DNA of 64,000 bases from Komagataeibacter sp. FNDCF1 (GTDB taxonomy: Bacteria; Pseudomonadota; Alphaproteobacteria; Acetobacterales; Acetobacteraceae): the NCBI RefSeq assembly GCF_021295335.1, contig NZ_JAIWOT010000001.1, forward strand, positions 2,464,501 to 2,528,500. The letters run 5' to 3'. The translations under genes were made by a program, and so were the position numbers. Below the pieces are notes generated by a model. It was not told where the DNA came from, ran no database searches, and was given only the letters and a program-made list of their open reading frames with translations. Position 1 is the first letter of the stretch. Every line of letters begins with the position of its first letter. This document shows, piece by piece, positions 1 through 64,000 of this stretch.

Positions 1-2
1 AT

Positions 3-125
3 TACGCCCCCATGCCTGCCGCAGGCTCCGTAGCGCCTGCGCGCCGGGTCTGGCACCATCGGGTCCGGCATGGCCTTCCTGTCCGGGTGGCGGAAAACCG
101 CTGCCAGTCCGTCGCCCCCGCTCAT
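3..125 (-). other. short frame after hpnE; start of the next hpn gene unresolved
   Basis: The hpnE stop overlaps an ATG (125-123) in an ATGA arrangement, which normally marks a translationally coupled next gene. Here squalene-hopene cyclase would be expected. That frame, however, closes at a TAA (5-3) after 40 codons and does not resemble a cyclase. A second, out-of-frame ATG at 13-11 runs open off the left edge and could be the true start of the downstream gene. Nothing firmer can be said from this fragment. Confidence 0.25.
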
Positions 126-1435
126 TGCGGACGGCCGGCGGTACCCCGGCGGTCATGCACGGCCCGGGCTGCCGCGGCACCGGAGCGGATCGCCCCTTCA
201 ATCGTGGCGGGCAGGCCCGTTGCCGTCCAGTCCCCTGCCAGCAGCAGGTTGGCGGCCATGGTGCGCGTATCCGGCCGCATCCGGTCCTGTGCGGGGGTTG
301 CGGCAAAGGTCGCACGCTTTTCACGCACGATCCGGAGCGGTGGCATGGCCACCGGCAGCGGGACCGTCGCCGCCGGGTCGATCGCGGCACGTACCTCGTT
401 CCAGATGATGGCGGCCAGTTCATCCAGGTCCCGCGTGGCGTAGCGGTTGGCGGCACTGACCGTGACCGAAAGGATGCGCTCCTTTGCAAACACCCATTCG
501 CTGATCCCGCCCACGACACCAATGAAGCGGGCCTGCGCCAGCCCGCCGGTCAGCACCGGGGGTTCGGGCAGCAGGAAATGCACGTTCAGGATCGACTCGA
601 ATTCATCCGGCGCGCTGAAACCGGGCAGTTCGGCAGCCAGAAGGCTGGCCGCCACGGGGGGCGGCACCGCCATGATGACGGTATCCTGCGCGCCAAGGGC
701 AATCCGTTCCTCCCCCAGCCGCAGGGCCGTGACCTGGCCCTCCGCCATCTCCACCGCGCTTATCCGGCTGCCGGTGCGCACCTCGGCCCTGAGCACCGAC
801 AGGTGGGCCACAGCGGGGTCCACGAAACTTTCGGACAGCCCCACGGCGGGGAAGCGCGGCAGGCAGTTGCGGCCCCCCTTCGCAAGACTTTCCTTCACCA
901 CCGCACCCAGCAGGCCGGCGCTGCCGGTATCGGGCATGGTGTTGAGAACGGATATGGCAAAGGGTTCGAGCAGGCGGCGCGCAAGGCTGCCCGGCTGCAG
1001 GCAGTCGGACACCACCATGTCCGGTGTCGCCTCCATCAGCGCCAGCAGGCCACGCAGTTCCGCCAGCCGCATGCCCGGCACCCGCCTGCGCTTCGACAGC
1101 ACCCACAGCGGCACCCGGCCGCGGGAGAGGTCCAGCGTCCAGCGCAGCCGGTCGGACAGGTCCACGAACGGAAAGACGGGGCGTGCAGGCCCCACCAGCG
1201 TATCCTGCGCCCCGATCAGCCCCAGATAGCGGTACACCGCCGGGTTGCCTGACAGCAGCAGATGGTTGCCATTGTCGATCCGGCAGCCCAGCTGGCGGTC
1301 AAGATAGGAGCGTGCGCGGCCGCCACAGGCCGGTCCCGCCTCATAAACCGTGACCCGCTCGCTGCCACCGGCCAGCTCAACCGCCGCCGACAGCCCGGCC
1401 AGGCCGCCGCCTACGATATGGACATGTCCCGCCAT
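122..1435 (-). CDS. hpnE: hydroxysqualene dehydroxylase HpnE
   Basis: FAD-dependent amine-oxidase/desaturase-like enzyme that, in the hopanoid pathway, reduces hydroxysqualene to squalene, the last step before cyclisation to hopene. The N-terminus carries the dinucleotide-binding glycine motif HIVGGGLAGLSAAVELA (residues 5-21) followed by an acidic residue at the end of the second strand (VYEA). The C-terminal LLLAGDWTATGLPATIEGA is the second FAD-contacting region typical of the family. The 437 aa length fits. It is the last gene visible of a leftward hpnA-B-C-D-E run and starts 6 bp after the hpnD stop. The assignment rests on family features plus gene order. Confidence 0.93.
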   Translation of the reverse strand: MAGHVHIVGGGLAGLSAAVELAGGSERVTVYEAGPACGGRARSYLDRQLGCRIDNGNHLLLSGNPAVYRYLGLIGAQDTLVGPARPVFPFVDLSDRLRWTLDLSRGRVPLWVLSKRRRVPGMRLAELRGLLALMEATPDMVVSDCLQPGSLARRLLEPFAISVLNTMPDTGSAGLLGAVVKESLAKGGRNCLPRFPAVGLSESFVDPAVAHLSVLRAEVRTGSRISAVEMAEGQVTALRLGEERIALGAQDTVIMAVPPPVAASLLAAELPGFSAPDEFESILNVHFLLPEPPVLTGGLAQARFIGVVGGISEWVFAKERILSVTVSAANRYATRDLDELAAIIWNEVRAAIDPAATVPLPVAMPPLRIVREKRATFAATPAQDRMRPDTRTMAANLLLAGDWTATGLPATIEGAIRSGAAAARAVHDRRGTAGRPQ

Positions 1436-1441
1436 GGTGCC

Positions 1442-2323
1442 TCAGCCCGCCAGCGCGCGCAGCGCGATCAGCACCTTGCGCGGGCGCGACAGCGAGACCC
1501 GACGCTCCGGCGTGCCCCAGCCCTGACGCTCCTGCGCCGCGAGGATGGCGGCGTACGTCGCCCCCATCAGGCGCGCGGGCCGCATGGCCGTACGGTCGCA
1601 TTCTGCCATGGCCGCCGCCGCCGCACGGAAATGATCATGCGCGCGACCGGCCAGGATGCGCCCGACCTGTTCCAGCCGTGGCGCGCGCACCACGGCTTCA
1701 GGTTCGGGCGGGATGCCAAAACGCTCCAGCAGGTCACGCGGCAGGTACAGGCGGCCCAGCCGGGCATCCTCCGCCACGTCGCGCAGGATGTTGGTGATCT
1801 GCAGTGCCCGGCCCAGATGATAGGCCACCTGGTCGGCGCTGGCCGAGGCATCGCCAAACACCCGTACCGACAGCCGCCCCACGGCGGAAGCCACGCGGTC
1901 GCAATACAGGTCGAAGGTGGCCTCATCGGGGGCGACAACGGGGCCGCGGGCATCCATTTCCATGCCGTCGATCACGTCGTTGAAGTCCTGCTGGCGCAGG
2001 TCGAAACGGCGGATGGTGGCCATCAGCACACGGTCGATGCCATCACGCGCCTCACCTGCGTAGAGCCGGGTGATGCGCGCGCGCCATTCCTCCAGCCTGC
2101 GGCACTTGTCGGCGGGATCGCCCTCATCATCAGCCACGTCATCGACCAGGCGGCAGAAGGCGTAGACCGCGTACATGCCATACCGCCGGTCCGGCGGCAG
2201 GATGCGCATTCCCTTGCCAAAGGACGTGCCCGACCGCACCACGACCTGCTCGACCTGTGCCAGGTCGGCGGCGTCGCAGCCCGGTACCGGGGCCTCATCA
2301 TGCCGCGCGCGCAAAAAAAACAT
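1442..2323 (-). CDS. hpnD: presqualene diphosphate synthase HpnD
   Basis: Trans-isoprenyl diphosphate synthase of the squalene/phytoene synthase fold (293 aa). It condenses two farnesyl diphosphates to presqualene diphosphate in the HpnCDE route to squalene. The first aspartate-rich Mg-binding motif is VDDVADD (residues 60-66) and the second is ILRDVAEDARLGRLYLP (179-195), the two signatures of the family. The ATG at 2323 is preceded by a weak GCGGGA. It lies 84 bp after hpnC and 6 bp before hpnE. The pairing with HpnC and HpnE makes the HpnD role more likely than phytoene synthesis. Confidence 0.93.
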   Translation of the reverse strand: MFFLRARHDEAPVPGCDAADLAQVEQVVVRSGTSFGKGMRILPPDRRYGMYAVYAFCRLVDDVADDEGDPADKCRRLEEWRARITRLYAGEARDGIDRVLMATIRRFDLRQQDFNDVIDGMEMDARGPVVAPDEATFDLYCDRVASAVGRLSVRVFGDASASADQVAYHLGRALQITNILRDVAEDARLGRLYLPRDLLERFGIPPEPEAVVRAPRLEQVGRILAGRAHDHFRAAAAAMAECDRTAMRPARLMGATYAAILAAQERQGWGTPERRVSLSRPRKVLIALRALAG

Positions 2324-2407
2324 TCCCGCGTGTTCCGTTCACTTCAACAAATTGACAGTTCGCCTGTTCTTAGCGGCAATCGCGCGTCAGGACAAAATCC
2401 CGCCCGA

Positions 2408-3271
2408 TCAGACCAGCGTGCGCATGGCCCCCGCCACAGCCCCCATCACATCGGCGCGCGAAAGCTTGACGCGGCCCGCCACCGGGTCCTCCACCCGCAG
2501 GCGGGCTGCCAGCCGCTTCGACAGACCGACAATCACCGCCGCTTCCATGCGCATGCGCCGGTCACGGATCATGCGCGGCAGCAGGGCGGCGTGGCGGTTG
2601 AGTTCATCCACCCTGTCCAGCAGCGCGGCAAACACGCGGCGCAGGCCGGGCACGGCATAGGGGCGGCGCAGGTCGTCGATCGTCACCCCCTCACGCTCAA
2701 GCCATGGCCGCGGCAGGTAGCAGCGGTCCAGATTGCGCAGGTCATCGGCGCAGTCCTGCAGGTGGTTGAGCACCTGCAGCGCCGTGCACAGCGCATCCGA
2801 CGCGCCGAATGTCTTCGGGTCCTCGCCATGCAGTTCCAGCAGGAACCGCCCCACGGGGTTGGCGGAATAGCGGCAGTATTCCTCCAGTTCCTCCCACGTG
2901 TCGTAGCGGTTCTTCACCGCATCCTGCCGGAAGGCCACGATCAGGTCGGTGGCCGTGGATGTGGATACACCCGTGCGGGCCAGCGTATCGCCCACGCGCA
3001 CCGCCGCCTGCGCATCACGCCGGTCGGGGGCGGTACGCCGGCCCAGTACCACGTCCTCCATGGCGTCAAGGCGGGCGATCTTGGCCTGCGGGTCCAGCCG
3101 GTCGGTATCGACGATATCGTCGATCACGCGGGCAAAATCATAGTAGGCATGCACGTGCGGGCGCAGCCTGCGGCTGATCAGCAGGGAGCCGACCGGAAAG
3201 TTCTCGTCCCCGGCGTCCTTGCCGGACGAGACATCCCCGCTGCCCCACACGGCCTGCTCATCTGTATTCAC
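2408..3271 (-). CDS. hpnC: hydroxysqualene synthase HpnC
   Basis: Second squalene/phytoene-synthase-fold protein of the operon (287 aa). By family knowledge HpnC converts presqualene diphosphate to hydroxysqualene. The HpnC hallmark NFPVGSLLISRRLRPHV lies near residues 24-40. The Mg-binding motif DDIVD is at 51-55 and the second motif QDCADDLRNLDRCYLP at 171-186. The start is a GTG (3271) that overlaps the hpnB stop as GTGA, with a purine-rich stretch just upstream, so translation is probably coupled to hpnB. Confidence 0.92.
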   Translation of the reverse strand: MNTDEQAVWGSGDVSSGKDAGDENFPVGSLLISRRLRPHVHAYYDFARVIDDIVDTDRLDPQAKIARLDAMEDVVLGRRTAPDRRDAQAAVRVGDTLARTGVSTSTATDLIVAFRQDAVKNRYDTWEELEEYCRYSANPVGRFLLELHGEDPKTFGASDALCTALQVLNHLQDCADDLRNLDRCYLPRPWLEREGVTIDDLRRPYAVPGLRRVFAALLDRVDELNRHAALLPRMIRDRRMRMEAAVIVGLSKRLAARLRVEDPVAGRVKLSRADVMGAVAGAMRTLV

Positions 3272-4500
3272 CCTACGTCATCCCCCATGGTGCGGTTCAT
3301 TGCGGTCGCGGTGCCCTCACCGCCCGCATGTGTCGAGATCGCGCCATCGGGCTCGGTATAGGCGCGGCTTTTCCACACCACGCCCCGGCCCCGATGGTGG
3401 TCCAGTGCCGAACCGATCGTGGCCAGCGTATAGAACCCCGCGATGACCGGCAGCAAGAGCGCCCATGAGGGCGACAGCCCGAAGCGGCGCAGCGTGGGCG
3501 TGTAGGACGCCATGGACAGCACCCACGCCCCAGCCCCCAGCAGGCAGGGCAGGCCGTGGCCCAGCAGGGCAAGCTGCATGGGCACGATCCAGACCAGCAC
3601 CATGCCAACCACGGTCCCGGCCAGCAGCAGGGGGGAATAGCCAAGCTGCACATACGCCGTGCGGGCCACCATGCGCCAGATATCGGCCGGATGCGGATAG
3701 GGGCGGATGGAACGGGCAAGACAGCTATGGCCCAGATAGATGCGCCCGCCACTGTGCTTGACGTGGGCGGCCAGCGTGCAGTCGTCGATCAGCGCGCCGC
3801 GCAGGCTCCCGATCCCGCCGATGCGCGCAAGCGCGCTCCAGCGCACCAGCACCGTGCCGCCCGCGGCCCCCGCCACCCGGCTGCGCGGGTTGTTCACGCT
3901 GGCAAAGGGGTAGAGCAGCGCGAAGAAGAACACGAAGGCCGGCACCAGCATGCGCTCGGCCTGGCTTGCGCAGTTCAGTTCCACCATCTCGGACACCTGG
4001 TCCAGATGTTCCGCCTGCGCCTTGGCCACCAGGGTGGAGACATGACGCGGATCATGGGTGATGTCGGCATCGGTCAGCAGCACGAATCCGCTTGAATCCG
4101 GCACCAGTTCCCGCGCGCGGGCCACGCCCTGGGCCACCGCCCACAGCTTGCCGCTCCAGCCCGCGGGGCGTGCCCTGCCGGTCACGACCGTCAGCCGCCT
4201 GTGCGGATCCGGCACGGCGCGGGCCAGCCTGCCCGTGCCGTCGGTGCTGTTGTCATCCACCAGTATGACATGCAGCTGGCCGGGATAGTCCTGTGCCAGC
4301 AGGGAGCTGACACAGCGCGCGACCGACGCCGCCTCATCCCGCGCAGGTACCACCACGCACACTTCGGGGCAGCTGGCCGCCGCAAGCTGGCTGCCACGCA
4401 CCGGCGCCAGGATCGGCCCCGCCTGCCAGAAGCGCCCATGACAGAAAATCAGCCCAAGCCAGATGACACACACCAGTATGGAAAGCGCGAGCAGGAACAT
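3268..4500 (-). CDS. hpnB: hopene-associated glycosyltransferase HpnB
   Basis: Membrane-anchored family 2 glycosyltransferase (410 aa). It has one N-terminal membrane segment, then a GT-A domain with VCVVVPARDEAASVARCV (about 48-65), the nucleotide-sugar aspartates VDDNSTDGTG and the DxD-like LLTDADI. A cluster of hydrophobic segments closes the C-terminus. Family members are found in hopanoid operons and may act on side-chain or sugar decoration of hopanoids, but the substrate is not proven. It starts 10 bp after the hpnA stop and overlaps hpnC by 4 bp. Confidence 0.9.
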   Translation of the reverse strand: MFLLALSILVCVIWLGLIFCHGRFWQAGPILAPVRGSQLAAASCPEVCVVVPARDEAASVARCVSSLLAQDYPGQLHVILVDDNSTDGTGRLARAVPDPHRRLTVVTGRARPAGWSGKLWAVAQGVARARELVPDSSGFVLLTDADITHDPRHVSTLVAKAQAEHLDQVSEMVELNCASQAERMLVPAFVFFFALLYPFASVNNPRSRVAGAAGGTVLVRWSALARIGGIGSLRGALIDDCTLAAHVKHSGGRIYLGHSCLARSIRPYPHPADIWRMVARTAYVQLGYSPLLLAGTVVGMVLVWIVPMQLALLGHGLPCLLGAGAWVLSMASYTPTLRRFGLSPSWALLLPVIAGFYTLATIGSALDHHRGRGVVWKSRAYTEPDGAISTHAGGEGTATAMNRTMGDDVG

Positions 4501-4510
4501 GACGGATGCC

Positions 4511-5506
4511 TCAGTCCAGCATTCCGTGCTGGCGGAACCAGTCTATGGCGTCCTTCACCGCTTCCCGCGCGGGGCGCGGAGCGTAGCCGAGTTCGCGGAT
4601 GGCCTTGTCCGATGAGAAGAACATCTTCTTGTGCGACATGGCCAGCATCTCCCGCGTGACGCGCGGCGCGATGCCAAAGGCGCGCGACAGCCATTCACTG
4701 GCCACCGCCACGGGCCAGATCACCGCCTGCGGCAGGCTGATGCGCGGGGGCGCGACGCCCGCCAGTTCGGCAGTCATGGCGAACAGGTCGCGCAGCAGAT
4801 AGTTCTGGCCGCCCAGGATGTATTTCTCGCCTATGCGCCCGCGCTCCAGCGCCAGGGCATGGCCCTCGGCCACGTCATCCACATGCACGATGTTCACGCC
4901 GGTATCGACATAGGCCGGCATGCGGCCCGCGGCACAGTCCAGGATCATCTGCCCCGTGGGCGTGGGCTTGATGTCACGCGGGCCTACGGGGGTGGAGGGG
5001 TTCACGATCACGGCAGGCAGCGCGCGCTCATGCACCAGGCGCAGGACTTCCTGCTCGGCACGGTATTTGGAACGCTTGTAGATGCCGATCACGCCATGCT
5101 CGTGCACCGGCGTTTCCTCATCCGACACCGTGCCATCACCGATCAGTCCCAGCGCCGCGACGGAGGAGCAGTAGACGATGCGTTCCACCCCCGCCTTCTG
5201 TGCCGCCAGCATCAGCGCGCGCGTGCCCTCCACATTGGCCACCATCATCGGCACCGGGTCGGGCACCCACAGCCGGTAATCCGCCGCGACATGGAACACG
5301 TAGCGGCAGCCCTTCACCGCCGCATCGAAGCTGCCGGGGGTGGACAGGTCCCCCTCGACCAGTTCGGCGGGCAGGTCGCGCAGGTTGGTCAGATCGCTCC
5401 CCTTGCGCACCATGAGCCGGAGCGAATGCCCACGCTCGATCAGGTTACGGGCAACGGCGGAGCCGACAAAACCGGTCGCACCGGTTACAAGGGTTGGGGC
5501 AGTCAT
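4511..5506 (-). CDS. hpnA: hopanoid-associated sugar epimerase HpnA
   Basis: Extended short-chain dehydrogenase/epimerase (331 aa from this start). The Rossmann motif LVTGATGFVGSAVARNL is at residues 5-21. The catalytic region shows YCSSVAALG followed by the YxxxK pair in IYKRSKYRAEQ. The frame extends upstream to a TTG at 5563, but the ATG at 5506 places the Rossmann strand right at the N-terminus as in relatives, with GGAG upstream, so I prefer it. First gene of the leftward hpn operon. Its promoter should lie in the 190 bp shared with the divergent hpnL-like gene. The exact substrate is unknown. Confidence 0.9.
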   Translation of the reverse strand: MTAPTLVTGATGFVGSAVARNLIERGHSLRLMVRKGSDLTNLRDLPAELVEGDLSTPGSFDAAVKGCRYVFHVAADYRLWVPDPVPMMVANVEGTRALMLAAQKAGVERIVYCSSVAALGLIGDGTVSDEETPVHEHGVIGIYKRSKYRAEQEVLRLVHERALPAVIVNPSTPVGPRDIKPTPTGQMILDCAAGRMPAYVDTGVNIVHVDDVAEGHALALERGRIGEKYILGGQNYLLRDLFAMTAELAGVAPPRISLPQAVIWPVAVASEWLSRAFGIAPRVTREMLAMSHKKMFFSSDKAIRELGYAPRPAREAVKDAIDWFRQHGMLD

Positions 5507-5698
5507 GGTCTGAACGATCACTCCGTCGGGGACAGAATTCACGATTGCGATACGGACTCGCAACCAGCGGGCGTTCCATTTATCCCGACACCTCCCGGTG
5601 GCGCCAGACCTTCCTGTAGTGTAAGTGAGGCACGACTGGCCACCGTGACGTGAATTTCACCCGGTGTTCCCCCGCCAACAGACCAAGACGGATCGTTT

Positions 5699-6781
5699 TT
5701 GAGAAAGCTCACCATCCTGCTGGCCATCCTTGGCCTGGCCCTGCTGACCGGCTGCACCGCGTGGTTCGGGGCGGGTTCGGTCATGAAGGCCATCGTCTCC
5801 ATCGGGTTCACCGGGTTCATGGCGACCGTCGTGGCGCAGCTTGCAGTCGATGCAATACTGGGTCTTGCATGGCACGCGGCTTGCCGGGACATTCCGTTCG
5901 TGCAGCTGGTGGTGTCGCGCATGATCCGCGACGCGGCAGCATCGTGCCTGCCGTTCTCGCAGCTGGGCGGCATGGTGCTGGGCATCCGCGCCACGTGCTC
6001 GAGCGACCTGTTCGCGGGCAGGAAGGGCCGGCATGTGGATGGGGGGGAGGCCGCCTGCGCCAACCTGGTGGACATCACCACCGAGGTGATGGGCCAGATC
6101 CTGTTCATCCTGACCGCCGTGCTGTGCCTGGTGGCGCACCAGCAGTCCAGCCCGTTCGCCCGTCCCGTCATGATCGGGCTTGTGCTGCTGAGCCTGGGAA
6201 TCGGCGGGTTCATCTATACCCAGCGCCACGGGGGCGACCTGCTCAAGCGCGTGGGCCGCAGCCTGGGCAACAACATGGCCGCCCAGTGGCAGGACGCCAT
6301 GCTCAACAGCGCCGACAGCATACAGGAACGCTTCGACGCCATATGGTCCCACCCCAGCCGTATCGCGCAGGGGGCGATCCTGCACTATGTGGGCTGGCTG
6401 GGCAGTGCCGCCACCATCTGGGTCGCCTACTATTTCCTTGGCGCGCATCTGAGCTTCAGCGGCGCCGTGGCGATCGAGGGTGTTGCCTGCGGCATCATGT
6501 CCGTGTCCTTCCTGGTGCCTGCGGGGCTGGGCGTGCAGGAAGCGGCGTATATCGCCCTTGGCTCGGCCTTTGGCATCGCGCCTTCGGTCTCGCTGGGGCT
6601 GTCGCTGCTGCGGCGCGGGCGTGAACTGGTCATCGGCATTCCGATGCTGCTGCTGTGGCAGGGCATGGAAATGCGGGCCCTGCGGCGCAGGTCGGACAGT
6701 AAGCCCGCACCGGATGATGGCGCGGCCCCGGCCGTCTCCCCCGTTCCGCTGCGCGAGTCCGGCGACCCCACGCGCAAGTGA
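5699..6781 (+). CDS. HpnL-like flippase-fold membrane protein (UPF0104), copy 1
   Basis: Integral membrane protein (360 aa) with about eight hydrophobic segments, of the lysylphosphatidylglycerol-synthase membrane-domain family (UPF0104), whose hopanoid-linked members are called HpnL. The N-terminal segment starts MRKLTILLAILGLALL and matches the start of the second copy at 20291 (MRQLTFIAGAFGIG). Shared features include SFLVPAGLGVQEAAYI against GFAVPGALGVSEGGYI. This match supports the TTG start at 5699, which has AGACGG upstream. Divergent from hpnA and just ahead of tyrC. A role in moving hopanoids or lipids is an inference from context. Confidence 0.75.
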   Translation: MRKLTILLAILGLALLTGCTAWFGAGSVMKAIVSIGFTGFMATVVAQLAVDAILGLAWHAACRDIPFVQLVVSRMIRDAAASCLPFSQLGGMVLGIRATCSSDLFAGRKGRHVDGGEAACANLVDITTEVMGQILFILTAVLCLVAHQQSSPFARPVMIGLVLLSLGIGGFIYTQRHGGDLLKRVGRSLGNNMAAQWQDAMLNSADSIQERFDAIWSHPSRIAQGAILHYVGWLGSAATIWVAYYFLGAHLSFSGAVAIEGVACGIMSVSFLVPAGLGVQEAAYIALGSAFGIAPSVSLGLSLLRRGRELVIGIPMLLLWQGMEMRALRRRSDSKPAPDDGAAPAVSPVPLRESGDPTRK

Positions 6782-6822
6782 TCGCACGCTCCGTGACCCC
6801 TAGCCAGACAGACCACCGCGCC

Positions 6823-7725
6823 ATGACGAATCAGACCACCTCCCTGTTTGACACACTGGCCGTTATCGGCCCCGGGCTGATCGGCTCGTCCATCCTGCGC
6901 CGCGCGATGGAAGACCGGCGCATCGCACGCAGGCTGGTGGCATGCGACATAAGCCCCGAAGTGCGCGCCCGCGTGGCCGAACTGGGCATTGCCGATGTGG
7001 TCGAGGCCAGTCCCGCCGCCGCCGCGCATGAGGCGGACTGCGTGATCATATGCGTGCCGGTGGGTGCCATCGCCATGGTGGCGGCGCAGGTCATGCCCGC
7101 CATGAAGGCGGGTGCGATCCTGAGCGAGGTGGGATCGGTCAAGGTCACGGTGATGGAGGCCATGCAGCCGCTGCTGGCGCAATATCCCGATATTGCCTTC
7201 GTGCCCGCGCACCCCATGGCGGGCACGGAATTTTCCGGCCCCGATGCCGGTTTCGCCACCCTGTTCGAGGACAGGTGGTGCCTGCTCACCCCTCCTGCCG
7301 GCACCCCACGCGCCGCCATCACGCGCATCACCACACTGTGGGAGATGATGGGTGCCCGCGTGCGCGACATGACGGTGGAACATCACGACCGGGTCTGTGC
7401 GATCGTCAGTCACCTGCCGCACCTGCTGGCCTTCACCATCTGCGGCACGGCCGATGACCTGGCGGATGAAACGCGGTCCGAGGTGCTGGACTTCGCGGCA
7501 TCGGGCTTTCGTGACTTCACGCGCATCGCGGCGTCGGACCCCACCATGTGGCGTGACATCTTCCTCAACAACCGCGAGGCGCTGCTGGACATGCTCGACC
7601 GCTTCATTGCGGATGCACAGGCCATGGGGAATGCCATCCGCACCGGTAATGAAGATGTGATCGTAAGCCGCATCCAGCGCGGCCGCGCCATCCGCCGCAG
7701 CCTGATCGAAAACCGGCAGGCCTGA
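6823..7725 (+). CDS. tyrC: prephenate/arogenate (cyclohexadienyl) dehydrogenase
   Basis: NAD(P)-dependent dehydrogenase of tyrosine biosynthesis (300 aa from this ATG). The dinucleotide motif VIGPGLIGSSILRRAM lies at the N-terminus. The prephenate dehydrogenase signatures VGSVKVTVMEAM, VPAHPMAGTEFSGP and the helical C-terminal half with EHHDRVCAIVSHLPHLLAF follow. A GTG at 6778 overlaps the previous stop (GTGA) and would add 15 residues. The ATG leaves the Rossmann strand at the usual distance from the start, so I chose it, but coupling to the upstream gene from the GTG is possible. The repeat at its 3' end probably terminates transcription. Confidence 0.9.
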   Translation: MTNQTTSLFDTLAVIGPGLIGSSILRRAMEDRRIARRLVACDISPEVRARVAELGIADVVEASPAAAAHEADCVIICVPVGAIAMVAAQVMPAMKAGAILSEVGSVKVTVMEAMQPLLAQYPDIAFVPAHPMAGTEFSGPDAGFATLFEDRWCLLTPPAGTPRAAITRITTLWEMMGARVRDMTVEHHDRVCAIVSHLPHLLAFTICGTADDLADETRSEVLDFAASGFRDFTRIAASDPTMWRDIFLNNREALLDMLDRFIADAQAMGNAIRTGNEDVIVSRIQRGRAIRRSLIENRQA

Positions 7726-7727
7726 GA

Positions 7728-7820
7728 ATAAAGGAAATTTTTGACAAAGCTTTTTTCAAAAAGCCTTGAAGAATGCCGCCTTTTTGAAAAAAGGCGGCAC
7801 CCGGAAACTCCTGTTCCTTA
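7728..7820 (+). repeat. double-hairpin intergenic repeat, copy 1
   Basis: Two nested hairpins: AAGCTTTTTTCAAAAAGCCTT, then GCCGCCTTTTTGAAAAAAGGCGGC (about 7775-7798). They sit between the convergent ends of tyrC and pyk. The second hairpin is a 10-bp stem with T and A runs, so it can terminate transcription from both sides. One of six related copies in the window; the outer inverted repeat is decayed here. Confidence 0.85.
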
Positions 7821-7823
7821 TTG

Positions 7824-9263
7824 TCAGGTAATGGTGGCGATCCGCAGCGTATTGGTGCTGCCCGCAACCCCGAAGGGCAGGCCCGCCACGATCACCACCG
7901 CATCGCCCACGCCCCCGTAGCCATCCGCCCTGATGATGGACAACGCCTGGTCCACCACGCTTTCAATGGTGTAAACCGGCGTTTCCTGCCCGACCGAGAC
8001 CGCCTGCACACCCCACGCCACCGCCAGCCTGCGGGCGATCTCGTCGCTTGGGGCAAGGCCGAGTATGGTGCATGAAGGCCGTTCACGCGCAATGCGCAGC
8101 GCGGTGCGGCCCGATAGCGTGAAGGCGGCGACGGCGGCCACATCCACCGTTGCCACGATCTGGCGGGCGGCGGCGGCTATGGCGCCCGCCACGTTGTGAT
8201 CCGCCTCGGGGCTGGAGGCATCGAGCTGGCGGCGCCAGACCTCGTCTTCCTCCACCCGGCGCACGATGCGGTCCATGATCGCCACCGCCTCACGCGGGTA
8301 GGCGCCCACCGCCGTCTCGGCGGAAAGCATGACCGCATCCGCGCCATCGAACACCGCCGTCGCCACGTCCGATGCCTCGGCACGGGTGGGGGTGGGGGCG
8401 TGGACCATGCTTTCCAGCATCTGGGTCGCCACCACCACCGGACGGCCCAGCCTGCGGGCGGTGCGGATGATGCGCTTCTGCGCCAGCGGCACCTGCTCGG
8501 GCGGCAGTTCGACACCAAGGTCGCCGCGCGCCACCATCACCGCGTCCGACAGGGTGACAATCTCCTCCAGATTGTCCATCGCCTGCGGCTTTTCCAGCTT
8601 GGTCATGATCCAGGCGCGTCCGCCCGCCAGGGTGCGGGCTTCCTTCACGTCCTCGGGCCGCTGGACAAAGGACAGGCCGACATATTCGATGCCCAGATCC
8701 AGCGCGAAGGCCATGTCCGCGCGGTCCTTCTCCGTCAGTGCGGGAATGGGCAGGACCACATCAGGCACGTTCACGCCCTTGTGGTCCGACAGCACGCCGC
8801 CCAGCGTGACTTCCGTCAGCAGGAAGTCGGGGCCGCATTCGCATACCCGCAGCGCCAGCCGCCCGTCATCGAGCAGCAGGGTGCTGCCCTCTTTCGCCGC
8901 AGCCAGGATTTCACGGTGGGGCAGGCTGACCCGTGTCTCATTACCCGGCGTGGGGTCGAGATCGAGACGGAACCGCGCGCCCGGTGTCAGCTGCGCCCGC
9001 CCGTTGGCAAACGTGCCCACACGCAGCTTGGGGCCCTGCACATCGGCCAGGATACCCAGCGGGCGGCCAAGCTCCGCCTCCACATCACGGATCACGGCAT
9101 GGCGGGCGGCATGGTCTTCATGCCTGCCGTGGGAGAAATTGAGCCGGAACACATCCACCCCCGCCACCGCCAGCGCGCGGATGGCCGCATGATCGGAGGT
9201 GGCTGGGCCAAGCGTCGAGACGATCTTGGTCCGGCGCATGGCACGATACGGTGTATCCGGCAT
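7824..9263 (-). CDS. pyk: pyruvate kinase
   Basis: Converts phosphoenolpyruvate and ADP to pyruvate and ATP (479 aa, normal for bacterial type). Visible landmarks are TKIVSTLGPAT at the start, NFSHG, ADVQGPKLRVG, the active-site lysine and glutamate in IMTKLEKPQAMDNL, and the metal-binding ARGDLGVELP. A strong AGGGGA lies 6 bp before the ATG, which fixes the start. The C-terminal domain TLSGRTALRIARERPSC is present, so the gene is intact. It stands alone, with a terminator-like repeat just beyond its stop. Confidence 0.97.
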   Translation of the reverse strand: MPDTPYRAMRRTKIVSTLGPATSDHAAIRALAVAGVDVFRLNFSHGRHEDHAARHAVIRDVEAELGRPLGILADVQGPKLRVGTFANGRAQLTPGARFRLDLDPTPGNETRVSLPHREILAAAKEGSTLLLDDGRLALRVCECGPDFLLTEVTLGGVLSDHKGVNVPDVVLPIPALTEKDRADMAFALDLGIEYVGLSFVQRPEDVKEARTLAGGRAWIMTKLEKPQAMDNLEEIVTLSDAVMVARGDLGVELPPEQVPLAQKRIIRTARRLGRPVVVATQMLESMVHAPTPTRAEASDVATAVFDGADAVMLSAETAVGAYPREAVAIMDRIVRRVEEDEVWRRQLDASSPEADHNVAGAIAAAARQIVATVDVAAVAAFTLSGRTALRIARERPSCTILGLAPSDEIARRLAVAWGVQAVSVGQETPVYTIESVVDQALSIIRADGYGGVGDAVVIVAGLPFGVAGSTNTLRIATIT

Positions 9264-9294
9264 TTCTTTCCCCTACCTGTTTACATCCATTGCC

Positions 9295-10284
9295 TCAGGA
9301 CGGTGATACGACCTCCTGCGGCAGCAGGCCCCACAGCGTGCTGCGCTCCAGCCAGCCGCTGTACTGCTTGACCGAAACCCTGCACCACATCGTCCCCGCC
9401 TGACACTGGCGGATCGTCCCCACCACGCCGGGCCGCAGCACGGCCACGACGGGTGACGTGGTGGTGGCATCCGCATGCAGCAGGACGGCCCCCCTGACAT
9501 TCCCGGCCTCCGCCACATCCGCCACATGGCCGACAATGCGGGTATCGGCACGACCGATCACGTCGGTTTCCTTGGCGGTGGGCTGACCGGCCTGCTGGGC
9601 GTCGCCCTGCGGCGGCAATCCCGGAATGACGAACGTGCGGGTTCCCACCAGGGTTGCCTGATGCACCCAGCCCTTCTGCCCGTCCGAATCCTCGACCAGC
9701 CGCCAGACATCGAATTCACGCTCGATTTTTACCGGCAGGCCACGGCGGTGATACACCCAGTCAATCGGGTAGCGCTGTCCCGGCCCGGTGCGCAGGTTGA
9801 CCTCGTCAGCACGGAAGGCGGCAAAGCGCGGCAGCGGCAGCCCGGTCACGCTGCCCTTGGTACTGTCAGCCGGGGGGGGAATCGTGGCATCCGCCGCAGG
9901 GGCTGCATGGGCGGGCATGGACTGCGCGCCATCGGCTGCGGCAGCGGCGCCAGCGCCTGCCGCCGCACCGGCCGCCACCGCCGCCGCATGGTGGTGATGG
10001 GCGGCACCTGCGGGCTTTTCTTTGCCTGCATGCGCATGGGCGTGGCCCAGGCTGCTTTTGGCGGCGGTGGCCGCATGCGTGGTCCTTGCCGCGTCGGCGG
10101 CATGATGATGGGCGTGATGGTGCGCCGCCGCCTGCGGGGCCGCGCGGGCCATCCCGCCCCCCGCCATGAGCAACGCCACCGCGCCGGCTGCCAGATACCC
10201 GCGCCGGGCTGGAATGCGCGACGGCACACGGGCCGGTCGCGCAAGGAGTTCATGCCGCACGCACTGCGCCATCGTGTTCTTCAT
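9295..10284 (-). CDS. exported histidine/alanine-rich protein with bacterial SH3 domains
   Basis: A 329 aa protein with an arginine-rich n-region, a hydrophobic stretch YLAAGAVALLMAGGG and a likely signal cleavage after ARA. Residues about 50-140 are low-complexity Ala/His with several HHH and HHHH clusters. Then comes a bacterial SH3 domain (AFRADEVNLRTGPGQRYPID, WRLVEDSDGQKGWVHQATL) and a second, weaker SH3-like unit at the C-terminus (VLRPGVVGTIRQCQAGTMWC). SH3 proteins of this type often sit in the envelope. The His tract could bind metal, which is speculation. It starts 3 bp after the dsrE-like gene. Confidence 0.75.
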   Translation of the reverse strand: MKNTMAQCVRHELLARPARVPSRIPARRGYLAAGAVALLMAGGGMARAAPQAAAHHHAHHHAADAARTTHAATAAKSSLGHAHAHAGKEKPAGAAHHHHAAAVAAGAAAGAGAAAAADGAQSMPAHAAPAADATIPPPADSTKGSVTGLPLPRFAAFRADEVNLRTGPGQRYPIDWVYHRRGLPVKIEREFDVWRLVEDSDGQKGWVHQATLVGTRTFVIPGLPPQGDAQQAGQPTAKETDVIGRADTRIVGHVADVAEAGNVRGAVLLHADATTTSPVVAVLRPGVVGTIRQCQAGTMWCRVSVKQYSGWLERSTLWGLLPQEVVSPS

Positions 10285-10287
10285 TCC

Positions 10288-10677
10288 TTACAGGGTTATG
10301 ATCTGCCGCCCCCGGGCAGCTTCGAGAAAGGTGGGAATGCCCGCAACCTGCACGCCATCCAGCAGCAGCGCGGGCGCCAGGTCGCACAGCCTGAGCGCCG
10401 CATCACACACCATGAGTGTCGCCCCCAGTTCCACCGCCGCCTCCCGCAATACGTCCATGCCCGCGACACCGCGCGCGCGCACCTGTTCGTCATCGCCCGC
10501 ATCATGCAGCCCGGACCAGTCGCGCGCCAGCGCATGCACCCCGCGGCCTGCGGCAAACATGATGACGGGCCGCCCGATGGCCAGCGCGCCCGCCGCGACG
10601 ACAAAGGCATAATGCGCGCGGGCATAGGCGCCATCATACAGCACGATGGCAAGCGCGCCGTCATCATGGTCCGCCAT
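10288..10677 (-). CDS. DsrE/DsrF-like small protein
   Basis: A 129 aa soluble protein of the DsrE-like fold, a family that includes sulfur-relay proteins. Strand-helix alternation (ALAIVLYDGAY, PVIMFAAGRGVHAL, GATLMVCDAAL, VQVAGIPTFLEAA) and the conserved cysteine in LMVCDAALRLC fit. The ATG shares one base with the moeB stop (TGATG), so it is translationally coupled to the adenylyltransferase. This suggests a sulfur-transfer pair, but the acceptor is not visible here. Confidence 0.7.
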   Translation of the reverse strand: MADHDDGALAIVLYDGAYARAHYAFVVAAGALAIGRPVIMFAAGRGVHALARDWSGLHDAGDDEQVRARGVAGMDVLREAAVELGATLMVCDAALRLCDLAPALLLDGVQVAGIPTFLEAARGRQIITL

Positions 10678-11501
10678 CACGACGCGGTCCCTTCGGGCAT
10701 CCGGCAGCCTGCCGGCGCGGGACCGTGGTGGGCGGACAGGTCATGGATGATGGGGTGCGTGCCACACAGCGCGCAGTCGGGATCGGATGGCAGGGCAATG
10801 GTGTGGAAGCGCATGGCCAGCGCGTCCCATACCAGCAGGCGGCCCGCAAGGCTTTCGCCAATACCCAGGATTTCCTTCAGCGCCTCGGTCGCCTGCAGGG
10901 TGCCCATCACCCCCGTCACCGCGCCGAACACCCCGGCTTCGGCGCAGGATGGCACCGTGCCTGCGGGCGGTGCCTCGGGATACAGGCAGCGATAGCACGG
11001 ACCACCGGGGCGGAAGGTGGAAAGCTGCCCCTCGAAGCGCAGCACGGCGGCGGACACAAGGGTGCGGGCTTCCAGCGCGCAGGCATCGGCCACAAGGTAG
11101 CGGGTGGCGAAATTGTCACATCCATCGCATACCAGATCATAGTCCCGCACCAGCGCGCGGGCGTTTTCCACCGTCAGCCGGACGTTATGACAATCGACCT
11201 GCGTACCGGGATTGAGCGCACGCAAGGCGATGGCTGCCGACTCGACCTTGGGCTGGCCGATCCGGTCGGTGACATGGGCGATCTGGCGCTGCAGGTTGGA
11301 CAGCTCCACCACATCATCATCCACCAGCCCGATCCGGCCCACCCCTGCCGCCGCCAGGTAAAGGGCGACGGGGGAACCGAGCCCACCGGCGCCAATTACA
11401 AGAATACTGGCATTTTTCAGCGCATCCTGCCCCGTTCCGCCCACTTCGGGCAGCAGGATGTGGCGCGCGTAGCGCTGGATCTCGTCCTCGGAAAAATTCA
11501 C
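10677..11501 (-). CDS. moeB: MoeB/ThiF/HesA-family adenylyltransferase
   Basis: E1-like enzyme (274 aa) that adenylates the C-terminal glycine of a ubiquitin-like sulfur carrier (MoaD or ThiS). It has the nucleotide motif GAGGLGSPVALYLAAAGVG (37-55), the acidic VDDDVVELSNLQRQ with the R finger, and two zinc-binding Cys pairs, CYRC and CALC. No rhodanese domain follows, so this is the short MoeB/ThiF form; which carrier it serves cannot be decided. First gene of a leftward trio with the DsrE-like and SH3 proteins. Confidence 0.88.
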   Translation of the reverse strand: MNFSEDEIQRYARHILLPEVGGTGQDALKNASILVIGAGGLGSPVALYLAAAGVGRIGLVDDDVVELSNLQRQIAHVTDRIGQPKVESAAIALRALNPGTQVDCHNVRLTVENARALVRDYDLVCDGCDNFATRYLVADACALEARTLVSAAVLRFEGQLSTFRPGGPCYRCLYPEAPPAGTVPSCAEAGVFGAVTGVMGTLQATEALKEILGIGESLAGRLLVWDALAMRFHTIALPSDPDCALCGTHPIIHDLSAHHGPAPAGCRMPEGTAS

Positions 11502-11588
11502 CCTGCCCTCCTGCGCCGACCCGGCCGCCCATCAGGGGCGGATACATTGTCGCACTGTGCCGTTGCAGCCGGAAGCAACGGGTTAAAG

Positions 11589-11604
11589 ATCACGATTACG
11601 TGAT
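11589..11604. promoter_or_regulatory. perfect 6-bp inverted repeat, possible operator
   Basis: ATCACGATTACGTGAT is a perfect inverted repeat with a 4-bp spacer, about 95 bp before the start of the gene at 11700. In the same stretch ATGGTTTC (11603-11610) is matched in inverted form by GAAACCAT further on (around 11674). This arrangement suits a regulator-binding region, but no regulator can be named. Confidence 0.3.
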
Positions 11605-11699
11605 GGTTTCCAGCGTCAATCATGAAACCAATGCATGCCGGATATGTTTCCAGTATAGTCTGTCACAAGCGTGAAACCATTTTGGGGGAGTGTAAATCA

Positions 11700-12323
11700 A
11701 TGTCTTATCTTTCCCGCATGGAAATTCCTGCCGGCCTGTCCGCGCTACGCCGCCAGCAGGCACGCTGGATATGCGCGGGCACGCTGGCCGCCGCCAGCAC
11801 GCTCTACGCGGCATCCCCCTTCCTTACGCTATGGTCGATCACATCGGCCATCCGCAGCCATGACATGGGCAGCCTGAATACCTGCCTGAAATGGGAATCG
11901 GTCCGCAGTGGGCTGAAGAACCAGGTGGTGGACAGCCTGATCGGCCCGCCCCATGCCGATGATGAACTGCCGGAATTCGGCGCATCCTTCGCATCATCCG
12001 CCGTATCCAACGCCATTGATGAGGAAGTGCGCCCCGACAAGCTGGGCATGCTGGTGGACCACCTGATGCCGCATGCGCCACCCGGCGCACATTACAGTCT
12101 GTACGGCCTGCTGCACGGCGTGCACATGCATTTCACCCATCCGGGCGTGTTCGAGGCAAGCATGCTCATGCCGGGGCATGAAAACGAGACGCCGCTGCGG
12201 GTGCAGATGCGCATCCATGCCTTTCAGTGGAAGATCCACCACATCGACCTGCCCGCGCCGCGCCAGCAGCCCCTGGTCGAGGCATCGGCCGGGCCCGTTC
12301 CCCAGCCGGTAACGCAGCCCTAG
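11700..12323 (+). CDS. DUF2939-like membrane-anchored protein
   Basis: A 207 aa protein with one N-terminal hydrophobic segment (WICAGTLAAASTLYAASPFLTLW) after a basic stretch, then a soluble domain. The segment SPFLTLWSITSAIRSHDMGSL followed by WESVRSGLKNQV resembles the DUF2939 pattern of a membrane anchor leading into a two-helix start. The ATG at 11700 has an excellent GGGGGAG upstream; an in-frame ATG at 11622 has none. Function unknown. It stands alone between moeB (divergent) and the DUF3126 gene (convergent). Confidence 0.7.
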   Translation: MSYLSRMEIPAGLSALRRQQARWICAGTLAAASTLYAASPFLTLWSITSAIRSHDMGSLNTCLKWESVRSGLKNQVVDSLIGPPHADDELPEFGASFASSAVSNAIDEEVRPDKLGMLVDHLMPHAPPGAHYSLYGLLHGVHMHFTHPGVFEASMLMPGHENETPLRVQMRIHAFQWKIHHIDLPAPRQQPLVEASAGPVPQPVTQP

Positions 12324-12369
12324 CGGCAGGTCCGGGGCGGGAGTCCGGTCCCGCCACACCGCCGCCCGG

Positions 12370-12597
12370 TCATTTCGGCGCGGGCAGATCTTCTTCAAGG
12401 ATGGTCATGTGGATGGCGTAGGAGACTTCGCCCTCATCCTCGTCACGGTGGACGGTGCCCACCACTTCACCATTGACAGCCAGTTCGACTGACAGCCCGG
12501 CACGCGGCGGCGCATTGACCGTAAGCCCCGGTGAACCCAGCAGACGGCGCAGGCAGACCTGAAGGCGCGAAATCTCGGAAGAGGACATGGCACTCAT
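12370..12597 (-). CDS. DUF3126 family protein
   Basis: Small 75 aa protein of a family almost confined to alphaproteobacteria. It shows the family pattern: an N-terminal helix ISRLQVCLRRLLG, a central beta region VELAVNGEVVGTVHRDEDEG and the closing SYAIHMTILEEDL. No function is established. Two ATGs three codons apart (12597, 12588) are possible starts. About 265 bp beyond its start hold no gene. Confidence 0.85.
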   Translation of the reverse strand: MSAMSSSEISRLQVCLRRLLGSPGLTVNAPPRAGLSVELAVNGEVVGTVHRDEDEGEVSYAIHMTILEEDLPAPK

Positions 12598-12862
12598 GAA
12601 ACGTCAGTTCTCCACAATGGCAGGACCCGCCAGAAATAGGATCAGGGCCGGACATGGCCCCCTGGTCGACGCGCGTGGCCGGTCCGGTCAGGATCGCGCG
12701 GCTGCCCCGTCCGTTACCGGGCATCGCCGCAGGCTATAGGCACATGTGTTCATGGCTGCAACCGCGTGCCCATGATTTTCCCCACCCGCGCCGCGCCGCC
12801 GCCACGATTACCCCGTTTGGTTGACCATACCGCAACACCAGCAAGAAGGGAGAACAAAGACC
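12598..12862. other. gene-free spacer
   Basis: Between two divergently read small genes. No reading frame with a ribosome site, RNA gene or repeat stands out. It presumably carries both promoters, but no convincing -35/-10 pair is visible. Confidence 0.4.
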
Positions 12863-13420
12863 ATGCGCCTACGATCATTTCCCCGGCTGATGCTGCTTGT
12901 GACCCTGCTTGCTCCCCCGGTCGGGCTGACGGCGCTTGCCGCCAGCCTGCCACCCGCCGGTGCCCCCACCGAGGCAAGCATGGGCATGAGCGCACGCAAT
13001 CTGGCCCGCCAGATCCATGAGGACGGTGCCGAGGCGACAGTGCGCACGCTGGATGCCCAGAAATCCTGGCCCCAGTTCCGTCGCGCCGTGGCGGCGGGAT
13101 GGGCGGGGTGGGTCAGCCTCGTGCCCGACCTGATCGCCCATGTGGATGACCCCACGGCCACCCGCCTGCGCATAGCGCTCCGTCAGGCGCTGCCGCGCAA
13201 CCCGCATGCCGTCCTGTCGGTCATTGATCCGGGCAATGGGCCGCTGCTGGGGGCGGGGGCACTGTGCACGCCGCACGGCATGTCCACCCGGTGGCGCGCC
13301 AGCAGCATCCACGCCATAAGTGCGGTGCATGACATCCACCTGGCCCACCAGTCCACCGACTGCTTGGCGGCACTTGCACCGCCCGGCGCGACTACTGGAA
13401 AGGCAGATAGCGGAACGTGA
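12863..13420 (+). CDS. exported protein of unknown function
   Basis: A 185 aa protein with a good Sec signal peptide (MRLRSFPRLMLLVTLLAPPVG, likely cut after the LAA/SLP region). AAGGGAG about 9 bp upstream fixes the ATG at 12863. The mature part has Ala/Arg-rich helices (ARNLARQIHEDGAEATVRTL, WPQFRRAVAAGWAGW, DLIAHVDDPTATRLRIAL) and two cysteines near the C-terminus. I recognise no domain. Its last 29 bp overlap the 3' end of the convergent porin gene. Confidence 0.7.
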   Translation: MRLRSFPRLMLLVTLLAPPVGLTALAASLPPAGAPTEASMGMSARNLARQIHEDGAEATVRTLDAQKSWPQFRRAVAAGWAGWVSLVPDLIAHVDDPTATRLRIALRQALPRNPHAVLSVIDPGNGPLLGAGALCTPHGMSTRWRASSIHAISAVHDIHLAHQSTDCLAALAPPGATTGKADSGT

Positions 13421-15299
13421 CGTAAATGGTGTTGCCCCCCGTAGTGGGGTCCGTGCCATCGCCCCCCCTGTAGGCGAATTTGCGCAGGTACGTATACTGC
13501 ACACCCGTCATCACCGCGCCATAGCCGCCCTGGAGCACATGCCACCAGCCACCCACCGTCAGGTCGGCAATGGTGTGGGTCTGGGCGTCACAGCTGCCGC
13601 CACTGATCTGTTCCACATCGCAGCTTGCCAGCGCCAGGTCGTTCACGCCGTAGCCATACTGGTAGCCATCGGTGCCGGTATAGGTGCGCCGCCCCGCGCT
13701 TTCCACGCCGCCATACAGGTAGACCAGCAGGTTGGGTGTCGGGTGGCCGATCAGCCCCATGCTGCCAATGATCTCGGGAATGGGGGCAGGCGTGCCATTG
13801 GCCTTGAACGTGGCATCGGGCAGCATGGCGGGGCCGTAGCGGCCAATGCCCTGCCCGGCCAGCACATTGCCGGTAAACTGCAGGTAACGCGGAATGACAT
13901 GTACCGTCACGTCACCGCCCACGCCGCCAGCGAAGGCCACGCGCTCACGGATCGGGCCGCCATCGGCCGACTGCGACATGGCCTTGAACCACCGCGCGAG
14001 ACCGTAGATTTCGTAATGGGCGGGCTTGGTATCCAGCGCGCCCTTCAGCACGATGTCAGGGGCGACATCCATGCTGTATTTGGCATTGGGATTGAGCATG
14101 CCGGAACCGGCATTGCTGTACAGCAGGGTCGTGCCGGAGGACGCCAGCGTGTCACCACCGCTCAGCATCTGGTGGTCCCCCGCGCTGCCCGATGTGGCAT
14201 AGGCCACCTGTGGCGCCTCAAGCGACAGGCCCAGCCACCACTTGCGCCCGAAATCCTTGATGAAGCGGATCTGGGGCACACGGGTGAAGACAATGCCGGG
14301 AATCTGGTTGTTGTCCACCACCGGCGGCAGCTGCTCATGACGTGACAGCAGGCCCTGCGTGTAGCCTGTGGTCAGGCTCCACGCCTGCCCCGCCAGAATA
14401 TGGAAGCCCCATTTGGTATTGCTGTAGGTCATGTACGCCTGGCGGATGCGCGGCGTGTAGCTGTTGGTCTGGTAGCTGTTGGCGGTACCGGCGGCGCCAC
14501 CGAAATCGGTTTCGATATAGCCCGACAGCGTCTCGTCCTTGGTGGGCGATCCCTGCAGCAGTACGCTCAGGCGCGTAAGCTGTGCCGACGGGCGGTACTC
14601 CCCGGTATGGGCATTGGGGCTGTTGGCATAGGGAAAGCTGCCCCAGCTTGTGGCCGGGCCACTGGTCAGGTTCTTGCTGCGGTAGATGTTGGAAAAATCG
14701 ATGAACCCGCCCAGCCGCACCGACACGCCCCCGATGCGGAAGACCGGCGGCAGGCTGTCCACCCCGGTCTGGGTAATGGCCAGCGGGCTGGAGGAATCGA
14801 GATCAAGCTTGGCCTGCGCGGGAATGATGGCTTCCGTCATGGTGTTTTCGGCTGCTGCCGCCGCCTGTGCGTCATCCGACAGGGCGGGGCCGCCAATGGT
14901 CAGCCGTGACAGGTCGGGCATGGCGCTGATCTGGCCTGACGGGTTGCTGTAGGCCGCGCTGCTGCCCGTATGCGGGCCCGAACGCAGGGTGCGCCCCGCC
15001 ACCACGTTCTGGCTGCCCCGGCTCATGCCATGACGGGCCTCCAGCTGTTCGACCTTGGCTTCCAGCCGCCGCATTTCGGCATGAAGGGCACGGATTTCGG
15101 CCATGTCATCCGCCCATGCGGCAGGTGCCCCCGCCACGCTCCCCAGCATGATGGCCACGCCACCCAGCAGCATGCCCCCACGACCCGGCCCGGTTGCACG
15201 GCAGGCACCCGCATGGCCGGCACGGCGGCCCTTTTTCCCCCAGCAATCCATCAGTCCGGCGCGTCTGCCCCTGCCCATACGGTTGATAAACAAAAACAT
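13392..15299 (-). CDS. outer-membrane porin with N-terminal coiled coil
   Basis: A 635 aa trimeric-porin-like protein. After a long basic n-region comes a hydrophobic signal core (MLLGGVAIMLGSVAGAPAAWA) and a short coiled coil (MAEIRALHAEMRRLEAKVEQ) as in many acetic acid bacterial porins. The rest is a Gly/Tyr/Ser-rich alternating beta-barrel (LGGFIDFSNIYRSKNL, GYIETDFGGAAG, ENG-like turns) ending in YVTFRYLPFQ. The true start is uncertain: ATGs at 15299, 15251 and 15173 all precede the signal core and none has a clear ribosome site. Substrate unknown. Confidence 0.82.
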   Translation of the reverse strand: MFLFINRMGRGRRAGLMDCWGKKGRRAGHAGACRATGPGRGGMLLGGVAIMLGSVAGAPAAWADDMAEIRALHAEMRRLEAKVEQLEARHGMSRGSQNVVAGRTLRSGPHTGSSAAYSNPSGQISAMPDLSRLTIGGPALSDDAQAAAAAENTMTEAIIPAQAKLDLDSSSPLAITQTGVDSLPPVFRIGGVSVRLGGFIDFSNIYRSKNLTSGPATSWGSFPYANSPNAHTGEYRPSAQLTRLSVLLQGSPTKDETLSGYIETDFGGAAGTANSYQTNSYTPRIRQAYMTYSNTKWGFHILAGQAWSLTTGYTQGLLSRHEQLPPVVDNNQIPGIVFTRVPQIRFIKDFGRKWWLGLSLEAPQVAYATSGSAGDHQMLSGGDTLASSGTTLLYSNAGSGMLNPNAKYSMDVAPDIVLKGALDTKPAHYEIYGLARWFKAMSQSADGGPIRERVAFAGGVGGDVTVHVIPRYLQFTGNVLAGQGIGRYGPAMLPDATFKANGTPAPIPEIIGSMGLIGHPTPNLLVYLYGGVESAGRRTYTGTDGYQYGYGVNDLALASCDVEQISGGSCDAQTHTIADLTVGGWWHVLQGGYGAVMTGVQYTYLRKFAYRGGDGTDPTTGGNTIYVTFRYLPFQ

Positions 15300-15532
15300 G
15301 CCGCCAACCCGGCATGCCTGCGCGGGCAGGACGAACAGGATCGATCCTGCCCTGTCCGGCCCATATCCGGCAGGAACATAGGAACAGATTCCGCCTTATA
15401 TAGAAAAATTATTCAACTTCTATGCATTAAACAGTCTCATGCACGGCATATATTCGCATGATTCCGTTTATTGCACACCATTTCTTCCTTTAACTCAAGG
15501 CCTCTACATGCGCCATAAAGGGAGTGCACGCC

Positions 15533-16429
15533 ATGACCGCAACCCGGCCACCCGATTCACCACCCATCATGGACCTGCCACTGGCCGGGGCGCCCCATCC
15601 CGATCATCCACTGCACTGGAAGCTGTATGGGTGCGAAATGGTCGCCACCATGGCGCTCATGCTGTGCGGGATCGTGTCGGTCACGGTGCTGACCACGCCC
15701 TATACCCCCATCGGGCGCGCGCTGGCACCCCACCCCATTGTCCAGACCGCGCTGTGCGGGCTGTTCTTCGGCCTGGCGGGTACGGTGGCGGCGTTCACGC
15801 CGTTCGGGCGGGTCAGCGGGGCGCATGTCAGCCCCTCCGTCTCGCTGGCGTTCAGCCTTGCGGGACGGCTTGGCGGTGTGGATCTGTGCGGATATGTCGT
15901 GGCCCAGATGGCGGGGGCATGCCTTGCCGCCATGATGCTGGCAGCGCTTGGGCATGTACTGCCGGTATGGGGGGAGATGGTACGGGCCGCCGCCTTTGCC
16001 GCCACCGTGCCCTTTTCCGGCGTGGCGGTCATATGGCCACTGGTGACGGAAATGGTGCTGACCTGCCTGCTGGTGATCATGCTGTGCGCGCTGGCCGCCC
16101 ACCCCGTGCTGAAATGGTTCACCCCATGGGCGGGCGGGGTGTTCTTCCTTGTCTGCAACCCGGTCTCGGCATGGCTGTCGGGCAACAGTTCCAACCTGGC
16201 CCGCAGCTTCGGGCCGGCACTCATGGCGGGGCGCTGGGAATCGTTCTGGATCTATGCGCTGGGGCCGTTCATGGGGGCGGCGCTGGCCATCTGGGTGCTG
16301 CGCTCGCGCCTGCTGGGCCGGATCGAGGTGGAGGAAGCGCGGCTGGTCAATTTCGGCCATCATGGCCGCATTCCCTCCCTGCTCCATCCCGGCCACCGCG
16401 AGAGGACGGGAGACGGCAGGCACGATTGA
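15533..16429 (+). CDS. MIP/aquaporin-family channel with altered NPA motifs
   Basis: A 298 aa membrane protein with six hydrophobic segments and the internal repeat of the major intrinsic protein family. The first pore motif reads SGAHVSPSVSLAF and the second GNSSNLARSFGPAL, so the two NPA boxes are SPS and NLA. The flanking residues (G-H before box 1, A-R-S-F-G-P after box 2) are typical, so the family call is safe. Selectivity for water or glycerol is open. AAAGGGAG precedes the ATG at 15533; a GTG nine bases upstream is less likely. Divergent from the porin. Confidence 0.8.
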   Translation: MTATRPPDSPPIMDLPLAGAPHPDHPLHWKLYGCEMVATMALMLCGIVSVTVLTTPYTPIGRALAPHPIVQTALCGLFFGLAGTVAAFTPFGRVSGAHVSPSVSLAFSLAGRLGGVDLCGYVVAQMAGACLAAMMLAALGHVLPVWGEMVRAAAFAATVPFSGVAVIWPLVTEMVLTCLLVIMLCALAAHPVLKWFTPWAGGVFFLVCNPVSAWLSGNSSNLARSFGPALMAGRWESFWIYALGPFMGAALAIWVLRSRLLGRIEVEEARLVNFGHHGRIPSLLHPGHRERTGDGRHD

Positions 16430-16523
16430 GGCACGTCGCCCGGAGTGGTGACTTGCAATTGGCGGGGATTATTCCCAATATCGTTTCAATGAAATGCGAA
16501 TCGGGCCCGAGCCCGGTTCATAG

Positions 16524-16677
<154 letters not shown>

Positions 16678-16682
16678 AAATC

Positions 16683-17825
16683 ATGGCCTGCCTGCCCCCA
16701 TGGGACTCCATGGGCAGGGGCGGGGTAATGGTTTTACGCGCCCTGAGTCCGTCCGGATGGATGGAGAAGTGTGTTTTGGACGCGTTGCCGCAGGCCATCA
16801 GTGCCATGACAGGCCCCGACCTTTTGCCCGCCATTGCGCGGGGTTTCCGCGCGGCGGTGGACGAGGCGGCGCGCCATGTCGGCGCCACGGCACCCAACCC
16901 GCCAGTCGGCTGCGCCCTGCTTGACCGCGATGGCGCGATCCTGGCCACGGGTGGCCACCACCGCGCCGGCACCCCCCATGCCGAAATACAGGCCATAAAC
17001 CAGTGCCGCGCGCGCGGCCTGCTGGAACGCGCCCATACCGCCATCGTAACCCTGGAGCCGTGCAACCATACCGGCCGCACCGGCCCATGTTCGCACGCAC
17101 TGGCGGCCACCCCGGTGCGTGAGGTGTGGATCGGCCTTCGCGACCCCAATCCCCATGTCGAAGGCGGCGGCGCGGACTACCTGCGGCGCCACGGCCGCGC
17201 GGTGCATGTGCTCCAGCCCACCGGCCCGCAGGCAGGCCTGCTTGACCTGTGCCGCAGCCTGCTGGCGCCCTTTGCCCATTTTACCCGCACCGGACAGCCG
17301 TGGATCACAGTCAAGCAGGCGGTGGATGGCACCGGTTCCATGCTGCCCCCCCCGGGGCGGACCACGTTTACCTCCGCAGCCTCGCTTGATCTGGCGCACC
17401 GCCTGCGCCGCGCAACCGATGCGGTGATTACGGCGGGCGGCACCATACGCGCCGACCGGCCGGGACTGGACGTGCGCCGCGTGCCCGACCATGCGGGGCG
17501 CGCGCCGCGTGTACTGGCCATCTGCACCCGCACGGGGGAAGTGGATGAAGCCTACCTGACAGCCGCACGCAACCGTGGCTTTGACGTGCGCCTGTGCACC
17601 GACATCGCGGCCCTGCCGGACTTGCTGGGGCGGGCGGGCGTGACATGGGCCATGGTGGAGGCCGGTCCCGCGCTGCTCGCCGAAATCGCGGCACGCGCCC
17701 TGTGGCACGACTGGCTGACCATTACCGCGGGCAACGATGGCACGGACCACTACGACATCCGCGTGCGCGAGGGGGATGTGACACCGCTCCGCCTGCTGCC
17801 CGAATTTTCCGCCGTGAAGGAGTAA
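16683..17825 (+). CDS. ribD: riboflavin deaminase/reductase RibD
   Basis: Bifunctional enzyme of riboflavin synthesis (up to 380 aa): an N-terminal zinc deaminase and a C-terminal NADPH-dependent reductase. Deaminase residues are HAE (99-101) and PC plus a second Cys in EPCNHTGRTGPC (125-136), after APNPPVGC. The reductase half has FTSAASLDLAHRLR and the GGTIRADRPGLDVR loop. In-frame ATGs at 16683, 16710, 16728, 16761 and 16806 are possible. The last gives the usual spacing to the deaminase core, while the first lies right at the riboswitch. First gene of ribD-ribE-ribBA-ribH. Confidence 0.93.
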   Translation: MACLPPWDSMGRGGVMVLRALSPSGWMEKCVLDALPQAISAMTGPDLLPAIARGFRAAVDEAARHVGATAPNPPVGCALLDRDGAILATGGHHRAGTPHAEIQAINQCRARGLLERAHTAIVTLEPCNHTGRTGPCSHALAATPVREVWIGLRDPNPHVEGGGADYLRRHGRAVHVLQPTGPQAGLLDLCRSLLAPFAHFTRTGQPWITVKQAVDGTGSMLPPPGRTTFTSAASLDLAHRLRRATDAVITAGGTIRADRPGLDVRRVPDHAGRAPRVLAICTRTGEVDEAYLTAARNRGFDVRLCTDIAALPDLLGRAGVTWAMVEAGPALLAEIAARALWHDWLTITAGNDGTDHYDIRVREGDVTPLRLLPEFSAVKE

Positions 17826-17827
17826 GC

Positions 17828-18445
17828 ATGTTTTCCGGCATCATCGAACACCAGGGACATGTCAGCGCCGCGCGGCGGCTTGACCATGACCTGGACATTA
17901 CCGTGGCCACGGGCATAACCGACCTGAGCCTGGGCGAAAGCATCGCCGTCAATGGCGTGTGCCTGACGGTCACGTCGTTTGACGCGGCGGGAAACGCCAC
18001 CTTCTTCATCAGTTCGGAAACGCTGGACCGCACGGCGCTGGGCCGGATCGAGACGGGGCACAGGGTGAACCTGGAACGCGCGGTCACCCCCGCCACCCGC
18101 CTGTCGGGCCATATCGTGCAGGGCCATGTGGATGGCACCGGCCACCTGCTGGCGGTGGAACGGACGGGGGAGGCCCGCCACATCACCTTTTCCATTCCCG
18201 CCCGGCTGCGCCGCTACCTGGTGGAAAAGGGCTCGATCACGATCGATGGCATCAGCCTGACGCTGAACGCGGTGGGTGAGCCGGGCGCGGACGGATGCGC
18301 GCCCGACATGTTCCGCATTGCGCTGATGATCATTCCCCATACCTGGGAACACACAACCCTTGGCACCCTGAAGGCAGGAGACGCGGTGAACATCGAAGTC
18401 GATGTCATCGCCAAATATGTGGAGAGCATATGTCAGTATCGTTGA
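17828..18445 (+). CDS. ribE: riboflavin synthase alpha chain RibE
   Basis: Dismutates two 6,7-dimethyl-8-ribityllumazines to riboflavin (205 aa). It has the N-terminal MFSGIIEHQG and two lumazine-binding barrels, marked by LGESIAVNGVCLTV (37-50) and the repeat VEKGSITIDGISLTLNAV, plus GHIVQGHVDGTG. The ATG comes 2 bp after the ribD stop. The 3' end overlaps the ribBA start by 16 bp, so translation of the two is probably coupled. The histidine near TWEHTTLGTLKAGD and the C-terminal IEVDVIAKYVE are typical. Confidence 0.96.
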   Translation: MFSGIIEHQGHVSAARRLDHDLDITVATGITDLSLGESIAVNGVCLTVTSFDAAGNATFFISSETLDRTALGRIETGHRVNLERAVTPATRLSGHIVQGHVDGTGHLLAVERTGEARHITFSIPARLRRYLVEKGSITIDGISLTLNAVGEPGADGCAPDMFRIALMIIPHTWEHTTLGTLKAGDAVNIEVDVIAKYVESICQYR

Positions 18446-19695
18446 TGCCCCCGGCACTGGCACAGGCCGTTGCCACCATCCGCCGGGGCGGGATGATCAT
18501 CCTTGTGGATGACGAGGACCGCGAGAACGAGGGCGACCTGGTCATGGCCGCCGAACTCATGACGCCCGCCGCCATGAACTTCATGGTCACCCATGCCCGC
18601 GGGCTGGTGTGCATGCCCATGTCGGCCGGGCGGATCACGCAGCTCAACCTGCCCATGATGACGCAGGTGAATACCTGCCCGCGCGGCACGGCGTTCACCG
18701 TCTCCATCGAGGCCCGTGAGGGAGTGACCACCGGTATTTCCGCCGCCGACCGCGCCGAGACCGTGCTGGTGGCGGCCGCCCCCGATGCAAAGCCCGAGGA
18801 CCTGGTCTCCCCCGGCCACATCTTCCCGCTGCGCGCGGTGCCCGGCGGCACGGTGGCGCGCCCCGGCCATACCGAGGCCTCGGTCGATCTTGCCCGCATG
18901 GCGGGGCTGATCCCGGCCGCCGTGATCTGCGAGATCATGAACGAGGACGGCACGATGGCGCGCATGGACGACCTGCGCCCCTATGCCACACGCCACGGTC
19001 TGCAGATCCTTTCCATTGCCGAACTGGCGCGCTGGCTGAAGGACAACCCGATCACGGATGGCACGGATGTGGCGCCTGCGGTGGAACAGGTCGCGCGCGC
19101 CCACCTGCCCAGCCGCTTTGGCGGACCGGACATGATGATCCATGCCTTCCGCGCGCCGGACGGGACGGAACATGTGGCCATGGTCAAGGGCCAGCCCGAC
19201 AGCCCCGGCACCGTGCCGCTGGTGCGCCTGCATTCCGAATGCGTGACGGGGGATGCACTGGGTTCGCTGCGGTGTGACTGTGGCGCGCAGCTGCAGGGCG
19301 CACTGGAGCAGATCGGCAGGGCAAAAGCCGGTGTACTGGTCTATGTGCGCGGACATGAAGGGCGCGGCATCGGGCTTGCCAACAAGATCCGTGCCTATGC
19401 GCTGCAGGACGGGGGGCTGGACACGGTGGACGCCAACCACCGGCTGGGTTTCGAGACCGATGCGCGCGACTGGCAGGCGGCATCCGCCATCCTGCGCGCG
19501 CTGGGGGTGAACCGGCTCGACCTGCTGACCAACAACCCCGACAAGGTGCGCGCCCTGCAGAAACATGGCTTTGACATCCGCGAGCGTATTGCCCTCGCGG
19601 TGGAGCCCAACCCCTTCAACCGCGCCTATCTGGAAGCCAAGCGCACCCGGATGGGCCATGCCCTGTGCCAGCCGGAAACGGCGGATACGCACTGA
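18430..19695 (+). CDS. ribBA: bifunctional DHBP synthase / GTP cyclohydrolase II RibBA
   Basis: Makes both riboflavin precursors (421 aa). The N-terminal dihydroxybutanone-phosphate synthase shows DDEDRENEGDLVMAAE (27-42), THARGLVCMP and the PGHIFPLRA and RPGHTEASVDLA stretches. The C-terminal GTP cyclohydrolase II keeps the zinc cysteines in HSECVTGDALGSLRCDCG (about 268-285), the catalytic RGHEGRGIGL (about 305) and NHRLGFETDARDW. Because the cyclohydrolase ligands are intact, both activities are expected. The start overlaps the end of ribE. Confidence 0.96.
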   Translation: MSVSLMPPALAQAVATIRRGGMIILVDDEDRENEGDLVMAAELMTPAAMNFMVTHARGLVCMPMSAGRITQLNLPMMTQVNTCPRGTAFTVSIEAREGVTTGISAADRAETVLVAAAPDAKPEDLVSPGHIFPLRAVPGGTVARPGHTEASVDLARMAGLIPAAVICEIMNEDGTMARMDDLRPYATRHGLQILSIAELARWLKDNPITDGTDVAPAVEQVARAHLPSRFGGPDMMIHAFRAPDGTEHVAMVKGQPDSPGTVPLVRLHSECVTGDALGSLRCDCGAQLQGALEQIGRAKAGVLVYVRGHEGRGIGLANKIRAYALQDGGLDTVDANHRLGFETDARDWQAASAILRALGVNRLDLLTNNPDKVRALQKHGFDIRERIALAVEPNPFNRAYLEAKRTRMGHALCQPETADTH

Positions 19696-19729
19696 CGCCA
19701 TAATAATAATCACGGAAAAAAAGCCTGAC

Positions 19730-20215
19730 ATGAGCACCAACACCCCCTCCACCCCCGCCCAGCTTGACTTTGCCCACCCGCCGCGCATCGCGATCGTGGT
19801 CAGCCGCTTCAATGAAGACGTGACCCACGGCCTGCGCGATGGCGCGGTGGCGTGGCTGGGTGAGCACGACATCGCCATGCGCGCGGAAGACATCCTGTAC
19901 GCACCCGGTGCGTATGAACTGCCGCTGCTGGCCCAGACGCTGGCCCGCACGGGACGGTATGACGGCGTGGTCTGCCTTGGCTGCGTGATCAAGGGCGATA
20001 CCGCGCATTTCGAGTTCATCAGCCTTGGCGCCACGATCGGCCTGCAGCAGGCGGCGCTGGCCACGGAAGTGCCGATCGCCTTTGGCGTGCTGACCACCTA
20101 TACCGATGAACAGGCCGTGATCCGCTCACGCGATGACGTGCACAACAAGGGCCGCGAGGCTGTTGCCGCCTGTGTTGAAAGTATCGCATTGCTTCATAAA
20201 ATCAGAGGCTGTTAA
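19730..20215 (+). CDS. ribH: 6,7-dimethyl-8-ribityllumazine synthase RibH
   Basis: Forms the lumazine from the dihydroxybutanone phosphate and the ribitylaminouracil (161 aa). Signatures are IAIVVSRFNEDVTHGL, the substrate loop YAPGAYELPLLAQ, LGCVIKGDTAHFEFIS with its catalytic His, and the phosphate site near FGVLTTYTDEQA. The ATG at 19730 follows a short A-rich leader after ribBA. Last enzyme gene of the riboswitch-controlled operon. nusB, often next in proteobacteria, is absent here and a membrane protein gene follows instead. Confidence 0.96.
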   Translation: MSTNTPSTPAQLDFAHPPRIAIVVSRFNEDVTHGLRDGAVAWLGEHDIAMRAEDILYAPGAYELPLLAQTLARTGRYDGVVCLGCVIKGDTAHFEFISLGATIGLQQAALATEVPIAFGVLTTYTDEQAVIRSRDDVHNKGREAVAACVESIALLHKIRGC

Positions 20216-20290
20216 GATACGGCCGGCCCATGCGAAACGGCTGAAACAGTCCCTCTCATGGTCCTGCCGGGACAAGAACGGGGATGGCGA

Positions 20291-21301
20291 ATGCGGCAGC
20301 TTACCTTCATCGCCGGGGCATTCGGCATCGGCCTTACGATCTGGATGCTCGGGCGCTTCGGCCTGCATGACATCCTGGGCCTGGTCGCGGCGGGGGGGTG
20401 GAGCATTCCCGCCATCATCGCGTTCCATGCGACACAGGTCTGCGCTTCCGCCCAGGCCTGGCGGCTTCTGGCCCAGACCGGGCGGCGGCGTCTTTCCTTT
20501 ACCGATTTCGTGGCCCTGCGCTGCGCGCGCGAAGGGATCAACAACCTGCTGCCCGTAGCCCAGGTGGGCGGCGAGGTCATCACCACCCGCCTGCTGGCCC
20601 GGCGCGAAGGGCTGGGTATCAGGCGGGCCGCGGCTTCCACCATCTGTGACCTGACCATTGAACTGCTCAGTCAGGTCACCTTCACGCTGATGGGGCTGGG
20701 CCTGCTGTTCTGCCTGGTCAACCGCTCCCCCATTACCGATGAACTCATGGAAAGTGCCGGCTGCGCGGTTGCGCTGGGCGCGGTCTTTTTGGGCAGCCAG
20801 TATCTGGGTGCCATATCGCTGGTGGAAAAGCTGCTGGTCCGCATCGCGGCCCATCTGGGATGGGACGGAGTGGAAGACATCCGTGGCCTGCATGACGAGA
20901 TCCTGACGCTGTACCGCACGCGCGAGAATTCACTGCGCGCAGGCGCGATGCAGCTGCTGGGCTGGTCGCTGGGCACGTTCGAGGTATTCGTGATCCTGCG
21001 CGCCATGGGGCATCCGCTCCCGCTTTCTGACAGTTTTGTGATCGAGAGCGTGGGGCAGGCCGCGAAGTCGGCGGGCTTTGCCGTACCCGGCGCGCTGGGC
21101 GTGTCGGAAGGGGGATACATCATCATCGGCGGGCTGTTCGGCCTGTCGCCGCAGGTGGGCATCGCGCTCTCGCTCATCAAGCGCCTGCGCGAGATCGCAT
21201 GGGGCCTGCCATCGCTGGTGGCATGGCAGGCCATGGAAATACGCTGGGTGCGCCCCGATCCCGCCGCCGCCAAGGAAATACACATGCCCGGCCAGCCGTA
21301 A
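20291..21301 (+). CDS. hpnL: HpnL-like flippase-fold membrane protein (UPF0104), copy 2
   Basis: Integral membrane protein (336 aa) of the UPF0104/HpnL family, with about eight hydrophobic stretches. Conserved pieces are LRCAREGINNLLPVAQVGGE, the LLARREGLGIRRAAAST segment and GFAVPGALGVSEGGYIIIGG. It precedes hpnN by 141 bp on the same strand, which supports the HpnL name. Paralogue of the protein at 5699. The ATG at 20291, with GGGGAT upstream, is preferred over an in-frame ATG at 20258 because it matches the paralogue's N-terminus. Cargo not shown. Confidence 0.8.
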   Translation: MRQLTFIAGAFGIGLTIWMLGRFGLHDILGLVAAGGWSIPAIIAFHATQVCASAQAWRLLAQTGRRRLSFTDFVALRCAREGINNLLPVAQVGGEVITTRLLARREGLGIRRAAASTICDLTIELLSQVTFTLMGLGLLFCLVNRSPITDELMESAGCAVALGAVFLGSQYLGAISLVEKLLVRIAAHLGWDGVEDIRGLHDEILTLYRTRENSLRAGAMQLLGWSLGTFEVFVILRAMGHPLPLSDSFVIESVGQAAKSAGFAVPGALGVSEGGYIIIGGLFGLSPQVGIALSLIKRLREIAWGLPSLVAWQAMEIRWVRPDPAAAKEIHMPGQP

Positions 21302-21442
21302 CCCGATGATGCCTCCCCTGTTACGGCATGCAATGAAGAACCACCTTGCATCGGGACCGCATCATGGGCCAAACCGGGCCTCTTGACCGACTGCCGCGCC
21401 CATGCGGCACGACGTAGGTTTCTGAAGGGCTGAATACTCGTC

Positions 21443-24037
21443 ATGCTATCGGTACCGCTTGGGCGCCTTGTCGCTTTCTGTTCCCGTCATGCCATTGCGG
21501 TCGTAATGGTATTTGCCGTCCTGATCGCGGGTGCCACCTACGCCAGTTACGCGCTGCTCGGGGTCACGACCGATACGGACCAGATGTTCTCGTCCTCGCT
21601 GGACTGGAAGAAACGCTCCGAGGAGATGGGCCGCCTGTTCCCGCAGAAACAGGACCAGCTTGTCGCCGTGATCGACGCCGCCCTGCCGGAGGAAGCCCAG
21701 CAGACCGCGCTGGGGCTGGCGGCAAAGCTGCGCGATGACCACGCCCACTTCAACTACGTCACCACGCCCCAGACCGACCCCTATCTTGTGCGCAACGGGC
21801 TCATGTTCCTCGATCCCAAGGCGCTGGAGCGCGTACTCAACACCACGATCACCGCCCAGCCCTTCCTGAGCGAACTGGCCGCCGACCCGTCGGGGCGCGG
21901 GCTGTTCGATGCGCTGAACCTGATCGCGCTGGGCATAAACCAGGGGCAGGCCGATCTTGGCCCCTTCCGCGCGGCGCTGGACGGCTTTGCCACCACGCTG
22001 GAACATTCGGTATCCGGCACGCCCGAACCCCTCTCGTGGGAGCGACTGCTGGCGGGGGACCTGGCCGACCTGGGGGGGCAGTTCCAGTTTGTCGTGACCC
22101 AGCCCAAGCTGGATTTTGATTCCTTCCAGCCCGGCGGGGCTGCGGCCGATGCCATCCGTAATGCGGCAAACGCGCTGCCCTTTGTCAAAAGCGGGCGGGC
22201 GCATGTCCACATAACGGGCGATACCCAGATCGCGGACGAGGAATTCGCAACCGTTGCCGAGGGCATGGTGGCGGGGCTGCTGGGCTCGCTGGTGCTGGTC
22301 TCGCTGTGGCTGATCCTGGCGGTGCATACATGGCGGGTGATCGTGCCCATCATCATCACACTGGTATCGGGCCTGCTGCTGACCACCGGGTTTGCCGCCA
22401 TTGTCGTGGGCAAGCTGAACCTGATCTCGGTGGCGTTCGCCATCCTGTTCGTCGGCATTGCGGTGGACTTCGCCATCCAGTTCTCGGTCCGCTTCCGCGC
22501 GCAGGCGCTGCCCGATGGTTCGGCACCCGGCATTGTCCAGGCGCTTGAGCAGACCGGCAATGAAACCGGCCACCAGATCCTTGTGGCCGCCATGGCCACA
22601 TCGGCGGGTTTCCTTGCCTTTACGCCCACCGCCTTCGTGGGCGTGGCCCAGCTTGGGCTGATTGCGGGCTTTGGCATGGTCTTCGCCTTTGGCTGCACGC
22701 TGACGCTGCTGCCCGCCCTGCTGCGGCTGTTCCGCCCCACGGCGGGGCATGGCACCATCGGGTTTGCATGGGCGCGGCCGGTGGATACGGCCATCCGCCA
22801 CCACCGCAAGCCCATACTGGCCGCGTTCGTGGCCATCGCGCTGGTGGGCGTGGCGCTGGTGCCCCGGCTGACGTTCGATGCCGACCCGCTGCATACCAAG
22901 AACCCGAAATCAGAAGGCATGGTCACGCTGGGCATGCTGATGTCCGAACCGCAGTATTCGCCCTATACGGTGGATATCCTGATGCCCGGCCTGGACCAGG
23001 CCGCCGCCATGTCGGACAGGATTTCCGCCCTGCCGCTGGTGCATGACGCATTGTGGCTGGGATCACTGGTGCCTGCCGACCAGAAGGCCAAGCTGCCGCT
23101 GATACAGGATGCCGCCAACATCATGCTGCCCACCCTGATCGTGGCCAACCCCAGACCCGCGCCCGATGCAGCAGACCTGAAGGCCGCAGCCGCCAAGACG
23201 GCGGCCGAACTGGGTGGTGTGCTGGACAAGCTGGCCGCCGATGACCCGCTGCGGCGCATCCAGTCGGCCCTTGCCCACCTGTCACAGGCGGATGACCAGC
23301 GCATCCTGGCCACAAACGAGGCACTGGTCCGCTTCCTGCCCATGCAGCTCGACATGCTGCGTGGCATGCTGCAGGCCAAGCCGGTCAGCATTGCCGACGT
23401 ACCGCCGCAACTGACGCGTGACTACCTGCTGCCTGATGGCCGCGCACTGGTGGAAGTCCACCCCACGCGCGAGATGAAGGGCAACCACGCGCTGCACACC
23501 TATGTCAGCGAGATCCAGAAGATCGCACCAATGGCCGCCGGTTCGGCGATTGATATCGTGCAGAGTGCCGCGACCATGGTGCACGCCTTTGTCACGGCGG
23601 CGGCGGCGGCCATTGTCATGATCGCCATCATCCTGGCGGTCGCCCTGCGCAGGCTGCTCGATACGGCGCTGGTGCTCGCCCCGCTGCTGCTCTCGGCGCT
23701 GATGACGGTCATCCTGATCATCGTGGTGCCCGAGCAGCTCAACTTCGCCAACATCATCGCACTTCCCCTGCTGCTGGGGGTGGGTGTGTCGTTCAACATC
23801 TATTTCGTCATGAACTGGCGGGCGGGCATCCGATCACCGCTGTCCAGCCCCACGGCGCGCGCGGTGCTGTTCTCGGCGCTGACCACGGGCACGGCGTTCG
23901 GCTCGCTGGCGGCATCGCACCATCCGGGCACGGCCAGCATGGGGCGGCTGCTGCTGCTCTCCCTGGCCTGTACGCTGGTGGCGACGCTGGTCTTTGTGCC
24001 CGCCCTGCTGCCTAAGCGTGCGATCGACAAGGAATAA
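21443..24037 (+). CDS. hpnN: hopanoid-associated RND transporter HpnN
   Basis: Inner-membrane MMPL/RND-type transporter (864 aa). HpnN is known to move hopanoids to the outer membrane in other alphaproteobacteria. Architecture: TM1 (HAIAVVMVFAVLIAGATYASY), a large periplasmic domain, a five-helix block around 260-430 with VAFAILFVGIAVDFAIQF, a second periplasmic domain, and a closing helix block from about 705 (FVTAAAAAIVMIAIILAVAL). The Asp in the TM4-like segment GIAVDFAIQF is the expected proton-relay residue. Intact, and followed by a strong intrinsic terminator. No periplasmic partner gene is adjacent. Confidence 0.92.
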   Translation: MLSVPLGRLVAFCSRHAIAVVMVFAVLIAGATYASYALLGVTTDTDQMFSSSLDWKKRSEEMGRLFPQKQDQLVAVIDAALPEEAQQTALGLAAKLRDDHAHFNYVTTPQTDPYLVRNGLMFLDPKALERVLNTTITAQPFLSELAADPSGRGLFDALNLIALGINQGQADLGPFRAALDGFATTLEHSVSGTPEPLSWERLLAGDLADLGGQFQFVVTQPKLDFDSFQPGGAAADAIRNAANALPFVKSGRAHVHITGDTQIADEEFATVAEGMVAGLLGSLVLVSLWLILAVHTWRVIVPIIITLVSGLLLTTGFAAIVVGKLNLISVAFAILFVGIAVDFAIQFSVRFRAQALPDGSAPGIVQALEQTGNETGHQILVAAMATSAGFLAFTPTAFVGVAQLGLIAGFGMVFAFGCTLTLLPALLRLFRPTAGHGTIGFAWARPVDTAIRHHRKPILAAFVAIALVGVALVPRLTFDADPLHTKNPKSEGMVTLGMLMSEPQYSPYTVDILMPGLDQAAAMSDRISALPLVHDALWLGSLVPADQKAKLPLIQDAANIMLPTLIVANPRPAPDAADLKAAAAKTAAELGGVLDKLAADDPLRRIQSALAHLSQADDQRILATNEALVRFLPMQLDMLRGMLQAKPVSIADVPPQLTRDYLLPDGRALVEVHPTREMKGNHALHTYVSEIQKIAPMAAGSAIDIVQSAATMVHAFVTAAAAAIVMIAIILAVALRRLLDTALVLAPLLLSALMTVILIIVVPEQLNFANIIALPLLLGVGVSFNIYFVMNWRAGIRSPLSSPTARAVLFSALTTGTAFGSLAASHHPGTASMGRLLLLSLACTLVATLVFVPALLPKRAIDKE

Positions 24038-24053
24038 CCCTTGGCATGGGAGA

Positions 24054-24091
24054 CAAAAAAAGGCCGTATCCGAAAGGATGCGGCCTTTTTT
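24054..24091 (+). terminator. intrinsic terminator after hpnN
   Basis: A-run, then GGCCGTATCC, a GAAA tetraloop, GGATGCGGCC and a six-T run. The stem is ten pairs with one G:T. It starts 16 bp after the hpnN stop and is followed directly by a copy of the double-hairpin repeat. Confidence 0.93.
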
Positions 24092-24094
24092 CAT

Positions 24095-24182
24095 GGAAAA
24101 GTTTTTAGTGAAGCTTTTTTCAAAAAGCTTCAAAGAACGCCGCCTTTTTGAAAAAAGGCGGCACCCAAAAACTTTTATTCCT
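24095..24182 (+). repeat. double-hairpin intergenic repeat, copy 2
   Basis: The best-preserved copy. Outer arms AAAAGTTTTT and AAAAACTTTT are inverted repeats. Inside are GAAGCTTTTTTCAAAAAGCTTC and GCCGCCTTTTTGAAAAAAGGCGGC. It lies between the convergent ends of hpnN and the DUF3297 gene. Confidence 0.9.
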
Positions 24183-24434
24183 TTATTCGCTTTCTGCACT
24201 GTCCTTGAACCAGACCTCGACCGGGCCCGTGACCTTCATGGTCATCGGGTTGCCAAAGCGGTCGGTGCCCCGGCCCACGGCCAGACGCACCCAGCCTTCG
24301 CTTATGCAGTATTCCTCGACATTGGTTTTCTCGATGCCCTTGAAGCGCACGCCAATGCCACGATCAAGCAGGGCTTCGTTATAGAAGGGGCTGGCGGGAT
24401 TGACGGACAGGCGGTCCGGCGGGGTATCGGTCAT
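24183..24434 (-). CDS. DUF3297 family protein
   Basis: Small 83 aa protein matching the DUF3297 family along its whole length: DTPPDRLSVNPASPFYNEAL at the start, RGIGVRFKGIEKTNVEEYCI in the middle and KVTGPVEVWF at the end. The frame is open back to 24533, but family alignment and GGAAA upstream place the start at 24434. No function is known. It lies 58 bp behind yigZ and may share its transcript. Confidence 0.88.
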   Translation of the reverse strand: MTDTPPDRLSVNPASPFYNEALLDRGIGVRFKGIEKTNVEEYCISEGWVRLAVGRGTDRFGNPMTMKVTGPVEVWFKDSAESE

Positions 24435-24492
24435 ATCTGGTCTTTTTCCGTATGCTGAACGTGGAACGCTGTCTGACATAGCGGCAATGCCG

Positions 24493-25119
24493 TCACTCTC
24501 CAACACCCGGACCCGTATCTTCCTCCACCACACGGATCACCGCCTGCCCGCGCGTGATGTCGGTAATGCGGGCGCGCACCTCCGTCTCCCGCGTTACGGG
24601 CACGGCAACATGCAGGTGGACCCCATGGCCGCCAAAGTCTTCCGACACGATCTGGCAGTCCATGCCTTCCAGCCTTGCACGCAGCAGGGCGTGTTCGGAA
24701 AAACCACAGTCGAATGTCAGCTCCACCATGTCCACGATCGGCACGCGTGGCGCCACGCGCAGGCATTCCGCCGCCGTGCCGCCATAGGCGCGTACGAGTC
24801 CGCCGGCCCCGAGCTTGGTGCCACCGAACCAGCGGGTGACCACTACCACGGTACGATCAAAGCCCTGTCCCTCGATCACCTGCAGGATCGGGCGGCCCGC
24901 CGTCCCGCCCGGCTCGCCCGCGTCATCGCTGCGATAGGCCTGGCCAATCCGGTAGGCCCAGCAGTTATGCGAGGCATCGGGGTCACTGACGGCGGCGATG
25001 AAGGCCATGGCCTCCGCTGGTGTCGTGACCGACGCCGCCTGGGCAAGGAAGATGCTTTTCTTGATCTCGCGCTCCAGCATGGCCGGTTCGCTCAGCATGA
25101 AGCGTTCGGGCGTGCTCAC
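24493..25119 (-). CDS. yigZ: YigZ/IMPACT family protein
   Basis: A 208 aa protein of the YigZ/IMPACT family. The N-terminal domain shows KKSIFLAQAASV, ASHNCWAYRIG, DDAGEPGGTAGRPIL and VTRWFGGTKLGAGGLVRAYG, the strongly conserved family core. The C-terminal ferredoxin-like domain (LTFDCGFSEHALLRARLE) is present. Bacterial members have been linked to translation or nucleic-acid binding, without a settled reaction. The ATG overlaps the radA stop by 4 bp (ATGA). Confidence 0.92.
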   Translation of the reverse strand: MSTPERFMLSEPAMLEREIKKSIFLAQAASVTTPAEAMAFIAAVSDPDASHNCWAYRIGQAYRSDDAGEPGGTAGRPILQVIEGQGFDRTVVVVTRWFGGTKLGAGGLVRAYGGTAAECLRVAPRVPIVDMVELTFDCGFSEHALLRARLEGMDCQIVSEDFGGHGVHLHVAVPVTRETEVRARITDITRGQAVIRVVEEDTGPGVGE

Positions 25120-26522
25120 GCCTCCGTTTCCTCCATTGCCCCCGTGAACAGGCCGACCAGATCGCCCAGATGGCCGATTTCACGGACACCAAGGCCCGCG
25201 GGCGCGCTTGGCCTGCGGTTGCCGCGCGCGATGCGGCGCGGCAGGAAAGCCTGCTCGAACCCCAGCTTGTGTGCCTCCTTCAGCCGTGTATCGGGCTGGG
25301 AGACCTGACGGACCTCGCCCGACAGCCCGACCTCGCCAAAATAGACCGATCCCGCACTGGTGGGCTGCCCGGTGGCGGCGGATACAAGGGCCGCGGCCAC
25401 CGCCATGTCAGCCGCCGGTTCCCCCACCCGCAGGCCACCGGCTATGTTCAGGTGCACATCCATGGCGTTGAGCTTGATGCCGCAGCGCGCCTCCAGCACG
25501 GCCAGCAGCATGTTCAGCCGCCCGGTATCCCACCCCACGACAGCGCGCCGTGCGCCACCATCCCCCGCCTTGGGCGACAGCAGGGCCTGGACTTCCAGCA
25601 GTACCGGCCGCGTGCCCTCCATCCCCGCGAATACGGCGGAACCCGCGATATGCCCCCGCCGCTCGGCCAGGAACAGGGCGGAGGGATTGGGCACTTCCTC
25701 CAGCCCCTGATCGGTCATGGCAAAGACACCGATTTCATCGGTTGCGCCAAAACGGTTCTTGGCCGCGCGCAGGATGCGGAATTGGTGGCCACGATCGCCC
25801 TCGAAATACATCACTGCATCGACCATGTGTTCCAGCACGCGGGGGCCGGCCAGTGCGCCTTCCTTGGTTACATGGCCCACCAGGATCAGGCTGAAGCCAC
25901 GCTGCTTGGCCAGCCGGATCAGTTCGAACGCGCAGGCGCGCACCTGGCTTACGGTGCCGGGTGCGCTTTCCACCGTTTCCATCCACATGGTCTGGATCGA
26001 GTCGATCACGACCAGCGCCAGATCCTTTTCCGCCTCCAGCGTCGCCACGATATCGGCCACGTTGATGGCGGCGGCCAGTTCCAGCGTGGGCGCTTCCAGC
26101 CCCAGCCTGCGCGCGCGCAGGCGGATCTGGTCCACCGCTTCCTCACCCGAGATGTACATCACCTTGCGTCCGGCGCGGGCCAGCGCACAGGCCCCCTGCA
26201 GCAACAGCGTGGATTTGCCGATACCCGGATCCCCGCCCACCAGCACGACCGATGCCGGGACCAGCCCACCGCCCAGCACGCGGTCCAGTTCACCAATACG
26301 GGTTTCGATGCGCGGCGGTGGCGGCGTGTCACCCGCAAGCCCGACAAGGTTGATGCGCGCGCCCGTGCGCCTGCGCGCGGTGGTGCCGCCGGTTGCCGTG
26401 GGCTCGACCGATTCCTCCACAATGCTGTTCCACGCGCCACAGGCATCGCACCGACCCGACCATTTGGGAAAGACCGCCCCGCAGGACTGGCAGACAAAAC
26501 GGTTAGCGGGCCGACGCGCCAT
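25116..26522 (-). CDS. radA: DNA repair protein RadA
   Basis: RecA-like ATPase that promotes branch migration in recombinational repair (468 aa). It has the N-terminal C4 zinc finger CQSCGAVFPKWSGRCDACG (11-29), Walker A GGDPGIGKST, Walker B LVVIDSIQTMW, the RadA-specific AKNRFGATDEIGVF motif, and a Lon-protease-like C-terminal domain (KLNAMDVHLNIAGGLRVGEP). All key residues are intact. It is followed by yigZ with a 4-bp overlap. A double-hairpin repeat lies beyond its start. Confidence 0.97.
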   Translation of the reverse strand: MARRPANRFVCQSCGAVFPKWSGRCDACGAWNSIVEESVEPTATGGTTARRRTGARINLVGLAGDTPPPPRIETRIGELDRVLGGGLVPASVVLVGGDPGIGKSTLLLQGACALARAGRKVMYISGEEAVDQIRLRARRLGLEAPTLELAAAINVADIVATLEAEKDLALVVIDSIQTMWMETVESAPGTVSQVRACAFELIRLAKQRGFSLILVGHVTKEGALAGPRVLEHMVDAVMYFEGDRGHQFRILRAAKNRFGATDEIGVFAMTDQGLEEVPNPSALFLAERRGHIAGSAVFAGMEGTRPVLLEVQALLSPKAGDGGARRAVVGWDTGRLNMLLAVLEARCGIKLNAMDVHLNIAGGLRVGEPAADMAVAAALVSAATGQPTSAGSVYFGEVGLSGEVRQVSQPDTRLKEAHKLGFEQAFLPRRIARGNRRPSAPAGLGVREIGHLGDLVGLFTGAMEETEA

Positions 26523-26606
26523 GATGGCTCCTTGGACAAGAACAGATCGTGCATATCATATATGGAACGACCGGCCGCGAAAGTCAGGGAAGCCCCTTGG
26601 CCAAAC

Positions 26607-26694
26607 AGGAAAAAGTTTTTGGTGAAGCTTTTTTCAAGCAGCTTTGAAAGACGCCGCATTTTTGAAAAAAGGCGGCACCCAAAAACTTCTGTCT
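26607..26694 (+). repeat. double-hairpin intergenic repeat, copy 3
   Basis: Same plan as copy 2: AAAAAGTTTTTGGTGAAGC at the left, a slightly mismatched first hairpin (AAGCTTTTTTCAAGCAGCTTT), then GCCGCATTTTTGAAAAAAGGCGGC and CCCAAAAACTTCTG. It sits just downstream of mlaF and upstream of radA, both leftward, so it can end the mla transcript. Confidence 0.88.
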
Positions 26695-26705
26695 TTTTTT
26701 ATCAG

Positions 26706-27500
26706 TCAGCGACGTACATCGACTTTTATCGGCCCTTCGCGGCGGCCATGGGTGAACTGGTCCACGACGGGGTTGCCACTGTCAAACAGGGTGGATGGCG
26801 GTCCCTCCCAGATCAGCCGGCCTTCGTACAGCATGCCGACCCGGTCCCCAATCCGCTGGGCGGAGGCCATGTCATGCGTGATGGCGATGGCCGTCGAGCC
26901 CAGCCTGCGCACGCAGTCGGCAATCAGTCCGTCAATCACGGCGCCCATTATGGGGTCGAGGCCGGTCGTGGGTTCATCGAAAAACAGGATCTCGGGCCGG
27001 GCGGCGATGGCGCGCGCCAGCCCCACGCGCTTCTGCATGCCGCCAGACAGTTCGGAAGGCGAGAGCACGCCCACGGCGGGATCCAGCCCCACCTGTTCCA
27101 GCAGTTCGCCCGCCCGCGCCTGGGCCTGCGCGCGGGTCAGGCGCGGGCCATGGCCCATGCGGGCGGCGGCTGTCAGGCCGAAAGTCACGTTCTCCCACAC
27201 GCTCAGGCTGTCAAACAGCGCGCCGTTCTGGAACAGCATGCCGATCCGGGCCATGTATGGCTCGCGCTGCCGGGCGGACAGGGCCGTGACATCCACGCCA
27301 TCAATCTCGATGGACCCGGCATCGGGCGTGATCAGCCCCAGTATGCAGCGCAGCAGCACCGACTTGCCCGTACCCGACCCGCCAATGACCACGAACGAGG
27401 TGCCACCCGCGACGTCAAGGTCCACCCCGTCCAGCACCACCTTGGGGCCGAACGCCTTTTTCAGGCCACGAATGCGGATCTTGGGGGTTGCGTCACTCAT
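26706..27500 (-). CDS. mlaF: Mla-type ABC transporter ATP-binding protein
   Basis: ABC ATPase (264 aa) for retrograde or anterograde phospholipid transport between membranes. Walker A GGSGTGKSVLLRCI (37-50), signature LSGGMQKRVGLARAIA, Walker B ILFFDEPTTGLDP and the H-loop ITHDM are all present. MlaF-type features include the Met-Gln-Lys in the signature and the conserved GLITPDAGSIEIDG. It overlaps the permease gene by 4 bp. No mlaD-type substrate-binding gene follows; a terminator-like repeat does. Confidence 0.92.
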   Translation of the reverse strand: MSDATPKIRIRGLKKAFGPKVVLDGVDLDVAGGTSFVVIGGSGTGKSVLLRCILGLITPDAGSIEIDGVDVTALSARQREPYMARIGMLFQNGALFDSLSVWENVTFGLTAAARMGHGPRLTRAQAQARAGELLEQVGLDPAVGVLSPSELSGGMQKRVGLARAIAARPEILFFDEPTTGLDPIMGAVIDGLIADCVRRLGSTAIAITHDMASAQRIGDRVGMLYEGRLIWEGPPSTLFDSGNPVVDQFTHGRREGPIKVDVRR

Positions 27501-28282
27501 TGGGAAAAGAACACGTCCGTCAGGAGGTAATCAAAGGTCAGCAGCAGGATGGATGCCGCGACCACCGCCGCCGTGGTGGCCGCCCCCACGCCTTCGGCCC
27601 CGCCCCGGCTGTTATAGCCATGGTAGCAGCCCATGAGCGCGATCAGGAACCCGAAGATCGCGGCCTTCACCAGCCCCACGGTCACGTCCATCACCTTGAG
27701 CGAGGCAAGGGTGGCGGTAATGTAGGCGGAAGGCGAGAAGTCCAGCTTCATCACACATACGGTAAACCCGCCCAGCACACCCAGTACATCCGCCACCACC
27801 ACCAGGAAGGGCAGCGCCAGCGTGCCCGCGATCAGCCGGGGCGTGACCAGGTATTTCATGGGGTTGGTGGACAGCGTGCTCAGCGCGTCGATCTGGTCGG
27901 TCACCCGCATGGTCCCGATCTCGGCCGACATGGCGGCCCCCACGCGGCCCGCCACCATCAGCCCCGCCAGCACCGGCCCCAGTTCGCGCGTGACCGCCAG
28001 GATGACAATCCCGGCAATGGCGTTCTGGGCATGGTACTGGGCAAAGCCGGTATAGGACTGCAACGCGATCACCCCGCCGGAGAACAGCGCCGTCAACGCC
28101 ACCACGGGCAGGGAGAAGAAACCGATCTCCACCAGCGTGCCCCACAGGCTGCGCCAGTAGAAGGGGGGGCGGACCACATGCGACAGGGCGACAGCGGCGA
28201 AAAGCGCCACCCGTCCCGCCATGCGGACAATATCCAGAAGCGCCCGGCCCAGTCCGGCAACAAAATCAAGAACGCCGTTCAC
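27497..28282 (-). CDS. mlaE: Mla-type ABC transporter permease
   Basis: MlaE-family permease (261 aa from the GTG). The conserved blocks are the amphipathic start VLDFVAGLGRALLDIV, SLPVVALTALFSGGVIALQ, RELGPVLAGLMVAGRVGAAM, AEIGTMRVTDQIDAL and the TATLASLKVMDVTVGLVKAA loop, with five to six membrane helices. The GTG at 28282 has GGAGG four bases upstream. An in-frame ATG at 28327 has no such site and adds an unrelated segment. It overlaps mlaF and forms a two-gene unit. Confidence 0.92.
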   Translation of the reverse strand: MNGVLDFVAGLGRALLDIVRMAGRVALFAAVALSHVVRPPFYWRSLWGTLVEIGFFSLPVVALTALFSGGVIALQSYTGFAQYHAQNAIAGIVILAVTRELGPVLAGLMVAGRVGAAMSAEIGTMRVTDQIDALSTLSTNPMKYLVTPRLIAGTLALPFLVVVADVLGVLGGFTVCVMKLDFSPSAYITATLASLKVMDVTVGLVKAAIFGFLIALMGCYHGYNSRGGAEGVGAATTAAVVAASILLLTFDYLLTDVFFSQ

Positions 28283-28405
28283 GAGGCCTCCAGCGCAGGG
28301 GAATGGTCGCCACGCCGGGCAGCACATCCCGCGGACATGTTCCTGCCGTAGCGCGGGGCGTGCCCCACGTCAAAGCGAAAGCGCATGAACGCCGCGGGCG
28401 CCCCG

Positions 28406-29644
28406 TCACGATACGGGCCCGTGGGCCGCGCGGCGGTCACAGGCATGGCGCCACAGGTTGCATCCCGCCATGCACAGCACGCCCATCGTGATCACCATGG
28501 CCAGCGGCGCCGGGCTGTGAAAGGTCACATGGCCAAGGATGAAGCCGCTGGCGGCGGCAAGCGAAAACTGGATCGTGCCCATGAGCGCCGAGGCACTGCC
28601 CGCCTGGTGGCCATGATGGGTAAAGGCCATGACCGTGGCATTCGGCCCGATGAACCCGAGGCACCCGGTAATGCACATGACCAGCGCGCAGACCAGCAGC
28701 GGATGCCCCGCCCCCGCCACCCCGGCAAGCGACAGCCCCAGGCACGTTACCGCCGCAAACAGGGCGCACACCACCCCGCCATCCACCAGACGGGAAAGGT
28801 CGACCCGGTGGACCAGCCACCCGTTAAGCTGTGCCGAGGCGATGAACACCCCGGCATTGAGGCCGAAGAAGGCCCCGAACTGCCCCGGTGTGAAATGCAG
28901 CAGGTGTTCGAACACCATGGGGGCGGAAGTGATGTAGGCAAACATGACGAAGGAGGAGAAGCTGTTGACCAGCGCGCTGGACATGAACACCGGCTCACGC
29001 ACCAGACCGCCATAGCGCGCGATCATGCCCGCGACCGAGAAGGCAATGCGCCGGTCCGGCGGCATGGTGTCAGGCAGGGTGGCCAGCACCGCCACCAGTC
29101 CCAGCCCGCCGTAGCTGACCGCAATCCAGAAAATCCACCGCCAGTGCCCGACCGACAGCACCAGGCTGCCCAGCGACGGCGCCAGGATGGGCATGACGCC
29201 AAAGACCAGCATGAGCTGCGACATGATGCGCGCACCCTGCGCGCCGGTCGCCACGTCACGCACGATGGCGCGCGGCACGACCGCGCACGCCGCCCCGCCA
29301 AGGGCGGCCACGAAGCGGCACAGGCAGAACAGGGTGAACCCGTCCGCCAGCGCGCAGCCCATGGACCCGGCAATGAACAGGACCAGGCCGCCCAGCAGCG
29401 GAACCCTGCGCCCCAGCCGGTCGGAAATGGGGCCGAGGCTGAACTGACCCACCGCCAGCCCCGCGAACCATGCCGCCAGCGTGACCTGGCTGGCCCCCGC
29501 ATGCCCGCCCACCAGATCGTGATCCATGATGGGAAAGGCGGGAAGGTACATATCCGTGGCCAGGGGACCAATCGCCGTAAGCAGCCCCAGCAGGGCAATC
29601 ATCCAGTACGACATGGGGGCGGCGGGCGTGCTGCGGGCAGGCAT
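28406..29644 (-). CDS. Bcr/CflA-family drug exporter (MFS)
   Basis: Twelve-helix major facilitator (412 aa) of the drug:proton antiporter type. The first helix shows LTAIGPLATDMYLPAFP, a Bcr/CflA hallmark. The MFS loop motif appears as GPISDRLGRRVPLLGG, and the fifth-helix motif region is around LGGAACAVVPRAIVRDVATG. The ATG at 29644 places the first helix at residue 13; the frame is open to 29698. Monocistronic. Substrate unknown. Confidence 0.85.
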   Translation of the reverse strand: MPARSTPAAPMSYWMIALLGLLTAIGPLATDMYLPAFPIMDHDLVGGHAGASQVTLAAWFAGLAVGQFSLGPISDRLGRRVPLLGGLVLFIAGSMGCALADGFTLFCLCRFVAALGGAACAVVPRAIVRDVATGAQGARIMSQLMLVFGVMPILAPSLGSLVLSVGHWRWIFWIAVSYGGLGLVAVLATLPDTMPPDRRIAFSVAGMIARYGGLVREPVFMSSALVNSFSSFVMFAYITSAPMVFEHLLHFTPGQFGAFFGLNAGVFIASAQLNGWLVHRVDLSRLVDGGVVCALFAAVTCLGLSLAGVAGAGHPLLVCALVMCITGCLGFIGPNATVMAFTHHGHQAGSASALMGTIQFSLAAASGFILGHVTFHSPAPLAMVITMGVLCMAGCNLWRHACDRRAAHGPVS

Positions 29645-29794
29645 GGGAATCCGGCATGAAATGAGCGGGGCGGGATGTGGCCCGGGGCCACGGTGCATGC
29701 ATATCCGCCTATTGCGGGGGGCTTGTCCACCGCCGTGTCACATGCAACCCATGCGTGGCGCGCGGCCCCCCGCCTGACCGGCCGCCTGCGTGAT

Positions 29795-30457
29795 TCAGAC
29801 CCCGAAACCCGCGACCAGCGCCGCAAGCCCGACCTGCCTGTGGCGTTCGAGCCGGGCTGCGACCAGCACGGAACGGGCCTCCGCAATGGCCATGTCCAGG
29901 TCGGAATTGATGATGACATGATCGAATTCGTTCCAGTGCGAGATCTCGTCGCGCGCGGCCTGCATGCGGCGCGCGATCTCGTCGGCCTCGTCCGAGGCAC
30001 GGCCGGTCAGGCGGCGTTCGAGTTCCTCGATGGAGGGCGGCAGCACGAACAGGCTGATCACGTCATCAGGCAGGGCCGCGCGGATCTGGCGGTGCCCCTG
30101 CCAGTCGATGTCAAACACCATGTCGCGCCCTTCCGCCAGCGCCTGCTCCACCGGCGCGCGCGGCGTGCCGTAACCGCGGCCGAACACGGTGGCCCATTCC
30201 AGCATCTCGCCCGCCCGGGCCATGCGCTCGAATTCTTCCATGCTGCGGAAATGGTAATGGATGCCATCACTCTCCCCGGGGCGGGGCTGGCGGGTGGTGA
30301 CCGATACGGAATGCAGAAGCTGGGGCTCGGACGCCCGCAGCGCATTGGCGATGGTGGACTTGCCCGCGCCGGACGGGGCTGAAATAACCAGGCAGACCCC
30401 CCTGCGCCGGACCGACGGGGCAGGCGGGGTTCGTGGGGGGGTGGATGTCTGGCTCAT
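29795..30457 (-). CDS. gmk: guanylate kinase
   Basis: Phosphorylates GMP to GDP (220 aa). P-loop SAPSGAGKSTI (27-37), the GMP-binding SVSVTTRQPRPGESDGIHYHF region, EFERMARAGEMLEWATVFG, DIDWQGHRQIRAAL and LPPSIEELERRLTGR are all present. The N-terminal 20 residues are Pro/Thr-rich and unconserved. It has about 90 bp to its neighbours on each side and is probably transcribed alone. Confidence 0.96.
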   Translation of the reverse strand: MSQTSTPPRTPPAPSVRRRGVCLVISAPSGAGKSTIANALRASEPQLLHSVSVTTRQPRPGESDGIHYHFRSMEEFERMARAGEMLEWATVFGRGYGTPRAPVEQALAEGRDMVFDIDWQGHRQIRAALPDDVISLFVLPPSIEELERRLTGRASDEADEIARRMQAARDEISHWNEFDHVIINSDLDMAIAEARSVLVAARLERHRQVGLAALVAGFGV

Positions 30458-30549
30458 GCGGCTCTCCTTGGTCGTAACGTCCCCCCAATGCAGGCCGGGG
30501 GCGCAAACGGGGTAGCGCAGTTCTAACAGGGTGTATGTAATCTGCGAAT

Positions 30550-31389
30550 ATGAAACAGGATTCGATACTCATTACAGGCGCATCGTCCGGTATCGGACGC
30601 GGGCTTGCCCTTTCCTTTGCCCGTCCGGGGCGCACACTCCACCTGGGGGGGCGCAACAGGGACAGGCTGCATGACGTGGCGAGGCGGTGCATCGCCCGGG
30701 GCGCGGATGCCCGCATCAATGTGCATGACGTGCGCGATCGGGCCGGCATGGAGGAATGGATCTCCACCGCAGGCCCCCTCGACCTTGTCTTTGCCTGTGC
30801 GGGCATTACCGCTTCCACCCGTGGCGGGGCGGAGGCCCCTCATGAACCCGATGACCAGATCCGCCGCATGTTTGCAACCAACGTGGATGGCGTGGTGAAC
30901 ACGGTGCTGCCCGCGCTGCATGTCATGCTGCGCCAGCCACGCGGGGCGGACGGGATGCGCGGGCGGATCTGCGCCATGGCGTCGGTGGCGGGGCTGGTCT
31001 CGTTTCCCGGCACGCCATCCTATTGCGCGTCCAAGGCGGAGGTGGACCGCTTTATCGTGGCGACGGGGGGCAACATGGCGCGCGCGGGCATTGTCATGTC
31101 CAGCGTGACCTGCGGGTTTGTCGCGACCCCCATGACCACGCAGAACGATTTTCCCATGCCCGGCCTGACCCAGACGGGGGATGCGGTGCGGGCCATCGTG
31201 AAGGGCGTGGCGCGCGGCAGGCGGTGCATCTCGTTCCCGTGGTGGCTGGCGGCGGGATCGCGCTTCATGGACCTGCTGCCCGTCAGGGTTGCGGAATCCT
31301 ATTACTTCCGCCAGCCCGCGGGCCAGGCGGGCACCATGGCCGAAACCGGGCTGGACGACGCGGCGGCCCGCCCCCTGCCCACGGCATGA
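30550..31389 (+). CDS. short-chain dehydrogenase/reductase
   Basis: Classical SDR enzyme (279 aa). Cofactor motif ITGASSGIGRGLALSFA (8-24), NAG-like VFACAGITAS, catalytic serine in MASVAGLVS and YCASK (tyrosine and lysine) are present. The acidic or basic residue deciding NADH or NADPH use is ambiguous (GGRNRDRL suggests NADPH). It lies 37 bp ahead of the RND pump gene on the same strand and may be cotranscribed. Substrate unknown. Confidence 0.88.
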   Translation: MKQDSILITGASSGIGRGLALSFARPGRTLHLGGRNRDRLHDVARRCIARGADARINVHDVRDRAGMEEWISTAGPLDLVFACAGITASTRGGAEAPHEPDDQIRRMFATNVDGVVNTVLPALHVMLRQPRGADGMRGRICAMASVAGLVSFPGTPSYCASKAEVDRFIVATGGNMARAGIVMSSVTCGFVATPMTTQNDFPMPGLTQTGDAVRAIVKGVARGRRCISFPWWLAAGSRFMDLLPVRVAESYYFRQPAGQAGTMAETGLDDAAARPLPTA

Positions 31390-31426
31390 ATGAAGGCCCG
31401 TTGGCCAGCAGGCGCGGAAATAGCGC

Positions 31427-34400
31427 GTGAACCTGTGCCGTATCTTCATCCTGCGCCCGGTGGCCACAACCCTGCTGGCGGCGGCCATGCTGCTGGCGGG
31501 GCTGCTGGCCTACCGCACGCTGCCGGTGGGCGACCTGCCCGATATCGCGGTGCCGGTCATCTATGTCATGGCTACCCAGCCCGGCGCCTCGCCACAGCAG
31601 ATGGCCAGTTCCGTCACCACACCGCTCGAGCGCAGGCTGGGGCAGGTGGCGGGACTGAGCGAGATCGAGTCCGATTCCAGCCAGGACAACGCCTTCATCC
31701 TGCTGACCTTCAATGAATCGACCAATATCGATTCCGCCGCCAATGACGTGGAGGCCGCCCTGCGCGCCGCCCGCGCCGACATGCCCGCCACCCTGCAGTC
31801 GCAGCCGGAATACTGGAAGGCCAATCCCTCCGACAACCCGATCATGATCCTGGCGCTGACATCGGACACGCAGCCGGTGTCCGAACTGTATGACATTGCC
31901 AAGACCCGCCTGCAGCCCCTGCTGGCGCAGGTGCAGGGCGTGGGGTGGGTGGAAATCGCGGGCAGTTCGGCGCCTGCCGTACGGGTGGAAATCAACCCGT
32001 GGCCGCTGTTCAAGTACGGGCTGGGGTTCGAGGACATCCGCTCCGCCCTGGCGTCGGCCAATGCCAACACGCCCAAGGGTATCATAGAAAACGACACCAC
32101 CCGCTACACGCTGGCCACCAATGATCAGGCGCGCACCGCCGCCCAGTACCGTGATCTGGTGATTGGCTACCGTGACAGCCGCCCCGTGCGGCTGAGCGAT
32201 GTGGCCAACGTGCATAACGGGGTGGAAAACGAACGGCTGGCAGGCTTCCTGAACGGGCATACGGCTGTCATGGCGATCATCCGCCCGCGCGCGGGGGCCA
32301 ACGTCATCCACGTAATCGACGAGATCAAGGGCCGCCTGCCCACCCTGCGCGCGGCCCTGCCCGGCGGCGTGATGCTGACGCCTGCCATGGACCGCTCGAT
32401 CACCATCCGTGCCTCGCTGGCCGATACGCAGTGGACGCTGCTGGCTTCCGTCGTGCTGGTGGTGGCGGTGGTGCTGGTGTTCCTGCGCACGCCGCGTTCG
32501 ACCCTGATCCCGGCCATTACCGTGCCCATCTCGCTGGCGGGCACGCTGGCGCTCATGGCGGCGTTCCATTTCTCGCTCGATATCCTCTCGCTCATGGCGC
32601 TGACCATTGCCACGGGCTTTGTGGTCGATGATGCGATCGTGGTGCTGGAGAACATCGCCCGCCATATGGAAGCGGGGATGAACCGCATGGACGCCGCCCT
32701 TCAGGGCTCGCGCGAGATCGGGTTTACCGTGCTGTCCATCACCATATCGCTGGTGGCGGTGTTCCTGCCGCTGCTGCTGCTGGGCGGCACGCCGGGGAAG
32801 GTGTTCTTCGAATTTTCCATGACGCTGGCCATCACCGTCACCGTCTCGCTGGTGCTCGCACTCAGCCTGACACCCATGATGTGCAGCCTGTTCCTGGAGG
32901 TGGGCGAGCCGGCCCCCCCGCCGCCCACGGCGCCATGGTGGCGGCGCTGGCCGCGCGCCACGGGCGACTGGCTGGAGGCGCGCTACCAGCACCTGCTGCG
33001 CTTTTACGAGCGCACGCTGGACGTTGCACTCCGCCACCACGTACTGACGGCACTCAGCCTGCCGCTCAGCCTGGCGGTGATGGTGGGAGTTATCGTGCTC
33101 ATGCCCAAGGGCATCCTGCCCAAGGAGGACGTGGCCATGGTCATGAGCTTCTTCCGTGCCGACCAGACCACTTCCTTTCCCGCCATGAAGGAAAAGATCC
33201 GCGCCATAAGCGACGCGATGATGGCGGACCCCGACACGCAGGAAGTCGTCGCCTTCTCCGGTGACACCACCATCGAGGGGCAGGCCTTCGCGCAGATGAT
33301 CGACCGCAACCGCCGCAGCGACGGGCCGGACGAGATGATCGCGCGCATCCACAGGCGGCTTGAGCATATTCCGGGGCTTGATGTCTCGATGTTCTCGGCG
33401 GGTGACATAAGTGGCGGCGGCGGGCGGCAGAAGGAAGGCGCCTACCGCTACCTGCTGACCAGTGACAGTGCGGAGGACATCTACACCTGGGCCCCGCGCC
33501 TGGTGGCGGCGCTGCGCGCGGCCCCCACCCTGCGCGACGTGACGACGGATGTGATGAACAATGGTGCGGCCATCCATGCCGACATCATCCGCGATCTGGC
33601 CGCGCGCTACCTGATCACCCCGCAGCTGGTCAGCAACACGCTGTATGATGCCTTTGGCCAGCGTACGGCGTCGAACATTTCCACATCGCTTGCCACCTAC
33701 CATGTGGTGATGGAAGTCGCCGACCAGTACCGCACGTCCCCCGATATCCTGCGCTCCTTCCGCATTTCCACATCGGGGGGGACCGCGGGCGGGGGCACGG
33801 TATCCAATACCGTGCGGGTCAAGGCCGATGGCACCGCCAGCCGCAGCACGCAGCTCAGCCAGCAATCCTTCCGCAACCAGATCGCGAACCGGCTGGCCGG
33901 TGGCGCGGGGGCGTCCAGCGGGTCGGCGGTGTCCTCATCAACCGAGACGATGATCCCGCTTTCCGACGTGACACAACTCGTGCCGCGCCCCACCTCCATT
34001 ACCGTATCGCACAAGGGCGGGTTCGTCTCGGCGGCGATTTCCTTCAACCTTGCCCCCGGCATGGCGCTGAGCGATGCCTCCGCCACGGTGGAGGAAACCA
34101 TGATCCGCCTGCATGTGCCGCCTTCCATCCATGGCGGGTTTACCGGGCAGGCGGCGCAGTTCCAGTCGGCCATCATCAACGAGGTGCTGATCTTCATCGC
34201 GGCCCTGGTCACGATCTATGTGACGCTGGGCATCCTGTATGAAAGCTACATCCATCCGCTGACCATCATGTCCACCCTGCCCTCCGCCGGGGTGGGGGCG
34301 GTGCTGGGGCTGTGGGTGACGGGGCAGGAGTTCTCGCTCATCACCATGATCGGAATGATCCTGCTGGTAGGGATCGTGAAGAAGAACGCCATCCTGATCG

Positions 34401-34726
34401 TGGATTTCGCGCTTCATGCCGAACGTGACCGGGGGCTGCCCCCGCAGGTGGCCATACGCGATGCATGCATCCAGCGCTTCCGTCCCATCCTGATGACCAC
34501 ACTGGCGGCGGCGCTTGGGGCGGTACCGCTCATCACCAATGGTGGCTACGGGGTGGAAATGCGCCGCCCGCTGGGCATTACGGTTGTGGGCGGCCTTATG
34601 ATGAGCCAGTTGCTGACGCTCTACACCACGCCGGTCATCTATCTTTACATGGAGCGCGTGCGTACGGCGGCGCTACGACTGGCCGGAAAGGTGCTGGCAG
34701 GGGGGCGTAAAAAAATCTTTCGATAA
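31427..34726 (+). CDS. RND efflux pump permease (AcrB/MdtB-like)
   Basis: Hydrophobe/amphiphile efflux RND protein (1099 aa). TM1 FILRPVATTLLAAAMLLAGL is followed by YRTLPVGDLPDIAVPVI. The proton-relay helix reads LALTIATGFVVDDAIVVLEN with the paired aspartates, and the second half repeats the fold (LILVGIVKKNAILIVDFAL). A Ser/Gly-rich insertion around 785-850 (GGTAGGGTVSN, RLAGGAGASSGSAVSSS) is unusual. The start is a GTG at 31427. No membrane-fusion or TolC gene is adjacent, so it must borrow partners encoded elsewhere. Confidence 0.9.
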   Translation: MNLCRIFILRPVATTLLAAAMLLAGLLAYRTLPVGDLPDIAVPVIYVMATQPGASPQQMASSVTTPLERRLGQVAGLSEIESDSSQDNAFILLTFNESTNIDSAANDVEAALRAARADMPATLQSQPEYWKANPSDNPIMILALTSDTQPVSELYDIAKTRLQPLLAQVQGVGWVEIAGSSAPAVRVEINPWPLFKYGLGFEDIRSALASANANTPKGIIENDTTRYTLATNDQARTAAQYRDLVIGYRDSRPVRLSDVANVHNGVENERLAGFLNGHTAVMAIIRPRAGANVIHVIDEIKGRLPTLRAALPGGVMLTPAMDRSITIRASLADTQWTLLASVVLVVAVVLVFLRTPRSTLIPAITVPISLAGTLALMAAFHFSLDILSLMALTIATGFVVDDAIVVLENIARHMEAGMNRMDAALQGSREIGFTVLSITISLVAVFLPLLLLGGTPGKVFFEFSMTLAITVTVSLVLALSLTPMMCSLFLEVGEPAPPPPTAPWWRRWPRATGDWLEARYQHLLRFYERTLDVALRHHVLTALSLPLSLAVMVGVIVLMPKGILPKEDVAMVMSFFRADQTTSFPAMKEKIRAISDAMMADPDTQEVVAFSGDTTIEGQAFAQMIDRNRRSDGPDEMIARIHRRLEHIPGLDVSMFSAGDISGGGGRQKEGAYRYLLTSDSAEDIYTWAPRLVAALRAAPTLRDVTTDVMNNGAAIHADIIRDLAARYLITPQLVSNTLYDAFGQRTASNISTSLATYHVVMEVADQYRTSPDILRSFRISTSGGTAGGGTVSNTVRVKADGTASRSTQLSQQSFRNQIANRLAGGAGASSGSAVSSSTETMIPLSDVTQLVPRPTSITVSHKGGFVSAAISFNLAPGMALSDASATVEETMIRLHVPPSIHGGFTGQAAQFQSAIINEVLIFIAALVTIYVTLGILYESYIHPLTIMSTLPSAGVGAVLGLWVTGQEFSLITMIGMILLVGIVKKNAILIVDFALHAERDRGLPPQVAIRDACIQRFRPILMTTLAAALGAVPLITNGGYGVEMRRPLGITVVGGLMMSQLLTLYTTPVIYLYMERVRTAALRLAGKVLAGGRKKIFR

Positions 34727-34780
34727 TCAAAAAAGGGGGTTGCGGGGTCCATGACCGTCGGCTAAAAGCCCCCTCACGAC

Positions 34781-34857
34781 GCACCCGTAGCTCAACTGGA
34801 TAGAGCACCAGACTACGAATCTGGGGGTTAGAGGTTCGAGTCCTTTCGGGTGCGCCA
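34781..34857 (+). tRNA. tRNA-Arg (anticodon ACG)
   Basis: Acceptor stem GCACCCG pairs with CGGGTGC. The anticodon stem CCAGA/TCTGG holds loop CTACGAA, giving ACG at positions 34-36 (read as inosine-CG for CGU/CGC/CGA). The T-loop TTCGAGT is normal and CCA is encoded. It stands alone, 54 bp after the RND gene, and is followed by repeat copy 4. Confidence 0.97.
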
Positions 34858-34921
34858 CTCTCCTTAAAAAAATCTGGTTCTGTTTCTGAATGGTGCTTTG
34901 CGGCAGCCCGTCCATGAAACG

Positions 34922-35010
34922 TGAAAAAGTTCTTGGGGAAGCTTTTTTCAAAAAGCTTCAGGGAACGCCGCCTTTCTGAAAAAAGCCGGTACCCAAAAAC
35001 TTTTATCCTT
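34922..35010 (+). repeat. double-hairpin intergenic repeat, copy 4
   Basis: GAAAAAGTTCTTGGGGAAGC at the left, hairpin GAAGCTTTTTTCAAAAAGCTTC, a degraded second hairpin (GCCGCCTTTCTGAAAAAAGCCGGT) and CCCAAAAACTTTT. It lies between tRNA-Arg and the cytochrome b gene, both rightward. The cytochrome b reading frame is open through it, but that part is not coding. Confidence 0.88.
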
Positions 35011-35121
35011 ATTTCAGGATATTCCCTGAACACGGCATGGCAAAAAAGATCAGGTGCCTGTGGCCTGCGGGGCTGCTACAGGGTAGCTGATCTTCCTTTC
35101 GTCCGAATTCAGGAACCAGCG

Positions 35122-36333
35122 ATGAGCGGGCCCAGCCTCCCCGAAAACACGCCCCTGCCCGTGCGGCCAGCGCCGTCTGGCGGTCTCCTTTCATGGATTG
35201 ACCGCAGGCTGCCGGTCATAAGCGCCTTCAGGCAGGAGTATGTCGATTTTCCCATGCCGCGTAACCTTAACGCGCTGTGGAATTTCGGGGCGATCCTGAC
35301 TGTCGTGCTGGTGCTCATGCTGGCCACCGGCATCTTCCTGGCCATGAACTACACCCCCACTACCGGTGAAGCCTTCATGTCGATCGAGATGATCGAACGC
35401 CAGCTGCCCGGCGGCTGGATGCTGCGCGCGATGCACATGACGGGGGCCAGCCTGTTCATGGCGGCGCTGTACATCCACCTGTTCCGCGGGCTGTATTACG
35501 GCTCCTACAAGCAGCCGCGCGAGATCCTGTGGCTGACCGGGCTTGTCCTGCTGCTCATGGCCATGGTCACCGCATTTGCGGGTTACGTGCTGCCATGGGG
35601 GCAGATGTCCTACTGGGGAGCGGACGTGGCGGGCAAGGCGGTCGGGGCCGTGCCGGTCATTGGTCCGGCGCTCGAGCACATCATGGAAGGCAGCGACCAG
35701 CTGGGGGACATTTTTCTCCACCGTTTTTTCGTGCTGCATTTCGTCATGGCGTTCGGCATCGTGGCCGTGGTCGCGCTGCATGTGATGGCCCTGCATGTCA
35801 GCGGGCCGAACAACCCCACCGGCCAGCCCGTGCCCGCGCGCGAGACCGTGCCCTTCCACCCCTATTACACCACCAAGGACGTGACCGGCCTCGTGCTGTT
35901 CGCGCTGGTGTTCGTGGCCCTTGCCTTCCTGTGGCCCGATCTCCTGTCCGAGCCGGAAAACTACCGCCCCGCCAACCCCATGCACACGCCCGCCGATATC
36001 GAGCCGGAATGGTATTTCCTGCCCTTTTACGGGCTGCTGCAGTCCGTGCCCTCCAAGTTTGGCGGGCTGGTGGCGGCGGGGGCGTCGATCGGGGTGCTGT
36101 TCGTGGTGCCGTGGCTGGACCCCTCCCCCATCCGCTCGGCCCGTTCACGCCCGCTGTGCCGGGCCGGCATGGCGGGGGTTGTGATCTCCTTCGTGCTGAT
36201 GGGGCTGGTCGGCCGCCATCATGCGGAAGGGGCCTGGATGATCGTGGGGCGGATCGCGGCGCTGTGCTATTTCGGCTACTTCCTTGTGCTGCTGCCGCTA
36301 TGCGCGCGGCGTGAGATGCGCCGGGAACGATAA
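35122..36333 (+). CDS. petB: cytochrome b of a bc1-type complex, solitary
   Basis: A 403 aa membrane protein with eight helices that would carry two b hemes and oxidise quinol. Heme ligands appear as two pairs each 14 residues apart: RAMHMTGA with LYIHLFRG, and FVLHFVMA with VALHVMALH. The Qo-site PEWY is in DIEPEWYFLPFYG, and GYVLPWGQMSYWG precedes it. AGGAACC precedes the ATG at 35122. The usual neighbours for the Rieske protein and cytochrome c1 are missing on both sides. It may still join a complex encoded elsewhere. Confidence 0.9.
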   Translation: MSGPSLPENTPLPVRPAPSGGLLSWIDRRLPVISAFRQEYVDFPMPRNLNALWNFGAILTVVLVLMLATGIFLAMNYTPTTGEAFMSIEMIERQLPGGWMLRAMHMTGASLFMAALYIHLFRGLYYGSYKQPREILWLTGLVLLLMAMVTAFAGYVLPWGQMSYWGADVAGKAVGAVPVIGPALEHIMEGSDQLGDIFLHRFFVLHFVMAFGIVAVVALHVMALHVSGPNNPTGQPVPARETVPFHPYYTTKDVTGLVLFALVFVALAFLWPDLLSEPENYRPANPMHTPADIEPEWYFLPFYGLLQSVPSKFGGLVAAGASIGVLFVVPWLDPSPIRSARSRPLCRAGMAGVVISFVLMGLVGRHHAEGAWMIVGRIAALCYFGYFLVLLPLCARREMRRER

Positions 36334-36388
36334 ACGTTTCTGGGTGCCGCCTTTTTTGAAAAAGGCTTTGCCAAAAACTTCTTTATGA
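36334..36388 (-). repeat. double-hairpin intergenic repeat, copy 5 (short form, inverted)
   Basis: Read on the minus strand it keeps AAGTTTTTGGCAAAGCC, one hairpin (GCCTTTTTCAAAAAAGGCGGC) and CCCAGAAACG, but the middle has been deleted, so the two hairpins have become one. It begins 1 bp after the cytochrome b stop and could terminate it. Confidence 0.8.
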
Positions 36389-36450
36389 TTTGCGTGCCGT
36401 CCTGAACGGCCCTTACTTGACGGAAGTGGGCCAGACCCACACTCTTTTAT

Positions 36451-36535
36451 CCGACCGGGGTGCCCATGGCTTGTGGGCTGAGATCATACCCGTTGAACCT
36501 GATCTGGGTCATGCCAGCGAAGGGAGGCTGTTCCG
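36451..36535 (+). promoter_or_regulatory. TPP riboswitch (THI box)
   Basis: Contains the conserved TPP aptamer pieces: CCGGGGTGC at the start of P1/P2, GGGCTGAGATCATACCC, GTTGAACCTGATCTGGGTC and ATGCCAGCGAAGGGA. It precedes the gene at 36607 by about 70 bp, so that gene should be repressed when thiamine diphosphate is plentiful. Confidence 0.96.
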
Positions 36536-36606
36536 TAAGACCCGGAACCCGCACGCCTGCTTCCTGCCTGCCATGGATCGCGAACATGCAGGAAGGGAAC
36601 CCACCC

Positions 36607-37572
36607 ATGCACACGATCATGCGCGCCATCGGACCCGCGGCCCTGCTGGCCTGCGCCCTGCTGGCATCTCCCGCCCGGGCGGCCAGCCAGCAGGTTACGG
36701 TCGTGCTGGACTGGTTTCTCAACGCCGACCATGCCAGCCTGCTGGCCGCGCAGTACAGCGGCGCATTTGCCCGCCACGGGCTGGACGTGAAGCTGATCGC
36801 CCCGGCTGATCCCGGATCCCCCGCACGCCTTGTGGCTGCGGGACAGGCGGACATGGCCATATCCTACCAGACCCAGCTTGGCATGCTGGCCGAACAGGAC
36901 ATACCGCTGGTGCGCGTGGGCACGCTGATCGATACACCGCTGAACGTACTCATCGCGCGTGACGGGATTACGGACCTTGCTGGCCTGAAGGGCAGGACAA
37001 TCGGCATTTCCATGCCCGGCGTGGATGACGCGGCCCTTGATGCCATGCTGCATTCGGCCGGGCTGGCCATGAGCGACGTGCGGCAGGTGAATGTCAATTT
37101 CCAGCTTGAACAGGCGATCATCAGCCATGCGGTGGATGGGGTGATCGGGGCGGCACGGACCTATGAACTGCTTGACCTGCAGCAGAAGGGCATCCACGTA
37201 TCCACCTTCTTCCCCGAGGAGCATGGCGTGCCCATGTCCGATGAACTGATCTTCCTGGTCAGCCGGGCGCATGTCCATGATGCATGGATCAGAGCGTTCA
37301 TGGATGCCCTGGCAGAAGGCACGAATACCCTGATCAACCACCCCGACGCCATGCTGGCGCAGGCCATCCATGACCACCCGGAACTGGATACACCGCTGAA
37401 CCGGGCGGCATGGCAGGCCACCCTGCCACGCCTGTGCAAGCAGCCTGCCCTGCTCAACGTGCCCCGCTACACGGCCTTTGCCGCCTTCCTGCATGCCCAT
37501 GGAATCATGACCCGTGATGTCCCGCTGGGGCAGTACGCGGTGGACCCGTTCAGCCTGCCCGCCAGCCCCTGA
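36607..37572 (+). CDS. thiY: ThiY-like periplasmic pyrimidine-binding protein
   Basis: Substrate-binding protein of the ThiY/NMT1 family (321 aa), which captures the formylaminopyrimidine precursor of thiamine for an ABC importer. A Sec signal peptide (GPAALLACALLASPARA) is cut before ASQQ. The family landmarks VVLDWFLNADHASLLAA, GSPARLVAAGQADMAISYQ and GRTIGISMPGVDD are present. The Cys-rich motif of yeast THI5-type HMP synthases is not. The upstream TPP riboswitch supports the thiamine role. AGGAAGGGA sets the start at 36607. No permease or ATPase gene is adjacent. Confidence 0.88.
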   Translation: MHTIMRAIGPAALLACALLASPARAASQQVTVVLDWFLNADHASLLAAQYSGAFARHGLDVKLIAPADPGSPARLVAAGQADMAISYQTQLGMLAEQDIPLVRVGTLIDTPLNVLIARDGITDLAGLKGRTIGISMPGVDDAALDAMLHSAGLAMSDVRQVNVNFQLEQAIISHAVDGVIGAARTYELLDLQQKGIHVSTFFPEEHGVPMSDELIFLVSRAHVHDAWIRAFMDALAEGTNTLINHPDAMLAQAIHDHPELDTPLNRAAWQATLPRLCKQPALLNVPRYTAFAAFLHAHGIMTRDVPLGQYAVDPFSLPASP

Positions 37573-37597
37573 TATCCGGCCCCTGAATTGCGGGGCG

Positions 37598-38119
37598 TCA
37601 GTCCTGCGGGGTGATGGAGGTCAGCAGGTCGCGCTTGTGCGGCAGGAAGATGGTCACGCGCAGGCCGTGCCACGCCACGATGCTGTCCCCCAGGAACATG
37701 CCCAGCGCAATGACGGTGCAGACCAGCGCATTGCCGAACATGAGCACCAGCCACCACGCCACGGCGGAATCGCGCACACTGCCCAGGAACAATGCAAAGG
37801 CCGAACCGCAGGCCGAAGCCCCGCCCACGCCACCAAACAGGATTGCCGCGTCCAGCAGCAGGGTGCGGTAGTGCAGCAGCGCCAGCCGCCTGAGCAGCGT
37901 GCGCGTATCCTTGTCGGTCTTGTCGTCCTGGCTTTCCAGCTTGTCACGCACGATCTCGATCCGGTCGCTGACCCGGGCAAGCCGCGTGTTGAACATGTTG
38001 AGCAGCGTGCCAATGCCGGACAGCATGAAAACCGGCGTAAGCGCGGTCTGGATCAGATGGGCGACACCATCGACGGATTCATCGGGAATGAGGCCGGGGA
38101 AGGCAGACACGGCGGGCAT
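37598..38119 (-). CDS. DUF2721 family membrane protein
   Basis: A 173 aa protein with three hydrophobic segments: an N-terminal LIQTALTPVFMLSGIGTLL, then two near the C-terminus (FGGVGGASACGSAFALFLG, LVLMFGNALVCTVIALGMFL). A charged coiled coil (RLARVSDRIEIVRDKLESQ) lies between the first two. This layout is that of DUF2721. Function unknown. The frame is open to 38413, but the ATG at 38119 matches the family start. Divergent from the small gene at 38215. Confidence 0.82.
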   Translation of the reverse strand: MPAVSAFPGLIPDESVDGVAHLIQTALTPVFMLSGIGTLLNMFNTRLARVSDRIEIVRDKLESQDDKTDKDTRTLLRRLALLHYRTLLLDAAILFGGVGGASACGSAFALFLGSVRDSAVAWWLVLMFGNALVCTVIALGMFLGDSIVAWHGLRVTIFLPHKRDLLTSITPQD

Positions 38120-38214
38120 ATCCTTGGCAGGGGCGGCAGGGCATGCGTTTTTTGGGCTTATCCTTGCCCCCGTCAAGGGGCAGAGTTGCCCCGTACAGCC
38201 TGAGGAGCCCTGCC

Positions 38215-38475
38215 ATGTCCCATAATTACGCCACACCGCTGACACCGGAGAAACGCCTGGCGCGTGTGCTGGCGCGCATCCCCGATGACTGGCGGCTCGA
38301 GATCGAACGCCAGCCCGCCACCGGCTGGCGTGCGCGCCTGACGCTACCCACACTGGGAGCGCAGGACTGGACCCCGCCGCACGACACCATGGTCGCGGCG
38401 CTGGAAGCCGCATGGCGGCACGCCCGTGATGGCGTGAGCAACCCCATGGGCAGGGGGGATACAGTCAAGAATTAA
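38215..38475 (+). CDS. small hypothetical protein (86 aa)
   Basis: A basic, Trp/Arg-rich 86 aa protein without signal or membrane segment. Pieces such as RLARVLARIPDDWRLEIERQ and LEAAWRHARDG suggest short helices. TGAGGAG seven bases before the ATG gives good translation evidence. I recognise no family. It follows the DUF2721 promoter region and precedes 447 bp without a gene. Confidence 0.6.
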   Translation: MSHNYATPLTPEKRLARVLARIPDDWRLEIERQPATGWRARLTLPTLGAQDWTPPHDTMVAALEAAWRHARDGVSNPMGRGDTVKN

Positions 38476-38922
38476 GTTAAGGAAATATAAACACAGCTTT
38501 GTGATAATCTGTTTTGTATTATCGCTTCCCTACACCGGGGCCGGGTCCATTTTTTATTGTCCGGACGCGCGGAATTCATGCGCACACGATTGTTTGATAC
38601 ATCCTGCCGCCTGTTGCTTGACCTGCCCCGCGGAGCCAGAAAATCAGGCTTCCGTACTGCCATGTCGTACGCTTCCACGCAGGCAACGCACATGTGTTCC
38701 ATGGTGACCATATTTTGAACATTGTATAAAAAAGAAGGGACATTTCCTAACGAATCCCGCGCGTTCCAGTCGGCTCTGCGCCCCTTTGCCCCGCCATGGG
38801 GGGAGAAATCCCTCCATCATGCCGGTCGGGGCATGACCCGCCCCGTTCCCGCCCCGGCCATCACGGGGCCATTGACCCGCCGGGTTTTATACAACAGGAA
38901 TGCGGACAGGGAGTTTAATACT
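38476..38922. other. 447-bp gene-free leader before the porin
   Basis: A/T-rich relative to its surroundings at its start (TAAGTTAAGGAAATATAAAC) and again around 38708-38740, where TATAAA (38725-38730) could be a -10 element with only a poor -35 match. The rest is ordinary GC-rich sequence without RNA-like structure that I can recognise. It probably holds the porin promoter and a long 5' untranslated region. Confidence 0.4.
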
Positions 38923-40704
38923 ATGTCAGCAGTAAAATTGGCGCGTATCGGCGCGGTGGTTGTCATGGCAACGGGCGGTGCCTCCATTGCCCACCCGGAT
39001 GAGGCACGGGCTGATGATTATAGTGAACTCCTGGATATCCTGAAGGCCAAGGGCAGCCTGACGCAGGGCGAGTACAGGGGCCTGCTGGCCCACCACATGC
39101 AGCATGTGCGTGAAGCCGCATCGGCCGCGCGCCCGCAATACGTGCCCGCCCAGCGCCACGTGGCGACACCCACGTCCGCCCATGCCCCGATGCGCACCGC
39201 CATGGGCAATACCGTGCAGCCACCCGGCCAGATCGAGATTGGCGGCGGCGGCATGGACCCCGATTACGTGCTGGCGCAGGCCCAGCAGGCGGCGGCCAAC
39301 GCGCAGGCCAGTGCGGCATCGGCTGAATCAACATGGCTTGCCGCCCAGCATTCCATGGGGCTCGGGGGTGGCGACTCGTTCGTGCGCATGGCGAAATATG
39401 AACCGGGCAAGGGCCTGACCTTCAAGGCGGGGCCGATCAACATCAACCTGTCGGGCTTCATCAACGGGTTCTATACCTATAACAGCCCGGCCGGCGGCAT
39501 GCCGGTGGCGGGCGGTGTCTCGACCGGGTCGAGCGGATTCGACTCGTCTGCCCTGCGCAACGGCCTGCTGCCCGCGGGCCTGATCCTCAAGCTCTCGACC
39601 ACACAGAACGGCATCGACCTTGCCGCCGTCATGGGCATGTATCCCGGCATCGACAACGCCAAGAACGGCGCCTTCAACGCCAATACCGGCGGCAGCCCGG
39701 TGGGCCTTGGCACCGCGGGTATCGATTTTCGTCAGGTTTACGTGACGGCTGGCAACAAGAAATGGGGCACGTTCAAGATCGGTCGTGACCTGGGCATCTT
39801 TGGCGGTGACGCCATCCTTGATGACGCCACCCTGCTGAGTGTCGGTTCCACCGGCAGCAACTCGGCCCCGGGCAATACCTCGCTGGGCCGCATCGGCGTC
39901 GGCTACGTGTATGCCGACTGGATTCCGCAGATTTCCTACCAGTCCCCCACGATCAAGGGCTTCCAGGGCACGATCGGCATCCTGCAGCCGCTGGATGAGT
40001 TCGATTTCTCCGGCACGGATGCCAACGGCACGGCCTATTCGGCCGGCTCCACCCAGCACAGCTCACCCATGATCCAGGGCAAGGTCACCTATGACTTCAA
40101 GATCGGTGGGCTGAGTGCGCGTATCTGGGCCAGCTTCCTGACCCAGCACCAGCAGGACCTGACGGTCAGCCGTACAACGACCGTGCACACGGCCCTGCTT
40201 GAAGCCAACGGTGCAGGGGGGATCGGGGGCGTTTACGACCTGCCCACCACCACCACCACGGATGATGCGGTCAACCCCGGCCAGAAGCGTGGCGTCACGG
40301 CGGAAGCAGGCGAAATCGGCACGAAGCTGACCTACGGCCCGGCGCAGTTCGTGGGCTACTACTACCGGGGCAGCGGCCTGGGCACGACCGGCCTGTTCTT
40401 TGATGGTGTGGCCAGCAACGGCCACAAGCGTGCATCGGAAGGCTACTACGTCCAGATGATGTACAACTTCACCAAGAAGTTCAAACTGGTGGGGAGCTAT
40501 GGTGTCAGTAATCTCTACCTTGCACCGGGTGAGACCAATCCCGACCTTGTCCGCCGCAATGAATCGGAAGTAGGTGCAGCCTATTACAAGATGACCGACT
40601 GGCTGAACCTGGTGGCGGAATACGCCCATACCAGTTCGGCGGCCCATGGTCCGTACAAGGAAAGCGACAACAGTGCATCAGGCGGCATGATCCTGCTGTT
40701 CTGA
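38923..40704 (+). CDS. outer-membrane porin
   Basis: A 593 aa outer-membrane protein. A signal peptide (KLARIGAVVVMATGGASIA, cut near ADD) is followed by a SHOCT-like helical stretch (YSELLDILKAKGSLTQGEY), an Ala/Gln-rich linker (AQAQQAAANAQASAASAES) and a Gly/aromatic beta-barrel with GTFKIGRDLGIFGGDAI and porin turns. It ends in ASGGMILLF with the terminal phenylalanine used for barrel assembly. GGGAG 12 bp upstream selects the ATG at 38923. Likely abundant; substrate unknown. Confidence 0.85.
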   Translation: MSAVKLARIGAVVVMATGGASIAHPDEARADDYSELLDILKAKGSLTQGEYRGLLAHHMQHVREAASAARPQYVPAQRHVATPTSAHAPMRTAMGNTVQPPGQIEIGGGGMDPDYVLAQAQQAAANAQASAASAESTWLAAQHSMGLGGGDSFVRMAKYEPGKGLTFKAGPININLSGFINGFYTYNSPAGGMPVAGGVSTGSSGFDSSALRNGLLPAGLILKLSTTQNGIDLAAVMGMYPGIDNAKNGAFNANTGGSPVGLGTAGIDFRQVYVTAGNKKWGTFKIGRDLGIFGGDAILDDATLLSVGSTGSNSAPGNTSLGRIGVGYVYADWIPQISYQSPTIKGFQGTIGILQPLDEFDFSGTDANGTAYSAGSTQHSSPMIQGKVTYDFKIGGLSARIWASFLTQHQQDLTVSRTTTVHTALLEANGAGGIGGVYDLPTTTTTDDAVNPGQKRGVTAEAGEIGTKLTYGPAQFVGYYYRGSGLGTTGLFFDGVASNGHKRASEGYYVQMMYNFTKKFKLVGSYGVSNLYLAPGETNPDLVRRNESEVGAAYYKMTDWLNLVAEYAHTSSAAHGPYKESDNSASGGMILLF

Positions 40705-40827
40705 GCGGTGCGGTGGCCGGGGCGCCGTGGCTGCCCCGGCAATGGTATATTCATGTCCTGTTCTCTTTTTCCTGTCAGGTTTCCTGCCATACTGGGTGCC
40801 TCAACACCGGACAGGAAGGAAGGACAC

Positions 40828-41928
40828 ATGCCTAACCCGCCCCGCTGGCCATTACGGGTCGGCATTGCAGGCTATGGCTTTGCCGGGCGTGTGTTCCATG
40901 CCCCCCTCATCAATGCCACGCCAGGGCTGGAACTGGCGGCCATCTGTTCCAGCAGGCGCGCGGACGTACTGGCGGACTGGCCGCATCTGAACGTGGTCGC
41001 CACGCCCGAAGCCCTGTTCGCCCTGTCCGACCTGGATATGGTGGTCATCGCAACCCCTAACAGGACCCATGCCCCGCTTGCCATCGCCGCCATGCGGGCC
41101 GGGCTGCATGTGGTGGTGGACAAGCCTTTCACCCTTGATGTGGCGCAGGCCCGCGCGGTGACTACCGTGGCGCAGGCGCATGAACGGGTGCTGTCCGTTT
41201 TCCAGAACCGGCGGTGGGACAGTGATTTCATGGGGGTCCGCCAGTCCATCAGGGCCGGTCTGGTCGGGCGCGTGACCGAATTTGAATCCCGCATGGACCG
41301 CTTTCGCCCACAGGTCCGCACACGCTGGCGCGAGACGGATGCGCCGGGCAGCGGATTATGGTTCGACCTGGGTCCGCACATGGCCGACCAGGCGCTGCAG
41401 CTGTTCGGCCTGCCCGATACCGTGCAGGCCAGTCTGACGCGCCAGCGTGACGATGCCAGTGGCAATGACTGGGCACAGGTGCTGCTGACATACGGGCCGT
41501 TACGGGTCAGCCTGCATTGCAGCCTGCTTGCCGCATGGCCCGGCCCGCGCCTTGTCGTGCATGGCACCGCCGGCTCACTGCTCAAGCATCACGCCGACCA
41601 GCAGGAAACGCAACTGCGCGCGGGCCTGCACCCCGGCGCGCCGGGATGGGGCGAAGACCCGGATGACATCATGATGTTTGACGGAACCGGTGCATCCCGC
41701 GCCCTGCCCACCCCGCCGGGTGATTACCGGATCTATTACGCGCTGCTGCGTGATGCGATCATGGGGCGGGGGGTGAACCCGGTACCCCCAATACAGGCCC
41801 TTGCCCTGATGGCCGTGCTGGAAACCGCCGTAGCCTCCAGCGACGCAGGCAGGAGCCTTGCCCTGCCGCTGACCACGGCGGAACGCCAGCAATGGATGCA
41901 GACATGGACAGGGCCCGTCGAGAAATGA
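40828..41928 (+). CDS. Gfo/Idh/MocA-family oxidoreductase
   Basis: NAD(P)-dependent dehydrogenase (366 aa) acting on a sugar or cyclitol. The Rossmann start VGIAGYGFAGRVFHAPLI (11-28) and the family lysine in VVVDKPFTLD are clear. WFDLGPHMADQALQLFG carries the catalytic-histidine region. The GYGFAG..FHAPLI form resembles the YdgJ/IolW subgroup (scyllo-inositol or similar), but the substrate is not certain. AGGAAGGAAGG precedes the ATG. It ends in a convergent junction marked by a repeat. Confidence 0.88.
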   Translation: MPNPPRWPLRVGIAGYGFAGRVFHAPLINATPGLELAAICSSRRADVLADWPHLNVVATPEALFALSDLDMVVIATPNRTHAPLAIAAMRAGLHVVVDKPFTLDVAQARAVTTVAQAHERVLSVFQNRRWDSDFMGVRQSIRAGLVGRVTEFESRMDRFRPQVRTRWRETDAPGSGLWFDLGPHMADQALQLFGLPDTVQASLTRQRDDASGNDWAQVLLTYGPLRVSLHCSLLAAWPGPRLVVHGTAGSLLKHHADQQETQLRAGLHPGAPGWGEDPDDIMMFDGTGASRALPTPPGDYRIYYALLRDAIMGRGVNPVPPIQALALMAVLETAVASSDAGRSLALPLTTAERQQWMQTWTGPVEK

Positions 41929-41937
41929 TTGAAAAAT

Positions 41938-42018
41938 GACGTTTCGGGGTGCCGTCTTTTCCAGAAAGGCGACGTTCCCTGAAGCGTCCTGAAAAAGGCT
42001 TCGCCAGAAACGTCCTTC
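41938..42018 (-). repeat. double-hairpin intergenic repeat, copy 6 (inverted)
   Basis: Minus-strand reading gives GACGTTTCTGGCGAAGCC, hairpin arms CTTTTTCAGGACGCTTCAG and CGCCTTTCTGGAAAAGACG, then CGGCACCCCGAAACGTC. More diverged in sequence, but the paired changes keep the outer inverted repeat (GACGTTTC/GAAACGTC). It lies at the convergent ends of the dehydrogenase and the ArnT-like gene. Confidence 0.8.
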
Positions 42019-42022
42019 GGTT

Positions 42023-43690
42023 TTACGGCGTGGATGGCGGAACCACGGCGTACAGACCGATTTCCAGATGTTTGCCCGTGGAGTAATTGAGGCCCGTTTC
42101 CTGCCCCAGTTCATGCACGTCAAGCCCGTCGTGCAGGGCGCGGCTGCCAAAGGCCGCCAGATCCCGCGCACCCACCAGCGCCATGCCACATTTCTGGTTC
42201 TGTTGCAGGAAGTCGGCCGCAGCAGCCGCACTGATCAGCCGCGTCTCCTGCCCCAGCAGGAACACGAGACTGGGCTCCGAATCGGATGTAGAGGCCACGA
42301 TGGTCTGTGCGCAGGGCCGATGGGCCGCCACAAGACCCGCCAGCCTTGGGCTGAGCCACAAAGTGTTCAGGTGCGGAATGACCGTGATGAACAGGCCCAC
42401 ATGAATGACGACAGCCGCCGCCACCGCCGTCATCACCGCCCGCAGCATGTCACGATGCAGGATCATGTATCCTGACAGGGCCAGTAGTGGCAGCGCACCC
42501 ACGGGGATCAGGACCGCCGCCCACGGCACGATGCCTTCCATGCGCCACAGCAGTACCGGCCCGGCAATGGCCAGCACGGAACCGACCGTGAACCAGACCA
42601 GCCCGTAGGCCGCCAGCACTCCCCGCGCCCATGCAGCGCGTGGCCATTCCCAGTTGGTGGGAAAGGAGACAATCGCCGCCGCCGCAAGAATGGCAATGGC
42701 AGGATAGGTCGGCAGCACGTAATGCGGCAGCTTGGTCGCAATCGCCTCGAACACCAGCCAGTGCGGCACGATCCAGCACAGCAGGTAGCGGACATGTGGC
42801 TGGAAGCGCTGCGCCCAGACAAAGGGCAGGCTCATGGCCGCGAAAATCGAACCCGGCCAGAACGCAATGGCAAATACCGCCAGATGGTAGCCCGGTGGCA
42901 GGCCATGCGTTTCCTGCCCGCTGGCCACCTTGCCCAGAAAGTTGCGTCCCACCGCGCGGGAGAAGAAGTCACCATGGCTGACCACGCCAATGGCAATGCA
43001 CCACGGCATTACGATTGCCAGCATGACCATCCAGCCCCATGCCGGGCGCAGGCGGCGCCACCAGTCGATGCGCCGCTCCACCAGCGCCAGCGCCAGCGGC
43101 GTGCCAAAGCCGGGAATGAGCACCACCGGCCCCTTGAGCATAAGCCCGCATCCCAGCGCCATCCAGTACAGCAGGGCCGCGGCAAGCGGGGTAGCAAGAT
43201 CGCGCTCCCGATCCAGATAGGCCCGTAGCAGCGCGCACTGCGCCAGCAGCACCACCAGCAGGAGCGTGGTGTCAATGGTGGCCATCCGCCCTTCCGCCGT
43301 CATCAGCACGGACACGGCCAGCAGGGCCGAAGCCAGCAGGCCACAGGCCGGGCCGAACAGGGCTGCGCCAATCCACGCCGTCAGCACGGCAGCAGCTGTA
43401 ACGGCCAGCAGTGAGGGGATTCTGTAGGGCCAGGTGGCGTGCCGGTCCTGCATGCCGGTCAGCCGGACAGCAGCGGCCTCCAGCCAGTAGATCCCGGCGG
43501 GCTGGAGGTAGCGGGGCTGGTCAAGGAACCGGACATCGACATAGTTGCCGCTATGCAGCATCTGGGCCGTGGCTTCCATGTAGCGCGGTTCATCGCGGTC
43601 CAGCGGTGGCAGTGATGCACGCCCCGGCAGGAACAGGACAAACACGGACAGCGCCACAAGTATGTAGTGGCGCAGGGTCAGGCGCGTCAT
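42023..43690 (-). CDS. ArnT-like membrane glycosyltransferase (GT83/PMT fold)
   Basis: A 555 aa polytopic membrane protein with a GT-C fold. The first periplasmic loop carries LPPLDRDEPRYMEATAQ with the catalytic-type acidic pair, followed by GIYWLEAAAV as in ArnT-like lipid A or undecaprenyl-phosphate-sugar transferases. At least ten helices follow and the C-terminal 150 residues are soluble. It begins 12 bp after a DPM-like glycosyltransferase stop, the usual pairing of a lipid-sugar maker and user. The sugar and acceptor are unknown. Confidence 0.87.
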   Translation of the reverse strand: MTRLTLRHYILVALSVFVLFLPGRASLPPLDRDEPRYMEATAQMLHSGNYVDVRFLDQPRYLQPAGIYWLEAAAVRLTGMQDRHATWPYRIPSLLAVTAAAVLTAWIGAALFGPACGLLASALLAVSVLMTAEGRMATIDTTLLLVVLLAQCALLRAYLDRERDLATPLAAALLYWMALGCGLMLKGPVVLIPGFGTPLALALVERRIDWWRRLRPAWGWMVMLAIVMPWCIAIGVVSHGDFFSRAVGRNFLGKVASGQETHGLPPGYHLAVFAIAFWPGSIFAAMSLPFVWAQRFQPHVRYLLCWIVPHWLVFEAIATKLPHYVLPTYPAIAILAAAAIVSFPTNWEWPRAAWARGVLAAYGLVWFTVGSVLAIAGPVLLWRMEGIVPWAAVLIPVGALPLLALSGYMILHRDMLRAVMTAVAAAVVIHVGLFITVIPHLNTLWLSPRLAGLVAAHRPCAQTIVASTSDSEPSLVFLLGQETRLISAAAAADFLQQNQKCGMALVGARDLAAFGSRALHDGLDVHELGQETGLNYSTGKHLEIGLYAVVPPSTP

Positions 43691-43702
43691 GGCACGATCC
43701 CT

Positions 43703-44458
43703 TCAGCGTTCGGTAACGCGTTTCGGTATCCTGGCGCGGTTGTTAAGCCACATCACACCCAGCATGTCCCGGATGCCGACAATGGCCCGGTTCAGATTGG
43801 TGTATTTGGAAGAACCATGCAGCCGGTTGCGATGGTGAACCGACACGCAGACCAGCGGTACACCCCGCCGGCCCATAAGGGAGGGCAGGTAGCGGTGCAG
43901 GCCTTCAAACTGGGGCAGGCCCAGAAAGTCCTCGCGCCGGAACGCCTTGAGCGATGCCCCCGTATCCGGGCAGCCATCATTGAGCAGGCGACTGCGCAGC
44001 CGGTTCGCAAAACGTGAGGCAAGCCTGCGCGACAGGGTATCCTGCCGCCTGGTCCGTACGCCCACGACAAGCGGGGCCCGTCCTGCCGTTGTGCGGCACG
44101 TATCCAGCATGGACATGAAATCGGCAGGATCATCCTGTCCGTCCCCGTCCAGCAGGATCACCCATTCCCCACGCGCGGCTTCAATACCGGTACGCAGGCC
44201 CGCAGATTTTCCACAGGCCCTGTCATGGGTCAGTATCCGCAGTGCGGGCAGGATACCGTCGCGTCTTACAGCATCAAGCGCTGCGGGAGTCGTGTCCGTG
44301 CTGCCGTCATCGACAAAGATGACTTCCGCCCTGGGCAATTGCGCCAGCACGGCCGCGATTTCCTGGCAGAGGGGGCGGATATTCTCCCCCTCGTCCAGTA
44401 CGGTGGCAATAATGGATACGACGGGGCGGTCTTCCGCCCCGTCCGGCATCCGGTGCAT
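43703..44458 (-). CDS. DPM/ArnC-like family 2 glycosyltransferase
   Basis: A 251 aa GT-A enzyme without C-terminal membrane helices: SIIATVLDEGENIRPLCQE, VIFVDDGSTDTTPAALD, VILLDGDGQDDPADF with the DxD site, and GASLKAFRREDFL. It should make a polyprenyl-phosphate sugar for the ArnT-like protein that follows 12 bp later. A TTG at 44479 abuts the atpF stop; the ATG at 44458 fits the family start better. Placed directly behind the F0 operon and probably read through from it. Confidence 0.86.
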   Translation of the reverse strand: MHRMPDGAEDRPVVSIIATVLDEGENIRPLCQEIAAVLAQLPRAEVIFVDDGSTDTTPAALDAVRRDGILPALRILTHDRACGKSAGLRTGIEAARGEWVILLDGDGQDDPADFMSMLDTCRTTAGRAPLVVGVRTRRQDTLSRRLASRFANRLRSRLLNDGCPDTGASLKAFRREDFLGLPQFEGLHRYLPSLMGRRGVPLVCVSVHHRNRLHGSSKYTNLNRAIVGIRDMLGVMWLNNRARIPKRVTER

Positions 44459-44479
44459 TGCGTCTTTCAGCAATGCCAA

Positions 44480-44974
44480 TCAGGCAGCGCGCTGGGAAAG
44501 GGCGGCCGGCAGGTCACTGATCGACCTGTCAACGATCTTGCCATCCGCATCGGCCTGCAGGCTGGCGGCAAGCGTCTCACGCGTGGCCTGGATGGCGATG
44601 TCAACCGCCGTCTCACGCACTTCACGCAGTGCGGAACGCTCCGCGGCAGCGATACGGTCCTTTGCCATCTGTTCACGGCGGGTGGCCGTATCCTCGGCAT
44701 CCTTGCTGGCCTGGGCCGCGATGTTGGCGGCTTCACGCAGGGAATGCTCGACCAGTTCCTTGGCTTCGGCCAGTGCCGCTTCGCGGTCGCGCGTCGCATC
44801 TTCAAGCATCTGCTCGGCCTCGCGGCGCAGGCGGGCTGCTTCATCAAGCTCGGCACGGATGCGCTCCGCCCGTCCGTCCAGCGCGCTCACCAGGGGTTTC
44901 CATAGTGAACGGCCGAACAGGACAAAGAACAGGACAAAGGCAACAGCCGACCAGAAACGGGGATCATGAAACAT
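44480..44974 (-). CDS. atpF: F0F1 ATP synthase subunit b
   Basis: Peripheral stalk subunit (164 aa). One N-terminal membrane helix (FWSAVAFVLFFVLFGRSLW) is followed by a long charged coiled coil (ERIRAELDEAARLRREAEQ and onward) with the high Ala/Glu/Arg content of subunit b. It lies 30 bp after the b' gene and pairs with it as a heterodimer in alphaproteobacterial and photosynthetic-type ATP synthases. Confidence 0.93.
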   Translation of the reverse strand: MFHDPRFWSAVAFVLFFVLFGRSLWKPLVSALDGRAERIRAELDEAARLRREAEQMLEDATRDREAALAEAKELVEHSLREAANIAAQASKDAEDTATRREQMAKDRIAAAERSALREVRETAVDIAIQATRETLAASLQADADGKIVDRSISDLPAALSQRAA

Positions 44975-45004
44975 GATTATGACCTGTCTGTCTTGGGCAA
45001 CCGG

Positions 45005-45619
45005 TCAGAGACCACGGGCCGCCGCGGCAGAACCGACCTTTGCCGTCACGAAATCGGCCGGGGCGGCGATGCCGGATAACTGATGGATCAGCGTTTCCGC
45101 CGTTGTTGTGGAAATCTCACGCACGGAGGACAGGGCCTGCCCACGCGCCTGTTCGATGCGGGTCTCGGCTTCCCGGATTTCCGCAGCCAGGCGCGCATTC
45201 ATTTCCTCGGTCTGCCGGGCAGCGGCAAGACGCGCCTCCTCGACAACCTTGTCCACGTTGGCCTGCGCTTCGGCCAGTGCCTTGCGGCGGGCCTCATGCA
45301 GTTCGGCCACGGCTTCATCAGCACGGGTCTTGGCCTTGTGGGCGATACCAAGATCCGTCTCGATCGTCTGGCGACGCAGCGAGAGAACCTTTTCTACCTT
45401 CGGCAGGGCCGAACGGCTCAGCAGAAGATAGAGTACCAGAAAGATGCCAGCGCCCCATACCACCTGACCGATGACATAGGGATTGCCGAAATCAAGCTGT
45501 GGCATGCCTTCGGCGCGCGCGCCAGGGGCAACCATGGCCATCAGCGGCAGAGCCAGCGCGGACGGAGCCAGGATGGACCCCGCCCTTCGGATGTTGTCAT
45601 ACATCACGGCGCGCGCCAT
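45005..45619 (-). CDS. atpF': F0F1 ATP synthase subunit b'
   Basis: Second stalk subunit (204 aa). It has a signal-like N-terminal hydrophobic extension (APSALALPLMAMVAPGARAEG), then the anchor helix VVWGAGIFLVLYLLLSRSAL and a coiled coil beginning PKVEKVLSLRRQTIETDLG. The extension before the anchor is typical of b' in Acetobacteraceae and relatives. It sits 16 bp after atpE. Confidence 0.92.
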   Translation of the reverse strand: MARAVMYDNIRRAGSILAPSALALPLMAMVAPGARAEGMPQLDFGNPYVIGQVVWGAGIFLVLYLLLSRSALPKVEKVLSLRRQTIETDLGIAHKAKTRADEAVAELHEARRKALAEAQANVDKVVEEARLAAARQTEEMNARLAAEIREAETRIEQARGQALSSVREISTTTAETLIHQLSGIAAPADFVTAKVGSAAAARGL

Positions 45620-45635
45620 GTTCGCCTCCTGTTTA

Positions 45636-45860
45636 TCAGACGAACAGGATCAGGAACGCGATCAGCAGCGCATACAGGGCAACGGCTTCCGTCAGGGCGA
45701 AGCCCAGCATGCCAAGACCGAACACGTGCGGACGGGCGGACGGGTTGCGCGCGATGCTGCTGACCAGCGTGGAGAAGATGTTACCCAGGCCAATGCCAAC
45801 GCCAGCGAGGGCGATAACGGCGATACCGGCACCAATTTCACGGGCTGCTGCGATATCCAT
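45636..45860 (-). CDS. atpE: F0F1 ATP synthase subunit c
   Basis: Rotor-ring proteolipid (74 aa) with two helices: [20 protein letters not shown], the polar loop [11 protein letters not shown], and [20 protein letters not shown]. The proton-binding carboxylate is Glu58. The Na-binding pattern is not present, so the ring should be proton-driven. It lies 61 bp after atpB. Confidence 0.97.
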
Positions 45861-45921
45861 GTCTTGTTTTCCTTGTTTCAGACGTTCTGGATTGAAATAG
45901 ATGGAAGCGGGGTTGGGGCCC

Positions 45922-46671
45922 TTAGTGGGCCACCGCCTCCCTCAGATAGATGCAGGTAAGGATGGCAAACACATAGGCCTGCAATGCACCGACCAGCAAT
46001 TCGAGTGCCATCAGCGCGATATTGATGACCACGGGACCAACGGCGATGATGTCACCGAAGAAGCCCAGACCGGCCAGCATGATCGTGAAGGCGGCAAACA
46101 TGTCGAACATCACGTGACCGGCGACCATGTTGGCAAACAGACGGATCGACAGGCTCACGGGACGGGAAAGGAAGGAAAGGATCTCGATCGGGATCAGCAG
46201 CGGGGCCAGGGCCTTTGGGGCGCCGGCGGGCATGAAGTGGGCGAAGAACTTCGCCCCCTGCACCTTGAGCGACACGATGATCGAGAGGCAGAACACCATC
46301 AGCGCCAGCGCCAGGGTCACGGCGATATGGCTGGTGAAGGCGAAGGAGAAAGGCAGCAGGCCGAGATAGTTGCCGGCCAGGATGAAGAAGAACAGCGTGA
46401 ACACGAAGGGGAAGAAGGCGCGGCCTTCAACGCCGATCGTATCGACCGCCATGTTGTAGATGAAGTCGTAGCACATTTCCGCCGCCGACTGCAGCCGGCC
46501 CGGTACCACCGCCGCGGGCCGCATGCCCACGTACAGGAACGCCAGGACCACAATGGCGGCGACAATCATCATCATGGGGGACTGGCTGAACCGCAGGGAT
46601 TCGCCTAGTGCACCCAGAACTGGATGGAGCTCGAACTGACCGAGCGCGTCGATGGATGATCCGGCCGCCAA
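45922..46671 (-). CDS. atpB: F0F1 ATP synthase subunit a
   Basis: Membrane stator (249 aa) that forms the proton half-channels. The essential arginine is Arg177 in [16 protein letters not shown]. The C-terminal helix region [21 protein letters not shown], with the conserved Gln, is present. Five to six helices are visible. It is preceded by atpI with 12 bp between them. Confidence 0.96.
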
Positions 46672-46683
46672 CTTCGTTCTTCC

Positions 46684-47037
46684 CTATATCCGTCCAGAGT
46701 CGCCATCCGGCCCGTCTGCCCCAGTGTTTATGGCATCGGGCCTGACGAGACGCCAGACATTAAGCACACCTGCCACCCCCCCAAGAAGCGAAAAGACAAT
46801 AAGGAACCAGGGCTTCGTGTGCAGCCAGTGGTCAAGCCCCCAGCCGATCCCGACCCCGACCACAAGCGCCGAGACAAGTTCCGTTCCCGACCTGATCACC
46901 AGGCCCAGATCGGACATCGTTCCACCGGTTTCCCGTTCCGCCGCCCTGCGCGGCGCAATGCGCTCGCGGGCTGCTTCCAGTCGCCGGTCGAAGGACTCGC
47001 CGGAAGGGTCGTTATCCTTATCCAAATTCTCGCGCAT
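46684..47037 (-). CDS. atpI: AtpI-like F0F1 assembly protein
   Basis: A 117 aa protein with a charged N-terminal half and two helices (LVSALVVGVGIGWGLDHWL, FLIVFSLLGGVAGVLNVWRL) of the AtpI/AtpZ group. These assist c-ring assembly or carry Mg. It is the first gene of the leftward F0 operon atpI-B-E-F'-F. The F1 genes are not in this window, as is usual for alphaproteobacteria. Confidence 0.88.
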   Translation of the reverse strand: MRENLDKDNDPSGESFDRRLEAARERIAPRRAAERETGGTMSDLGLVIRSGTELVSALVVGVGIGWGLDHWLHTKPWFLIVFSLLGGVAGVLNVWRLVRPDAINTGADGPDGDSGRI

Positions 47038-47054
47038 CCCAAGGGTGCAGGCGG

Positions 47055-47083
47055 TAGCTACCGATGCTGCGGTAGCCTGTCAA
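47055..47083 (-). promoter_or_regulatory. candidate promoter of the F0 operon
   Basis: On the minus strand a perfect -35 TTGACA (47083-47078), a 17-bp spacer, and TAGCTA (47060-47055) as a poor -10. It lies 18 bp before the atpI ATG, which would give a very short leader. The -35 and the spacing are good but the -10 is weak. Confidence 0.4.
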
Positions 47084-47147
47084 GCAAGCGGTGGCAAACA
47101 AAGACGCAACCACCGCATCTTTTTTGCGCGTACTGCGTTTGTAATCC

Positions 47148-47912
47148 CTACTCGGCCGTTGAGCCGCCGGGGATCACGTCGTAGCCCGCGCTGCCGGGAA
47201 AGGCACCGGGCGGCGGTGCATCGGCAGGCTCCACATGGATTGCCTGGTTCACGTCCGGACCGATCTCACGCGCGTTGATGGCGGTGCCCCGCTCCCCCGT
47301 GACACCCGTGCCGATGGCGTGCAGCGGAGCCCCCGGCCTGAGCCAGCCAGCCAGGCGGGCGGCATTGGTCTCGCCCACATACACCACGCCGTGGTCGCGC
47401 ATGATCACGCCCTGCACCTTGCCCTGCATGTCATACAGCGGGGCAAGGATGGTGCCGTCCACCGGCACGTCCGGTCCGATGCTGGGGGAATCATAGGGTA
47501 TTGCGGCCCCTTCCACCCGTACGTCGGCAATCCGGCGCCCGCGCGGGCCGGTCACGGCATAGCCGCGCACGATGGGGCGGCCGGCACCCTTCAGGCCGTT
47601 TATGCTCACCTGCTCACCGGGGTGGACGATGGCGGGCAGGCTGTCACCCAGTTCGCGCGGACAGAAAACCTGCGTGCCGTCGGCCAGCAGCATGCCCGAC
47701 ACCTGTCCCGACGGGGTCAGGATGAACTGCACGAGCTGCCCCGTGGTCACGGGCAGCGGGGCCAGGTCGAACACGGGGGCGACCTGTGCGGTGGGCGCCG
47801 GAGCCGGGGCTGCCGCCCCCTTCGTGGCCGCATGGGCGCCGCCCGCCGCCAGGCTGCCAGCCACAAGCACGCCCGCAAGCAGGCGGCAGGAGGAACGTCG
47901 ATGAATGTCCAT
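47148..47912 (-). CDS. exported protein of unknown function
   Basis: A 254 aa protein with a clear signal peptide (RLLAGVLVAGSLAAGGAHA, cut before ATKG), a Pro/Ala linker, and a beta-rich body with Gly-containing turns (GQLVQFILTPSGQVSGMLLA, GEQVSINGLKGAGRPIVRGY, MQGKVQGVIMRDHGVVYVG). The repeated short strands suggest OB-like or small beta-barrel units. I cannot name a family. Upstream of the atpI promoter and downstream of purH on the same strand, with a strong hairpin in between. Confidence 0.7.
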   Translation of the reverse strand: MDIHRRSSCRLLAGVLVAGSLAAGGAHAATKGAAAPAPAPTAQVAPVFDLAPLPVTTGQLVQFILTPSGQVSGMLLADGTQVFCPRELGDSLPAIVHPGEQVSINGLKGAGRPIVRGYAVTGPRGRRIADVRVEGAAIPYDSPSIGPDVPVDGTILAPLYDMQGKVQGVIMRDHGVVYVGETNAARLAGWLRPGAPLHAIGTGVTGERGTAINAREIGPDVNQAIHVEPADAPPPGAFPGSAGYDVIPGGSTAE

Positions 47913-47953
47913 GCGGGTACCCGTCTTTATATCTGTCTTGGTCCGGCTGTGCC

Positions 47954-47988
47954 GCCGGGGATGGCCGCCATCTCATGCCATCCCCGGC
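47954..47988 (-). terminator. perfect 12-bp stem-loop after purH
   Basis: GCCGGGGATGGC and GCCATCCCCGGC are exact inverted repeats around an 11-nt loop, between the purH stop and the next gene on the same strand. No T-run follows, so it may work as an RNA 3'-end stabiliser or a factor-dependent terminator. Confidence 0.55.
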
Positions 47989-48014
47989 GTACAGGCAAGG
48001 GGCCAGTACTGGGA

Positions 48015-49595
48015 TCAGTGCCGGAAATGGCGCATACCTGTGAAGACCATGGCAATACCGGCCCTGTCGGCAGCGGCGATCACCTCGTCATCACGGATCG
48101 AGCCACCGGGCTGGATCACGGCGGTGGCACCGGCGGCGATGGCCGCCTCCAGCCCGTCGGCAAAGGGGAAGAACGCATCCGATGCCACCACGCTACCCTG
48201 TGTCAGCGGGTGATCAATGCCTGCGGCCTTTGCGGCATCGGCACTTTTGGTTGCGGCGATGCGCGCGGAGTCCACGCGGCTCATCTGCCCCGCGCCAATG
48301 CCCACCGTGCTCAGGTCCCTGGCATAGACGATGGCGTTGGACTTGACGTGCTTGGCCACGCGGAAGGCGAAGATCAGGTCCGCCATCTCGGCCGGGGTCG
48401 GCGCGCGCTTCGTCACCACTTTCAGCGCATCGGGAACAATGCGCCCGTTATCGCGCGTCTGGGCCAGGAAGCCACCGGCGACCGAACGCACCACAACCCC
48501 GCCCTGCGCGGGGTCGGGCAGGGCGCCGGTCAGCAGCAGGCGCAGGTTCTTCTTGCGCGCCAGGATCTGGCAGGCTTCTTCGGTCGCGTCGGGGGCCACG
48601 ATCACTTCGGTGAACAGGGTGGCGATGCGGGTGGCGGCTTCCGCCTCCAGCGTGCGGTTAAGGGCTACGATACCCCCAAAGGCGGAAACCGGGTCGCAGC
48701 GCAGCGCCCTGTCCCAGGCTTCGGCCTGTGTCGCGGCGGTGGCAACGCCACAGGGGTTGGCGTGCTTCACGATCACCACGGCGGGTTCATCGAATTCGGC
48801 CACGGCCTCGAACGCCGCATCCGTGTCGTTGATGTTGTTGTACGACAGCGCCTTGCCCTGCACCTGCCGTGCCGTGGCCACGCCGGGGCGGGTGGTGCCA
48901 TCGGTGTAGAAGGCAGCTTTCTGGTGCGGGTTCTCGCCATAACGCAGGCTCTCGCGCTTCTCGCCCGCCACGATCATGCGCTGGGGCAGGTCCTCGCCTT
49001 CCTGGCCTGCGAACCATTTTGCAATGGCGGCATCATAGGCGGCGGTGCGGGCATAGGCGGCGCCAGCCAGTTTCGTGCGCTGTTCCAGCGTGGTGCCACC
49101 GTTTTCCAGTGCGGTGATGATGTCCGCATACTGGGCCGGGTCAGTCACGATCGTCACATGGGCATGGTTCTTGGCGGCGGCGCGGATCAGGGCGGGGCCA
49201 CCGATGTCGATGTTCTCGATGCAGTCCTCCGGCCCCGCGCCCGATGCCACCGTGGCCTCGAACGGGTAGAGGTTGACGGCCACGAGGTCGATGGGTGCGA
49301 TCGCGTGTTCTTCCATCTGGCGCACGTGCGCGGGCAGGTCGCGCCGGCCCAGGATGCCGCCATGCACCTGCGGCACAAGCGTCTTGACGCGACCATCAAG
49401 GATTTCGGGGAACCCGGTATGTTCCGACACGTCGCGCACGGCGATACCGGCCTCACGCAGCGCGCGGGCGGACCCGCCTGTCGAGAGGATTTCCGCGCCG
49501 TGGGCGACAAGGGCACGGGCCAGGTCAAGCAGGCCCTTCTTGTCGGATACGGAAATCAGGGCACGCCGAACCGGCACGGTGGTGGGGGGGGTCAT
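48015..49595 (-). CDS. purH: bifunctional AICAR transformylase / IMP cyclohydrolase PurH
   Basis: Catalyses the last two steps of IMP synthesis (526 aa). The N-terminal MGS-like cyclohydrolase domain reads [51 protein letters not shown]. The transformylase carries [15 protein letters not shown], with its Lys-His pair, and [12 protein letters not shown]. The ATG at 49595 has AAGGT upstream; an in-frame start at 49616 would add seven residues. Complete and single-standing. Confidence 0.96.
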
Positions 49596-49635
49596 CAGCG
49601 GTGACCTTTCACGCAAGCTGGAAATGAGCCAATGC

Positions 49636-49655
49636 GGGTTGGATTAGTCCAACCC
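49636..49655. other. 8-bp stem-loop between pabC and purH
   Basis: GGGTTGGA, TTAG loop, TCCAACCC: an exact inverted repeat about 40 bp before purH and about 55 bp after the pabC stop. On the minus strand it could end the pts-pab transcript, but no T-run follows. Confidence 0.45.
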
Positions 49656-49708
49656 CCCCGCGATGGGCAATAAGCGAAATGCCATGACTGGCCTGTCCGG
49701 GGCAGAAA

Positions 49709-50521
49709 TCAGCGATATGCGCATGCGCGGAGTGCCGCCAGCACGTCCGGCCTGCGGGGAACCGCGCGGCCATCAAGCGCCACCACTTCCCGCGCGCCAA
49801 GGCTGTTCAGGGTAAAAATGGCGCAGGCTTCACGCAGGGTGGCAACCTCGATGCGTCCGACCGCCAGCAGTCCCGCCTCCACCAGCACGCCACGCACCGT
49901 ACCGGGCAGCGCGCCATCATGGACCGGGGGCGTGACGGGCCGGCCGTCCAGGCAGGCGACCAGCGTGCTGGCACTGGTCTCAGCCACATGGCCCGCGTTA
50001 TTGAGCAATAGCGCGTCATCAGCTTCCTGTGCCGCAGCCTCCATCCGCGCCAGGATGGAGGGAAGGTAGTTCAGGCTCTTGATGCGTGAGAGCACACTCC
50101 CTTCATCACGCCGGTGCGTGGCGGTCACCAGCCGCACCGGGGTGGACGGGGGCGTGGCGGGCGTGGCGGTGATGAGGCAGGTGGGTACGGCATCAACGGG
50201 CGGCAGCAGGCCGCGCGGGCCGGTGCCCCGGGTCAGCGTCAGCCGCAGGGACCCCGACACCAGCGCGCAGGCAGCCAGCAGAGCCTGCACGCCGGCCGCA
50301 ACAGTGGCCCTGTCGGGCGGGGGCATGTGCAGTACGGCGGCCCCATGGGCCAGCCGGTCCATATGCCGCGCGAAATGACAGGCCCGCCCCCCGGCAACCC
50401 GCATGGTCTCGAACACGCCATCCCCCAGCAGGAAGCCACGGTCCGCCGGGTCTATGCGCGCCTGTGCGGCGGACAGCAGCCGGCCGTCGAGCCATACGGG
50501 CAGCGGGGCGGACGGGGTCAT
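49709..50521 (-). CDS. pabC: aminodeoxychorismate lyase (class IV aminotransferase fold)
   Basis: PLP enzyme (270 aa) that splits aminodeoxychorismate to 4-aminobenzoate and pyruvate for folate synthesis. The PLP-binding lysine is in SRIKSLNYLPSILARMEA, and the family LNNAGHVAETSASTLVACLDG and FETMRVAGGRACHFARHM are present. D-amino-acid or branched-chain aminotransferase is possible by fold, but the 4-bp overlap with pabB decides for PabC. Confidence 0.9.
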   Translation of the reverse strand: MTPSAPLPVWLDGRLLSAAQARIDPADRGFLLGDGVFETMRVAGGRACHFARHMDRLAHGAAVLHMPPPDRATVAAGVQALLAACALVSGSLRLTLTRGTGPRGLLPPVDAVPTCLITATPATPPSTPVRLVTATHRRDEGSVLSRIKSLNYLPSILARMEAAAQEADDALLLNNAGHVAETSASTLVACLDGRPVTPPVHDGALPGTVRGVLVEAGLLAVGRIEVATLREACAIFTLNSLGAREVVALDGRAVPRRPDVLAALRACAYR

Positions 50522-51897
50522 GGATGGTCCCCGGGGGGCGGACCGCCAAAAATCGACAGCAGGGCCGCGATTTTCAGCTGCATCTCGCGGTATTCGCGCA
50601 TGGGGTCGGAATCATGGGTAATGCCGCCGCCCGCCGCCGCCGTGATGTGGTCCGCCGTCATGACCAGCGTGCGGATGATGACGGAACTGTCCATCGCGCC
50701 ATCATGGCCGATACGGACCACCGTGCCGCAATAGGCCCCGCGCGGGGAGGCTTCCAGTTCATCGATGATCTGCATGGCGCGGTGCTTGGGCGCCCCCGTG
50801 ACCGAACCCGGTGGCAGGGTGGCGGCCAGCAGGTCGAACGCATCACATTCCGGACGCAGCCGCCCCGTCACTTCCGATACCAGATGAAGGACATGCGTGA
50901 AGCGTTCCACCCCGAACAGCTCACTCACCCCCATGCTGCCCAGCGCCGCGACACGGCCGATATCGTTGCGCATGAGATCGACGATCATCAGATTTTCCGC
51001 CCGTTCCTTGGCATCGTGCCGCAGGCGGTCAGCCAGCCGGTCATCTTCCGCCGCGTCATGGCCGCGCGGGGCGGTGCCCTTTATGGGCCGGGTGCGGACA
51101 GTGCCATCGGGCGCAAGCGAGAGAAAACGCTCGGGCGAGGCACTGAGCAGCGCAAAGCCATCCGCCCCTGCCAGGAATGCCCCGAAGGGCGCTGGCGAAT
51201 CCGCGCGCAGCGCCCGGTACACATCTGCCGCCCCCAACCCGTCGGGCCGGTGTGCCCGCATGCGCCCGGTCACGTTGACCTGAAAGACTTCTCCCGCCGC
51301 GATCCGTGCCACCACCCGCGCCACTGTGGCCCGATAGGCCGCGCCACCTTGATCCGGGACAAAGGATAGACGCGGCAGCACCCGTGGTGGCCCGGCCGGG
51401 CCAATGGCCGCCCATTGTGCCGCCAGCGCCGCGATACGGTCCGGGGCCATTGGCTGCGTGGCGGCAAGCCATGCCTGCCCGGTCATGCGGTCCAGCACGA
51501 AGGCATGGTCATAAATTCCGAAAGCCGCCTCCGGCTCCCCCGGGTCACCGGCCGCATGGCGGCTGGTGATCCCTTCCACCCGCATGCCCACGCGATAGCC
51601 AATGAACCCGATCGCGCCACCGGCAAACGGTACGGCAGCGGGACAGACCCGTGCAGGCAGGTGCTGGCGCAGCAGTTCGGGCAGCGGCTGCGCCACGGGC
51701 ATGCCATCGCACCGGCAGGCACCCTCATGCTGCACGATCACATGCACCGGGTCACGGCATATGATGATCCACCGGGCACGCGGGCCGACCTCACCCCCGC
51801 TGTCAAGGCAGGCCAGCCACGGCAGGTGCCCCCACGCGGCCATGATCCCGTCCGCGTCGCGCCAGGGCAGGCTGACCAGCGTGCCGCCGTCAGCCAT
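50518..51897 (-). CDS. pabB: aminodeoxychorismate synthase component I
   Basis: Converts chorismate and ammonia to aminodeoxychorismate (459 aa). The chorismate-binding domain shows FQVNVTGRM, LLSASPERFLSL, TRPIKGTAPRG, ENLMIVDLMRNDIGRVA, and PPGSVTGAPKHRAMQIIDEL, with the PIKGT lysine diagnostic for PabB/TrpE chemistry. No glutaminase (PabA) is fused. The ATG at 51897 overlaps the ptsI stop by 8 bp, so the gene is translationally coupled to the PTS operon. Confidence 0.93.
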   Translation of the reverse strand: MADGGTLVSLPWRDADGIMAAWGHLPWLACLDSGGEVGPRARWIIICRDPVHVIVQHEGACRCDGMPVAQPLPELLRQHLPARVCPAAVPFAGGAIGFIGYRVGMRVEGITSRHAAGDPGEPEAAFGIYDHAFVLDRMTGQAWLAATQPMAPDRIAALAAQWAAIGPAGPPRVLPRLSFVPDQGGAAYRATVARVVARIAAGEVFQVNVTGRMRAHRPDGLGAADVYRALRADSPAPFGAFLAGADGFALLSASPERFLSLAPDGTVRTRPIKGTAPRGHDAAEDDRLADRLRHDAKERAENLMIVDLMRNDIGRVAALGSMGVSELFGVERFTHVLHLVSEVTGRLRPECDAFDLLAATLPPGSVTGAPKHRAMQIIDELEASPRGAYCGTVVRIGHDGAMDSSVIIRTLVMTADHITAAAGGGITHDSDPMREYREMQLKIAALLSIFGGPPPGDHP

Positions 51898-53728
51898 GGT
51901 CGTCCTGCCGCAGGCTGTCGGCATAGGCGGCAAGCATGGCGCCGACTTCCTGCCCGTCGGCCGCTTCCAGCGCGCGGGCCGCCATGCGCCGGCAGTCATC
52001 CATCCCCACCGCCCGGATCGCCCGCTTAACCCGTGGCACGGCGGAGGCATGCATGGAGAATGACCGTACCCCAAGCCCCACCAGCAGCGGCACGGCCTGC
52101 GGGTCGGACGCCATTTCCCCGCACAGGGAAACCGGCCTGCGCTGGCGCAGCCCCGCATCCGCCGCCATGCGGACCAGCCGCAGCACGGCAGGGTGCAACG
52201 GGTCATACAGCACGGTCATATCCCGTGCCGCGCGGTCGGCGGCAAGGGTGTACATGGTCAGGTCATTGGTACCGATGGAAAGGAATTCCGCTTCCTGCGC
52301 CAGGACATCGGCCATGAGGGCCGCGGCCGGTGTCTCGATCATGATGCCAAGCGGCGGCAGCGGATCGGGAATGTCGACCCCCCGGCGTCGCAGCCTGCGC
52401 CCGATGCGGGCATAGATGTCCCGCACGGCCCGCACTTCCCCCGCCGAGGACACCATGGGCAGCATCACCCGCACCGGCCCCGCCGTGGCCGCGCGCAGGA
52501 TGGCGGTGAACTGGGTCTCAAGGATTCCACGGTGCTGGAGCAGCAGCCTGATGCCGCGCACACCCAGCGCCGGATTGACATCGCTGCCGTCCCCTATGCC
52601 CATGCGCGACAGGGCATCACTGTTCTTCTCGCTGCCCCAGTCCACCACGCGGATCGTGACCGGATCGCCCGCCATGGCCTCGATCAGGGGGCGGTAGATG
52701 GCTTCCTGCCTGTCTTCATCGGGCAGGGTTTCAGCGTTCATGAACAGGAATTCGCTGCGCAGCAGCCCGATGCCCGCGGCACCGGACTGCGCGATCATGG
52801 GCAGTTCGGCCGGGATTTCCAGATTGGCCTGCAGCGTCACCACCTCCCCGCTGGAAAGGCGGGCAGGCAGGCGGCGCAGGCGGCCAAGCATCTGCCGCTC
52901 CCGCGCGTAGGCGGCGACATCCACCTTCGCCGCCGCCGCTGTGCGGGTGGAAGGCCGGATGACGACCCGCCCGGTCGTGCCATCCACCACCAGCCGCGTG
53001 CGCCGCCCGATCTGCGCCAGCAGCCCATGGGCGGCCAGTACAGCCGGAATGCCAAGGGCGCGGAGCAGGATGGCGGTATGGCCCGTGCTGCCGCCTTCTT
53101 CCGTTACCACAGCGGCAATGCGGGAGGGATCGATCAGGGCGGCGTCGGCGGGGCGGAGTTGTTCAGCCACCAGGATGGCCCCGTCAGGCAGCGTGGAAAA
53201 GGAACGGTAGGGCGTGCCGCTGAGGTTGCGGACCAGCCTGCGCCCGATTTCACGGAATTCGCCAGCGCGACGGCGCGCGGCCACCGCGTCCTCTCCCTCG
53301 GGCGCGGGGCGGCCGGGCGGGGCGAGCATGACGGTGGCCAGTGCCTCGGTTTCCTGCAGGACTGCGGCTTCGGCCACCATGCCCTGCGCCAGCCGGGCCT
53401 CTATGCCGCGCCGCAGGCGGGAGGGACCAAGCATGCGGCGGTAGACTTCCAGCAGCGAGCCGATTTCCACCTGACCGTCCTCGGGCAGCAGGGCCAGGCG
53501 TTCGTGCAGCCTGCGCAACTGGGCGGCGGAGCGGCCGATCGCCTCATGCAGGCGGGTGCGTTCGTGTTCGGGGTCGCAGTCACGCCGCGCGGTATCAACC
53601 GGCGGTGGCACGGGTTCATGCGCGACGGCGGCATGGCCGATGGCAACACCGGGGGAGACGGGCTGCCCCTCCAGCCGGACTTCGCCACTACGCGGACCAC
53701 GCGCGGGACGACGTTCAGCCGTCTTCAT
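51890..53728 (-). CDS. ptsI: PTS enzyme I
   Basis: Phosphoenolpyruvate-protein phosphotransferase (612 aa from this ATG). The phosphohistidine is His217 in EEGGSTGHTAILLRALG. The usual Ser before it (TSH) is Gly here. The PEP-binding half has GIGLLRSEFLFM, RVVDWGSEKNSDAL, LGIMIETPAAALMA, SIGTNDLTMYTLAADR and the acid cysteine in SLCGEMASDP. There is no N-terminal GAF, so it is not the nitrogen-type PtsP. The start overlaps the ptsH end by 14 bp. Confidence 0.93.
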   Translation of the reverse strand: MKTAERRPARGPRSGEVRLEGQPVSPGVAIGHAAVAHEPVPPPVDTARRDCDPEHERTRLHEAIGRSAAQLRRLHERLALLPEDGQVEIGSLLEVYRRMLGPSRLRRGIEARLAQGMVAEAAVLQETEALATVMLAPPGRPAPEGEDAVAARRRAGEFREIGRRLVRNLSGTPYRSFSTLPDGAILVAEQLRPADAALIDPSRIAAVVTEEGGSTGHTAILLRALGIPAVLAAHGLLAQIGRRTRLVVDGTTGRVVIRPSTRTAAAAKVDVAAYARERQMLGRLRRLPARLSSGEVVTLQANLEIPAELPMIAQSGAAGIGLLRSEFLFMNAETLPDEDRQEAIYRPLIEAMAGDPVTIRVVDWGSEKNSDALSRMGIGDGSDVNPALGVRGIRLLLQHRGILETQFTAILRAATAGPVRVMLPMVSSAGEVRAVRDIYARIGRRLRRRGVDIPDPLPPLGIMIETPAAALMADVLAQEAEFLSIGTNDLTMYTLAADRAARDMTVLYDPLHPAVLRLVRMAADAGLRQRRPVSLCGEMASDPQAVPLLVGLGVRSFSMHASAVPRVKRAIRAVGMDDCRRMAARALEAADGQEVGAMLAAYADSLRQDDHG

Positions 53729-53999
53729 CAAAACCGGCCCCGACCAGTCTGACAAGGGCCGCGAGTGCGGGCGCCCCCTGCGGGCCGCGTGCCGTAATGC
53801 CGATTGTCTCGCCCCTGCCGGCACCCAGCATCATGAGCCCCATGATCGAATGCCCCGACACCGTCATGCCCGCATGGGTCACGTCGATCTCCGCCGCGTA
53901 TTTTTCCGCCATGGTCACGAATTTCGCGGCGGCGCGTGCGTGCAGCCCGCGCTGGTTCACGATTTCCACATCCACGCGTACGGCCGTGCCCTGCGCCAT
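53715..53999 (-). CDS. ptsH: HPr phosphocarrier protein
   Basis: A 94 aa HPr. The phosphorylation His20 lies in NQRGLHARAAAKFV, and the regulatory serine Ser51 in SGHSIMGLMMLGAGRGE, the site used by HprK. An alternative ATG at 54014 would add five residues and overlap the manX gene by 11 bp. It is part of an overlapping chain with the EIIA and enzyme I genes. Confidence 0.94.
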   Translation of the reverse strand: MAQGTAVRVDVEIVNQRGLHARAAAKFVTMAEKYAAEIDVTHAGMTVSGHSIMGLMMLGAGRGETIGITARGPQGAPALAALVRLVGAGFDEDG

Positions 54000-54003
54000 G
54001 GGG

Positions 54004-54465
54004 TCAGCCACCATGGCCTGCCACGCTGTCCGCCTCACCCGCCACGCATTCGCCCGCACCCGTCAGGCACGCGGCCGGCAGGTGGGAGGCAACCGAGATG
54101 TAGCGCCGCCCCGCTTCTTCCGCACCACTCAGGCATTCACGCATGCCCGCGTGCCCGCGCATCTGCGCAAGCTTGACCAGCATGGGCATGTTCACCCCCG
54201 TCAGTACTTCCACCCGGTCGTTTTCCAGCACCGATACCGCAACGTTGGAGGGCGTGCTGCCGAACATGTCGGTCAGCAGGATGACGCCCTGCCCGCTATC
54301 AACCGAGTCGATGGCCTGCTGCAGCGCAAGCCTGCACGTACCGGGCAGCGTGGTCGCGGTGACGTTGAACACCGCCGCCTGCGCCTGCGGGCCGACAACA
54401 TGTTCGAGTTCCCCCTTCAGGGTCTCGCCCAGGACACCATGCATGACGAATACAAGACCGATCAT
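54004..54465 (-). CDS. mannose-family PTS EIIA protein
   Basis: A 153 aa EIIA of the Man family with the phosphorylated His9 in GLVFVMHGVLGETL. LLTDMFGSTPSNVAVSVLE and LTGVNMPMLVKLA are typical family blocks. No EIIB, EIIC or EIID gene follows, so this protein probably acts in regulation and not in sugar uptake. The start overlaps the rapZ stop as ATGA. The C-terminal 25 residues are unusually Gly/Ala-rich. Confidence 0.9.
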   Translation of the reverse strand: MIGLVFVMHGVLGETLKGELEHVVGPQAQAAVFNVTATTLPGTCRLALQQAIDSVDSGQGVILLTDMFGSTPSNVAVSVLENDRVEVLTGVNMPMLVKLAQMRGHAGMRECLSGAEEAGRRYISVASHLPAACLTGAGECVAGEADSVAGHGG

Positions 54466-55442
54466 TTCCGGGGTGTCTGCTCCGTTGTTTCCGCCTGCCC
54501 GCGCGGGCGGCTGGCCCAGCGCCAGCTGCTGCGGCCCTGCCGGGCCAGTTCACGATGCATGATCACCACCGGCCACGCATCATGATGGGGGCTGCCCACC
54601 TGCTGCGCAAGCCTGAGCGCCATCGCTTCCACCAGGGTTACGGAGCGGTGCCGCCCGCCCGAACAGCCTATGGCGATGGTGGCGTATTTCTTTCCCTCGC
54701 GCACGAAGCGCGGCAGCACCAGTTCCAGCAGGCCGACCATCCGGTCGAGGAATTCCTGGTAATCGGGGTCGCGCGCCACATATTCGGCCACCGGCGCATC
54801 CAGCCCGGTCATGGCCGAAAGTGCCGGGTCATAATAGGGGTTGGTCAGGAAGCGGGCGTCGAACACCATGTCCGCCTCCCGCGGGACACCGGCGGGAAAG
54901 GCGAAGGACATCAGCGCCACCGTCAGCCCGTCCAGCCCGCCTGCCGACCATTCGCCAAACCGGGCCTCCACCAGCTGCCGCAGTTCGGGCGGCGGCAGGT
55001 CGGAGGTATCGATCACCACGTCGGCGGCTTCGCGCAGGGGGGAGGTAAGGGGAATTTCCGCCTCGATCCCTTCCTTTACGGTGCCGTGCACGGCCTGCGG
55101 ATGGCGCCTGCGGGTGGCGGTATACCGGCGCAGGAGCACGCTTTCCTCCGCCGTGGCGTAGATCAGTTCCGCATTCAGCGCCGGATTGACACGCAGCCGC
55201 GCAAGGGCGGCCAGCACGGCGGAGGCATCGAACCCGCGCGTACGCGAATCCACCCCGATCGCGACCGGCCGCTCGGCGCGGGCGACAATCTCGTCCAGCA
55301 TGCCAAGGGGGGGATTGTCGATCACCTCATGCCCCAGATCCTCCAGAATACGGAGAATCGAGGACTTGCCTGCCCCGGACAGACCGGTCACAAGCAGGAT
55401 GCGACGGGGGAGCGGTGTGTCTTCACGCATGGTGTCAGTCAC
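54462..55442 (-). CDS. rapZ: RNase adapter / nucleotide-binding protein RapZ
   Basis: P-loop protein (326 aa) of the RapZ/YvcJ family. Walker A GLSGAGKSS (20-28), DNPPLGML, IGVDSRTRGFD, and the C-terminal block ATIAIGCSGGRHRSV that forms the RNA and ligand-binding domain are present. In enterobacteria RapZ regulates glucosamine-6-phosphate synthase through small RNAs. Here its place between hprK and the PTS genes points to a signalling role, details unknown. Confidence 0.93.
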   Translation of the reverse strand: MTDTMREDTPLPRRILLVTGLSGAGKSSILRILEDLGHEVIDNPPLGMLDEIVARAERPVAIGVDSRTRGFDASAVLAALARLRVNPALNAELIYATAEESVLLRRYTATRRRHPQAVHGTVKEGIEAEIPLTSPLREAADVVIDTSDLPPPELRQLVEARFGEWSAGGLDGLTVALMSFAFPAGVPREADMVFDARFLTNPYYDPALSAMTGLDAPVAEYVARDPDYQEFLDRMVGLLELVLPRFVREGKKYATIAIGCSGGRHRSVTLVEAMALRLAQQVGSPHHDAWPVVIMHRELARQGRSSWRWASRPRGQAETTEQTPRK

Positions 55443-55564
55443 GCAAAACCCTGTTTCCTGTCAGCCATATGCCGGGTGACACATCGCTGTATCATGGCGG
55501 TGCCGAAACATGTTCCAGCATCCATTCTCCCCCGAATGGACAATAATAAAAAGGGGCTGCGGCA

Positions 55565-56008
55565 TCACATCTCTCCATCATCGAGCAACTGCCTGTATCC
55601 GGCAACGCAGTCCAGTATCAACCCGACCCGCGCCACGGCGGAAGGCTGTGCGGGATCAAGCAGGAATTCCGGCTGGCCCGTCACCGCATCACGCCCGGGC
55701 GGTGGCGGCAGGCGGGGCGCGTGGTCGCGTGATGAAACCAGCCGCGCCACGGCGGCGACACGCACGGGCCCATGCCATGCCATGCGCACGATTCCGATGC
55801 CGCGTACCTCCAGCAGTCCGGCCAGGGCGGGCGGGGCACTGGCCCACGGCCCGCGCAGGCAGACACGGTCATCCGCAACCAGCCCGTAGCCCGCATCCAC
55901 CAGCCGCAGCAGCAGATCCGACTTGTCCGCCCCGGACGGGCCGACAAGCAGGATGCCCTGCGCCCCCCGCGCGGCACAGGAGGCATGGATCTGGACCGGC
56001 TCATTCAT
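55565..56008 (-). CDS. hprK: short-form HPr kinase/phosphorylase with altered P-loop
   Basis: A 147 aa protein lacking the N-terminal half of Gram-positive HprK, as usual for alphaproteobacteria. It keeps HASC, a P-loop-like GPSGADKS (23-30), LVADDRVCL with the acidic pair and GLLEVRGIGIVR. In the P-loop the last glycine before Lys29 is Asp28, while relatives normally have GAGKS or GSGKS. Stop and other motifs are intact. The frame continues upstream, but homology begins at the ATG at 56008. It heads the pts cluster, 122 bp before rapZ, and is divergent from the RidA-like gene. Confidence 0.88.
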   Translation of the reverse strand: MNEPVQIHASCAARGAQGILLVGPSGADKSDLLLRLVDAGYGLVADDRVCLRGPWASAPPALAGLLEVRGIGIVRMAWHGPVRVAAVARLVSSRDHAPRLPPPPGRDAVTGQPEFLLDPAQPSAVARVGLILDCVAGYRQLLDDGEM

Positions 56009-56096
56009 GCCATATGGCCTATCGGGAAACGGGCTTTTGCGGGAAAGGAAAAATTTTTCATGGACAAAACATGACCGCTTTGTGATTTTGGGGTTA

Positions 56097-56450
56097 ATGG
56101 AAGAAAATACACCGTTCCACCCCCCGGCAGAGGTACACATCCGGCATCTGACCGGTGAGGACATGCAGACAGGAACATTCTCCCCCGATCTTTTTCCCCA
56201 GATCCGCCAAGCACTCGCCACGGGCATGGCCCGGCTGGCACGGCAGGGGATGGGGGCGGACAATGTGACCCGCATCGTGTTCACGCTCTGCGCGACTGAC
56301 GGTTTCGCGGCCTGTTTCCCGCTGCTCAATGACCTGTTCGGCCGCACCTGCCCGGCCACGACGCTGCGTCTGGTCAGCCCCTTCACCCAGCCCGGAAAGC
56401 TGGCGGAAATCGAACTGATCGCGCTGCCCGCGCAGGATGCGGAACAGTAA
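56097..56450 (+). CDS. RidA/YjgF-like protein
   Basis: A 117 aa protein of the RidA (YjgF/YER057c) fold: TGTFSPDLFPQIRQALATGM, GADNVTRIVFTLCATDGF, FPLLNDLFGRTCPATTL and the closing LAEIELIAL. In RidA the imine-hydrolysing arginine follows PA. Here the stretch reads PATTLRLVSP, so that arginine is a threonine and deaminase activity is doubtful. The ATG at 56097 is chosen because the homologous part starts soon after it. Divergent from hprK. Confidence 0.75.
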   Translation: MEENTPFHPPAEVHIRHLTGEDMQTGTFSPDLFPQIRQALATGMARLARQGMGADNVTRIVFTLCATDGFAACFPLLNDLFGRTCPATTLRLVSPFTQPGKLAEIELIALPAQDAEQ

Positions 56451-56509
56451 ACGGCCCGCGCGGATCAGGCCGGACATCGTTCATGACGGAATTTTCAAGA
56501 GAAGGATGG

Positions 56510-56585
56510 TGGTGGAGCTGAGGGGAATCGAACCCCTGACCTCCTCATTGCGAACGAAGCGCTCTCCCATCTGAGCTACAGCCCC
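56510..56585 (-). tRNA. tRNA-Ala (anticodon CGC)
   Basis: Minus-strand cloverleaf: acceptor GGGGCTG/CAGCTCC, D-arm GCTC...GAGC, anticodon arm CTTCG with loop TTCGCAA, giving CGC, and T-loop TTCGATT. CCA is encoded. The stem CTTCG/TGAGG has two G:T pairs. Decodes GCG. Confidence 0.96.
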
Positions 56586-56728
56586 ACAATCCTCGCGTGA
56601 TAAATACCCATGGGCCGGTGCAAGTCAAGATGCATTTTGCCCGGCCACATCCTTTCCAGCCAGCCATGACGCGTTCATGATGGTTGTATGGGAACCGTAC
56701 GGACACTAGATTCAGCTTCCCGTGCTTC

Positions 56729-57049
56729 ATGAAAGTTGGCCCGTTGCTCACCATCATCTTCAATCTGCTGTTCGAACTTATCCAGCTTTATACATGGGTC
56801 GTGCTGCTGGCATGCATCTTCAGCTTCCTGCTGGGGTTCGGCATCCTGGACCCGCGCAACCGGATCGTGTGGAACATTTCCAATTTCCTGTACCGCATGA
56901 CCGAACCGGTGCTGCAGCCGATCCGCAACATGCTGCCCAATATCGCCAATATCGATCTCAGCCCGCTCGTGCTGCTGCTGCTCATCCAGTACGTGCTGAT
57001 GCCGGTGCTGGGCAAGGTGTATGGCATGCTTATGGTCGGTATTGCATAA
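56729..57049 (+). CDS. YggT family membrane protein
   Basis: A 106 aa protein with two hydrophobic regions, IIFNLLFELIQLYTWVVLLA and LSPLVLLLLIQYVL, separated by the YggT loop (NFLYRMTEPVLQPIRNMLP). The family is widespread and poorly understood, with links to cell division and osmotic stress. The ATG at 56729 gives the family start; the frame is open to 56684. Confidence 0.9.
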   Translation: MKVGPLLTIIFNLLFELIQLYTWVVLLACIFSFLLGFGILDPRNRIVWNISNFLYRMTEPVLQPIRNMLPNIANIDLSPLVLLLLIQYVLMPVLGKVYGMLMVGIA

Positions 57050-57148
57050 AAGCCATGGCTGCGGGCTATCCCCGCCTGTTACGCGAAGGGTATGATGGGG
57101 CGATGGCCCCGGGGTTCCTTCGGGCCGGATTTCAGGAGTTGTGACTAG

Positions 57149-57598
57149 ATGAAAAAAACGAACCGTTTCCTGGCACTCATCGCGGCACTGCCGCTTGCGG
57201 CGGCGCTGTCGGGCGCACCGGCCCATGCGCAGGGCTTTGGCGGGCTGGGGGGCTCCTCCTCCGGTGGGCTGGGCAACGCGGCCAGCCTGCTTTCGGGCAG
57301 CGGGGTCAACATCCCCTCCGTCTCGTCACTGCCCTCGTCCAATGTCACGGGCCTGCTGAGCTACTGCGTGCAGAACAACTACCTGCAGGGCAACAGCCCC
57401 TCCACCCTGCTGTCCTCGCTCAAGCAGAAGTCGGGGCTGGATACGTCGGGCAGCCAGTACACCAATGGCCAGAACGGTATTCTCGATACCGGCAACGGCA
57501 ACACCTTCTCGCTTTCCTCGCTGGAGGGGAACCTGAAGCAGAAGGCCACCAAGAAGGTGTGCAGCGCCGTGCTGAAGCAGGGCAAGTCCCTGCTCTGA
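57149..57598 (+). CDS. DUF2501 (YjjA-like) exported protein
   Basis: A 149 aa protein with a clear signal peptide (NRFLALIAALPLAAALSGAPA, cut near AHA/QGF). A Gly/Ser-rich region follows, then the DUF2501 domain: NVTGLLSYCVQNNYLQGN, SLEGNLKQKATKKVCSAVL, with two conserved cysteines that could form a disulfide. AGGAG lies 10 bp before the ATG. Function unknown. Confidence 0.87.
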   Translation: MKKTNRFLALIAALPLAAALSGAPAHAQGFGGLGGSSSGGLGNAASLLSGSGVNIPSVSSLPSSNVTGLLSYCVQNNYLQGNSPSTLLSSLKQKSGLDTSGSQYTNGQNGILDTGNGNTFSLSSLEGNLKQKATKKVCSAVLKQGKSLL

Positions 57599-57626
57599 AG
57601 CCGGTCCGGATGTGCCGCCCGTTCAT

Positions 57627-58076
57627 TCAGAACGGGCGGACCACCACCATGATCACGATGATCATCATGAGAACGGTCGGCACCTCGTTCGCCATGCGGT
57701 AGAACCGTTCGGGCCGCGTATTGCGGTCACTGGCGAAATCCCGCCGCCACCGCCCGCATGCCCCGTTGAATCCCGCCATGGCCAGAACGCAGGCCAGCTT
57801 GGTCAGCCACCAGCCGGAATGCCAGTCGACCACGCCGGGAATGGATGACAGCAGCCCGCCAAAAATGAAGGTGCTGATCATGGCCGGCGTGGTGATGAAG
57901 CGCAGCAGCTTGTATTCCATCACCTTGAAGCGTGCGGATTCAGCCGATCCCGCCGCCACCTGGCAATGATAGACAAACAGGCGCGGCAGGTAGAACAGTC
58001 CCGCCATCCACGCAATGAACGACATGATGTGGAATGCCTTGAGCCACAGCATCCACGGCGCAAGCAGGTCAGCCAC
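57627..58076 (-). CDS. hemJ: protoporphyrinogen IX oxidase HemJ
   Basis: Four-helix membrane protein (149 aa) that oxidises protoporphyrinogen IX in many alphaproteobacteria. WLKAFHIMSFIAWMAGLFYLP carries the essential histidine, VMEYKLLRFITTPAMI follows, and HSGWWLTKLACVLAM and RMANEVPTVLM close the fold. It overlaps the HAD gene by 8 bp and lies two genes from hemE, consistent with heme synthesis. Confidence 0.93.
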   Translation of the reverse strand: MADLLAPWMLWLKAFHIMSFIAWMAGLFYLPRLFVYHCQVAAGSAESARFKVMEYKLLRFITTPAMISTFIFGGLLSSIPGVVDWHSGWWLTKLACVLAMAGFNGACGRWRRDFASDRNTRPERFYRMANEVPTVLMMIIVIMVVVRPF

Positions 58077-58782
58077 GTCCGCTCCCTCCCCTGCCCTGGC
58101 TGGTCAGGATGCGGCGCAGCAGCGGCACGAATTCATCCAGATGCGTAATGCGCAGCAGTCCCGGCCATGTGGGTGCCGGCAGATCCGCGGGCCGCAGCAG
58201 CACACAGCCCATGCCTGCCGCCTGTGCGGCGCGGGCGCCGGTATCGGTATCTTCCAGCACGATGCAGTTGCCCGGCGGCACGCCCTGCGCCTCTGCCCCC
58301 GCCAGGTAGACCGCGGGATCGGGCTTGGGCTGGCCCATGTCGCGCGCGGAGTGGATGACTTCGGGGGCAATCAGTCCATCCAGCCCGGTGCGGCCGAATT
58401 TGGCCTCCATCTCCGCCACCGAGGAATTGGAACCGATGCGGTAGGGCAGGCCCAGCGCCGCGACACCCCGCAGCATGGCGGCCGCACCATCAATGGTTTC
58501 CGCCTCGTTGCGCATCAGGGTAACAAGATTGCGCTGCATCCGGGCGGGCCAGTCTTCAGGCTGGGCAATGCCCTCCGCCTGTTCGATCTCGTGTTTGAGT
58601 GCCGTCAGCGCGTGACCGGCAAAGCGGTGGATGGCGTCCTCGTCACTGATCTCACGGCCATACTGCCGCAGGTCGCGGGCGATCATGCGGCATGACGGAC
58701 CTTCGCTGTCGATCAGGACCCCGTCACAGTCGAAAATGACCAGTTCAAGCGCGCCATCGGGGCGCAGGGCGGCTGGCAGCAT
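58069..58782 (-). CDS. HAD-superfamily phosphatase (PGP/beta-PGM-like)
   Basis: A 237 aa haloacid dehalogenase hydrolase with a helical cap. Motif I VIFDCDGVLIDSE (14-26), motif II IGSNSS, motif III KPDPAVYLAGAE and motif IV VLEDTDTGARAA are all present. DxDGVLxDSE suggests a sugar-phosphate phosphatase or phosphoglycolate phosphatase. Substrate not defined. It starts 4 bp after the hemE stop and overlaps hemJ, so the three form an operon. Confidence 0.87.
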   Translation of the reverse strand: MLPAALRPDGALELVIFDCDGVLIDSEGPSCRMIARDLRQYGREISDEDAIHRFAGHALTALKHEIEQAEGIAQPEDWPARMQRNLVTLMRNEAETIDGAAAMLRGVAALGLPYRIGSNSSVAEMEAKFGRTGLDGLIAPEVIHSARDMGQPKPDPAVYLAGAEAQGVPPGNCIVLEDTDTGARAAQAAGMGCVLLRPADLPAPTWPGLLRITHLDEFVPLLRRILTSQGRGGSGRG

Positions 58783-58786
58783 GATG

Positions 58787-59848
58787 TCAGACCTCCCTGA
58801 TGGTGCGGATCAGGTCACCCACATGTTCCGGCGGGGTAGAGGGGATCACGCCGTGACCGAGATTGAAGACATGCGGCCGTCCCTTCATGGCATCGCGGAT
58901 GGCACGGGCCTCGGCGCGCATGCCCTCACCGCCCGCCAGCACGCGGATCGGGTCGAGATTGCCCTGCAGCACCAGCGTGTCCGGCACCTTTTCCGCCACG
59001 GCCTTCATGTCGGCCCCGGTATCAAGCGCCATGGCGTTCACGCCCGTCACATGCCCGTATTCGATCGCCATCAGCCCGCCCAGGCGGGGAAAGCCGATGA
59101 CCGGCACGCCGGGGTGGCGGGCATTGATGATTTCGGTAATGCGCCGTGCGGGTTCGATCACATGCCTGCGGAACTGCGAGGGCGGCAGCAGGCCGGACCA
59201 GCTGTCGAACAGCATCACGGCCTCGGCCCCGGCCTCGATCTGGGCACAGAGCATGTCGGCGGTGGAGGTGGTGAGCAGGTCGATCAGCCGGTCAAAGAAC
59301 GCGGGATCGGTATAGGCCAGCCTGCGTGTCTCCTCGAACTCGCGCGAGCCATGGCCTTCCACCATGTAGCAGGCCACCGTGAAGGGGGCGCCCGCAAACC
59401 CGATCAGCGTGACCTGTCCCGGTTCAGCCGGACCGATCGCCTCGGGTCCGTCAACAGCCTTGCGCAGCCGCCCCAGCGTTTCCATGACCGGCTGGACCGC
59501 CCTGGCCACCCGCGTGGGATCGAGTCGCTCCAGATCGGCCATCGAACGCACCGGCCCCAGAACCGGGCCACGCCCGGCCACGAATTCCAGTGACTGTCCC
59601 ATCGCCCATGGCAGGATCAGGATATCGGAGAACAGGATGGCCCCGTCCATGCCAAAGCGGCGGATGGGCTGCAGCGTGATCTCGACCGCCATGTCGGGGG
59701 TCATGCAGCGGGTGATGAAATCGGCTTTTTCACGCAGGGCCCGGAATTCCGGCAGGAACCGGCCCGCCTGCCGCATCAGCCATACCGGAGGTGGCCATGT
59801 TGCCTCTCCCAACAGGGTGGCAAGCAGGGGTTTGCGTGTTTCAGTCAT
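58787..59848 (-). CDS. hemE: uroporphyrinogen decarboxylase
   Basis: Converts uroporphyrinogen III to coproporphyrinogen III (353 aa). PPVWLMRQAGRFLPEFRALR holds the substrate-binding Arg pair, ILFSDILILPWAMG and GFAGAPFTVACYMVEG follow, and GILTPxxTPPE is represented by GHGVIPSTPPEHV at the C-terminus. The ATG at 59848 is preferred over the frame opening at 59902. It is the leftward neighbour of the putative origin region, the arrangement known from other alphaproteobacteria. Confidence 0.96.
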   Translation of the reverse strand: MTETRKPLLATLLGEATWPPPVWLMRQAGRFLPEFRALREKADFITRCMTPDMAVEITLQPIRRFGMDGAILFSDILILPWAMGQSLEFVAGRGPVLGPVRSMADLERLDPTRVARAVQPVMETLGRLRKAVDGPEAIGPAEPGQVTLIGFAGAPFTVACYMVEGHGSREFEETRRLAYTDPAFFDRLIDLLTTSTADMLCAQIEAGAEAVMLFDSWSGLLPPSQFRRHVIEPARRITEIINARHPGVPVIGFPRLGGLMAIEYGHVTGVNAMALDTGADMKAVAEKVPDTLVLQGNLDPIRVLAGGEGMRAEARAIRDAMKGRPHVFNLGHGVIPSTPPEHVGDLIRTIREV

Positions 59849-59902
59849 TGATCCGTCGTTCTGTTTCGTTGTGGCCGGACTATCTCGTACTTTGCCAGCC
59901 AC

Positions 59903-60253
59903 GGATAGCGGGCAGGGACACCGCGCGCGCCTTTCAAAACAATAAAAGAAAAGAGAAAGAAATTTTTGGGGGTGTTTTAAGTGCTGTGAGTCATGGGGTA
60001 CCCACGTTTCCGAAAATGTACCCCATTTTTCCCACAGGGGGTACAGTTTCCGACTCCAAGGATTCCCGGGGGGGGTGGCGGGTTATCCAGATTGTACCGA
60101 CATAAGGCTGTGTACAACCCACCGCGAATGGACATGTACCCGTTGTCCCCGGTACTCGGTACGGCACAGAACTGTCTGGAGTACTATCCCCATGTACCCC
60201 AGTACTCCTGAGCCGGAAATTTTATCTTTCACTTCCACAGTACGGAGCATGCG
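59903..60253. other. candidate chromosomal replication origin (oriC), hemE-linked
   Basis: Part of a 405-bp gene-free stretch between hemE and maf. An A-rich strip (about 59937-59963) is followed by a dense field of GTAC words: fourteen between 59998 and 60320, where about one is expected. GANTC sites occur at 59988, 60052, 60061, 60263 and 60302. TTATCCAGA (60083-60091) differs in one base from a DnaA box, and TTTTTCCCACAG (60026) is a second, weaker candidate. Known alphaproteobacterial origins (Caulobacter, Rickettsia, Sinorhizobium) lie next to hemE. Inference, but well supported. Confidence 0.65.
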
Positions 60254-60898
60254 ATGGCGGACGACTCGAATTTAGTACTAAAGGCCACGTCATTACAGGC
60301 GGAGTCGCCCCGGATAGTACTGGCCAGCCGTTCCGGCGCACGGCGTGCCCTGCTGGATTCGGCGCGGATCAGGGCGGATTTTCAGGCCGCCGATGTGGAT
60401 GAGCACGCCATCCGCGACCGGTGCCGCGCGCAGGGGCTGGATGCCAGCCAGACCGCCCGCGCCCTGGCCCGCGCAAAGGCCGGTGCCATCACGGCCCCCC
60501 CCGGCGCGCTGGTCATCGGGGCGGACCAGATCCTGACCTGTAATGGCACATGGTTCGACAAGCCGGAAAACCGCGACGAAGCCCGCCGTCACCTCCGCCA
60601 CCTGCGCGGTCAGCCGCATGTGCTGCATACGGCGGTGGTGATGATGCGGGACGGATGCGAAATCTGGGGGCATGTTGCCTGTCCGGTGCTGCATATGCGC
60701 GATTTCAGCGATTCCTTTCTTGAGCATTATCTGCACGGCGAAGGGGATGCCATCCTTGCCTGCGTGGGGTGCTACCGGCTGGAGGGCATGGGCATCCAGC
60801 TTTTTTCACGCATTGAAGGGGAGTATTCCGCCATTCTTGGCCTGCCGATGCTGGCGCTGCTGGAGGCGTTGCGTGGACAGGGAATCATCTTGCAATAA
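60254..60898 (+). CDS. maf: Maf-family nucleotide pyrophosphatase
   Basis: A 214 aa protein of the Maf/Ham1 fold that hydrolyses (modified) nucleoside triphosphates. The substrate loop IVLASRSGARRALL (21-34), VIGADQILTC with the catalytic acidic residue, and DAILACVGCYRLEGMGIQLF and IEGEYSAILGLPM are all present. The usual SxR motif is conserved. It diverges from hemE across the putative origin. The genes that often follow (aroE, coaE, dnaQ) are absent here. Confidence 0.9.
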   Translation: MADDSNLVLKATSLQAESPRIVLASRSGARRALLDSARIRADFQAADVDEHAIRDRCRAQGLDASQTARALARAKAGAITAPPGALVIGADQILTCNGTWFDKPENRDEARRHLRHLRGQPHVLHTAVVMMRDGCEIWGHVACPVLHMRDFSDSFLEHYLHGEGDAILACVGCYRLEGMGIQLFSRIEGEYSAILGLPMLALLEALRGQGIILQ

Positions 60899-60996
60899 AT
60901 CGATTCCGGAGGGGTTGCATTGCCCCGGGCTTACGGTTATACCCCCGGAACCGGACCACGCCGGGGCATGGAAATGACCCGGTCGATGGAACAAGT

Positions 60997-61072
60997 GGGG
61001 CCATAGCTCAGTTGGGAGAGCGCCTGAATGGCATTCAGGAGGTCAGGGGTTCGACTCCCCTTGGCTCCACCA
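60997..61072 (+). tRNA. tRNA-Ala (anticodon GGC)
   Basis: Acceptor GGGGCCA/TGGCTCC, D-arm GCTC...GAGC, anticodon arm CCTGA/TCAGG with loop ATGGCAT giving GGC, T-arm GGGG TTCGACT CCCC, CCA encoded. Decodes GCC and GCU. About 100 bp after maf on the same strand. Confidence 0.97.
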
Positions 61073-61215
61073 GATTCCTTGTCTGGTACCCCCCATTTTC
61101 AAAAAATGAAGTTGGTCTGATCGTTTCATCCACATGGATGCGGCGCCTTGTGTCCTGCCTTAATCACTTTGTAACGCCTGCCGCGTAAAAACTGCATTTC
61201 AGAGTAATGAAACGA

Positions 61216-61249
61216 AAACCGGTCCGGCCCGTCAGGCCCGGTCCGGTTT
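61216..61249 (+). terminator. stem-loop after tRNA-Ala
   Basis: AAACCGG pairs with CCGGTTT. Inside, CCGG pairs with CCGG and CC with GG, around a GTCA loop. The long interrupted stem ends in a T-rich arm but lacks a T-run after it. It separates tRNA-Ala from the RmlC-like gene and could end the tRNA transcript. Confidence 0.4.
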
Positions 61250-61270
61250 CAGGACGGACCTGAATGCAGA

Positions 61271-61960
61271 GTGATACAGGGTGCGGATTCCCCCTTGCCA
61301 GTGACGGAAATGGTCCGGCTGTGGGTATCCGATATGTTTGAGCATGATCATGGCGTTGCCGTGTCAGCGCCCGTCGCGCCATCGGCGCATGACGGGGCCC
61401 TGACGGCCCGAATGCTTCCGGTCGACGGCATGCTGCTGCTGGAACCTGCGGCACGTGCCGGGTGTGGCAAGGATGGCCGCGCGGCCTGTCATGCCCTTGT
61501 CCATGCCGGGATTGCCGTAACCGAGCATTTCATGCGCTACAGCCAGGTCAGCAGCTATGGCCGCAATGTCGTGCACGGGTTGCACTGTCAGTTGCCGCCC
61601 TGTGCGCAGGGCAGGCTCATGCACTGCAGCCGGGGTGCGATATGGGCGGTCGGGGTGGATGTGCGCACCGGCTCACGCAGTTTCGGGCAATGGGCTGGTC
61701 AGACCCTGAGTGCTGAAAACGGCCACCAGCTCTGGATTCCACCGGGTTTCCTGCATGGCCTGTGCAGCCTGCATGAGGATACGGAGGTCATCTGCCGCCA
61801 TACTCGGCCCTCCGCCCCTTCATGCGAACGTGCCATACGCTGGAATGACGGGATACTGGGCGTGGACTGGCCGGTCACGGACCGGCAGGCCGTCCTCTTC
61901 CCCAGTGATGGGCAGGCTCCTTCCTTTTCCAATGTCATTGACTGGTTTTTCTGTTCATGA
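61271..61960 (+). CDS. RmlC-like epimerase, divergent active site
   Basis: A 229 aa cupin of the dTDP-4-dehydrorhamnose 3,5-epimerase family. The core NVVHGLHCQLPPCAQGRLMH with its catalytic His, GAIWAVGVDVRTGSRSFGQW and SAENGHQLWIPPGFLHGL are easily aligned. Where the family has YKxTxYY (catalytic Tyr) this protein reads CRHTRPSAP, and the usual N-terminal DxRG/NQ box is not evident. It may be a 3-epimerase, a non-catalytic variant or in decay. The start is uncertain: GTG 61271 or ATG 61310, neither with a good ribosome site. It overlaps rmlD by 4 bp. Confidence 0.75.
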   Translation: MIQGADSPLPVTEMVRLWVSDMFEHDHGVAVSAPVAPSAHDGALTARMLPVDGMLLLEPAARAGCGKDGRAACHALVHAGIAVTEHFMRYSQVSSYGRNVVHGLHCQLPPCAQGRLMHCSRGAIWAVGVDVRTGSRSFGQWAGQTLSAENGHQLWIPPGFLHGLCSLHEDTEVICRHTRPSAPSCERAIRWNDGILGVDWPVTDRQAVLFPSDGQAPSFSNVIDWFFCS

Positions 61961-62895
61961 TGGCGATCCGCTCCTCCCACATGGCTCCTGCGGGCCTGCG
62001 TATTCTGGTAACCGGTGGTTCAGGCCAGCTTGCCCGTGCCCTGCGCCTGCGTGGCGGTGATGCGGTGACGGTCGTCGGGCGGCCCCGGTTCGATTTCGAC
62101 CAGCCTGACACCGTGGTGCGCGTCATGCACGATATCCGGCCCGACCTGGTCATCAATGCCGCCGCATGGACCGCGGTGGACGCGGCCGAGGAACAGCATG
62201 CCCGTGCCCGCCAGGCCAATGCGGAAGGTCCCGCCCTGCTGGCATTGCTGTGCGCGGGGCAGGCCGTGCCCCTGCTGCATGTTTCGACGGATTACGTGTT
62301 CAGCGGTGACAAGGGCAGCCCGTATGTGGAAACGGACCCCACCGACCCGCAAAACGTCTATGGAAGCACAAAGGCGGAGGGCGAAAAGGCGGTCCTCACA
62401 GCCTGCGCGCAGGCCATGGTGGTGCGTACGGCGTGGGTCTATGGCCCGCATGGCCGCAATTTCGTCCGCACAATGCTGGATGCCGCCCGCACGAAATCAC
62501 GGCTTGAGGTCGTGTCCGACCAGTCGGGCAATCCCACCAGCACCCTCGATCTGGCCGATGCGCTTCTGCAGGTGGCGATGCGGATACGGCAGACCGGCTG
62601 GCGCCCCGGCTACCGGGGCGTGTTCCATGCCGTGGGCGGGGGAAGTGCCACGTGGCATGAACTGGCCTGCGCGGCCGTGGCACAGGCGGGTCGCCATGGC
62701 CATCCTGTGCCGTCCGTCACGCCAATCACCACAGCGGACTGGCCAACACCCGCCCCCCGTCCCATCGATGCCCGGCTTGACTGCGGGCGGCTCAGGCAGG
62801 TTTTCGGGATTGAACTGCCCCACTGGCGCGACAGTCTGGGTCCGGTGGTCGACACCATGCTTGGCCATGACCGGCAGTTCGGTCAGGTCGAGTGA
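61957..62895 (+). CDS. rmlD: dTDP-4-dehydrorhamnose reductase
   Basis: NADPH-dependent reductase (312 aa) giving dTDP-L-rhamnose. Rossmann start ILVTGGSGQLARALRLRG (15-32), VINAAAWTAVDAAEEQ, STDYVFSGDKGSPYVETDP, the YxxxK pair in VYGSTKAEGEKAV, RTAWVYGPHGRNFVRTML, and VSDQSGNPTSTLDLADAL are all intact. ATGA overlap with the RmlC-like gene. rmlA and rmlB are not in the window. The 3' end overlaps the convergent MATE gene by 13 bp. Confidence 0.93.
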   Translation: MMAIRSSHMAPAGLRILVTGGSGQLARALRLRGGDAVTVVGRPRFDFDQPDTVVRVMHDIRPDLVINAAAWTAVDAAEEQHARARQANAEGPALLALLCAGQAVPLLHVSTDYVFSGDKGSPYVETDPTDPQNVYGSTKAEGEKAVLTACAQAMVVRTAWVYGPHGRNFVRTMLDAARTKSRLEVVSDQSGNPTSTLDLADALLQVAMRIRQTGWRPGYRGVFHAVGGGSATWHELACAAVAQAGRHGHPVPSVTPITTADWPTPAPRPIDARLDCGRLRQVFGIELPHWRDSLGPVVDTMLGHDRQFGQVE

Positions 62896-64000
62896 TCGAG
62901 TTCATCCAGTTCGATCATGCCTGCCTCCCCTGTCTGTGGCGGGGGAAGGACGGGCATGGCATGTGCGGTTGCATGATCACCCGGATGCAGCCTGCGTACC
63001 ACGGTAAAGGCGGTCATGACCGCGCATGAACCGAACAGTATGCTGCCCAGCACCTGCCCCACCTGCACGCCGCCGGGGCCGAATTTCATGCCAAGCCAGA
63101 CAAACGGCACGGTACCCAGCGTAGCCCGCCCCCAGTTGAACAGGGTGGAATAAAGCGGGAAACCAAGGTTGTTGAAGGCTGCATTGGCCACGAACAGCAT
63201 ACCGATGAAGACATAACCGGCAATGGTCCAGTTACAGAACAGATGGATCAGCATGGCGGCGGTGCCCTGTGCCGAGAAAACCCGCACCACCATGTCCTGT
63301 GTTAAGAACAGGATGCACCACGTGATGGCCACGCACCCCGCGACCAGCCATAGCGAGGCCACCAGCGTCGCACGCACCCGGCCCAGTTGTCCCGCGCCAA
63401 GATTTTGCGACATGATCGGCCCGACCGATCCCGTCAGCGCGAAGACAAAGGCAAAGGCAACCGGCACGATCCGCTCGATGGTGGCCTGTCCCGCTATGGC
63501 CGCCAGTCCGAAGCCTGCCATGGCGTGGGTCACGAATATGCTGCTGACCGGCGTTGCCAGGTTGGTCAGGATGGCGGGCATGGCCACCTCCCCCACCAGT
63601 TTCGTATCCGCCAGCACATGCGTGCGCACGGGCCAGGCCAGCAGGCCATGCCGGCGCACGCAGCGAAAACCGACAAGGGCCACGAAGGCGCGGGAGAACA
63701 CGGTGCTGATCGCCGCCCCTTCCAGCCCCAGTCCCAGCCCCACGATCAGCAGCGGATCCATGATGGCCGAAACCATGGCCCCCAGCAGCGTGACATTCAT
63801 GGAAATGCGGGCGGCACCTATGGCGCGCAGCAGGGCGGAACACCCCATGCCCGCCGCGATCAGCGGCAGTCCGGGGGATACGATCTCCAGGAAAAGGGTG
63901 GCCTGCCGCGCCGCATCCCCCTTTGCCCCCAGCATGGCCAGAAGAGGTGCGGCAAGCCACGCCGTGACCAGGCCGATCAGCAGGCAGCTTGCCATTATGA
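62883..64000 (-). CDS. MATE-family multidrug exporter (N-terminus outside window)
   Basis: The C-terminal ~372 residues of a MATE transporter; the frame is open at the right edge and family members have about 450 residues. Several helices carry family features: GCSALLRAIGAARISMNVTL, MSAIMDPLLIVGLGLGLEGAAI, the second half opening VGEVAMPAILTNLATPVSSI, GSVGPIMSQNLGAGQLGRV, and FVANAAFNNLGFPLYSTLFN. Convergent with rmlD, overlapping its last 13 bp. Substrate unknown. Confidence 0.85.
   Translation of the reverse strand, partial: IMASCLLIGLVTAWLAAPLLAMLGAKGDAARQATLFLEIVSPGLPLIAAGMGCSALLRAIGAARISMNVTLLGAMVSAIMDPLLIVGLGLGLEGAAISTVFSRAFVALVGFRCVRRHGLLAWPVRTHVLADTKLVGEVAMPAILTNLATPVSSIFVTHAMAGFGLAAIAGQATIERIVPVAFAFVFALTGSVGPIMSQNLGAGQLGRVRATLVASLWLVAGCVAITWCILFLTQDMVVRVFSAQGTAAMLIHLFCNWTIAGYVFIGMLFVANAAFNNLGFPLYSTLFNWGRATLGTVPFVWLGMKFGPGGVQVGQVLGSILFGSCAVMTAFTVVRRLHPGDHATAHAMPVLPPPQTGEAGMIELDELDHST

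Follow-up and report, generated by a model that had tools for sequence, protein, structure and literature searches.

A conserved array of GTAC palindromes with fixed geometry at the predicted replication origin of acetic acid bacteria

In E. coli, Dam and SeqA use hemimethylated GATC to delay or license the re-initiation of DNA replication. The clustering of GATC with Dam at the origin is one of four origin clusters linked to orphan enzymes in Blow et al. 2016, the others being TTAA in Arthrobacter, CTCGAG in Nocardia and a case in Haloarchaea, to go by those portions of the paper that were accessible (PMC4752239). The word GTAC has no occurrence in the main text of that paper, and acetic acid bacteria are not among its four cases. 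Other origins are related to the present one by position. The initial annotation of this locus had pointed to origins beside hemE in Caulobacter, Rickettsia and Sinorhizobium, and the available sections of a comparative study bear this out for Caulobacter (Cori), for Rickettsia and also for Wolbachia, where the second flank is a different one and CtrA sites are present (PMC1914354). For GTAC itself, an m4C methyltransferase has been described, M.RsaI of Rhodobacter blasticus (PMC6256690). Searches of open-licence PMC literature, on GTAC at origins and on GTAC in acetic acid bacteria, turned up no account of such an array, and as far as they reach the annotation's impression that it had not been described holds. 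The locus discussed below hints that acetic acid bacteria control DNA replication by a system not yet described, and offers a testable, sequence-exact predicted origin for an industrially important family.

The window, that is the whole stretch of DNA analysed, comprises 64 kb (positions 2464501-2528500 of C1, a contig of 3,529,188 bp). Within it two divergent genes enclose a spacer at 59849..60253, the predicted oriC. On one flank, on the minus strand, is hemE (58787..59848), encoding uroporphyrinogen decarboxylase (TIGR01464, 355.7 bits against a cut-off of 302.95). The other flank, on the plus strand, is a maf-like gene (60254..60898) which matches the Maf models of NCBIfam below their cut-offs, the best model scoring 185.5 bits (cut-off 269) and TIGR00172 scoring 114.1 bits (cut-off 117.15). 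A tRNA-Ala-like gene was noticed by eye downstream of maf, at 61001-61076. The A-rich strip which had been reported beside hemE is real (~59932-59968). It is T-rich on the hemE strand, as is the equivalent place in a consensus built from a stack of 19 genomes, and is likely to be the DNA unwinding element, a role which is inferred.

The array occupies 59998..60320 and is defined by the exact positions, density and column constancy of 14 GTAC palindromes, each found precisely where the initial annotation had placed it (59998, 60018, 60041, 60094, 60112, 60136, 60152, 60159, 60181, 60194, 60202, 60240, 60275 and 60317). A fifteenth lies at 59887, and those at 60275 and 60317 fall inside maf if the start of this gene is the ATG at 60254. 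The first palindrome, at 59998..60001, adjoins a DnaA-like stretch on the side of the unwinding element; it is the most widespread site of the array and is referred to here as the anchor. The core, at 60152..60205, has the spacings 7-22-13-8, or 8-13-22-7 on the other strand. No other 323-bp window of the 64 kb is as dense in GTAC as that starting at 59998. Elsewhere in the genome, the top density was 6 GTAC per 350 bp in 648 kb of stretches outside the window, 36 kb of which were counted twice. A pattern of three GTACs with gaps of up to 32 bases gave 34 forward matches in the genome, 7 of which overlap at the spacer, the remaining 27 being mutually separate; by this pattern the genome contains no second site like it. 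The count of five GANTC sites within 59849-60330 is also correct.

The evidence that this spacer is an origin comes from GC skew, from the conserved array and from DnaA-like boxes. Skew was sampled in 39 stretches of 12 kb and then in 180 kb contiguous with the window. Positive values predominate as far as ~0.82 Mb and negative ones between 0.90 and 2.56 Mb, where one sample (1.80 Mb) is nevertheless positive; from 2.61 Mb the sign is positive again. In the contiguous DNA at 2424.5-2668.5 kb the cumulative skew is lowest in the block 2528.5-2532.5 kb, at a distance of 4-8 kb from the spacer (2524.35-2524.75 kb). The dnaA gene is at the start of the contig, ~1 Mb from the spacer if the contig is circular. 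Two perfect parS sites were observed ~90 kb from the origin, at C1:2614332 and C1:2616669. Five further genomes were compared: the local skew minimum lies no more than 2 kb from the array in G013 and G070, whereas in G025, G046 and G673 it is 14-18 kb away, close to where the sequence examined ends. On a wider look the minimum of G025 was ~32 kb from the array and the sampled skew of G673 had no clear pattern. G046 gave no clear picture. The array thus marks the skew minimum in several genomes, not in all those checked.

The DnaA box that had been pointed out in the spacer, TTATCCAGA at 60083..60091 on the plus strand, is real and differs from TTATCCACA by one mismatch, but alone it means little, because nine-mers that close to TTATCCACA number 11 in the window; it is the only such nine-mer in the spacer. 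Its place reads GGATAA on the other strand in 13 of 19 stacked genomes. Across 25 array segments, nine-mers within one mismatch number 30 against 2.4 expected, three of them perfect, and those within two mismatches number 140 against 29.6 expected. Judged by their letters, the boxes among the GTACs appear to be mostly degenerate DnaA boxes. Three equal-scoring DnaA-domain-like ATPases (297-aa open frame; C1:827859, 1233893 and 1679870) are perhaps transposon helper genes. The CtrA site motif is TTAA-N7-TTAA, and control by CtrA was rejected since this motif occurs nowhere in the 64-kb window; it is likewise missing from 1.6 kb of upstream DNA in each of 25 array genomes. There is little reason to doubt that the hemE–maf spacer is the chromosomal replication origin, with initiation itself inferred in the absence of replication data. 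The initial annotation had named two findings that would refute its inference, a skew minimum elsewhere and related spacers without conserved GTAC and DnaA-box content; neither applies in this genome or in its close relatives, and the identification of the spacer as oriC is supported as very likely. In the accessible parts of two genome papers on Acetobacter, oriC is assigned to the vicinity of dnaA (PMC3751514) and to a skew maximum (PMC13209655), respectively. A hemE-side array with 12 GTAC is also present in A. cerevisiae LMG 1625, and the origins stated in those parts, which were not recomputed here, may be worth rechecking against it.

That relatives should carry GTAC clusters beside hemE could be confirmed at 72 of 80 named hemE loci, which have 6-15 GTAC per 350 bp and belong to Komagataeibacter, Novacetimonas, Gluconacetobacter, Acetobacter, Gluconobacter, Ameyamaea, some MAGs and unnamed isolates. 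The other eight, from Bombella, Parasaccharibacter and the isolate B3987, lack an array beside hemE. Counting only GTAC sites present in at least 30% of rows, every column of the shared GTACs (60/60) is invariant in 14 Komagataeibacter-type rows (the window and 13 named loci), compared with 67% of other columns. The corresponding values are 95 versus 75% in four Novacetimonas-type rows, 97 versus 68% in nine Gluconacetobacter rows, 57 versus 28% in 26 Acetobacter rows and 85 versus 52% in 14 Gluconobacter rows. The spacing 8-13-22-7-40-70-23-20 is kept across genera, including in G040, where the DNA upstream of hemE has 34% G+C. Its tail, 70/71-23-20, is found in 23 of 25 genomes; the core 8-13-22-7 is intact in 10 of the 25, and several others keep the register with one site missing. 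In 275 pooled GTAC sites the flanks are nearly without signal beyond the four letters. A density of 6 per 350 bp is attained throughout the 25 genomes by GTAC alone out of the 16 four-base palindromes. Where G+C is high, GCGC (up to 15), CGCG and CCGG are also frequent, but they drop to 0-1 in other genomes.

A sequence-only Infernal profile built from 19 arrays, run with stricter filters which lose weak matches, found a strong copy (E ≤1.7e-26) in 110 of the 397 genomes of the family, the next match among those listed being at 1.7e-12. No full array is present in the family's more distant genera. Ten of 120 family genomes were left out of the survey of DNA upstream of hemE, three of them without a hemE match and seven others. 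On this comparative evidence it is highly probable that the GTAC array is a selected, putatively working part of the active origin with a fixed geometry.

The Bombella-type genomes provide a natural experiment on which letters a live and a dead origin need. The proposal that Bombella had lost the array was rejected, as it was found elsewhere in these genomes, ~26 kb (G032), ~25 kb (G118) and ~20 kb (G101) from hemE with much the same spacings, and all three relocated copies are among the 110 strong matches though absent from the profile. In G118 the skew minimum follows the 4-kb block starting at 883,001, just before the array at 887,196, with hemE at 912 kb; in G032 it follows the 56-60 kb block, with the array at 59.5 kb and hemE at 85.6 kb. 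The stretch of G101 was too short for its minimum to be placed well. The moved array of G118 is directly upstream of a GMC-type oxidoreductase gene followed by rho, and like-looking frames lie beside that of G101. It seems that array and origin moved together. G101 also retains an eroded copy of the array beside hemE (G101:C12:63000-63157). Its aligned 157 bp contain no GTAC, with a single one slightly upstream of the aligned part, and of the invariant columns it retains 34 of 46 outside GTAC as opposed to 4 of 12 within GTAC (p 0.015, in one genome). DnaA-like boxes are partly kept in this abandoned copy. GTAC appears to persist at a live origin and to vanish from a dead one, albeit with the evidence of decay coming from one genome.

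An enzyme that might act on these words was sought among the methyltransferases of the genome, which has four stop-free N6_N4 methyltransferase frames and one more with two TGA. One is CcrM-like (622 bits, under the model cut-off of 830). The fragment with two TGA stops lies at C1:1871670-1872017, and a further N6_N4 methyltransferase, beside what by eye is a ParA-like frame (C1:1688825-1689457), is perhaps on an integrated element. The candidate is an orphan N4-cytosine-type methyltransferase of 296 aa (C1 3276270-3277157), located beside mltA and, on the other side, a gene in which c-type haem motifs were seen by eye; the 3.9 kb of sequence inspected around it showed no neighbouring restriction gene. 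The gene mltA is within the available flank at 23 of 30 orthologue loci. Motif IV reads TSPPY, which usually marks m4C enzymes, in all 30 orthologues examined. The candidate enzyme is present in 110 of 110 strong-array genomes. A strong array is absent from all 226 enzyme-negative genomes (E up to 1e-60) and present in 110 of the 171 enzyme-positive ones; the other 61 lack it, and a whole-genome pattern scan of two of these, G049 and G067, found no GTAC cluster. On the side of a link, G066, which falls with array genomes on the DnaA tree, albeit on a long branch, is without array and enzyme alike. With a limit of E 1e-40, a search of 289 genomes of the class detected the enzyme in three, each of them a member of the family. 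Relatives with 51% and 49% identity are encoded on two Paracoccus plasmids. A tie to the RsaI system remained unsupported, these closest plasmid homologues having no annotated restriction gene nearby in an incomplete gene table. The 400 bp before hemE hold a mean of 1.72 GTAC in 25 enzyme-positive genomes without a full array versus 0.65 in 57 enzyme-negative ones, uncorrected for ancestry.

When ancestry is considered, the association weakens. The anchor GTAC is present in 25 of 25 array genomes, in 24 of 25 enzyme-positive genomes without a full array and, at the exact offset, in 18 of 57 enzyme-negative genomes, with one more shifted by a base; this count leaves out the three moved-array genomes. 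Enzyme-negative genomes without the anchor often have GCGT, GCCT or GCAT before CCCC at its place, and CCCC and the DnaA-like box mostly persist there. On a DnaA tree of 55 genomes (39 with enzyme and anchor, 10 with the anchor alone and 6 lacking both) about nine changes are inferred for the enzyme against a single one for the anchor GTAC. The anchor was set by hand to present in the three moved genomes; G066, G029, G116, G002 and G113 were excluded as fragments or for their long branches. Resolution of the tree is weak, 29 of 52 inner branches having less than 80% support. Independent pairs on this tree gave no support for a link between enzyme and anchor, and the three pairs available on a first tree of 30 genomes were not significant. 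The anchor outlives about nine losses of the enzyme, and therefore at least this GTAC does not need it. The Fisher association between array and enzyme mostly reflects shared ancestry in one clade together with one co-loss. The claim that the methyltransferase explains the GTACs is accordingly weakened by the 55-genome tree.

The reading that best accounts for the locus as a whole, an origin in which the array is a working part and methylation gates initiation, is regarded as moderately probable, the specificity of the enzyme not having been demonstrated. The GTACs would serve as a mark or binding site that gates the assembly of DnaA on weak boxes, an inferred role; the orphan methyltransferase beside mltA would methylate them, and hemimethylated GTAC left after replication would delay or license re-initiation. 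A methylation system is the likeliest reader of GTAC, with the same reservation about specificity. Methylation as the mechanism is plausible, has not been demonstrated and is held with somewhat less than even confidence. More tentative still is the extension of this idea to a Dam/SeqA-like clock of the family's own, in which the orphan m4C enzyme would mark the array, an unknown protein would read its hemimethylated state, and the unwinding element and array would form a cassette portable enough to have moved the origin in the Bombella lineage.

Recognition by an ordinary DNA-binding protein competes on equal terms with a methylation code. The GTACs would then be unmodified sites of a sequence-specific protein acting with DnaA, perhaps an unknown origin regulator or an architectural factor, and the methyltransferase would be unrelated, a possibility which carries the same sub-even confidence as methylation. 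Spacing which is rigid over genera looks like a defined nucleoprotein complex, and the survival of the anchor through the methyltransferase losses fits such a protein. Yet a flank signal barely extending beyond four letters is short for a protein site, a strong array was seen in none of the 226 genomes without the enzyme, and no candidate protein was found in a search limited to DnaA and methyltransferases. The inference of the initial annotation that the array is a lineage-specific binding or methylation code fits, whilst the choice between methylation and plain protein binding is not settled.

It is rather improbable that the GTACs are instead parts of altered DnaA boxes, the DnaA of this lineage binding sites such as TTGTACACA. 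This sequence is conserved and only two places off TTATCCACA, and G066 also speaks for this reading. Neither array nor enzyme was found in this family member (no match for the latter). The DnaA tree groups it with array genomes, though on a long branch (4.06), and its very diverged DnaA is accompanied by 14 perfect TTATCCACA boxes beside hemE (G066:C1:948575-948843). However, RDHTTV, the recognition sequence in domain IV of DnaA, is shared by all 17 rows shown, whether or not they come from array genomes, which weakens the case for a DnaA of new specificity, and many GTAC contexts, such as GGGGTACATTTT and GTACCGAGTAC, are unlike DnaA boxes.

That the cluster is merely a promoter-regulatory region of hemE and maf, with no part in an origin, is very unlikely. 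Its location between divergent genes is what such a region would have, but in G032 and G118 hemE and maf are still adjacent whilst array and skew minimum are both found away from them, and regulation of the hemE promoter was rejected on these grounds. Chance or a compositional artefact can be dismissed, since a first-order Markov model of the 64-kb stretch yields a mean of 2.7 and a maximum of 9 GTACs, reaching 14 in none of 2000 runs, and the cluster recurs at 72 of the 80 named hemE loci.

A methylation-gated origin of this kind, if correct, can be set beside the systems introduced at the outset. As in E. coli oriC, dense four-base palindromes lie among DnaA boxes at an origin. Unlike in E. 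coli, the word is another one, the methyltransferase belongs to another class (predicted m4C) with methylation not demonstrated here, and no SeqA-like reader is known for the array. The candidate enzyme is of the same class as M.RsaI of R. blasticus, which targets GTAC (PMC6256690), yet it lies beside mltA with no restriction gene seen in 3.9 kb. The origins of Caulobacter, Rickettsia and Wolbachia, as far as the accessible sections describe them, likewise lie beside hemE with DnaA-like boxes (PMC1914354); the present locus differs in having maf rather than COG1806 or COG1253 as its second flank, and in having a GTAC array and no TTAA-N7-TTAA in the window. The locus also resembles in kind the cases in the available portions of Blow et al., where a motif cluster in non-coding origin DNA is correlated with a conserved orphan enzyme (PMC4752239), the correlation at the present locus being mostly one of shared ancestry. 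The GTAC array departs from the cases given there in its spacing, which is fixed between genera, and in that it seems to have moved with the origin. It may be a further example of an origin packed with short methylatable words, of which there are few.
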